This document shows, in pieces, positions 1 to 34,276 of a stretch of 34,276 nt of DNA (the first letter of the stretch is position 1; every line of letters begins with the position of its first letter). The stretch is taken from contig DAOVKU010000004.1 of assembly GCA_030631665.1 (NCBI GenBank), positions 1 to 34,276 of the forward strand, written 5' to 3'. The translations under genes were made by a program, and so were the position numbers. The notes beneath the pieces were generated by a model. It ran no database searches. It was not told the origin of the DNA and saw only the letters and a list, made by a program, of their open reading frames with translations. The DNA is from Candidatus Omnitrophota bacterium (GTDB taxonomy: Bacteria; Omnitrophota; Gorgyraeia; DAOVKU01).

Positions 1-483
1 ATGAAGAGAGTGCCCGAAGGCAGGGGAATAATATCAACTTATCTTGGTGCGGACGGAAGAGAAGGTGATTTATTGATTTTACCGGGCGGGGGTTCGGCAA
101 TGCCGCCAACTCATAAAACTATAGATGAAAAACAGCATTTTATACATATGAAAGGAAATGAGCTTTTTAAAACAGCAGTTAAAAAAATGGCTGGTGCAGC
201 CGCTAAAGCCCTTAAGCAAATTGGAATGAAACCTAGTGATGTCGATTGTCTTGTGCCGCATCAGGCCAATGTGCGTATTATTAGGGCTGCAGCTCGTCGG
301 CTGGGAATACCCGAAGAAAAGGTTTATTTGAATATTGATAGATATGGTAATATGTCGAGTGCGTCTTCGGCCGTAGCTCTTTATGATGCTTACAAAGATG
401 GTAAGATAAAAAAAGGTTCAATAGTTGTTATGACAGCTTTTGGAGGAGGTCTTACCTGGGGTTCCTGCGTTATAAAATGGTAA
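1..483 (+). CDS. fabH: 3-oxoacyl-ACP synthase III (KAS III), C-terminal part; 5' end outside the window
   Basis: Translation has KAS III catalytic His/Asn contexts (VPHQANVRI, NIDRYGNMSSAS) and GGGLTWGSCVIKW C-terminus; followed by fabD/fabG/acpP/fabF. Confidence 0.93.
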   Translation: MKRVPEGRGIISTYLGADGREGDLLILPGGGSAMPPTHKTIDEKQHFIHMKGNELFKTAVKKMAGAAAKALKQIGMKPSDVDCLVPHQANVRIIRAAARRLGIPEEKVYLNIDRYGNMSSASSAVALYDAYKDGKIKKGSIVVMTAFGGGLTWGSCVIKW

Positions 484-1388
484 AAATTGCTTTTCTTTTT
501 CCGGGCCAGGGTGCTCAATATGTAGGCATGGGGAGGGATATTTACCGTAAATATAAGACCGGACGCCGGATTTTTGAAGAAGCACAAGCTTCGTTAGATT
601 TTGATTTAATTAAAGTTTGCTTTGAAGGCCCACCGGAGAAACTATCCAGAACTGATATTAGTCAACCCGCTATTCTAACTACCAGCATTGCTCTCCTGAG
701 AGTTTTTCAAGAATTGAATCCGCATATTAGTCCTGAGGTTCTGGCCGGTTTGAGTTTAGGAGAATATTCGGCTTTGGTTGCCTCAGGCAGTCTTGATTTT
801 AAAGAGGCCGTTAAGCTGGTTAGAAAAAGGGGCCAGTTTATGGAAGAAGCTTCTTTGAGACATCCCGGCAAAATGCTATCTATAATCGGCCTGGCACCGG
901 AAAAAATAGAAGAAATTTGCAAAGTTTCCAAAACAGAAATAGCCAATTTAAATTGTCCTGGTCAAATTGTTGTTTCAGGCAAAGAGGAAAATATAGATTT
1001 AGCAGCTAAGTTAGCCAGGGAAAAAGAAGCCAAAAGAGCTATTATTTTAGATGTCAGCGGCCCTTTTCATAGTTCTTTTATGGAAGAGGCCGCTTTATCT
1101 TTGAAAAAAGAATTGGAAAAGGTAGATATTTTACCTTCAAAAATAGCTGTGGTGAGCAATGTAGGCGCTGTGCGTGAAACCGAACCGGATAAAATTAAAA
1201 AAAATTTAGTATCCCAGGTTATCCATTCAGTCAAATGGCAGAATTCAATGGAACTTTTAATTAACGATGGCTTTAAGGAATTTTTTGAGATAGGCCCGGG
1301 AAAGGTTTTAAGGGGGCTCATGCGCAGAATCGATGCTTCTGCTTCTGTTATCAATATCGAGACTGAAAAAGATATGCTAAGTTTATGA
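477..1388 (+). CDS. fabD: malonyl CoA-ACP transacylase
   Basis: FLFPGQGAQYVGMG N-terminus, GLSLGEYSAL nucleophile elbow; fab operon context; overlaps fabH stop. Confidence 0.95.
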   Translation: MVKIAFLFPGQGAQYVGMGRDIYRKYKTGRRIFEEAQASLDFDLIKVCFEGPPEKLSRTDISQPAILTTSIALLRVFQELNPHISPEVLAGLSLGEYSALVASGSLDFKEAVKLVRKRGQFMEEASLRHPGKMLSIIGLAPEKIEEICKVSKTEIANLNCPGQIVVSGKEENIDLAAKLAREKEAKRAIILDVSGPFHSSFMEEAALSLKKELEKVDILPSKIAVVSNVGAVRETEPDKIKKNLVSQVIHSVKWQNSMELLINDGFKEFFEIGPGKVLRGLMRRIDASASVINIETEKDMLSL

Positions 1389-1453
1389 AAAATCATAGAA
1401 ATATTTTTAAAGTTATAATTTCTTAAATATGTGATTATTGGAGGAGATAAATT

Positions 1454-2203
1454 ATGCGTTCGAAAATGCTTGTTGGAAAGGTTGCTCTGATAACCGGAGG
1501 AGCAAGGGGGATTGGCAAAGAAATAGCACTTAGATTTGCCGAAGAGGGCTGTGCCGTCAATATCTGTGACATCTCCAGTGAGAATTTAAAGACAGTTAAA
1601 GAAGAAATAAAATCGCAAGGCGGAAAAGCCGAAGGATTTGTGGTTAATGTTGCTAATTTAAAAGAAGTTGAAAAAATGGTTGATATTATTCTTGACAAAT
1701 CAAAAAAAATTGATATACTTGTCAATAATGCTGGGATAACCAGAGACGCTCTTTTAATAAGAATGAGTGAGCAAGATTGGGATTTAGTTATAAGTGTTAA
1801 TTTGAAGGGAACATTTAATTGCTCCAAACTTGTCTCAAAGATTATGATGAAGCAACGAGGTGGCAAAATAATAAATGTTGCTTCCATCATTGGTTTGATG
1901 GGTAATGCGGGGCAGGCAAATTATTCAGCCAGCAAAGCCGGTGTTATAGGTATGACTAAATCTTTGGCAAAAGAATTAGGCTCCAGATGCATAAATGTAA
2001 ATGCCATTGCTCCCGGTTATATACAGACAGAGATGACAGCTAAGTTGTCTGAGGACGTGAAGAATAAGATGCTCCAAGAGATTCCCCTCAGGCGTTTTGG
2101 TTCAATTTCTGATGTTGCCGGTCTGGCTTTATTTTTGGCTGGCCCATCCTCTGATTATATAACTGGAGAAGTAATTACAGTAGATGGTGGTATGTTAATG
2201 TAA
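1454..2203 (+). CDS. fabG: 3-oxoacyl-ACP reductase (SDR family)
   Basis: TGGARGIG Rossmann motif, NNAG, YSASKAG catalytic motif, ITVDGGMLM C-terminus; ggagg RBS upstream. Confidence 0.95.
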   Translation: MRSKMLVGKVALITGGARGIGKEIALRFAEEGCAVNICDISSENLKTVKEEIKSQGGKAEGFVVNVANLKEVEKMVDIILDKSKKIDILVNNAGITRDALLIRMSEQDWDLVISVNLKGTFNCSKLVSKIMMKQRGGKIINVASIIGLMGNAGQANYSASKAGVIGMTKSLAKELGSRCINVNAIAPGYIQTEMTAKLSEDVKNKMLQEIPLRRFGSISDVAGLALFLAGPSSDYITGEVITVDGGMLM

Positions 2204-2211
2204 ATGAAACT

Positions 2212-2244
2212 CGAGTTTACGGAACTTCAGTGAACGTAAACTCG
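2212..2244. repeat. perfect 10-bp inverted repeat (CGAGTTTACG ... CGTAAACTCG), intergenic hairpin
   Basis: Arms 2212-2221 and 2235-2244 are exact reverse complements; located fabG-acpP. Confidence 0.7.
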
Positions 2245-2256
2245 TTAGTTGAACTT

Positions 2257-2273
2257 ATCCGCCTGAGGCGGAT
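2257..2273. repeat. dispersed palindromic element ATCCGCCTGAGGCGGAT
   Basis: Same core as palindromes at 14067, 18801 and 18868 in this window. Confidence 0.7.
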
Positions 2274-2346
2274 TTAATTCCGATAATAATTTATATTCAC
2301 TTCGTTCTATAAATTATATCGTCATTAAAAAAGGAGGAAGAAATAA

Positions 2347-2586
2347 ATGGCAGAAATAGTTGAAAAAGTTAAGCAAATTATCGCCGAACAATTAGGCGTG
2401 AAATTAGAAGAAATCAAACCCGAATCTTCATTTGTTGATGATTTAGGAGCAGATTCCCTTGATACTGTAGAATTGGTTATGGCACTGGAAGAGGAATTTA
2501 ATATAGAAATTCCTGATGAAGATGCTGAGAAGATGACCACTGTCACCGATGCTATTAAGTACATTGAGAAAAAAACTAAATCATAA
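2347..2586 (+). CDS. acpP: acyl carrier protein
   Basis: [21 protein letters not shown] phosphopantetheine site; ggaggaag RBS. Confidence 0.97.
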
Positions 2587-2604
2587 CCTAAATATAATCT
2601 AATT

Positions 2605-3846
2605 ATGAATGAGAGACGGGTGGTTGTTACTGGTGCTGGCGTGGTTTCTCCGGTTGGCAATACAAAGCAAGATTTTTGGAAGGCTCTTCTTGAAGGTAAA
2701 AGTGGTATTGACCGCTTGAAAAGTTTTGATTGTTCAAAATATCCCTCCCAGATAGCAGGTGAAGTAAAAAACTTTGATACAACTGATCTAATCCCTCCCA
2801 AGCAAGCAAGGCGTATGGATAAATTTGTCCAATATGCCGTAAGTTGCGCCTCTATGGCTTTAAAGGATTCAGGCCTAAATATAGAAAAGGAAGATCCTTA
2901 CCGTTTAGGCGTATTGGTAGGTTCAGGCATAGGGGGGTTAAGGGTTATTGAGCAAGAACATTCTGTTTTGCTCTCCAAGGGTCCGAACAGAGTTTCACCT
3001 TTTTTAATCCCCATGTTGATTGTAAATATGGCTTCTGGACAGATTGCTATATTTTTTGGCCTTAAAGGTCCCAACGCAACTGTGGCTACTGCTTGTGCGA
3101 GCGGAACTCATGCCATCGGAGATGCTTTTAGTATGATTAAATTAAATAGAGCTGATGTTATGGTAGCCGGCGGCACAGAGAGTTGCATTACTCCTTTGGG
3201 GCTGGCCGGTTTTTGTCAAATGAAGGCTCTTTCAACTAGAAACGATGAACCGCAGGCAGCCAGTCGTCCCTTTGACAAAGAACGAGATGGTTTTATAATG
3301 AGTGAAGGCTGTGGTATTGTTATTCTGGAAGAATTTTCTCATGCCATCAAAAGGAAAGCAAATATTTATGCCGAGCTTGTTGGTTACGGCACGAACTCAG
3401 ATGCTTATCATATTACTGCACCCGACCCTGAAGCCAACGGTCCGGCTATGGCTATGATTTGTGCCCTTAAGGATGCCAAGGTCAATTTGGAAGAAGTAGA
3501 TTATATAAATGCTCATGGGACATCCACACAGTTAAATGATAAAGTAGAAACTTTGGCTATAAAAAAGGTTTTTAAAAAATATGCCCGGAAAATAGCCATT
3601 AGCTCCATTAAATCCATGACCGGACACCTGTTGGGTGCTGCTGGTGGTGTTGAGTTTGTAGCTACCTCATTGGCTATAAAAGAAGGTATTATCCCGCCTA
3701 CTACAAATTACCAATATCCAGATCCCAATTGCGACTTAGATTATGTCCCCAATACCGCCAGAAAATTAGAGATTGAAGTTGCGCTTACCAATTCTCTTGG
3801 TTTTGGCGGCCACAATGCCATTTTAGTTTTAAAAAAATTTAAATGA
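2605..3846 (+). CDS. fabF: 3-oxoacyl-ACP synthase II
   Basis: VVVTGAGVVSPVG, TACASGTHAIG catalytic Cys, NAHGTST, NSLGFGGHNA. Confidence 0.96.
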   Translation: MNERRVVVTGAGVVSPVGNTKQDFWKALLEGKSGIDRLKSFDCSKYPSQIAGEVKNFDTTDLIPPKQARRMDKFVQYAVSCASMALKDSGLNIEKEDPYRLGVLVGSGIGGLRVIEQEHSVLLSKGPNRVSPFLIPMLIVNMASGQIAIFFGLKGPNATVATACASGTHAIGDAFSMIKLNRADVMVAGGTESCITPLGLAGFCQMKALSTRNDEPQAASRPFDKERDGFIMSEGCGIVILEEFSHAIKRKANIYAELVGYGTNSDAYHITAPDPEANGPAMAMICALKDAKVNLEEVDYINAHGTSTQLNDKVETLAIKKVFKKYARKIAISSIKSMTGHLLGAAGGVEFVATSLAIKEGIIPPTTNYQYPDPNCDLDYVPNTARKLEIEVALTNSLGFGGHNAILVLKKFK

Positions 3847-4055
3847 GTTCCGGATTTAAGAAAGGGAGTAAGACTTTTCGCTTTGTCCATAACCGGACTT
3901 GTCCACTTTCGGGGACTTCCTTTGGTCGCTTAGGTCGCTTGGAATTACAGTGTTAAGGAATGAAACAACGAAGTGTGAATATAAGTTTGTATATTTAAAT
4001 TTGACCCGCCTGAGACAGACAGTATTAAAATTTAGAATTTATTAGGGAGGTTATT

Positions 4056-5219
4056 ATGGATTATTTATTGACCGAAGAGCAGAAAATGGTGCGTGATTTA
4101 TGCCGTCAGATTACAGAAGAAAAAATTAGGCCGGTAGTTGGTGAGCTTGATAAGAAAAGAGAATTTCCGACTCAGATAATGAAAGTAATAGCTGACAGTG
4201 ACCTTTTCGGAATATATCTCCCGGAAGAATATGGAGGAACCGGCGGAGGTGTATTAGAGTTATGTATTGCCACCGAAGAGTTTTCTAAGGCTTGCGGTGG
4301 TATAGCGGTGTGCTATGCCGCCAGCGCTTTGGGCGCTATACCTATTTTATTGTTTGGAAATCAAGAACAGAAAAAAAAGTATTTGCCGCGCCTGGCTAGT
4401 GGAAAAAGTTTAGCGGCTTTCGGATTAACAGAGCCCGAAGCAGGAAGTGATGCCTCGGCTGTTAGCACTACTGCCAAAAAAGACGGTGATTACTATGTAT
4501 TAAATGGCACCAAACATTTTATTACCAACGGGGGTGTAGCTGATATTTATACCATTGTAACTATGACTGATAAGACAAAAGGTGCAAGAGGTTTTTCATG
4601 TTTTATCGTAGAAAAAGATACACCCGGTTTTACCTTTGGCAAAAAGGAAGAGAAAATGGGCATCAGGGCTTCTGTTACCACCGAACTTATTTTTAATGAG
4701 TGCAGGATTCCTAAGGAAAATCTGCTTGGCAAGGAGGGTATGGGATTTATAATTACCATGAAAACTTTTGACGTTTCGCGTCCGGGTGTCGCTGCGCAGG
4801 CAGTGGGCATTGCGCAGGGCGCGCTTGATTTAGCCGTTGAATATTCAAAAGAAAGAAAACAGTTCGGAAAAAGTATTTCCAGTTTTCAGGGTATTCAGTT
4901 TATGATAGCAGATATGGCCACGCAAGTAGAGGCTGCCAGGGCCCTTGTTTATTCAGTAGCCAGAATGGTGGATGCGGGTAATACCAAAGTAGCTAAGGAG
5001 TCAGCTATGGCTAAATTATTTGCAAGCGATACAGCTATGAGTGTTACCACAGATGCTGTTCAGATTTTCGGTGGTTATGGTTATATGAAAGACTATCCCA
5101 TAGAGAAATATATGAGAGACGCCAAGATAACGCAGATTTATGAGGGCACCAATCAGATTCAACGTAGTATTATTGCGCTCGGAGTTCTTAGGGAAGCCAA
5201 AGCAAAAAATAAAATTTAA
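4056..5219 (+). CDS. acyl-CoA dehydrogenase
   Basis: AFGLTEPEAGSDA, ERKQFGK, QIFGGYGYMKDYPIEKYMRDAKITQIYEGTNQIQR motifs. Confidence 0.95.
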   Translation: MDYLLTEEQKMVRDLCRQITEEKIRPVVGELDKKREFPTQIMKVIADSDLFGIYLPEEYGGTGGGVLELCIATEEFSKACGGIAVCYAASALGAIPILLFGNQEQKKKYLPRLASGKSLAAFGLTEPEAGSDASAVSTTAKKDGDYYVLNGTKHFITNGGVADIYTIVTMTDKTKGARGFSCFIVEKDTPGFTFGKKEEKMGIRASVTTELIFNECRIPKENLLGKEGMGFIITMKTFDVSRPGVAAQAVGIAQGALDLAVEYSKERKQFGKSISSFQGIQFMIADMATQVEAARALVYSVARMVDAGNTKVAKESAMAKLFASDTAMSVTTDAVQIFGGYGYMKDYPIEKYMRDAKITQIYEGTNQIQRSIIALGVLREAKAKNKI

Positions 5220-5277
5220 AAGGATTAAACCTGTGTTAGGTACATAGGAATTTTAGGCTACTTATTTCTAATCAATT

Positions 5278-6060
5278 ATGAATATTATTGTTTGCATTAA
5301 ACAGGTTCCCGAAACCACTGAGGTCAAGATAGATCCCGAGACAAATACTTTAATTAGGGAAGGGGTGGCCTCAATCATTAACCCTTTTGATACCTATGCT
5401 ATTGAGGAAGCATTAAGAATTAAAGAAAGGATAGCATCTAAAGTTATGGTCTTAAGTATGGGGCCGCCTCAGGCCGAAGAAGCACTTAGGCAGGCTATAG
5501 CTATGGGGGCAGATGAGGCTGTGTTGCTTTCTGACCGCAGTTTTGCCGGGGCAGATACATTGGCTACCAGTTACACTCTTTCCAAAGGTATTTCGAAGAT
5601 CGGTGAATATAATCTGATTATTTGTGGCAAACAAGCCACCGATGGCGATACAGCACAGGTTGGACCCGGCATTGCTGAACATCTCAATATTCCGTGCGCG
5701 ACTTTTGTAAAAAAAATAGAAAAAATAGAAACCGATAAAATTGTTGTTGAAAGCATGAGAGAAGAAGGTTGTGATGTAATTGAGATACCTTTGCCTTGTG
5801 TTATCACAGTTGTTAAAGAGATAAATGAGCCTCGCTTGCCTTCTTTTAAAGGAATGTTGCGGGCAAAAAAACAAGAGATAAAAATCTGGGGTAAATCCGA
5901 CATCGGAGCAGAGGAAGGTTGTATAGGCTTAGATGGTTCGCCGACTCAGGTAATAAAAATATTTACACCTCCTGCGAGAAAAGGCGGTTTAATTTTAGAA
6001 GGTTCAGCTAAAGAAGTAACAGAAAAAATAGTTTCTCTTCTTGAGAACGAAATAAAATAA
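5278..6060 (+). CDS. etfB: electron transfer flavoprotein beta subunit
   Basis: MNIIVCIKQVPET..., NPFDTYAIEEALRIKE, GKQATDGDTAQVGPGIAEHL. Confidence 0.94.
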   Translation: MNIIVCIKQVPETTEVKIDPETNTLIREGVASIINPFDTYAIEEALRIKERIASKVMVLSMGPPQAEEALRQAIAMGADEAVLLSDRSFAGADTLATSYTLSKGISKIGEYNLIICGKQATDGDTAQVGPGIAEHLNIPCATFVKKIEKIETDKIVVESMREEGCDVIEIPLPCVITVVKEINEPRLPSFKGMLRAKKQEIKIWGKSDIGAEEGCIGLDGSPTQVIKIFTPPARKGGLILEGSAKEVTEKIVSLLENEIK

Positions 6061-6067
6061 AAATCCT

Positions 6068-7282
6068 ATGGCTGAAGAACAAATCAGAATTTTAAAAGAT
6101 AAGTGCACTCTATGCAAGCTTTGTATTAAAGCCTGTCCCTATAATGCCATTTCAATGGTTGGGGGAGAAATAAGTATAGATCTAGATAAATGTACACTGT
6201 GCCGTGCCTGCTTGAGTGTGTGTAAATTTCAAGCCATAGAAATAAGCCAAAAATCTGGTTTCCCCTCTATTGTGAGAGTTGCTGAGGCGAGTGGCGTGTG
6301 GGTTTTTGCCGAGCAAAAAAAAGGAATAGTTCAACCAGTTGTTTTCGAATTATTATCAAAAGCCAGAGAACTGGCAGTTGATTGCCAAAGTGAAGTTTGT
6401 TGTGTTCTTTTGGGTGATAAGAGCATTAAGAGCCAGGCCCGGGTGCTTATTAAAAAAGGAGCAGATAAAGTTATTCTGGTAGAAAGTGAAAAATTAAGAA
6501 ATTATCAGGATGATAGTTATTCAAATATTTTAGAATATCTCATAAGAAAATATAAGCCGGAGATTATCCTCTGCGGGGCTACATCTATCGGGCGTTCGCT
6601 TATACCCAGAGTAGCGGTTAGAATCAGAACCGGTTTAACTGCCGATTGCACTGCTCTGGCCATGGATAAAAAGGAGAAGTTACTTTTGCAAACCCGGCCT
6701 GCTTTCGGTGGAAATATAATGGCAACTATTATTTGTCCACACCACCGGCCGCAAATGGCCACAGTCAGGCACAAAGTAATGAAGGAACTTTTATCAGAAG
6801 ATAATAGACATGGTCAAGTGATAGAAGAAGAAATGCCGGATGAACTTTTAAATAATCGCACCATATTAAGAGGGGTAATTGAAGAAGTTGAATCTACCCA
6901 AAATATAGCCGAAGCAGATATAATAATTTCTGGTGGAAGAGGTTTGCAGGGGAAAGAAAATTTTAGATTAATTGAAGACCTGGCCAAAACTTTGAATGCC
7001 GCCGTTGGTGCTTCTCGGGCCGCAGTTGATAGTGACTGGATATCTTATTCTCATCAGGTTGGACAGACCGGTCGAACAGTTTGTCCAAAGATTTATTTCG
7101 CCATCGGTATATCCGGGCAGATTCAGCATTTAATTGGCATGCAATCTTCCAAAATTATTATAGCTATCAACAAGGATCCCCACGCACCCATTTTTGAAAT
7201 TGCTACTTATTCCGTTATCGGAGACCTTTTTGAAATAGTTCCTATCTTAATCGCTGAATTTAAAAAAGTTTTAAATAAATAA
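6068..7282 (+). CDS. etfA: electron transfer flavoprotein alpha subunit with N-terminal 2x[4Fe-4S] ferredoxin domain
   Basis: Two Cys motifs CTLCKLCIKACP and CTLCRACLSVCK, followed by EtfA FAD-domain sequence (GRGL..., VGASRAAVDSDWISYSHQVGQTGRTVCPKIYFAIGISGQIQHLIGM). Confidence 0.93.
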   Translation: MAEEQIRILKDKCTLCKLCIKACPYNAISMVGGEISIDLDKCTLCRACLSVCKFQAIEISQKSGFPSIVRVAEASGVWVFAEQKKGIVQPVVFELLSKARELAVDCQSEVCCVLLGDKSIKSQARVLIKKGADKVILVESEKLRNYQDDSYSNILEYLIRKYKPEIILCGATSIGRSLIPRVAVRIRTGLTADCTALAMDKKEKLLLQTRPAFGGNIMATIICPHHRPQMATVRHKVMKELLSEDNRHGQVIEEEMPDELLNNRTILRGVIEEVESTQNIAEADIIISGGRGLQGKENFRLIEDLAKTLNAAVGASRAAVDSDWISYSHQVGQTGRTVCPKIYFAIGISGQIQHLIGMQSSKIIIAINKDPHAPIFEIATYSVIGDLFEIVPILIAEFKKVLNK

Positions 7283-7366
7283 ACCCTTTTTTAAAGACCT
7301 TCCACAAAAATTACACAACTTATTTAATCATCTTTAGTTAAGAGAATAAAAAAAGCTTTGGTATCC

Positions 7367-7395
7367 TTGACTTTTCTTTTATTTTCGTGTATACT
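7367..7395 (+). promoter_or_regulatory. sigma70-type promoter upstream of smc (TTGACT-17 nt-TATACT)
   Basis: -35 at 7367-7372, -10 at 7390-7395, 17-nt spacer. Confidence 0.65.
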
Positions 7396-7446
7396 TTTGT
7401 TACAAAGTCTTATAATATAAGTAGTAAAGAAAAGAAAGGGCTTTAA

Positions 7447-10400
7447 ATGAAGTTAAAAAAAATAGAACTGTTTGGCTTTAAATCATTTGCAGATAAAACC
7501 GAACTTTCCTTTGAAGCCGGTGTTACGACTATTGTGGGTCCCAACGGCGTTGGCAAATCGAATATAGCCGAAGCCATCAAATGGGTTTTAGGTGAGCAGA
7601 ATGCCAGGGAGCTGCGTGGGCTTAAAATGGAAGACGTGATATTTAATGGAACCCAAACTCGTCCGCCTCTAAATTTTTCTGAAGTTTCGCTTACTTTCCA
7701 GAATAAAGATAAAATTCTTCCCGTAGATTATGATGAGGTTGTTATTACCAGGCGCGTATTCCGGACAGGAGAAAGTCAATATTTATTAAATAAAACACCG
7801 GTTCGTCTTAAAGATATTAACGATCTTTTGATGGGTACAGGCATAGGTCTTGATTCATATTCCATAATTGGCCAGGGTAAAATCGATCTTATTTTAAGTT
7901 CAAAACCGGAAGATCGACGGTGTATCTTTGAAGAAGCCGCTGGTATCACAAAATATAAATCCAAGAAGAAAGAAGCGCTTAGAAAACTTCAACATACCGA
8001 AAACAATTTGTTGCGAGTTAATGATATCATCCAGGAAGTTTCCCGGCAGATTTCTTCCATTGAACGCCAAGTAAAAAAAGCTAAAAAGTATAAGGAGAAA
8101 TTTGAGCAATTAAAAGAAAAACAAATTAAAGTTAACTCTCACGACCTTAAAAAATTAAAGAATATATTAAACTCACATTTAGACGAAGACCAAAAATTCA
8201 AAGAAAACGAAAAATTATTCTTAGAGGAAATAAAAAAGGCTGAGCTTCTTCTTTTAGAAAGCAAGCAAAAGTTATCTGAAATTGACGAGAATTTAAATAC
8301 TTTATATTCAAAAAAAGTAAACATAAATGCTCAAATTGAAAGTGCCAGGCAGCAAGTTAGCCTTAATACCGAGCGCATAACTGAACTGCAGAGGAGAAAA
8401 GAAAATTCAGAAAAACAGATTCAGTCAACACAAATAAAGTTACAGGAATTAAAGGAACAAATCGCAAAGATCAGAGAGGAATTAGCTGCCTTAAAAGAAG
8501 ATAAATTAAATAAAGCTGAAGAAAAATCTCAAAAAGAGCAGTACCTTAAAGAAATCACTTGTGAAATCGAGAATGCAGAAAAAAATATTAAAAATTGCAA
8601 AGAGAATATTTTTGAGGTTTCAAGTTTAGAATCCAGAACCAAAAATGAGCTGGCGAAAATTTCTGCTGACGAAGTAAATATAAAAGCACGGCTTAAACGA
8701 ATAAGAATAGAAAAAGAAGAAGTTAGAGAAGAACTGGAGAAAACAAGAGAAAAACTTTCTCATTTTAGTACGGAAAAAGAGAAAACAAGTAATGAAATTT
8801 CTTCTTTAAAGAAGCAGGGAGAACAGGTTCTTGGTAACGCAAATTTAAGAAAGCAGGCTCTTCTGGAAATAAAGAATCGACTTGAACAGTTAAATCAAAA
8901 GTTCATTGCTTCTCAGTCAAAATTGGAATATCTAAATGACTTGAGGCGAAAATTTGAAGGCTATCAGAATGGCGTAAAATCAATACTCATAGCCAAAGAG
9001 CAAGCGAAGCTGCCGCAGGATGATATCTTTAGACCCATTGCCAGTTTGATAGAAGTCGAACGCGGTTTTGAGAAGGCTGTTGAGGTGGCTTTAGGCGAGA
9101 AGGCGCAAATTCTTGTTGTTCGCGATGAGTCAGCACTTAAAAAATGTATAGGTTATCTTAAGGCTGAAGTTAAGGGAGACGCCACTTTTATTTGCCTGGA
9201 TACGATTCCGGACATAAAAAGTTCTTCCGATTTTAACTTAAAACCATTACTAAATGTAGTTAGCTATAGTCCGGAATTTGAAAAGGCCATTGGTTTTTTG
9301 TTTGCTGATATTTACCTAGTGGAAAATTTAGAAACAGCGCTTAAAGTAAGACAAGAAGCGCGCAGTAAAAACTTTAAACTAGTTACAAGAAATGGTGATG
9401 TGGTGGAGAACAGTTTGGTTACTTGTGGGGTTCGTCAACTGCAGGAGAACTCTCTTATAGGCAGGGGAGTGAGAATAAAAATTTTAGAAGAAGATATTAG
9501 TAAATGTAACCATGAAAAGGAAAATATGGGAGTTGCGAAGCAGAAAGAAGAAGAAGAATTAGAAAATTTTGAAATTACCTTACAAGGACTTAATTTTACT
9601 ATTCAGCGGAAAGAGATTGATTTAGCCAACCTGTCTTCCGGGCTTAGCTCGATTGAGGAAGAAAAAAAGAGAATTGATGATGAGGCATCTTTATTGAATC
9701 TCGAAATTACAGAAACTGAAGAAGAAGAAATTAAATTAACTGCCAGCAAGCAACGATTAGAACAAGAGATTGAAGAGACAAATAAATCTTTCTTTGAATT
9801 AGAATCGACTATGACCTCTAAAGAAGATTTAATTAAGGTTAAAAAAGAGGAAAGAGAACAGTTATTAATAGATATTACTCAATTAAAAACAGAACTAACG
9901 GCACTTACAGATTTAGAAATTAATCAAAATCAGACTGTCAAGATGATAGAGGACGGCAGCAGCGAAGCATTAGCATTATTCAATACTCAAAAACAAGAAA
10001 TAGAAGACGCCGAAGTGCGATTAAAAAATTTAGAGCTGGATATTAGCAAGATAAAACAAAATATAGAAAAATTAGAAGAAGATTATCAATTAACATCCAG
10101 TGAATTTAAAAATGCCTCCGCGTTAAAGGAAAATCAACTTAAAAGCATCAATGAAGTAGAAACCATTAGTGCCGGTAAACAGGAAGAACTTGAGAAGATT
10201 AAGAATACAATGCATAATTCGCAGGTTAAAAGCACAGAATTAAATTATCAAATACAGAATTTAAAAGAGCGCATATTTGAAAATTACAAAATCAATCTTG
10301 AAGAAATAAAAAAAGAAATCGAAGATGATTTTGACTGCGAGCGGGCAAAAGAAGAAATTTCTCAGTTAAAGCAAAAATTGGATTCTATGGGTGCGGTTAA

Positions 10401-11013
10401 TTTAGTTGCCATAGAAGAGCACAGAGAACTACAGGAGAGATTTGATTTTTTAAATAAACAAAGGCAGGACCTTCAAGAGGCCAAGGAGTCTTTACATAAA
10501 GTTATAATCAAAATTAACAAGACCACCAAAAAATTATTTATAGAAACTTTCGCTAAAATAGAAGTTGGTTTCATGGAATTTTTTAGGCTGCTTTTTGGTG
10601 GTGGAAAAGCTGAGTTGATTTTAAGTGATGAGAGTGATGTATTAGAAAGCGGAATAGAAATTAATGTTAGGCCGCCAGGTAAGAAATCACAAAATATTTC
10701 GCTGCTTTCAGGCGGAGAGAAAGCTTTAACCGCCGTAGCTCTTCTTTTCGCTGTTTTTAAAGTAAAACCTTCACCCTTCTGTATCCTTGATGAAATGGAT
10801 GCCCCGCTTGATGAATCTAATGTAAATCGATTTACTAAAGTTTTACAGGATTTTCTTAAAACTTCTCAGTTTATAGTTATTACTCACAATAAAAAAACCA
10901 TTGGCGTGGCGGATGTAATGTATGGCGTTACTATGGAAGAAGCTGGCGTTTCAAAAATTGTTTCGGTGAAATTTAAGGATTCAGACAAGGTTGTTGAAGA
11001 AGCTGTAGCTTAA
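7447..11013 (+). CDS. smc: chromosome segregation protein SMC
   Basis: Walker A GPNGVGKSN, long coiled coils, hinge, signature LLSGGEKALTAVALLFA and Walker B CILDEMDAPLDESN. Confidence 0.96.
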   Translation: MKLKKIELFGFKSFADKTELSFEAGVTTIVGPNGVGKSNIAEAIKWVLGEQNARELRGLKMEDVIFNGTQTRPPLNFSEVSLTFQNKDKILPVDYDEVVITRRVFRTGESQYLLNKTPVRLKDINDLLMGTGIGLDSYSIIGQGKIDLILSSKPEDRRCIFEEAAGITKYKSKKKEALRKLQHTENNLLRVNDIIQEVSRQISSIERQVKKAKKYKEKFEQLKEKQIKVNSHDLKKLKNILNSHLDEDQKFKENEKLFLEEIKKAELLLLESKQKLSEIDENLNTLYSKKVNINAQIESARQQVSLNTERITELQRRKENSEKQIQSTQIKLQELKEQIAKIREELAALKEDKLNKAEEKSQKEQYLKEITCEIENAEKNIKNCKENIFEVSSLESRTKNELAKISADEVNIKARLKRIRIEKEEVREELEKTREKLSHFSTEKEKTSNEISSLKKQGEQVLGNANLRKQALLEIKNRLEQLNQKFIASQSKLEYLNDLRRKFEGYQNGVKSILIAKEQAKLPQDDIFRPIASLIEVERGFEKAVEVALGEKAQILVVRDESALKKCIGYLKAEVKGDATFICLDTIPDIKSSSDFNLKPLLNVVSYSPEFEKAIGFLFADIYLVENLETALKVRQEARSKNFKLVTRNGDVVENSLVTCGVRQLQENSLIGRGVRIKILEEDISKCNHEKENMGVAKQKEEEELENFEITLQGLNFTIQRKEIDLANLSSGLSSIEEEKKRIDDEASLLNLEITETEEEEIKLTASKQRLEQEIEETNKSFFELESTMTSKEDLIKVKKEEREQLLIDITQLKTELTALTDLEINQNQTVKMIEDGSSEALALFNTQKQEIEDAEVRLKNLELDISKIKQNIEKLEEDYQLTSSEFKNASALKENQLKSINEVETISAGKQEELEKIKNTMHNSQVKSTELNYQIQNLKERIFENYKINLEEIKKEIEDDFDCERAKEEISQLKQKLDSMGAVNLVAIEEHRELQERFDFLNKQRQDLQEAKESLHKVIIKINKTTKKLFIETFAKIEVGFMEFFRLLFGGGKAELILSDESDVLESGIEINVRPPGKKSQNISLLSGGEKALTAVALLFAVFKVKPSPFCILDEMDAPLDESNVNRFTKVLQDFLKTSQFIVITHNKKTIGVADVMYGVTMEEAGVSKIVSVKFKDSDKVVEEAVA

Positions 11014-11033
11014 AAGGGGATAGCGCCCTTTTT
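11012..11033. terminator. putative bidirectional terminator between convergent smc and GGDEF gene
   Basis: AAAAGGG gatagcg CCCTTTT hairpin with T/A tracts on either strand. Confidence 0.45.
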
Positions 11034-11034
11034 C

Positions 11035-12201
11035 TTACGTGCTCATTAATGCTTTATTCCTGCCGGTTTGCTTAGCCCGATACAGAGCGATATCTGCTGT
11101 TTTTATAAGTTCATCTTTGTCCTGTGCGTTGTCGGGAAAAGTGGCAACGCCTAAGCTGATGGTTAGCTTTTTCTCTGGTAAAACCTCTTCATTTTTGAAC
11201 GCAAAAGACTCTACTTTTTTTCTTAAGCGTCTAGCAAGATTGAAAGCCTCTTTTTTGGATGTTTGCGGTAAAATGATAACAAATTCTTCTCCTCCATAAC
11301 GGGAAGCCGTATCGGTTTCTCTTAAATCCTCAAGTAGAATACTGCAGAGTATTTTTAATAGATAATCGCCTGCCGGATGTCCCAAAATATCATTATAAAT
11401 TTTGAAATGGTCTATGTCGAGCATAATTATCGAAGTTGGATGATTAAACCTTCGGCTGCGTTTTATTTCTTCATCAAGTAAGTATTGAAAATGGCCGTGA
11501 TTGTAAAGACTTGTCAATGAATCAATTTGGGACATCTTTTCTTTCTCTTCATAACGCCTGGAGTTTTCTATTGCCAGGCCCGCCTGGTAGGCAAACATAC
11601 TTAAAATTTTAATATCTTCTTTGGCAATTGCTTTTGAACTAAATTTATTATCTGCCAGAATAACACCCACTATTTTTTCTTTAGCTGTGAGGGGCACGGC
11701 CACAAATTCATCTAATTTAAGTAGTTCTTTAATCTGAGGATTAACTTTATTTTTGGCTTGTGGGTTGGTAACTTCAAAGGGCATTCCCTCAAGGGCGGTC
11801 ATAGTTATTACATCTTGATTCTCATGTAGGGGAATTTTTATAGTTTTGACTATAGCGTTGAATGAACCCAGACTCTCTTTCTTAAAGTTTTTATAAGCGC
11901 TTATTAAATCTTCAAAAGACACCTTTTCTGTTTCAATGTGATGCCAGATTCTTGCTGCTTCTTCGCTTGATTGAGGGCCTATACCCATTTTTCCTTCCAG
12001 GGTTTCACTTTCCTCATGCACCAAGAAAAGCATAGCTCTATTGAAACCGAGTCCTTCTTTAGCTGTAACGCCGGTTAAAATTATAAAGAGAATTTCATCC
12101 AGCCTCAAAGTAGTTTGCACGGCATTGCTAATTAAATAAAGTTGATTAAGCTCCGCCTTTGCTTTTTCAAACCGTTTTTTAAAATCCTGGCTATTTTCCA
12201 T
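11035..12201 (-). CDS. GAF-domain diguanylate cyclase
   Basis: GAF-like N-terminal half and GGDEF domain with SRYGGEEFVIILP and DIDHFKIYND motifs. Confidence 0.92.
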   Translation of the reverse strand: MENSQDFKKRFEKAKAELNQLYLISNAVQTTLRLDEILFIILTGVTAKEGLGFNRAMLFLVHEESETLEGKMGIGPQSSEEAARIWHHIETEKVSFEDLISAYKNFKKESLGSFNAIVKTIKIPLHENQDVITMTALEGMPFEVTNPQAKNKVNPQIKELLKLDEFVAVPLTAKEKIVGVILADNKFSSKAIAKEDIKILSMFAYQAGLAIENSRRYEEKEKMSQIDSLTSLYNHGHFQYLLDEEIKRSRRFNHPTSIIMLDIDHFKIYNDILGHPAGDYLLKILCSILLEDLRETDTASRYGGEEFVIILPQTSKKEAFNLARRLRKKVESFAFKNEEVLPEKKLTISLGVATFPDNAQDKDELIKTADIALYRAKQTGRNKALMST

Positions 12202-12212
12202 AACAAATGATT

Positions 12213-12240
12213 ATTATACGTTAGCTTTCATATTTGTCAA
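12213..12240 (-). promoter_or_regulatory. sigma70-type promoter for the GGDEF gene (TTGACA-16 nt-TATAAT)
   Basis: Minus strand: TTGACA (12240-12235), spacer 16, TATAAT (12218-12213), 11 nt before the ATG. Confidence 0.65.
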
Positions 12241-12259
12241 GAGTCTCTTTATTTTTTTA

Positions 12260-12288
12260 TTGACATAGTCATTTTTTTGGTTTAAACT
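12260..12288 (+). promoter_or_regulatory. sigma70-type promoter of the riboflavin operon leader (TTGACA-17 nt-TAAACT)
   Basis: -35 at 12260-12265, -10 at 12283-12288, immediately upstream of the FMN riboswitch. Confidence 0.7.
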
Positions 12289-12291
12289 GAA

Positions 12292-12521
12292 ACTTACCTT
12301 TGGGAAAGGGTGTAATTCCCGACTGGTGGTAAGGGTATAAAATTTGCCCGAAGCCCACGAACTCCTGTGTAACATAAGGGGTAGATGCGGTGAGTTGCAA
12401 GACAATTCCGCAGCCAATAGTCCCGAATGAAGCGACTTGCGATAGTGTTTCTTCGGGATGCCGAAGTGGATCTTCTTGAAGTTCTACATTCGGCATAATA
12501 GTCTAGATGGGAAAAGGTAAA
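12292..12521 (+). ncRNA. FMN riboswitch (RFN element) with enlarged peripheral helices
   Basis: Conserved RFN blocks GGGTGTAATTCCCGACTGGTGGTA, AGCCCACGA, GATGCGG...ATTCCGCAGCCAATAGT, AGTCTAGATGGG; P1 TTACCTTT/AAAGGTAA; upstream of ribBA. Confidence 0.93.
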
Positions 12522-12641
12522 TGAAAGCACAACTTAGCGAGTTTATTCTATGCTTTGCCTGAGGAACGGAAGGCAAGGCATAACTAAATTGTTTGTTTGA
12601 ATTTACCCCTTTTGTTAGATTGGGGTCAAAAGGATTAAATC

Positions 12642-12666
12642 CCCGAAGGTAAACTTCGGGTTTTTT
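12642..12666 (+). terminator. intrinsic terminator of the FMN riboswitch expression platform
   Basis: CCCGAAG gtaaa CTTCGGG followed by TTTTTT, just upstream of the ribBA RBS. Confidence 0.85.
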
Positions 12667-12700
12667 ATTATTAATAGAGAGAATAGAAGGTGAAAAAATA

Positions 12701-13954
12701 ATGTTTAACTCAACAAAAGAAATAATTGAAGATTTAAAAGACGGGAAGATGGTAATCTTTGTTGATGACGAAGGCAGGGAAAATGAAGGTGATTTGATAG
12801 CCTCTGCGCAATTACTAACTCAAGAAAACCTTAATTTTATGGCCAAAGAAGCACGTGGTTTAATTTGCGTTCCCATGGAAAGCAGCAGGCTCGATGCCCT
12901 TGGACTTCATCCAATGATTGACTTATCCGGCCAGGATAAAAAATTAGACCCTTATCGGACTGCCTGGGCTGTTTCCGTTGATGCTAAAAGAAACACTACT
13001 ACAGGTATTTCCGTTGCTGATAGATGTCGTACCGTCAAAGTACTTATTGATTCCTGCAGTAAGCCGCAAGATCTTATTAGGCCCGGTCATATCTTTCCGC
13101 TTCGAGCCCAAAAAGGGGGCGTGCTGGTAAGGGCAGGGCATACCGAGGCCTGTGTTGATTTAATGAAGTTGGCCAATCTTTATCCGGCCGGCGTAATCTG
13201 CGAAATTATGAACGAAGATGGAACCATGGCCAGAACTGTGCACTTAATCGAGTTTGCCAAAAAACATAATTTAAAAATTGGCACTGTTGCTGATTTAATA
13301 AAATATCGCAGAAAGTCAGAAAAATTGGTAAAAAAGGTTGCGGCCACTGAAATACCGACTGATTTTGGCAAATTTCGTTTAATGCTCTATAACTCTTTAA
13401 TTGATAATGAGCTTCATGTTGTACTTGTAAAAAATGAAATACATGATCCGACCTTAGTGCGTGTTCATTCTGAGTGTTTAACCGGGGATGTATTTGGGTC
13501 ATTGCGTTGTGATTGCGGAAAACAACTTAAAGAAGCTATGAGAATTATTGAAAGCTGCGGCAACGGTGTTATTCTTTATATGCGCCAGGAAGGCAGGGGC
13601 ATAGGACTTGAAAACAAAATCAAGGCTTATCACTTACAGGATGAAGGAGCCGATACAGTAGAAGCCAACAAAATGCTGGGTTTTAATCCTGATTTAAGAG
13701 ATTATGGCATAGGCGCTCAAATACTGACTGACCTTGGTATAAAAAATATACGCCTATTGACAAACAATCCACAGAAGATTATCGGATTAGAAGGTTATGG
13801 CCTTAAAGTGATAGAGAGGGTGCCATTAGAGATTGCTCCTAATCCTTCCAATTTAAAATATCTGCGGACTAAAATGGAAAAATTGGGTCATACGCTTAAC
13901 ATTAGCAGAAAACAGAAAACAGAAAACAGAAAACAGAAAAATTTTAACATCTGA
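12701..13954 (+). CDS. ribBA: bifunctional 3,4-dihydroxy-2-butanone 4-phosphate synthase / GTP cyclohydrolase II
   Basis: [13 protein letters not shown] (RibB) and [27 protein letters not shown] (RibA). Confidence 0.97.
13906..13940 (+). repeat. five tandem heptamers (CAGAAAA)5 inside the 3' end of ribBA
   Basis: Read directly: cagaaaa x5. Confidence 0.9.
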
Positions 13955-14066
13955 TTTTGTTTTTTGCCTATCTGTCGTCTGTCTTCTGGCTTTTGGCTAT
14001 GCTTCCTCTCATAAGATGTATTAAAATTCTCTGCGACAATTTTAAGACATTCGAGGAAGTTAATTC

Positions 14067-14082
14067 GTCCGCCTAGGCGGAC
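14067..14082. repeat. dispersed palindrome GTCCGCCTAGGCGGAC
   Basis: Perfect 16-nt palindrome upstream of ribH; same core as those at 2257, 18801 and 18868. Confidence 0.75.
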
Positions 14083-14100
14083 TCATTAAGGAGGAAAGAA

Positions 14101-14568
14101 ATGGTAAGGGAGATAAAGGCAAATTTAATTGCCAAAGACCTAAAGTTTGCTATTGTAGTTTCAAGATTCAATGAATTCATTACCCATAAATTGCTTGATG
14201 GCGCAGTTGATACCTTTTTGCGTCAGGGTGCCACTACTCAGAATATAGATATAGTTTGGGTTCCGGGTTCTTTTGAGCTGCCTCTGGCGGCTAAGCGTTT
14301 AGCAAGCAATAAAAAGTATAATGCTGTTATTTGCCTTGGAACTTTGATAAGGGGAGATACGCCTCATTTTGATTTTATTGCTAATGAAGCTGCTAAGGGT
14401 ATTGCCACTGTTGGGCTTGCAAGCCAGAAACCGGTTATTTTTGGTGTAATCACCGCTGATACTTTGGAACAAGCTATAGAAAGAGCTGGAACTAAAAGCG
14501 GCAATAAGGGCAGGGATGCGGCTTTATCGGCCATTGAAATGGCTAATTTGCTAAAAGTATTAAAATAA
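14101..14568 (+). CDS. ribH: 6,7-dimethyl-8-ribityllumazine synthase
   Basis: [56 protein letters not shown]; aaggagg RBS. Confidence 0.96.
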
Positions 14569-14578
14569 GAAAAGTTTT

Positions 14579-14995
14579 ATGAGAAAAAGAACGAAGTCCA
14601 GAGAATGTGCTTTACAAATTCTTTATACTATTGATATCACCGGCGATTCCCTCTCAAATATTACACAGATTTACTGGGAGAACCATCAGCAGTTTTTGTC
14701 ATGTAGGGATTTTGCTGATGTGCTGCTTAAAGGAATATCAATGCATAAGGATGAAATTGATAAAGTTATCAGTACTTACGCCAGTAACTGGAAGCTTGGA
14801 CGGATGGCAATTGTAGATAGAAATGTATTAAGAATTTCAGCTTTTGAATTACTTTATCTCGATGAAATTCCGCCGAAAGTTTCGATAAATGAGGCAGTCA
14901 ATCTTGCCAAAAAATTTTCTACCGTCGATTCAGGTAAATTTGTTAATGGTATCCTTGATAGGATTAACAAGGAAAAAGATATTGCGAAAAGTTGA
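14579..14995 (+). CDS. nusB: transcription antitermination factor NusB
   Basis: RECALQILYTID, DRNVLRISAFELLYLDEIPPKVSINEAVNLAKKFSTVDSGKFVNGILDRI. Confidence 0.95.
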   Translation: MRKRTKSRECALQILYTIDITGDSLSNITQIYWENHQQFLSCRDFADVLLKGISMHKDEIDKVISTYASNWKLGRMAIVDRNVLRISAFELLYLDEIPPKVSINEAVNLAKKFSTVDSGKFVNGILDRINKEKDIAKS

Positions 14996-15806
14996 TCTCC
15001 ATATTCACACTTATTTTTCAGATGGTAGTTTCTCGCCGGAAGAAGTTATTGAGATAGCGAAGAATAAAGGTTTTTCGGCCCTTGCCATTACAGACCACGA
15101 TTCTGTTAGTGGTATCCCTCGAGCAAAAATAGCAGGAAAAAAGTTGGGTGTAGAAGTTATTCCGGCTGTGGAGTTAACTGCTGAAGAAAAAGATACAGAA
15201 ATTCATATATTAGGTTATTTTATAGATTACAAGGATGAAAATTTTAGAAAATTTCTTAAAAGTTTAAGGCAAGCAAGAATAGAACGAACTTTTAAGATGG
15301 TTTCTAAGCTGAGAAAGCTGGGGCTCGATATAGATATGGAAGATGTCTTAGAAACAGCAGGCCCCGGGGCTATCGGCAGATTACACCTCGCTTTTTGTTT
15401 AATAAAGAAGGGCTACGTTAACGGTATTTACGATGCCTTTGCGAAATATCTTGGTGAAGGTAAAGCCGCTTATGTAAGAAAGAAGAGGCTGACGCCGGGA
15501 GAAACTTTACAGATAATAAAAAATTTAGGCGGGGTGAGTGTTTTAGCGCACCCGCATACTATAAAGAATAAAAAAATGGTTGAGGACATAATAAAGACGG
15601 GTATTGAAGGAATTGAAGTTTATCATTCAGACCACTCGCTAAAAACATCTCGTTACTTTCGCAAGCTTGCCGAAAAATATGGTTTGATTATCAGCGGTGG
15701 TTCTGACTGCCATGGCCTACGAAAAGGAAAAATTTTACTTGGAAGTGTAAGCGTTCCTTATCATGTTGTTGAAGAATTGAGGAGTAAGGCTAAAATAAAT
15801 GACTGA
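14982..15806 (+). CDS. PHP-domain phosphoesterase (YciV/RNase AM-like)
   Basis: VDLHIHTYFSDGSFSPEEV, ITDHDSVSG, VLAHPHT, GSDCHG. Likely TTG start at 14982 rather than the 14889 start in the ORF track. Confidence 0.88.
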   Translation: MRKVDLHIHTYFSDGSFSPEEVIEIAKNKGFSALAITDHDSVSGIPRAKIAGKKLGVEVIPAVELTAEEKDTEIHILGYFIDYKDENFRKFLKSLRQARIERTFKMVSKLRKLGLDIDMEDVLETAGPGAIGRLHLAFCLIKKGYVNGIYDAFAKYLGEGKAAYVRKKRLTPGETLQIIKNLGGVSVLAHPHTIKNKKMVEDIIKTGIEGIEVYHSDHSLKTSRYFRKLAEKYGLIISGGSDCHGLRKGKILLGSVSVPYHVVEELRSKAKIND

Positions 15807-16881
15807 TAAAAAATATATGAAAATGGCTTTGGAGCTTGCTATTAGAAGTGCGGGGTTTACCAGCCCCAATCCTGCTGTGGGTGCAATTGTAGTTAAAAAT
15901 AACAGAGTGATTTCATCTGCTTTTCACCGGAGAGCCGGTTTTCCTCATGCTGAAGCCAAGGCCTTAAAAAAGGCCGGTAAGAGAGCCATGGGTGCCAGGT
16001 TGTATGTTAATTTAGAACCCTGTGTACATTTTGGGAGAACGCCGCCCTGTTGTGATACCATTATAAAAAGCGGAATTAAAGAAACGGTAATTGCTGTGAA
16101 AGATCCCAATCCTTTGAATAACGGAAAAGGAATTCGAAAGCTAAAAAAAGCAGGCATTAAGGTAGTTATGGGAATTCTCAAAGAAGAAGCTGCCGATTTA
16201 AACAAAACATTTTTTAAGTTCATAACTAAAAGAATGCCTTATGTTTTCGTTAAGATAGCTCAGAGCTTAGATGGTAAAATAGCCACCAGCACAGGTGATT
16301 CTAAATGGATAACTTCGGAAAAATCAAGATATTATGTGCAAAAATTAAGGCGGAAAGTTGATGGCCTTTTGGTGGGCGTAAAAACCATTATTAGAGATAA
16401 CCCCCGTCTTACCTGCCGATTAAAGAAGAAAAAAGTTATGACCAAAATCATTATTGACCCAAATTTAAGAACACCTCCCCGTGCAAAGATTTTTAAAGAG
16501 GCAAAAAAAGTTATAATTGTAACTAAAAGAACAAATAAATTTCGGCCCGAGAAGAAAATCTTAGAGAAAAAAGCTGAAATTATAGAGGTGAATTGTCATA
16601 AAAATGGTAAATTAAATTTACGTCAGGCCTTAAAGGAAATTGCAAAACACGATATTGTCAGTCTCATGGTGGAGGGGGGAGGAGAAACAGTTTCATCTTT
16701 TATTAGAGAGGGTTTAGTAGATGAAATGTTTCTTTTTATAGCCCCTAAAATTATCGGTGGTAGATGCGCGCCAACATCTGTCGAAGGAAATGGCGTGGCT
16801 AGAGTAAAAGACGCGCTTTGTTTTGAAAAATTTGAATTTGAGAAAGTAGGGCGCGATTTACTCCTGAAATTAAAATATTAA
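15799..16881 (+). CDS. ribD: bifunctional diaminohydroxyphosphoribosylaminopyrimidine deaminase / uracil reductase
   Basis: NPAVGAIVV, HAEAKAL, NLEPCVHFGRTPPC, KIAQSLDGKIAT, VEGGGETVSSFI. Confidence 0.96.
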   Translation: MTDKKYMKMALELAIRSAGFTSPNPAVGAIVVKNNRVISSAFHRRAGFPHAEAKALKKAGKRAMGARLYVNLEPCVHFGRTPPCCDTIIKSGIKETVIAVKDPNPLNNGKGIRKLKKAGIKVVMGILKEEAADLNKTFFKFITKRMPYVFVKIAQSLDGKIATSTGDSKWITSEKSRYYVQKLRRKVDGLLVGVKTIIRDNPRLTCRLKKKKVMTKIIIDPNLRTPPRAKIFKEAKKVIIVTKRTNKFRPEKKILEKKAEIIEVNCHKNGKLNLRQALKEIAKHDIVSLMVEGGGETVSSFIREGLVDEMFLFIAPKIIGGRCAPTSVEGNGVARVKDALCFEKFEFEKVGRDLLLKLKY

Positions 16882-16885
16882 AGAA

Positions 16886-17512
16886 ATGTTTACCGGTTTA
16901 ATTGAAAAAACGGCTCAGATAAAAAGCATAAAGAGAAAAAATAACATTTATTTACTTTGTATAAAGATTCTTGACACCGCGGTTGAGACAAAAAAAGGAG
17001 ATAGTGTTTCTGTTAATGGCGTTTGCCTGACTGTGGTGAGTAACAAAAAAGGTATAATATGCTTTGAGATTATGGGCAGGACTTTTAAAAACACCAACCT
17101 TTCTTTTTTAAAGAAGAAAGATATGGTAAATATCGAAAATGCTCTTTCTCTCGGAGAAAAAATAGGGGGGCATTTTGTGCAGGGACATGTCGATAATATG
17201 GTAGGCATAAAAAGTATAAAAAAGAAACCGGATGGTTTAGAATTTACCCTCAGCTTACCTGCGCAAAGTAAACCCTTTATAGTAACTAAGGGCTCAGTTG
17301 CTTTAGATGGCATAAGTTTAACTGTACAGGAAGTTAAAAAAGATGCTTTTAGTGTATATATCATTTCTCATACCCTTAAAACAACCAATCTTGAAAAAAG
17401 AAAGATAGGCCACAAATTAAACTTAGAAATTGACATTCTTGCCAAGTATGCCTGCCCCCAAAATAAACCTTCTTCAATTGATGCCGATTTTCTGAAAAAA
17501 AGTGGATTTTGA
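16886..17512 (+). CDS. ribE: riboflavin synthase alpha chain
   Basis: MFTGLIEK, SVNGVCLTV, GGHFVQGHVD, VALDGISLTV duplicated lumazine-binding fold. Confidence 0.95.
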   Translation: MFTGLIEKTAQIKSIKRKNNIYLLCIKILDTAVETKKGDSVSVNGVCLTVVSNKKGIICFEIMGRTFKNTNLSFLKKKDMVNIENALSLGEKIGGHFVQGHVDNMVGIKSIKKKPDGLEFTLSLPAQSKPFIVTKGSVALDGISLTVQEVKKDAFSVYIISHTLKTTNLEKRKIGHKLNLEIDILAKYACPQNKPSSIDADFLKKSGF

Positions 17513-17540
17513 CTACACTTTTTTCTTAACTCACCGTTTA

Positions 17541-17632
17541 TCCATAGGGATAGACCTTACTAATTTCTTTAAAGGAAGGGTCTAATCCACAGGGATAAAC
17601 CTTCCTAATTCCCCCTAAGGAAGGGTTTTATA
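17541..17632 (+). repeat. two imperfect tandem copies (~45 nt) of TCCAYAGGGATARACCTT...AAGGAAGGGT
   Basis: Copy 1 17541-17585 and copy 2 17586-17632; each can fold via ACCTTCCT/AAGGAAGGGT. Confidence 0.7.
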
Positions 17633-17669
17633 ATTGACTCATAGTGTTATAAGTGCTAAACTTAGCAAT

Positions 17670-18587
17670 ATGAAAAGAAATCCATTAAGACGTAAACTGG
17701 ATAGACTTGCGGGAAGATTTTTTCTTTTTACAAGTTTTGCTATTATCAGAATTTTACCTGAAAGGTTATTTTATCATTTTGCGCTTGCCTTGGGAGCTTT
17801 GGCCTATTATATATTAAATAAGCATAGAAGATTGGTTGTGGATAATCTTAAACGCGCTTTTGGGAACAGTAAGACAGAGGCCGAATATCAAAGGATTGCC
17901 AAAGAAGTATTCAGGCAGATTGCGCTTGGCGGTTGCGAAACAGTCATAACAGTTTTATACAAACGCAAGGAACAGATTAAAAGCGAGATAAAGGTTGAAG
18001 GCCTTGAAAATTTGCAGAAAGCTCTAAAGAAAGGGAAGGGCGTTATAGCGCTTTCTGCCCACTTCGGCAGTTTTACTCAGATGTGTATCAGGTTATCGCA
18101 GGAAGATTTTTCTTTTAAAACCGTTATCAGGGACCCTGATGATAAGATGGTGACGGAATCTTTTGTTAAATTGAGAAAAAGATTAAATGTTGAATTTATT
18201 TCAGCCCGGCCGCGTAATGTATGTGTTAAAAACTCGCTTAAATATCTGCACCAAAATGGCGTTTTGTGTTTAATGGCAGATCAGAGTAAGAGCGGGGGTA
18301 TCCTGGTTAAGTTTTTTGGGCAATTAGTTGCTACGGTAGCTGGCCCTGCGGTAATGACCTTGCGGACAGGTGCGCCTATTGTCCCCATTTTTATTATAAG
18401 AGAAGGCAAAGCCAGTCATAAAATTGTCATTCATCCGGCTCTCGAAATTCCTTTAATCGGAGATAATGACAAAGATATTTTTAAAATTAGTCAGAAATTC
18501 ACCAATATTATCGAGGATTATGCCAGACGTTATCCTGAACAGTGGTGGTGGGTCCATCAAAGATGGAAACATGCACCAAAAAATTAG
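17670..18587 (+). CDS. lysophospholipid/lipid A acyltransferase family (LpxL/HtrB-like)
   Basis: SAHFGSFTQM (H-X4 region), FVKLRKRLNVEFI, PEQWWWVHQRWKHAP; ATG at 17670 preferred over TTG 17634. Confidence 0.88.
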   Translation: MKRNPLRRKLDRLAGRFFLFTSFAIIRILPERLFYHFALALGALAYYILNKHRRLVVDNLKRAFGNSKTEAEYQRIAKEVFRQIALGGCETVITVLYKRKEQIKSEIKVEGLENLQKALKKGKGVIALSAHFGSFTQMCIRLSQEDFSFKTVIRDPDDKMVTESFVKLRKRLNVEFISARPRNVCVKNSLKYLHQNGVLCLMADQSKSGGILVKFFGQLVATVAGPAVMTLRTGAPIVPIFIIREGKASHKIVIHPALEIPLIGDNDKDIFKISQKFTNIIEDYARRYPEQWWWVHQRWKHAPKN

Positions 18588-18684
18588 GATTCAGTAGTTA
18601 GAATTCAGCATTCAGGCTGTCTGTCCCCACCTCAGGCTAAATATGCGACAGGCATTGATTAATGACTATTTAAAAAATTTGGAA

Positions 18685-18762
18685 CGGGGCGTAGCGCAGT
18701 TTGGCTAGCGCGCCTGCTTCGGGAGTAGGAGGTCGGCGGTTCAAATCCGCCCGCCCCGACCA
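18685..18762 (+). tRNA. tRNA-Pro(CGG), CCA encoded
   Basis: Cloverleaf by eye: acceptor CGGGGCG/CGCCCCG, D-stem GCGC/GCGC, anticodon arm CCTGC-TTCGGGA-GTAGG, T-arm GGCGG-TTCAAAT-CCGCC, ACCA. Confidence 0.95.
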
Positions 18763-18763
18763 A
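18743..18763 (+). repeat. left copy of 21-bp direct repeat (tRNA-Pro 3' end), candidate attL
   Basis: AAATCCGCCCGCCCCGACCAA identical to 24035-24055. Confidence 0.85.
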
Positions 18764-18766
18764 TAC

Positions 18767-18900
18767 TTTGGTTTAGCGCGTCCACCTCAGGCAGAAGGTC
18801 GTCCGCCTAAGGCGGACCGCCCCGACCAATGCTTTTGGTTTAGCGCATCCACATCAGACGGTAGGTCGTCCGCCTGAGGCGGACAGCCCTGACCAAAAAA
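18767..18900 (+). repeat. two 67-nt degenerate copies of the tRNA-Pro D-arm-to-3'-end segment (18767-18833, 18834-18900)
   Basis: In register with the tRNA segment 18700-18766 (TTTGGNTTAGCGC ... AGGTCG ... GCCCNGACCA); T-arm replaced by GTCCGCCTNAGGCGGAC. Confidence 0.85.
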
Positions 18901-19115
18901 AGTAGATGCCTGCCTGTGGTAGGCAGATATTTCCGGAAGATTTGGAAAAAGCGGAATATTTGGCATAAAAAGAAATAAATGACGATTTTGCCATATTATA
19001 CCTAATACGTATTTTATGATATTGCGGGGCAATTACGGATAGGGAAAAAGAATTGCAGGAAGAATTAGTCACTATTTTGATTGAATTAGCTCTTAGAGAC
19101 TGCATATATAAAGAA

Positions 19116-19146
19116 AATATGTATTCCATATATTAATTGTTATGTG
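19116..19146 (+). repeat. half attC-like site, near-identical to 22347-22377; R' = GTTATGT (19139-19145)
   Basis: AATATGTATTCCATATATTAATTGTTATGTG vs AATATGTATTCCACATATTAATTGTTATACG. Confidence 0.65.
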
Positions 19147-19180
19147 AAAAAATAATTAAAATAAAAAAGGAGATAAAGAC

Positions 19181-19267
19181 GTGGGTGATAAAGGACAGAA
19201 AGATAAGGATAAAAAAGTAAAGCAATCAAAAGAGAAAAAAGAGAAAAAAAATAAAAAACAAAAATAA
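19181..19267 (+). CDS. 28-aa lysine-rich small protein (MGDKGQKDKDKKVKQSKEKKEKKNKKQK)
   Basis: GTG start with AAGGAG RBS 7 nt upstream; below the ORF-track cutoff; sole ORF of its cassette. Confidence 0.65.
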   Translation: MGDKGQKDKDKKVKQSKEKKEKKNKKQK

Positions 19268-19391
19268 ACTGTTTAATAAAACAAATTCGTCAAGTGGATT
19301 ACAGTTAAAGAATTAAGAGACGAAGTGCTTTGTTTGCTTAAGGAAATAGGGGTTGTAGTTTAAAAAGTTTAAAGTATGAATGAATAAAAAC

Positions 19392-19470
19392 ACATAACAA
19401 CGCACTACACCTGACCTTTTCCCGCGCCCTATCGGGCTTGGTCAAAGTCAGGTGAGCTTGAATGTTATAG
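19392..19470 (+). repeat. attC-like recombination site 1
   Basis: R'' ACATAAC, L'' CTACACCTGAC, L' GTCAGGTGAG (one extrahelical A), R' GTTATAG. Confidence 0.85.
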
Positions 19471-19484
19471 GATAAAAAATAAAA

Positions 19485-19970
19485 ATGAAAAGAAAAAACA
19501 TTGTTTTAATATTAGTCTTAGCCATAATCACGTTACATATTTACTGCCAAGATATTTTTGCAAAAAATAATATTAACACACATACATTTTATAAGGCCTA
19601 TACAATTAATGTGCCCAATGATAACTATATAATAATCAGTATGCGTAGTTTTGGACCTGATAATTATTTACTGTTAGACATGAAGGCTAATGAAATTTTT
19701 ATATATTCACCCTATAAGGAAAAGGGCTTATTATTAAAAAGAAAACTCACTAAAGAAGAATCTTTTTCAATTCTCGCAATATTTGAATCAAAAGAATATA
19801 TGAATATATCCGAAAGGAACAGTAAAGTAGCCCGTGATGCAACTGAAATTAAAATTACTTCTACAATTAAGAAAAGAGAAAAACGTATTCATCACATAAT
19901 GCCCGATAACAAAATTATTAAAGATATAATAAATTTATACAACGAACTAAACGTTATAGAAAATAAATAA
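19485..19970 (+). CDS. hypothetical exported protein (cassette B)
   Basis: Intact ORF with N-terminal hydrophobic signal (KNIVLILVLAIITLHIYC); fills the cassette between attC sites. Confidence 0.75.
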   Translation: MKRKNIVLILVLAIITLHIYCQDIFAKNNINTHTFYKAYTINVPNDNYIIISMRSFGPDNYLLLDMKANEIFIYSPYKEKGLLLKRKLTKEESFSILAIFESKEYMNISERNSKVARDATEIKITSTIKKREKRIHHIMPDNKIIKDIINLYNELNVIENK

Positions 19971-19978
19971 CAATTAAC

Positions 19979-20063
19979 CTATAACAATTCGCTTCACATT
20001 GACCGGAACCTGTGCCCGATTTCATCGGTCACGGATTCCGGCAAGTGAGCTCAAATGTTATGC
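19979..20063 (+). repeat. attC-like recombination site 2
   Basis: R'' CTATAAC, L'' TTCACATTGACCGGAA vs L' TTCCGGCAAGTGAGC, R' GTTATGC. Confidence 0.85.
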
Positions 20064-20096
20064 AATACGTAGCAAAAATAAGCATAAGGAGAAATA

Positions 20097-20837
20097 ATGT
20101 CGATACCTAAGGTTTTTATCTCTTACTCACATGATACCCAAGAACATAAAAAGTGGGTTTTAGATTTAGCTACTCGTTTACGGGGGGGCGGTGTTGACGC
20201 AATCATTGATCAATGGGAACTAAGGCCAGGTGACGATCTGCCTCACTTTGTGGAAACTCACCTGGCTGATTCAGATTATGTAATTATGGTCTGTACGGAT
20301 AGGTATGTTGAAAAAGCAAATAAGGGTGTCGGCGGTGTCGGATATGAAAAGATGATTATTACGGCCGATCTGTTTGCCAATATCGATTCTAACAAAATCA
20401 TTCCTATTATCCGGCAAAGTGGAACTCACAACGTCCCTACATTTCTGAAAACCAAACTATTTGTTGATTTCTCTCATTCAGGTGATTACGAATACAGCTT
20501 CGATGAACTTGTAAGAACCTTCCATGATGCCCCTCTTTTTGAAAAGCCTGCCATCGGCAATAGTCCTTTCATACCGATAGAAGATATTCGACCAGAAAAA
20601 ACAGGCGATGCCCTACGCGAATTAATGGCCATAGTCGTAACCGATTTTGAAGCAGGGTATGATTGGTCAGTCTACAAATCAATTGTCAAAAAAGTTGGAG
20701 TGTCAAGGATAATGCTTGATTCACTTATAATGGAGGCTAAAAAGAAAGGTTTAGTCACTCAAGATTCCGATAAAGATCTCCGTTTAGCTGAAAAAGGCAA
20801 ATTCTATGCGGTCGAACATAAATTAGTGAAAGCATAA
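20097..20837 (+). CDS. SEFIR/TIR-domain protein with C-terminal winged-helix-like region (cassette C)
   Basis: KVFISYSHDTQEHKKWVLDLATRLRGGGVDAIIDQWELRPGDDLPHFVETHLADSDYVIMVCTDRYVEKAN...GGVGYE; GGAG RBS. Confidence 0.85.
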   Translation: MSIPKVFISYSHDTQEHKKWVLDLATRLRGGGVDAIIDQWELRPGDDLPHFVETHLADSDYVIMVCTDRYVEKANKGVGGVGYEKMIITADLFANIDSNKIIPIIRQSGTHNVPTFLKTKLFVDFSHSGDYEYSFDELVRTFHDAPLFEKPAIGNSPFIPIEDIRPEKTGDALRELMAIVVTDFEAGYDWSVYKSIVKKVGVSRIMLDSLIMEAKKKGLVTQDSDKDLRLAEKGKFYAVEHKLVKA

Positions 20838-20909
20838 CAAAGCGCTGCACCCGACTGTTAGCCGCCGCCTTCGGTGTCGGGCGCTAGCAGGTGAGCTTGA
20901 ATGATATAG
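20832..20909 (+). repeat. attC-like recombination site 3 (R' mutated: GATATAG)
   Basis: R'' GCATAAC; L boxes pair; R' has GAT instead of GTT. Confidence 0.75.
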
Positions 20910-20917
20910 GAGAAAAA

Positions 20918-21511
20918 ATGAAAATATTGAAAGAAATATTAAAGGCATTAAAAGAACTAATCTCAATAATTTTAGGCTTTGCTTTAGTGGCTTTCATTTG
21001 CTGGGGAATTTATCTCATAGCAAATAAAGTGATTTCTGTATTTATAAAACTGGATCCTACTGTTGCTGCCAGTTTAATAGCGGCTTCAGTAACAATTATT
21101 GTGTCTGTTATTTCTGTTTTGTTGGCTAAACTTTTAGAACATAGGTCCGAGATCCGTAAAGAAATGCGTATAAAAAAAATTCCTGCATACACTGACTTAA
21201 TAAATTTTATGTTTCGAGTATCTTTTGCTAAAAAAAGAGGACAAAACCCGCCAACCGAAAAAGAGATACTTGATTTTTTTCAAGGATTCACAGAAAAAAT
21301 TGTTGTATGGGGATCAGATGATGTAATTAATGCTTTTAATGCTTTTCGTACTTTTGCACAAAAAACTCAAACTGCGCAAAGTGAAAATATTTTATTTGTA
21401 GCAGAGACATTATTTTTAACAATAAGAAAAGATCTCGGACATAAAAATAAGGGCTTAACAAAAGGCAAACTCTTAGGGCTTTTTGTAAATGATATTGAAA
21501 AATACCTATAA
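20918..21511 (+). CDS. membrane protein, two predicted TM helices plus cytoplasmic domain (cassette D)
   Basis: Hydrophobic segments IILGFALVAFICWGIYLIA and AASLIAASVTIIVSVISVLLA; ATG at 20918 with TAGGAG upstream. Confidence 0.75.
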   Translation: MKILKEILKALKELISIILGFALVAFICWGIYLIANKVISVFIKLDPTVAASLIAASVTIIVSVISVLLAKLLEHRSEIRKEMRIKKIPAYTDLINFMFRVSFAKKRGQNPPTEKEILDFFQGFTEKIVVWGSDDVINAFNAFRTFAQKTQTAQSENILFVAETLFLTIRKDLGHKNKGLTKGKLLGLFVNDIEKYL

Positions 21512-21580
21512 CCAGACAATACATCTGACCTTACTCTGCGGCTGCGCCGTTCCGCAAGGCAGCTGATTTTTGTATTATGT
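21506..21580 (+). repeat. degenerate attC-like site 4
   Basis: R'' CTATAAC and L'' CATCTGACC clear; L' GGCAG partial; R' decayed (ATTATGT). Confidence 0.6.
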
Positions 21581-21593
21581 GAGAAAAACTAAA

Positions 21594-22328
21594 ATGCCCA
21601 GAGATAAAAAAATTAAGAAAATATTTGAGATAGCCGATGATGGAATCCAAGGAGTAGTGGGCTATTTCTTTTATGTCCTTGCGTGCAAGAATGCAGTCAA
21701 TGCAAATTCCCTTCTGTCAAAACTTCCCGATAAAGTCATTCCAATTACCCATGAATGGTCTCGATACTATAATCCACATGACCTTATTGATATTATGAAT
21801 TCGCTTTTTAATCCATATCATGCCCGCATATGTTTGATTTCAACAATTAGCATATTTGAAGGAGCATTAAAAAATTTTATTGAAAGACTCTTGGATGCAA
21901 ATAAAATTAAACAGTCTCCTAAAAATAGCTATAAGAAAAAACTTGAATGGATATTTCGCGAAGTATTAAAATCTAATTATGGCACAGCCACAATGATAGC
22001 AAGAATACCTGAACTTTGCCTGCATATCGATCATGCCCGACGCATAAGAAATCTATGGATGCATAATAATGGTCTTTTTGATGAGCACTATAAAAAAGAC
22101 GGTATTTTGTTGCCGAAATATTCTCCCATTATTGATGTCTCATATAAAAATAAAAAACCGGTTATAATAAAACCTGAATGGTTTCTTGCTATGTGTCATT
22201 CACACATAGAGTTATTGCACCAAATCCATTACCAACTACAAAAGAAATATTTTGGTCAAAAAAAATCCTATAGCTATAAAGAATTAAAAAAACGTATTGA
22301 GTGGCATAGGCTTTTAACTGGTGTATAA
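21594..22328 (+). CDS. HEPN-like protein with R-X4-H motif (cassette E)
   Basis: HARRIRNLWMHNNGLFDEHY contains RNLWMH (R-X4-H); ATG 21594 chosen over TTG 21570, which lies in the attC. Confidence 0.6.
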   Translation: MPRDKKIKKIFEIADDGIQGVVGYFFYVLACKNAVNANSLLSKLPDKVIPITHEWSRYYNPHDLIDIMNSLFNPYHARICLISTISIFEGALKNFIERLLDANKIKQSPKNSYKKKLEWIFREVLKSNYGTATMIARIPELCLHIDHARRIRNLWMHNNGLFDEHYKKDGILLPKYSPIIDVSYKNKKPVIIKPEWFLAMCHSHIELLHQIHYQLQKKYFGQKKSYSYKELKKRIEWHRLLTGV

Positions 22329-22335
22329 TGAAAAT

Positions 22336-22376
22336 ACATAACAATTAATATGTATTCCACATATTAATTGTTATAC
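22336..22376 (+). repeat. short, nearly perfect palindromic attC-like site 5
   Basis: ATAACAATTAATATGT-ATTCC-ACATATTAATTGTTAT; 16-bp perfect stem, R'' ACATAAC and R' GTTATAC. Confidence 0.65.
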
Positions 22377-22383
22377 GAAAAAT

Positions 22384-23079
22384 ATGGAAATATCGATTAT
22401 GGAAACATTCAAGGTAATAGGAATTGGTCTTGCGACAAATGGAACATTACTTGCATTATTTATAATCATTTTTAAAAAATGTTTTGACGCTTGGCTATCT
22501 AAATCAACCGAAATTCATCTGAAGAAAATTGAATTGGAAAACAATAAGAATTTATATAGTTATGGAAAAATTTTCGACGAACAAGCAGCAATAATTAAAG
22601 AAATTTATTCTGATATAACTGTAATTTTCGGAAATATTCAGCATTTATTATATCACTTTAATTTATTGGAGAATAATCCTGAATTATTCGATCACTTGCG
22701 AATTCCTAAAAACGGAGACGGCCCAAAATGGGATAAATATCTCAAGGCAACGCTATCAGAAAGTCGTGAAGAAAAAATTGCTAAAAAAACTTCTGAGCTT
22801 GCAAGTACAACAACAAGAAAAATTCAATCCAATAAAATATTTTTTCCCAAGCATATAGCAAATGAATTAGAAGTATTATCTACTCTTGGTTTTTTTATAG
22901 CATCACAGTTCAAAAATGTTACTTATAGAGATCCTGAAACATTTGAAACTCCTATTGCTAATGAAGTTATTGAAACCTGGAAACAAGCAATAGAAACATC
23001 AAGAACGACACTACCTATTTTAGAAGATATGTTTAGAAAACATTTGAGGATAGAAGAAACAGAAAAAAATGACGTATAA
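22384..23079 (+). CDS. hypothetical protein with single N-terminal TM segment (cassette F)
   Basis: Intact ORF; GIGLATNGTLLALFIIIF hydrophobic segment then coiled/charged domain. Confidence 0.7.
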   Translation: MEISIMETFKVIGIGLATNGTLLALFIIIFKKCFDAWLSKSTEIHLKKIELENNKNLYSYGKIFDEQAAIIKEIYSDITVIFGNIQHLLYHFNLLENNPELFDHLRIPKNGDGPKWDKYLKATLSESREEKIAKKTSELASTTTRKIQSNKIFFPKHIANELEVLSTLGFFIASQFKNVTYRDPETFETPIANEVIETWKQAIETSRTTLPILEDMFRKHLRIEETEKNDV

Positions 23080-23139
23080 CAACTCAATACACCCGACCTT
23101 TTCCGCCGCTCCAAAGGCGGGTGATTTCGGGCGTTATAG
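23074..23139 (+). repeat. attC-like recombination site 6
   Basis: R'' GTATAAC, ATACACCCGACC vs revcomp ATCACCCGCC (extrahelical bases), R' GTTATAG. Confidence 0.85.
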
Positions 23140-23151
23140 GAAAATAAATTT

Positions 23152-23943
23152 ATGAAAATAGAGAATTGGGAAGATTTTGAAGAAAAAATAAAAAAAATTT
23201 ATTCTAAAGTTCAAAGACTCAAAACTAAAGAGAATGCTTCCAAAGTTTCAACTCCACTATTTCGCGGTCAAAGCGATGCTGCATGGGAATTAAAAACAAC
23301 GTTAGATAGATTGGAAAGTAATTTCTCAGTTGAAAAATACTACAGAATAATTCGCAGCATAAAATCTGCTGTAGAAAGCTACACATCAAATCGTTGGCAA
23401 TTGCCAACCATCGAACGAGACTTAACTCAACTAGATAAATACGATACAATATCTATGCCTTCTTATGAATTTATGACACACCTTAGGCATAATTGTTTCC
23501 CCTCACCACTCTTAGACTGGACAAGATCACCATATATTGCAGCTTTTTTTGCCTTCAATGAAGACAAAAAGACAGATCCGGCAATTTATGTGTATATTGA
23601 ATTTACTGGTAAAGGGAAAACTTGGCGTTCTGACAAGGCAAAGATTTGTTCATTGGGGCCGAATGTTACAACACACAAACGACATCATCTGCAGCAGAGT
23701 GAATACACTTTTTGCATAAAAGGAATGGACAAAAAATACTCATATGCACCCCATGAAGAAGTCATATCAAGATCAAGTACAGATCAAGACATTATTGAAA
23801 AATACAGTTTACCTTATTCTGAAAGAGCATTTTTTTTGAACAAACTAAATCAAATGAATATTAATGCTTATTCCCTTTTTGAAAATGAAGAAGGATTAAT
23901 GAATAAACTTGCAAATGAAGAATTGTTAATAAAAAACCTATAA
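23152..23943 (+). CDS. FRG-domain protein (cassette G)
   Basis: PLFRGQSDAAWELKTTLDR near the N-terminus and MTHLRHNCFPSPLLDWTRSPYIAAFFAF. Confidence 0.82.
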   Translation: MKIENWEDFEEKIKKIYSKVQRLKTKENASKVSTPLFRGQSDAAWELKTTLDRLESNFSVEKYYRIIRSIKSAVESYTSNRWQLPTIERDLTQLDKYDTISMPSYEFMTHLRHNCFPSPLLDWTRSPYIAAFFAFNEDKKTDPAIYVYIEFTGKGKTWRSDKAKICSLGPNVTTHKRHHLQQSEYTFCIKGMDKKYSYAPHEEVISRSSTDQDIIEKYSLPYSERAFFLNKLNQMNINAYSLFENEEGLMNKLANEELLIKNL

Positions 23944-24003
23944 CAATTCGCTGAAGCCGACCATTTTGCTGCGCAAAATGGCGGCTTAGCTCAAGAACAA
24001 TAA
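23938..24003 (+). repeat. attC-like recombination site 7 with lost R' box
   Basis: CTATAACAATTCGCTGAAGCCGACC...GGCGGCTTAGCTCAAG resembles the class 1 integron aadA-type attC; expected GTTATAG replaced by AACAATAAA. Confidence 0.8.
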
Positions 24004-24034
24004 AGGGGACGGTTCTATTAAAATATGGGAAGAG

Positions 24035-24055
24035 AAATCCGCCCGCCCCGACCAA
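24035..24055 (+). repeat. right copy of 21-bp direct repeat (tRNA-Pro 3' end), candidate attR
   Basis: AAATCCGCCCGCCCCGACCAA identical to 18743-18763, with no tRNA 5' half. Confidence 0.85.
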
Positions 24056-24107
24056 AAATAGACATTGGGATTTTTTTGGGAGAGAGAACAAGAGATTAGA
24101 AACAGAT

Positions 24108-25502
24108 ATGTTAGATAGAGAGAAAAAGTTTTATAAGAACGCACTATGTGTTTATCCTCATCAGAAAGGAATTCCAGAGAAAAAATATTGTCCTCCTATT
24201 GGATTGGAATATATTGCTACTGTCTTAGAGAATTTGGTCGAAAAAGTTACGCTTATTGATATGCGGTTTGAGCCAAATCTGGATGATTTTTTTAAAGCTG
24301 ATAACATAGATTTAGTTTGCTTGTCTGTAAATTGGGATTACCAACGAGAGGCTGCTATAAATATTATCACTTGCATTCCAAGTGATATTAAAGTTATTGT
24401 AGGAGGAAGAGCTGCTGCGGCTTATGTAGAAGAACTTTTTGCTGCAGCTTCTAATATAGATATTATTGTTAGAGGAGATGGAGAGGAGATTATTCGTGAT
24501 ATAGTTTCTGGCTCCCCTCTTAAGGATATCACCGGCATTTCTTACCGTGAAGATGGAAGAATTATTCATAATAAAACTCGCGATCTTCATTCGTTGGACG
24601 ACACCATCTATCCTAATAGAAAAATGAGGCGGGTTAATTATGGGCTTTTGTATAAAGACATAGACCTTGGTCTAGGCATAGACTTTATTTCAACCTCCAG
24701 GGGTTGTCCTTATAATTGTAAATTTTGTACTTTTACTAATAATCCCTTAGGGCAGAAAAGAAGTTGGAGTGCCAGGTCAGCACATTCTGTTGTTGAAGAA
24801 TTAAAGACTATCAATGCTGAGTTTATCTTTGTAGTAGATGACAATTTTGCTGTAGATATGAAAAGGGTCGAGGAGATTTGTGATTTGATAATTGCCGAAG
24901 GTATTAAAAAGATATTTGTGGTTGCTTTAAGGCTTGAGATTTATAGGTACCCACAAATCTTAAAAAAGATGTTTAAGGCCGGTTTTAAGATACTTACAAT
25001 AGGAATTGAATCAGCCCAAGATAAAACCTTAAAGGCAATGCAAAAGGGTTTTAATGTTGCTTTAGCTAAAAAAGCGTTTGCTGAGATTAGGAAGATAAAT
25101 TTTTATATTCATGGCTATTTTATTGTCGGCTGCATAGGAGAGAGCGAGTCAGAAATGCTGGAAATTGCCACTTTTGCTAAGAAGCTTAAATTGGACACTG
25201 TTAACCTTAGTTTATTGAGGACAGAGAAATATTCACCTCTAAATGATCTTATCGCCAAATCTGGAAGTTATTATGCGGGTGAGGACAATATAATATGCTC
25301 GCAAGAATATCCCTTAGAAAAGTTGAGAGATATTAAACATCATATAAGCAGAAACTACTATAATTTTCCCACTATGCTAAGAATAACAAAGAAGATATTC
25401 ACTATTCGCATGATAAAGTTTCGTTGTCTTGTTAAATTGATATTTATTCTTTTATTTAGGGGACTTTTAAGTAAAAAGAAAAATATATTAACTTATAGCT
25501 AA
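24108..25502 (+). CDS. B12-binding-domain radical SAM protein
   Basis: CPYNCKFCTF cluster motif, N-terminal cobalamin-binding-like region (LVCLSVNWDYQREA..), GIESAQDKTLKAMQKG. Confidence 0.9.
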   Translation: MLDREKKFYKNALCVYPHQKGIPEKKYCPPIGLEYIATVLENLVEKVTLIDMRFEPNLDDFFKADNIDLVCLSVNWDYQREAAINIITCIPSDIKVIVGGRAAAAYVEELFAAASNIDIIVRGDGEEIIRDIVSGSPLKDITGISYREDGRIIHNKTRDLHSLDDTIYPNRKMRRVNYGLLYKDIDLGLGIDFISTSRGCPYNCKFCTFTNNPLGQKRSWSARSAHSVVEELKTINAEFIFVVDDNFAVDMKRVEEICDLIIAEGIKKIFVVALRLEIYRYPQILKKMFKAGFKILTIGIESAQDKTLKAMQKGFNVALAKKAFAEIRKINFYIHGYFIVGCIGESESEMLEIATFAKKLKLDTVNLSLLRTEKYSPLNDLIAKSGSYYAGEDNIICSQEYPLEKLRDIKHHISRNYYNFPTMLRITKKIFTIRMIKFRCLVKLIFILLFRGLLSKKKNILTYS

Positions 25503-25567
25503 ATTTATATTATTTGGTAACTATATTTCTCTTATATTGATGGAATAGTAAAATATACCTTGCGCTT

Positions 25568-25843
25568 ATGAAAAAAAGAATTCATGTCTATTATTCAGGC
25601 AGGGTTCATGGAGTTGGTTTTAGGTTTACTATTGAGAGCCTGGCTCAACAATTAAATTTAACTGGTTGGGTAAGAAACTTGCCTGATGGCAGGGTGGAAG
25701 CTATTTGCGAAGGCAACGAAGAAGATTTGAGTTTATTTTTAGAAAAGATAAAAAAAATAATGGGTGAGTATATTTCCGGAGAAAGTGTGGAATGGACTCC
25801 GGCCAGTGGTGAATTTAAGGGTTTTGATATAATGTTTTTTTAA
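25568..25843 (+). CDS. acyP: acylphosphatase
   Basis: YYSGRVHGVGFRFTIESLAQQLNLTGWVRNLPDGRVEAICEG. Confidence 0.95.
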   Translation: MKKRIHVYYSGRVHGVGFRFTIESLAQQLNLTGWVRNLPDGRVEAICEGNEEDLSLFLEKIKKIMGEYISGESVEWTPASGEFKGFDIMFF

Positions 25844-25860
25844 AATTGTGAGAAACAAAA

Positions 25861-26586
25861 GTGCGATACGCAATTTTTGCCGATGTCCATAGTAATTTAG
25901 AGGCCATAAATGCAGTTGAAAACGCCATAAAGGGTGAAAGAATTGATGAATGCCTTTGTCTTGGCGATATCGTAGGTTATGGTGCAAATCCGGGCGAGTG
26001 TATAGAAAAAATAAAAAGATTGGCATCTATAATTGTAGCCGGAAATCATGATTGGGCAGCGGCAGGAAAATTTGATATTAGTTATTTTAATATCTATGCC
26101 AAAAAGGCCATTTTGTGGACTCAGCAGAATATAACTAAAGAAGAAAAGAATTTTTTATCACACCTGCCTTTGATTTATGAAACTCAGCTTTTTACCCTTA
26201 CACACGGAACACTTATTCATCCCGAAGATTTCGGTTATGTATTAAATAATGTTATGGCGGGAAAAAATATGCAGATTCAAAAAACACCTTTTTGCTTTAT
26301 TGGCCACTCTCACATGCCGGAAATTTATAAAACCGGGGAGAATTTAGTTTTAAGAGAAAAATCGAGAGAAATAGTGGTTAAGGAGGGAAACAAATATCTA
26401 ATTAATGTTGGTAGTGTGGGCCAGCCAAGGGATGGCGACCCGAGGGCAGCTTATTGTATTTTTGATACAAGCGAAGGGACTATTTCCATAAAGCGGGTTG
26501 AGTACAACATTAGCAAAACCTGTGATAAAATTTTAGCAGCCGGCTTGCCGCAAACCTTAGCTTACCGTTTATTTGAAGGAAGATAG
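25861..26586 (+). CDS. YfcE/MJ0936-type metallophosphoesterase
   Basis: FADVHSNLEA, CLGDIVGYG, VAGNHDW, GHSHMPE, NVGSVGQPRDGDPRA. Confidence 0.93.
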   Translation: MRYAIFADVHSNLEAINAVENAIKGERIDECLCLGDIVGYGANPGECIEKIKRLASIIVAGNHDWAAAGKFDISYFNIYAKKAILWTQQNITKEEKNFLSHLPLIYETQLFTLTHGTLIHPEDFGYVLNNVMAGKNMQIQKTPFCFIGHSHMPEIYKTGENLVLREKSREIVVKEGNKYLINVGSVGQPRDGDPRAAYCIFDTSEGTISIKRVEYNISKTCDKILAAGLPQTLAYRLFEGR

Positions 26587-29137
<2,551 letters not shown>

Positions 29138-29141
<4 letters not shown>

Positions 29142-30274
29142 GAGACTTTAAAATTCCACCCAATATTATTTATGGCATAGGTGCTATAAATTCACTGGCT
29201 AAATATGTAAATTCTTTCGGAGGAGTTGCTTTTTTAGTTACCGGCCGGAAATCAATGAAGAGAGCGGGCATAACCGATAAAATAAAGACGCAACTCTTAG
29301 GAAAAAATGTAAAAACGGTTGTTTTTGATGAAGTAAATGAAGATCCTTGCCTGGAGACTGTAGACAAAGGTCTGGAAATTGCCAGAGAGGAAGGAATAGA
29401 TTTTGTTATTGGTTTGGGAGGCGGAAGCGCTCTTGATACTGCTAAGGCCATAGCAGGTATTTTTAATGAAAATTGTTCAGTAAAAGAATTTGTGTTGCAT
29501 GACAGGCCCATTACCAAAAAAGGGCTTAAATTTATTGCCTGCCCCACTACCAGCGGTAGCGGAACAGAAGTTACTAAAAACGCTGTTTTGACCATAAAGG
29601 AAATTCCGGCTAAAAAGAGCATAAGGCATCAATATCTCATCCCTGATTTAGCCATAGTTGATCCTGAATTAACTCTTTCTTTGCCAAAGAAATACACGGC
29701 TGGTTGCGGCCTGGATGCTCTTACCCATGCCATTGAGGCATATACTTCAATTAATGCTTTTGAGATTACAGATACTCTTGCCCTGCGCGCCATTTCTCTC
29801 ATTGGTGAAAGCTTAATAACCGCCTACAAGCAACCGGAGAACATAGAAGCCAGAGAAAAGATGGCTTGGGCCAGTAATTTGGCCGGGATGGCATTCAGTA
29901 ATGGCGGGCTGGGTGCGGCTCATGCTCTTGCGCATCCCCTGGGTATTTATTTTAAAATTCCGCATGGCATTATAAACGCAGTTTTGCTGACAGCGGTGAT
30001 GAAATTCAATTTAGATGCCCGAAAAGAAAAATTTATAAAGATAGCCCGCGCCCTTTCAAAAGATAAAAAAGCTAAACATCCCGGGGAGGCAGTAGAAAGA
30101 GTTGGGCATCTAAAACGAGAGTTAAATTTAAATATGGGCTTGCATGATTTTGGAATTAAGAGGAAGGATTTTCCGGCCTTAGCCGAAGGTACAAAATATT
30201 CAGCTTCAATTAAATCTAATCCTATAGGTTGCGGCAAAGATGAATTGATTAAAATTTTAGAGATGGCTTATTAG
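29138..30274 (+). CDS. iron-containing alcohol dehydrogenase
   Basis: GLGGGSALDTAKAIA, CPTTSGSGTEVT, GLDALTHAIEAY, GAAHALAHPLG. First codon is TTG, or start slightly different. Confidence 0.94.
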
Positions 30275-30304
30275 CAATGTTTAATCTATAATGAGAAATT
30301 TATT

Positions 30305-30922
30305 ATGCTTAAAAAATTCATAGTAGAAAAGATAGTGGTGGGGCCTCTTTTTAGCAACTGTTATCTTTTTGTATGTGAGCCTGAGAGAATTTGTGCTGTA
30401 ATTGATCCCGGTGATGAAGCGGGATTAATTAAACAACATATCAGAGATTTAAATTTAAAGCCAAAGTGTATTATTGTTACTCATGGACATATAGATCACA
30501 TAGGGGCTATTGGTGAGTTTGATCTACCTGTTTATGCGGGTAGCGGCGATAGCGATTATTTTTGCAATCCAGTTAAAAACATTTCTTTTTTAATGGGGAA
30601 AGAGCAAACGTTTAAAAAACCTTCCAGGCTTTTAGGAGAAGGTGATAAAATAGATATTGGCGGATGTTCTTTGAAAGTAATAGAAGTTCCGGGTCATAGC
30701 CCTGGTAGTATCTGCCTTTTAGGTAATGGAATTTTATTTTCAGGTGATACGCTTTTTGCCGGCGGTGTAGGCAGGACAGATTTTCCGGATGGCAATGGGC
30801 AGTTATTGATAAAAATGATTAAAGAGAAATTATTTATATTAGAAGAAACCATAAAAGTTTATCCCGGACACGGGGAAGCTACAACTATAAAAATTGAAAA
30901 AAGAAATAACCCATTTTTTTGA
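30305..30922 (+). CDS. metallo-beta-lactamase-fold hydrolase (glyoxalase II-like)
   Basis: THGHIDHIGA, VIEVPGHSPGSICL, FSGDTLFAGGVGRTDFPDGN, VYPGHGEATT. Confidence 0.92.
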   Translation: MLKKFIVEKIVVGPLFSNCYLFVCEPERICAVIDPGDEAGLIKQHIRDLNLKPKCIIVTHGHIDHIGAIGEFDLPVYAGSGDSDYFCNPVKNISFLMGKEQTFKKPSRLLGEGDKIDIGGCSLKVIEVPGHSPGSICLLGNGILFSGDTLFAGGVGRTDFPDGNGQLLIKMIKEKLFILEETIKVYPGHGEATTIKIEKRNNPFF

Positions 30923-30973
30923 AACGCAATAGTTTTTAATTATGTATTTGCTTTAAGCAAAGCGAGATAAGCC

Positions 30974-31864
30974 TTGAATGAATTAGCAGAGCAGTTCTTA
31001 AATTATCTTTTTGTTGAACGCGGTCTGGCCAGAAATACTATTTCTAGTTATCGGACCGACTTAAAAAAATTTCATTCTTTTCTGAAAAAAAAAGGAAAAA
31101 CATCGGTTGATAATATAACCAGGGAAGATATCAGAAATTTTTTAATGGACCTTAAGGATAAAAAGCTTTCTGTTAATTCCATAGCCAGAAATCTAATTTG
31201 CATTAAATCTTTTTTTAAATATCTTATAAATGAAAGAATTATCAAAGATGATATTACCGCAGTGCTTGAGTCGCCTAAATTATGGAAGAAACTTCCTGAT
31301 ACTTTGAGCATTGAAGAGGTAGATAAAATTATTTTAAAAGCAAATTTTAAAAATAGACAGGGTATAAGAGATAAAGCTATCCTGGAGGTTCTCTATGGTA
31401 CCGGCATGCGGGTTTCCGAAGCGGTCAATCTCAAACTCAGAGACATTAATTTTGAAGTCGGGTTTTTAAAATGCAAGGGCAAGGGGCAGAAGGAAAGAAT
31501 TGTGCCTTTCGGCGATAAGGCTAAGACTGCTATCAAACGATATTTAAAAGAGGCGCGTCCCAAGTTTATTTTAAAAAAAAGAGATGTGCCGGAAATCTTT
31601 TTATCCAGATTGGGCAGGCCAATATCAAGGGTTTCCATTTGGAAAATGATAAAGACTTACACCAGAAAAGCTAATATTAAAAAAAATATAACGCCTCATA
31701 CTTTAAGGCATTCTTTCGCTACGCATATGCTTGAGGGGGGTGCGGATTTAAGAGTAGTACAGGAACTTTTGGGTCACGCTGATATTTCCACAACACAAGT
31801 TTATACCCACATAAATAAAGATAGACTTAAAAGCATTCATCATAAATATCATCCCAGACCGTAA
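30974..31864 (+). CDS. xerD: XerC/XerD-type tyrosine recombinase
   Basis: TGMRVSEAVNL, HTLRHSFATHMLEGGADLRVVQELLGHADISTTQVYTHI. Confidence 0.9.
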   Translation: MNELAEQFLNYLFVERGLARNTISSYRTDLKKFHSFLKKKGKTSVDNITREDIRNFLMDLKDKKLSVNSIARNLICIKSFFKYLINERIIKDDITAVLESPKLWKKLPDTLSIEEVDKIILKANFKNRQGIRDKAILEVLYGTGMRVSEAVNLKLRDINFEVGFLKCKGKGQKERIVPFGDKAKTAIKRYLKEARPKFILKKRDVPEIFLSRLGRPISRVSIWKMIKTYTRKANIKKNITPHTLRHSFATHMLEGGADLRVVQELLGHADISTTQVYTHINKDRLKSIHHKYHPRP

Positions 31865-31893
31865 AAACAGAAGACAGAAAGCAGAGAAAAAAG

Positions 31894-34276
31894 ATGGATT
31901 TAGTTGTAACGCACACAGGAGGAGATTTTGATTCATTGGCTTGTCTTGTGGCAGCTAAGAAGATTTATCCCGATACCCACCTGTTTTTTCCGGGTTCTCA
32001 GGAAAAAACTGTCAGGGAGTTCATTTCTTTGTGTAAAGACTTAGTCAGAATAGAGAATGAAAAAGACATCAGGTTAAAAGAGATAACTCGACTTATAATT
32101 GTTGACACGCGCCTTAAAAATAGAATTGGCAAGGCCTCTGAATTGATAAATAAGAAGGGTGTTGAAATCCATATCTATGACCATCATCCGAAAACCCCCA
32201 ATGACATTAAAGCCGATTTCGAAATTTCGAGAAAGGTGGGCGCTACGGTTACCATTTTAATCGACTTAATAAGAAAGAAAAAAATTAAGATTTCACCCCT
32301 CGAAGCCACTATTATGGCCCTGGGTATTTACGAAGATACAGGCTCCCTTACCTTTAGAACTACCACCAAAGAGGATGTCGATGCAGTGAGCTTTTTAATT
32401 TCGAAAGGAGCAGATTTATCTGTAGTCTCCTCGTATTTAAATAGAGATTTGTCCGATGAAGAAATTTCGGTTTTAGTAAAGTTGCTTCAATCTACGCAGG
32501 TACATTTGATTAACGGCATAAAAGTAGCTATCTCCAGCATAAAAGCCCATCATTATATTGGAGACCTGGCGGTTTTAGTTCATAAGTTGATAGATATAGA
32601 AAATTTCAATGTATTTTTTCTTGTAGTTTGTATAAAGAACAAAGTTCATATTGTCGCTCGTTCTCGTCTTGAAATTGTAAATGTTGATAAAATAATGCGC
32701 AGATTTGGTGGTGGTGGTCATTTAACTGCAGCTTCAGCTGTTATCAAAGAAGCTGCTCTTTTTGATACAAAGAAAAGATTACTGGAAGTTCTTAAAAAAG
32801 AAATTAAGCCTTCTATTTGCGCTAAAGATATTATGCATTCACCGGTTAAAACGATAATGTCCGAACAGATTATAAGCGATGTCAGAAAAACTATGATTCG
32901 TTATAATTTGGGAGGAATGCCTGTTGTAGAACGAGGTAAATTAATTGGCATTATTAGCCGTAGCGATCTGGATAAAGCCATATATCATGGCTTTGGGCAT
33001 TCACGGGTGAAGGGTTACATGTCTACAGACCCAATAACAGTTATGCCGGATACCCCTATTTATAAACTTCAGGAGATTATGTTTGAAAAAGATATTGGCA
33101 GATTACCTGTATTGAGAAGGGAAAAATTAGTGGGGATTGTGAACCGGACCGACCTTTTGCGCAGCGTTCACGAAGAACTCATGATTTCAATGAAAGGCTC
33201 TGAAGAAAAGAAAGAAAAGAATAGAAAAATTTCGTTAGAAGAAAATGTCACTTATCTTTTAAAAAAACAACTACTTCCTGAGATTTTTGAGTTGCTGAAG
33301 GCTATTAGTGAACAAGCATTTAAGAAAAAGATGCGTGCTTATCTGGTTGGAGGATTTGTTAGAGATTTACTTTTGGGCGTAAAAAATTATGATATAGATA
33401 TTGTGGTTGAGGGTAACGCAAGCGAATTTGCCAGGAGTTTATTAAAGGTATTGGGGGGTAGAGTTATTACCCATAGTCGCTTCCAAACAGCTATTTTGGT
33501 TACGAAGTGGCCGGCTCGCCCTCATTTAGATAAGAAAATTCTAAGGATAGATATAGCTACTGCTCGCACAGAATATTATGAGTTTCCCGCGGCTTTACCA
33601 AAAGTGGAATTATCTTCTCTCAAAGAAGACTTATACAGGCGAGATTTCACTATTAATTCTATGGCTATTTCTTTAAGCAGGGATAGTTTTGGCGTTTTGA
33701 TAGATTTTTTTGGAGGCAGAGAAGATTTGGCAGCAGGAAAAATTAAGGTATTGCATAATTTGAGTTTCGTGGAAGACCCAACCAGGATATTCAGAGCCGT
33801 GCGTTTTGAGCAAAGATATAACTTTAAAATTAATAAACAGACGGAGCATTTAATTAAGACAGCCATTAGCCTGGATATGTTTGAAAAGGTAGCCGGGGAA
33901 CGCCTTAGAGAGGAGATAATCTATATTTTAAACGAAGAAAAACCGCTTAAAGGCATAAAAAGAATGGTTCAATTGCATGAACTGCGATTTATACATCCAA
34001 AAATAAAATGGTCAATTTCTCTGGAGAGATTTTTTAAAAAAACAAAACGTGAAATTAAATGGTTTGAAAAAATAAAAGCAGAAAAAATCGACAGCTGGCT
34101 CATATATTTTATGGCAATGCTTATCGATTTAACTTACAAGGAATCGCTTGAGGTTACTGACAGATTTGTACTTAGCAATACGCATAAAATGAAAATTTTG
34201 TCTTTTAAGAAGAATGCAAATGTAGTTACAAAAACCTTGAGGCAAAGGAGACTTCTACCAAGTCAGATTTATAATA
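31894..34276 (+). CDS. DHH/DHHA1 - tandem CBS - tRNA nucleotidyltransferase (CCA/A-adding) fusion, 3' end outside the window
   Basis: My translation from ATG 31894: MDLVVTHTGGDFDSLAC (DHH), IYDHH, FGGGGHLTAAS (DHHA1), two CBS repeats (AKDIMHSPVKTIM; VKGYMSTDPITVMP), then YLVGGFVRDLLLGVKNYDIDIVVEGNA and RRDFTINSMAI. No stop seen to the window end. Confidence 0.9.
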   Translation, partial: MDLVVTHTGGDFDSLACLVAAKKIYPDTHLFFPGSQEKTVREFISLCKDLVRIENEKDIRLKEITRLIIVDTRLKNRIGKASELINKKGVEIHIYDHHPKTPNDIKADFEISRKVGATVTILIDLIRKKKIKISPLEATIMALGIYEDTGSLTFRTTTKEDVDAVSFLISKGADLSVVSSYLNRDLSDEEISVLVKLLQSTQVHLINGIKVAISSIKAHHYIGDLAVLVHKLIDIENFNVFFLVVCIKNKVHIVARSRLEIVNVDKIMRRFGGGGHLTAASAVIKEAALFDTKKRLLEVLKKEIKPSICAKDIMHSPVKTIMSEQIISDVRKTMIRYNLGGMPVVERGKLIGIISRSDLDKAIYHGFGHSRVKGYMSTDPITVMPDTPIYKLQEIMFEKDIGRLPVLRREKLVGIVNRTDLLRSVHEELMISMKGSEEKKEKNRKISLEENVTYLLKKQLLPEIFELLKAISEQAFKKKMRAYLVGGFVRDLLLGVKNYDIDIVVEGNASEFARSLLKVLGGRVITHSRFQTAILVTKWPARPHLDKKILRIDIATARTEYYEFPAALPKVELSSLKEDLYRRDFTINSMAISLSRDSFGVLIDFFGGREDLAAGKIKVLHNLSFVEDPTRIFRAVRFEQRYNFKINKQTEHLIKTAISLDMFEKVAGERLREEIIYILNEEKPLKGIKRMVQLHELRFIHPKIKWSISLERFFKKTKREIKWFEKIKAEKIDSWLIYFMAMLIDLTYKESLEVTDRFVLSNTHKMKILSFKKNANVVTKTLRQRRLLPSQIYN

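Follow-up and report, generated by a model that had tools for sequence, protein, structure and literature searches.

A gene-cassette array of a Candidatus Omnitrophota bacterium that retains a docking site and lacks an integrase gene

About half of the integron elements recorded from complete bacterial genomes are CALINs, which are regarded as degraded integrons. They are defined by attC sites alone, and IntegronFinder seeks no attI outside class 1 (PMC9024848). Delta-attI cassettes are an established class in class 1 and class 2 integrons (PMC12901181). Here, we describe a 34,276-nucleotide stretch of a Candidatus Omnitrophota genome (contig DAOVKU010000004.1, hereafter the window) which was originally predicted to carry a CALIN of about seven one-gene cassettes. 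The window holds a real bacterial gene-cassette array, in which the docking site has been retained and the integrase gene is absent. Judged from its sequence, the array is very probably an integrase-less integron platform, made of an attI followed by seven cassettes on the plus strand. The original prediction was thus right about a cluster of attC sites without intI, but it missed that an attI is kept, that one cassette ends in an attI-derived site and that cassette 1 may carry no gene.

Docking site and cassette ends

The head of the array is identified as an attI resembling the intI-adjacent attI of related genomes. A model built from 18 intI-adjacent attI of other genomes (R2) matches the plus strand at 19093-19149, as expected at the head of a complete integron, with a score of 33.8 bits (E = 1e-9 in the window and about 5e-8, precisely 4.9e-8, genome-wide). 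The GTT crossover core lies at 19139-19141, and there is no intI beside the site, nor any IntI similarity near it. Agreement with the R2 profile, whose conserved positions run from -24 to +5, extends over about 36 positions. No long upstream sequence is common to this attI and any other attI copy compared. Upstream sequences of attI sites contain no conserved -10 promoter at a fixed distance, only weak scattered signals, and promoter scans of the window remained at chance level, so that no promoter is claimed.

By comparison with these models, six of the cassettes end in an attC and one in an attI-derived site. A strict regular expression proved too rigid for finding attC sites and gave way to a fold-based finder, then to covariance models. 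The model used here (R1) derives from 30 attC that belong to intI-adjacent arrays of other genomes in the phylum; it contains no window sequence, and R and L boxes covary in its training set. Run over the window with filters off, it returned six attC sites scoring 27 to 60 bits and separated by less than 4 kb, while the best match in the rest of the window, a short palindrome at 22336-22376 aside, reached 10.7 bits. These six sites have the anatomy of attC (R'' and R' core boxes, L boxes, extrahelical base, bottom-strand fold), with a decayed R' at three of them. The original prediction thus withstood the refutation proposed with it, by a yield below two covariance-model matches or by palindromes that form a dispersed repeat without relation to gene boundaries.

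All six lie on the plus strand. Cores are intact in attC 1 (19392-19470; 52.6 bits, GTTATAG), attC 2 (19979-20063; 45.4 bits, GTTATGC) and attC 6 (23074-23139; 60.3 bits, E = 1.6e-10, GTTATAG), which is the best site. The core is mutated to GATATAG in attC 3 (20832-20909; 45.8 bits) and to TATTAT in attC 4 (21506-21580; 27.1 bits, E = 0.0016), and that of attC 7 is lost, AACAATAAAGGGGACGGTTCT standing in its place (23938-24005; 27.5 bits, E = 0.0014). As the crossover triplet is gone from three of the six attC, the array is probably frozen. When bottom-strand DNA folds were compared with those of shuffled sequences, folding was strong at attC 1, 2 and 7 (z = -4.4, -6.5 and -5.7), modest at attC 6 (z = -2.4) and weak at attC 3 and 4 (z = -0.8 and -1.7). 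A REP-like sequence adjoins attC 7.

The site ending cassette 5 (22336-22382, plus strand) is of a different nature. It scores 29.9 bits with R2 and consists of an R'' box, CATAAC, fused to a copy of the attI from AATATGTATTCC on, with a GTT core at 22370-22372. A repeat search aligned it with 19116-19151 of the attI at 92% identity over 36 bp. Its structure, in which an R'' is followed by a truncated cognate attI whose core fits GTTRRRY (here GTTATAC), is that of a delta-attI. The segment 22338-22374 is a perfect 16-bp dyad, and the palindrome at 22336-22376 has a strong bottom-strand fold compared with shuffled sequences (z = -7.1) and scores 17.7 bits under R1 (E = 0.15). A third R2 match in the window (16.2 bits) is the reverse strand of this palindrome, which leaves two attI matches. 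Thus, six of the palindromes first read as attC are supported as such by R1, but the one at 19116 belongs to the attI and the one at 22336-22376 is attI-derived. In an array of a relative (L124), we also observed an attI unit, some 240 bp long, that contains no gene.

Cassette genes

Each site lies just 3' of a plus-strand ORF, as had been claimed, although the ORF preceding the first site is doubtful. Cassette 1 (19140-19464) contains no convincing gene: its lysine-rich, 28-codon GTG ORF at 19181 may not be a gene, in which case the cassette would be ORF-less. The genes of the other cassettes are all on the plus strand. Cassette 2 encodes a 161-aa protein with a weak DUF6438 match below the cut-off (19485-19970), cassette 4 an apparently membrane-anchored protein of 197 aa (20918-21511), cassette 5 a protein of 244 aa (21594-22328) and cassette 6 another apparently membrane-anchored protein, of 231 aa (22384-23079).

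At least two cassette genes are putatively involved in phage defence. Cassette 3 encodes a SEFIR/TIR-like protein (20097-20837; Pfam TIR_2 2.6e-21, SEFIR 1.8e-14), which matches the PADLOC bSEFIR model at 2.8e-78 over residues 1-185 (profile positions 35-232 of 412), the protein being shorter than the model. Cassette 7 encodes an FRG-domain protein (23152-23943; Pfam FRG 2.8e-18) matching the PADLOC candidate PDC-S15 at 4e-33. The predicted bSEFIR protein shows 86% identity with one encoded in a cassette of Aliidiomarina (Gammaproteobacteria), so that this gene occurs in more than one phylum. As identity is only 74% at the DNA level, we rejected a recent transfer of this cassette.

Integrase, orphan docking sites and origin of the array

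No IntI scoring above the TIGR02249 cut-off (265) was detected in the genome carrying the array, but the assembly is 93% complete and in 128 contigs, so that an intI may lie elsewhere. The contigs yielded no intI with the IntI-specific region: recombinases are of the XerC/D type only, their matches being segments of 57-90 bits against the cut-off of 265. The search for further attC sites, which had been proposed along with that for intI, revealed two lone ones besides the array. An IntI above the cut-off occurs in only 21 of the 386 genomes of the phylum, which bears out the suggestion that the host lies outside the usual gammaproteobacterial integron lineages.

Attachment sites without an adjacent intI (orphan attI) are found throughout the phylum. 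R2 detected 85 of them in other genomes; a control set of 20 genomes without attC or intI gave two attI matches at E <= 0.001. An attC follows within 1.5 kb downstream on the same strand at 49 of the 85 (median distance 577 bp), compared with none on the opposite strand and three upstream. Within several genomes, attI copies have 145-235 bp of upstream sequence in common and diverge at GTT+3 to +6, with different cassettes beyond. The intI-linked and orphan platforms are 99.5% identical over 206 bp in one genome (G119) and 98.8% over 161 bp in another (G160). Orphan arrays have attC of the same type as the linked array, at 93-96% identity in the former genome, and different genes; in the latter, the first cassette of the orphan array is one located further inside the linked array. 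Many attI-headed arrays are present in a 20-contig genome (G047), and two single-contig genomes (G217 and G333) display the same patterns. By their sequences, attI-headed arrays without intI thus occupy several loci per genome in this phylum, in genomes with and without intI alike. In part, the pattern reflects contig breaks or ordinary decay of the integrase, since a contig start is no more than 1 kb away from about 10 of the 85 orphan attI, and two of the 85 (L125 and L151) have intI fragments next to them. We also considered that orphan platforms had moved by inverted-repeat transposition, and rejected it: the left boundaries of ten pairs, inspected by eye, have no motif in common.

The scattered docking sites suggest that a single integrase is able to serve many arrays simultaneously. 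Integrons of this phylum may accordingly be distributed, one integrase (sometimes absent) serving several platforms, each an attI with about 150-235 bp of upstream sequence, copied to separate chromosomal loci and building its own array from a shared cassette pool. We consider the chances evenly balanced that this is so and that the window array is one such satellite.

It could just as well be that the array is the cargo of a genomic island, put into the 3' end of a tRNA-Pro gene by a tyrosine recombinase since lost, the integron part being passive. A tRNA-Pro (CGG) gene (18685-18762, plus strand; ARAGORN, Rfam RF00005), the only match of an Rfam scan of the window, marks the left edge of the insert. 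Its 3' end is part of a 21-bp repeat, AAATCCGCCCGCCCCGACCAA (18743-18763), which a repeat search found again, exactly and in the same orientation, at 24035-24055. The array is therefore flanked at both ends by a tRNA 3'-end direct repeat, a 20-mer of which has two exact occurrences in the genome, both at these positions. Two degenerate tandem copies of the tRNA 3' part follow the gene on the plus strand (18767-18896; repeat search). In the same genome there is also a tRNA-Ser island, which has a 26-bp repeat and includes both a tyrosine recombinase and an attC. Against an island, no recombinase gene is present in 18763-24055, and no such repeat was seen, in the sequence available, at five other orphan attI located downstream of tRNA genes. 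When relatives were searched for an empty site by means of the neighbouring acyltransferase, none of the genomes retrieved belonged to the same family. An island would be compatible with an integrase-less platform.

Somewhat more doubtful is an ordinary decayed integron, in which a complete intI-attI-array once stood here and intI was deleted in place, with nothing acting in trans. The loss of the core in half of the window attC, the intI fragments still beside the two orphan attI mentioned above and the presence of complete integrons in the phylum are all in its favour. However, the roughly 330 bp between tRNA-Pro and attI hold no trace of intI, decay of one integron in place leaves the many attI-headed arrays of G047 unexplained, and genomes with intI have extra arrays with near-identical platforms and different cassettes.

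Insertion of the cassettes at a chromosomal secondary site of the attG type, instead of an attI, is improbable. Genomic attG sites, described as strongly divergent from classical att sites, can receive cassettes via IntI (work cited in PMC12901181), and CALINs distant from the integrase are known at several loci in Xanthomonas (PMC12444791). But the head site fits attI over about 36 positions, and copies elsewhere have up to 235 bp in common with intI-linked attI, far beyond the GTT core. Finally, dispersed palindromic repeats (REP- or MITE-like) unrelated to integrons, or an assembly or binning artefact, are ruled out by the R1 and R2 results. Despite the REP-like sequence next to the last site and a fragmented assembly with 6% contamination, attC strictly follow genes, the strand bias relative to attI is 49:0, R and L boxes covary in the training set and single-contig genomes repeat the pattern.

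In the favoured reading of the array as an integrase-less platform, an IntI would have recombined the folded bottom strand of attC sites with the window attI, capturing cassettes one by one. The gene of this IntI may have stood at the locus and since been lost, or may have lain elsewhere, the enzyme then working in trans on several attI platforms. A misplaced attI x attC crossover would account for cassette 5, leaving a piece of attI where the attC had been. The array would now be frozen and decaying, its integrase absent, in a segment bounded by the tRNA-Pro 3'-end repeat.

Comparison with known systems

As in the delta-attI cassettes of class 1 and class 2 integrons, an R'' fused with a truncated attI takes the place of the attC in cassette 5, and attI-gene-attI and attC-gene-attI orders occur. 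Here, in contrast, the array is chromosomal, lacks an integrase and belongs to an environmental lineage, and the hybrid site forms a perfect dyad. Cassettes inserted at attG sites (Loot et al. 2024, as cited in PMC11023631) likewise occupy several chromosomal loci far from intI, but the targets here are copies of attI rather than strongly divergent secondary sites. With the sedentary chromosomal integrons of Vibrio and Xanthomonas, the arrays have in common an attI, a few defence genes among cassettes mostly without functional annotation and attC sites that are homogeneous within a genome (as in G119). While a sedentary chromosomal integron is a single intI-attI-array, however, the arrays here are small, and a single intI goes with several attI platforms that occupy different loci.

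The window array also resembles CALINs in that at least two attC sites lie near each other, cassettes hold one gene each and point the same way, and intI is absent both from the vicinity and from the assembly; it differs from them by an identifiable attI at its head. With a phylum-wide attI model, the docking site is found to be still present in many integrase-less arrays, and several may exist per genome. It thus becomes possible to test whether arrays without an integrase are inert remnants or satellites supplied in trans.

An integrase-less attC cluster and its cargo

True integron integrases, defined as TIGR02249 matches over the curated cut-off, were found in 21 of the 386 genomes of the phylum, and a fold-based scan of the loci fetched around their genes shows adjoining attC arrays. 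A covariance model (R1) was trained on a bottom-strand alignment of thirty attC sites from such arrays, none contributed by the window; the R and L boxes of these sites covary strongly (score of 0.460, versus 0.172 in shuffles, with slid controls reaching no more than 0.113). With filters off, R1 recovers six attC sites in the window at 27-60 bits and one short palindrome at 17.7 bits, while all remaining matches are at or below 11 bits. Thus, the attC cluster is real, far beyond chance. No IntI similarity was found near the array. The original interpretation, an attC cluster without integrase at 19116-24003, is supported and extended. Two further attC sites were found elsewhere in the same genome, on contigs C76 and C66. 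The C76 site (3829-3889; L056), a lone attC, lies between an ATP-pyrophosphatase-like gene, the end of which it overlaps, and a following methyltransferase-like ORF (both named by eye).

Two recombinases of this genome match TIGR02249, at 57-90 bits per segment versus a cut-off of 265. One is encoded in the window (30974-31864), and both look like the XerC/XerD pair of relatives. At an assembly completeness of 93%, absence of the integron integrase gene (intI) from the genome is likely, short of proven.

The product of cassette 3 is a SEFIR/TIR protein (PADLOC bSEFIR, 2.8e-78), and that of cassette 7 has an FRG domain and matches the candidate defence family PDC-S15 (4e-33); a family search returned none for the remaining window cassettes. 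Relatives of the bSEFIR protein with 69-86% identity occur in Aliidiomarina, Idiomarina, Pseudomonas khazarica, and one Chloroflexota genome. Their genes are followed by attC-like sequences (read by eye) unlike the window attC; the Chloroflexota one receives a weak R1 score, and R1 detects other attC sites in the Aliidiomarina locus. The bSEFIR gene apparently travels between phyla in cassette form, though it did not do so recently, given 74% DNA identity with the nearest relative. In relative G047, the product of the first cassette of an orphan array (L113:7045-7536) is also FRG-domain-like, aligning with that of cassette 7 at 23% over 172 aa.

attI sites with and without an integrase

With one exception, the complete integrons of the phylum share a conserved motif on the array side, separated by 433-546 bp from the coding match of the integrase, roughly AAA-N-A-N-GAA-N-TTCGTATATTAATTGTTAG with a GTT crossover core at its end. 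The exception, L028 (G123), has an unusual layout, with attI at 1550, attC at 2051-7171, and intI (8062-9018, + strand) at the far end of the array and in the same direction. A sequence model built on 18 such attI sites (R2) identifies an attI at the head of the window array (19093-19149; 33.8 bits; E of 1e-9 in the window and 4.9e-8 in the genome), so that the palindrome at 19116 is not the attC it had been taken for. An open frame, AITDREKELQEELVTILIELALRDCIYKEN (~19031-19128), continues into this attI and is apparently the 3' remnant of a gene.

R2 was also run against three genome sets: 37 other genomes that carry attC and lack an intI above the cut-off, the 21 genomes with intI, and 20 control genomes lacking both, the last of which gave 2 matches at E<=0.001. 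From the attC-only and intI genomes, we fetched and examined 85 attI without adjacent intact intI (orphan attI). A same-strand attC lies within 1.5 kb downstream in 49 of them (median of 577 bp) and upstream in three, where attI is inside an array; none is followed by an opposite-strand attC. With two independently built models concurring on order and on strand (49 cases against 0), there is little room for chance. Clear intI fragments adjoin only two orphan attI (L125 and L151), and about ten, less than 1 kb from a contig start, may be separated from an integrase simply by the contig end. Many attI-headed arrays occur in intI-lacking genomes such as G047; the window element is an integrase-less array retaining its attI, one among many in the phylum. 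No account of attI-headed CALINs, or of attI platforms dispersed in this way, turned up in a search limited to open-access papers, so priority is not established.

The window array is flanked on one side by tRNA-Pro(CGG) and on the other by a perfect 21-bp duplicate of the tRNA 3' end; this repeat occurs nowhere else in the genome. Because of this repeat, and because the same genome carries a tRNA-Ser insert (26-bp repeat, tyrosine recombinase, one attC), the array may have been cargo of an island targeting a tRNA gene; no recombinase was found inside the tRNA-Pro-flanked insert. Between tRNA and array, two degenerate tandem copies of the tRNA-Pro 3' part (18767-18896; 87% alike) are perhaps scars of earlier insertions. 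The tRNA-Ser(GCT) island (C66:8000-24000; L057) has its tRNA at L057:7411-7502 and the direct repeat ~7.4 kb downstream, and encodes a 365-aa tyrosine recombinase, a DNA methyltransferase-like gene and a DGQHR-like protein, besides its lone attC. Six orphan attI (window, L114, L143, L163, L164, and L181) each have a tRNA gene of the same orientation 310-615 bp upstream, more than expected by chance on a rough estimate; available sequence around the five non-window sites shows no tRNA 3'-end repeats.

Platform copies within genomes

attI at separate loci of one genome have 145-235 bp of upstream sequence in common, which in some linked copies (beside intI) seems, on our reading, to extend into the first intI codons. 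In the best same-genome pairs, the match extends 3-6 bases past the G of GTT and then ends. In G119, comparison of the linked attI with an orphan attI from another contig gives 99.5% identity across 206 bp, after which the cassettes differ; the two arrays have one attC type (93-96%) and different genes. In G160, identity is 98.8% over 161 bp, and the first cassette of the orphan array is found again deeper in the linked one. One integrase working on several platforms would be expected to leave such a pattern. Duplication followed by cassette loss could have produced part of it. No common motif is visible at the left ends of the copies. Elsewhere, in the single-contig genome G073 (L129:5759-6284), an ilvC-like gene is directly followed by an attI, and its 3' end recurs together with this attI (~70 bp, 93%) after the first cassette. 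In G285 (L124:5314-7295), a gene-less unit of 240 bp, with attI at its end, recurs within one array directly after an attC, as if an attI piece were moving in cassette fashion.

Lost attC cores and an attI-derived site in the window array

Three of the six window attC no longer have an R' core: one reads GATATAG, one TATTAT, and in the third the right end has given way to other sequence. Cores are intact in 59 of 60 attC of integrase-linked arrays (half being R1 training sites). For orphan arrays, the figures are 47 of 52 in intI-carrying and 47 of 56 in intI-lacking genomes, and the window's own genome has 5 of 8. This trend, which is biased in that the attC model favours intact sites, fits a frozen, decaying array. 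The broken last attC is abutted by AATAAAGGGGACGGTTCTATT (23996-24034), which we take to resemble REP/RAYT-associated repeats; L122 and L123 have comparable sequence, of the GGGGACGTTGTTAA type, upstream of attI.

A second attI copy (22324-22380; R2 29.9 bits), 92% identical to the head attI across 36 bp, is joined to an R''-like CATAAC, which yields a perfect 16-bp dyad. This fused site corresponds to the delta-attI-type cassettes of class 1 and 2 integrons, whose origin has been explained by a crossover of the attI L box with the attC R'', an attI piece replacing the attC (PMC12901181).

Follow-up and report, generated by a model that had tools for sequence, protein, structure and literature searches.

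What does a small intact gene encode when it lies in an array of palindromic sites, and how is it carried? The question is raised by a stretch of 34,276 nucleotides from a Candidatus Omnitrophota bacterium (contig DAOVKU010000004.1), hereafter the window. Judged from its sequence, the gene looks like a portable anti-virus gene, and cassettes hold close relatives of it in other phyla too. We consider, at a probability of about 0.6, that it is a cassette of an integrase-less integron array at a tRNA-Pro island and that it encodes a compact single-gene anti-phage effector resembling bSEFIR, acting through the mechanism proposed below. The features of the locus are collected in Table 1.

Table 1. 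Coordinates of the SEFIR-winged-helix gene and of the surrounding array in the window
Feature	Position	Strand	Evidence or remark
tRNA-Pro(CGG), left island boundary	18685..18762	+	tRNA search
attC1	19390..19474	+	Fold test, covariance model
attC2, directly upstream of the SEFIR cassette	19977..20067	+	R' intact; fold test, covariance model
SEFIR-winged-helix gene	20097..20837	+	246 aa, intact; ATG 20097, TAA 20835-20837; ORF and family matches
SEFIR domain	20097..20549	+	Residues 1-151; Pfam, PDB, fold search
Glu84 codon, candidate catalytic (inferred role)	20346-20348	+	Invariance across SEFIR proteins
Winged helix (predicted)	20586..20834	+	Residues 164-246; structure model and fold search
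attC3, the SEFIR cassette's own site	20830..20913	+	R'' box holds the gene's stop codon; R' core GAT, not GTT
attC4	21504..21584	+	Fold test, covariance model
Short palindrome at attC position, possible reduced attC	22336..22375	+	16-nt perfect arms; fold z -6.6; outside the models
attC6	23072..23143	+	Fold test, covariance model
Neighbouring last-cassette gene, FRG-domain protein	23152..23943	+	Pfam FRG 2.8e-18; PADLOC PDC-S15 candidate defence family 4e-33
attC7, last site	23936..24007	+	R' box degenerate; fold test, covariance model
Right island boundary	24035..24055	+	21-bp repeat, identical to the 3' end of tRNA-Pro (18743-18763)

A SEFIR domain joined to a predicted winged helix

The initial annotation had assigned the N-terminus a SEFIR/TIR fold, and this assignment holds. 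Pfam TIR_2 matched residues 6-139 (2.6e-21; 76.8 bits against a curated cut-off of 28) and Pfam SEFIR matched residues 4-117 (1.8e-14; 54.7 bits against 23), while the PADLOC bSEFIR model matched residues 1-185 (2.8e-78). The closest solved structure by sequence was 5y8e, a prokaryotic SEFIR domain (PDB, 2e-28), and the fold check that the annotation had called for returned the same structure as the top Foldseek match of the predicted fold (E 5.8e-13). The Bacillus structure (5y8e/5y8f) shares with the window protein the SEFIR fold, 39% identity and the motif GGVGxE, but it comprises the domain alone, without a winged helix. Like bSEFIR (PADLOC PDLC03957), the window protein is the product of a single gene and contains the SEFIR domain and the linker that follows it. 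However, it has 246 residues against 412 model positions; since only positions 35-232 of the model are matched, we file it as a variant, in which positions 233-412 have no counterpart and a winged helix replaces the model's C-terminal half.

The C-terminal ~75 residues, previously described as winged-helix-like, are predicted to adopt a helix-helix-helix-strand-strand-helix topology. The last 83 residues were modelled as a winged helix (pLDDT 92.7, pTM 0.83), the model having a three-helix helix-turn-helix core and a beta-hairpin wing. In a fold search, the nearest folds were mostly nucleic-acid-binding winged helices, including Sso10a, DtxR, MarR/NadR and ZBP1 (E 0.007-0.04), so that both the model and the search agree with the earlier description. 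Pfam HTH_45 was weakly matched in 9 of 41 members of the SEFIR-winged-helix family, and a fold search against viral structures returned mostly generic TIR or winged-helix neighbours. An aromatic wing residue is the mark of Zalpha domains; a Zalpha-type winged helix, suggested by ZBP1 (TMt 0.86), was dropped because the window sequence lacks this residue.

Glu84, in the motif GGVGYE, was invariant in all 93 SEFIR proteins at the loci listed (54/54 short and 39/39 long), which were found with search patterns (VFISYSHD and HKKWVL) that exclude Glu84 but include the invariant FISYSHD and HKxW residues. The motif itself is near-invariant across very different architectures. By position only, Glu84 is a candidate counterpart of the catalytic Glu in TIR-type NADases: the PDB TIR alignments end near residue 73, short of Glu84, and yielded no alignment to the TIR catalytic Glu, and the loop near Glu84 was modelled with low confidence.

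The protein could also be a regulator or signalling adaptor, in which the winged helix would bind promoter DNA and the SEFIR domain would serve only to contact other proteins, as it does in the IL-17 receptor signalling of animals, and would leave NAD+ uncleaved. The folds nearest to the winged helix include the transcription regulators DtxR, MarR/NadR and also IclR, and the animal adaptor TRAF3IP2 is one profile match of the window protein, both of which fit such a role. We nevertheless regard it as improbable, because Glu84 and its motif are retained across such different architectures, because the gene is found next to defence genes in cassettes, proviral contigs and plasmids, and because no conserved regulated partner gene was seen at the loci inspected.

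The cassette array and its tRNA-Pro boundaries

The region from 19.4 to 24.0 kb contains six attC sites, located between its ORFs and after them. When folded as attC bottom strands, four of the seven stretches tested, including the short palindrome, folded far better than shuffled sequences; by folding energy alone, the other three did not stand out from shuffles. Two covariance models were used, one (R1) built solely from the six long sites of the window, leaving out the short palindrome, and one (R2) to which sites from three other loci (L016, L036 and L028) were added. The R2 structure covaries across 19 sites (0.380 versus 0.108 shuffled, 0/500), and this signal collapses when the partners are slid. 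R1 recovered attC sites in the intI-bearing integron of Thiomicrorhabdus arctica (L036; 1.2e-5 and 0.001) and, in three genomes from the class to which the window's host belongs (L135, L136 and L137), sites next to intI, and gave weak matches in intI-bearing Sulfuriferula (L016; 0.22) and in Pelobacter (L028; 1.9). These data bear out the proposal that the gene is an integron cassette: the SEFIR-winged-helix gene sits in an integron cassette array. An attC scorer of our own, based on AAC/GTT and fold energy, performed less well than the covariance model, missed the window's own sites and was discarded.

A 36-bp element is repeated with 92% identity at 19116-19151 and 22347-22382, the second copy forming half of the short palindrome; this repeat raises the possibility that a reduced, AT-rich form of attC is in use here. 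The cassette protein encoded at 21594-22328 has no Pfam match, and its sequence RIRNLWMH resembles the HEPN RNase motif R-x4-6-H, being one of three such matches in this protein, which may be due to chance.

In the host genome, no match to an integron integrase passed the curated cut-off (best 90 bits versus 265), and since this genome is 93% complete, the absence of intI is likely, not certain. With several attC sites and no intI, the array is a CALIN, and its short co-oriented ORFs also agree with the definition. Beyond what that definition requires, it is bounded by the 21-bp repeat of the tRNA-Pro 3' end. With one mismatch allowed, the 17-bp core of this repeat has no further occurrence in the 1.5-Mb genome. 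Directly after the tRNA gene are two degenerate partial tandem copies of its 3' half (18767-18896), which look as though several elements had inserted at tRNA-Pro. No recombinase was seen among the ORFs of the island, and the array looks like a tRNA-targeted island carrying cassettes without a recombinase.

The host's lineage does have integrons. Among 58 other genomes of the same class, 17 contain attC matches, and in three of them (G010, L137; G034, L136; G050, L135) an intI over the cut-off lies next to an attC array; these intI ORFs of 430-455 aa exceed the 315-position model. The window CALIN thus comes from a lineage that has integrons. The complete integron of G010 is located near a tRNA-Pro(CGG) gene, and one ORF beyond this tRNA gene comes an acylphosphatase; an acylphosphatase, 50% identical to that of G010, follows the island in the window too. 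The integron of G050 is likewise near a tRNA gene. The common tRNA-Pro/acylphosphatase neighbourhood suggests, without proof, an old integron location. Elsewhere in the host genome, only three further attC-like sites were found, on other contigs, one (contig C66; L132 4629-4686) about 1.1 kb after tRNA-Ser(GCT) and another on contig C76. This lineage may tend to carry single cassettes close to tRNA genes.

Several R' boxes are degenerate, and no promoter signal above chance was found in the array; for these reasons the gene may be unexpressed or immobile in this host even with a functional protein product. It may be functional elsewhere and frozen here, in a decaying remnant where it would neither move nor act, as the missing intI and the tRNA-bounded remnant, with no recombinase seen inside, would also suggest. 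Against this, the ORF is intact and keeps the family-invariant residues, and we give this possibility well under an even chance. It concerns the present state of the gene in its host, not the function of the protein, and can hold together with the anti-phage effector reading.

Relatives of the gene and their cassettes

A scan of viral contigs with the single window protein as query gave no match, and a plasmid search returned a full-length Aliarcobacter relative (50.6%, 98% coverage) that lies near a DUF4365 protein and PDC-S21, a candidate defence gene. A two-member alignment as query found 14 SEFIR loci in viral contigs and 351 in genome contigs, of which the best 80 of 351 were used. About 50 loci, among those listed, encode SEFIR proteins of 240-260 aa. 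All 42 aligned members share the SEFIR-winged-helix architecture, and the bSEFIR model matches every one of them. The named loci represent at least 13 phyla, in addition to proviral contigs and plasmids, and the gene tree, a quick tree with many weak forks, is incongruent with taxonomy. The relative in Idiomarina (L009) is 72% identical to the window protein. One copy, in Saccharospirillum (L017 6001-6120), has a stop after 39 codons and full-length similarity, and represents either a broken copy or a sequencing error.

Scanning of 95 homolog loci with R2 showed attC sites flanking the SEFIR-winged-helix genes in L016, L036, L028, L029 and Vibrio nereis (L043), and weakly in L037. Because L016, L036 and L028 helped to train R2, R1 is their independent test, and since it is weak for L016 and L028, the argument is carried by the intI genes of L016 and L036, both of which hold the gene in a cassette, together with attC sequences on both sides. 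Weaker or visual evidence of attC was found at L009, L011, L012, L018, L024 and L041. Each of the closest relatives of the window protein, from Chloroflexota (L011), Kiritimatiellota (L012) and Idiomarina, is accompanied by attC sites or by remnants of them, and about a dozen members among the scanned loci are in cassettes or accompanied by attC remnants. Mapped on the gene tree, in which many forks are weak, the cassette label requires 8 changes, at least 5 of them forced by strong branches, versus 11.1 when shuffled. Taken together, the SEFIR-winged-helix proteins are a widespread family whose gene is recurrently a cassette. Neither this family, nor the lack of an integrase, nor the tRNA-Pro repeat bounds were part of the initial annotation. 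A search of the open-licence literature, in itself weak evidence, found no description of the SEFIR-winged-helix architecture or of its repeated cassette carriage across phyla.

An exact TAACAA at the stop codon occurs in 8 of 52 SEFIR-winged-helix genes, and a wider motif class in 10 of 52 versus 19 of 417 background ORFs. The stop fused to TAACAA is suggestive as a cassette marker, confounded by shared ancestry. Longer SEFIR proteins are also found beside attC or intI (L072, L073, L076, L077 and L086). In a Campylobacterales MAG (L076 1259-2515), intI has the longer SEFIR gene as its first neighbouring ORF at a distance of about 300 bp, the place expected for a freshly captured cassette.

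Proposed function and defence context

SEFIR systems are reported to work through NAD+ depletion and abortive infection (PMC12322248, PMC12774641). The most probable function of the window protein is that of an NADase under the control of its winged helix. On infection, the winged helix would bind a nucleic acid or protein associated with the phage's presence, which would let the SEFIR domains assemble; the assembled domains would cleave NAD+ through Glu84, and the loss of NAD+ would arrest or kill the infected cell before phage release. The gene would have moved between phyla as an attC cassette, capturable by a cell that supplies IntI.

A defence effector with a different SEFIR activity, such as production of a signalling nucleotide for a partner protein, is quite improbable. 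TIR-like enzymes of some systems do make signals, and the window protein weakly matches the Thoeris ThcB4 and ThsB models; however, the gene occurs as a single-gene cassette, no conserved partner gene was seen at the loci inspected, and the published SEFIR systems deplete NAD+. We propose, tentatively and as a doubtful extension of the NADase reading, that the protein may be a distinct one-gene immune receptor, in which detection of a phage nucleic-acid or DNA-bound signal by the winged helix directly activates the SEFIR NADase, with integron cassettes as a main vehicle between phyla, including lineages that store the gene in intI-less arrays at tRNA genes.

The locus offers a small, easily cloned SEFIR effector with a built-in candidate sensor and about 50 natural relatives for comparison, so that the trigger of SEFIR immunity would become testable through domain swaps. 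It also provides independent evidence that integron cassettes have carried the SEFIR-winged-helix gene in several phyla, and would extend the idea of integrons as defence reservoirs to a lineage with an integrase-less array. The general idea is not new, since integrons are already established as anti-phage reservoirs (PMC12409362, PMC12444791 and the 2025 papers they cite). Like the anti-phage cassettes of chromosomal and mobile integrons described in those 2025 papers, the window gene is a small defence-type attC cassette; unlike them, it lies in an array without intI, in a probably uncultured lineage, and its family occurs in cassettes across several phyla.

The suggestion that the gene is a one-gene defence effector in cassette form gains support from comparison: the bSEFIR matches throughout the aligned family, the invariant Glu84, the spread through proviral contigs, plasmids and cassettes, and the known or candidate defence genes among the cassettes of related integrons. 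With the FRG/PDC-S15 gene as its last cassette, the window array contains at least two defence-like genes. In Pelobacter (L028), the next cassette after the SEFIR-winged-helix gene encodes a TIR protein, and the Thiomicrorhabdus arctica array that holds the gene also includes Shedu SduA (3.1e-175) and a PD-DExK/NucC-like nuclease. In the latter integron, SduA (L036 1968-3155) is the first large ORF beside intI.
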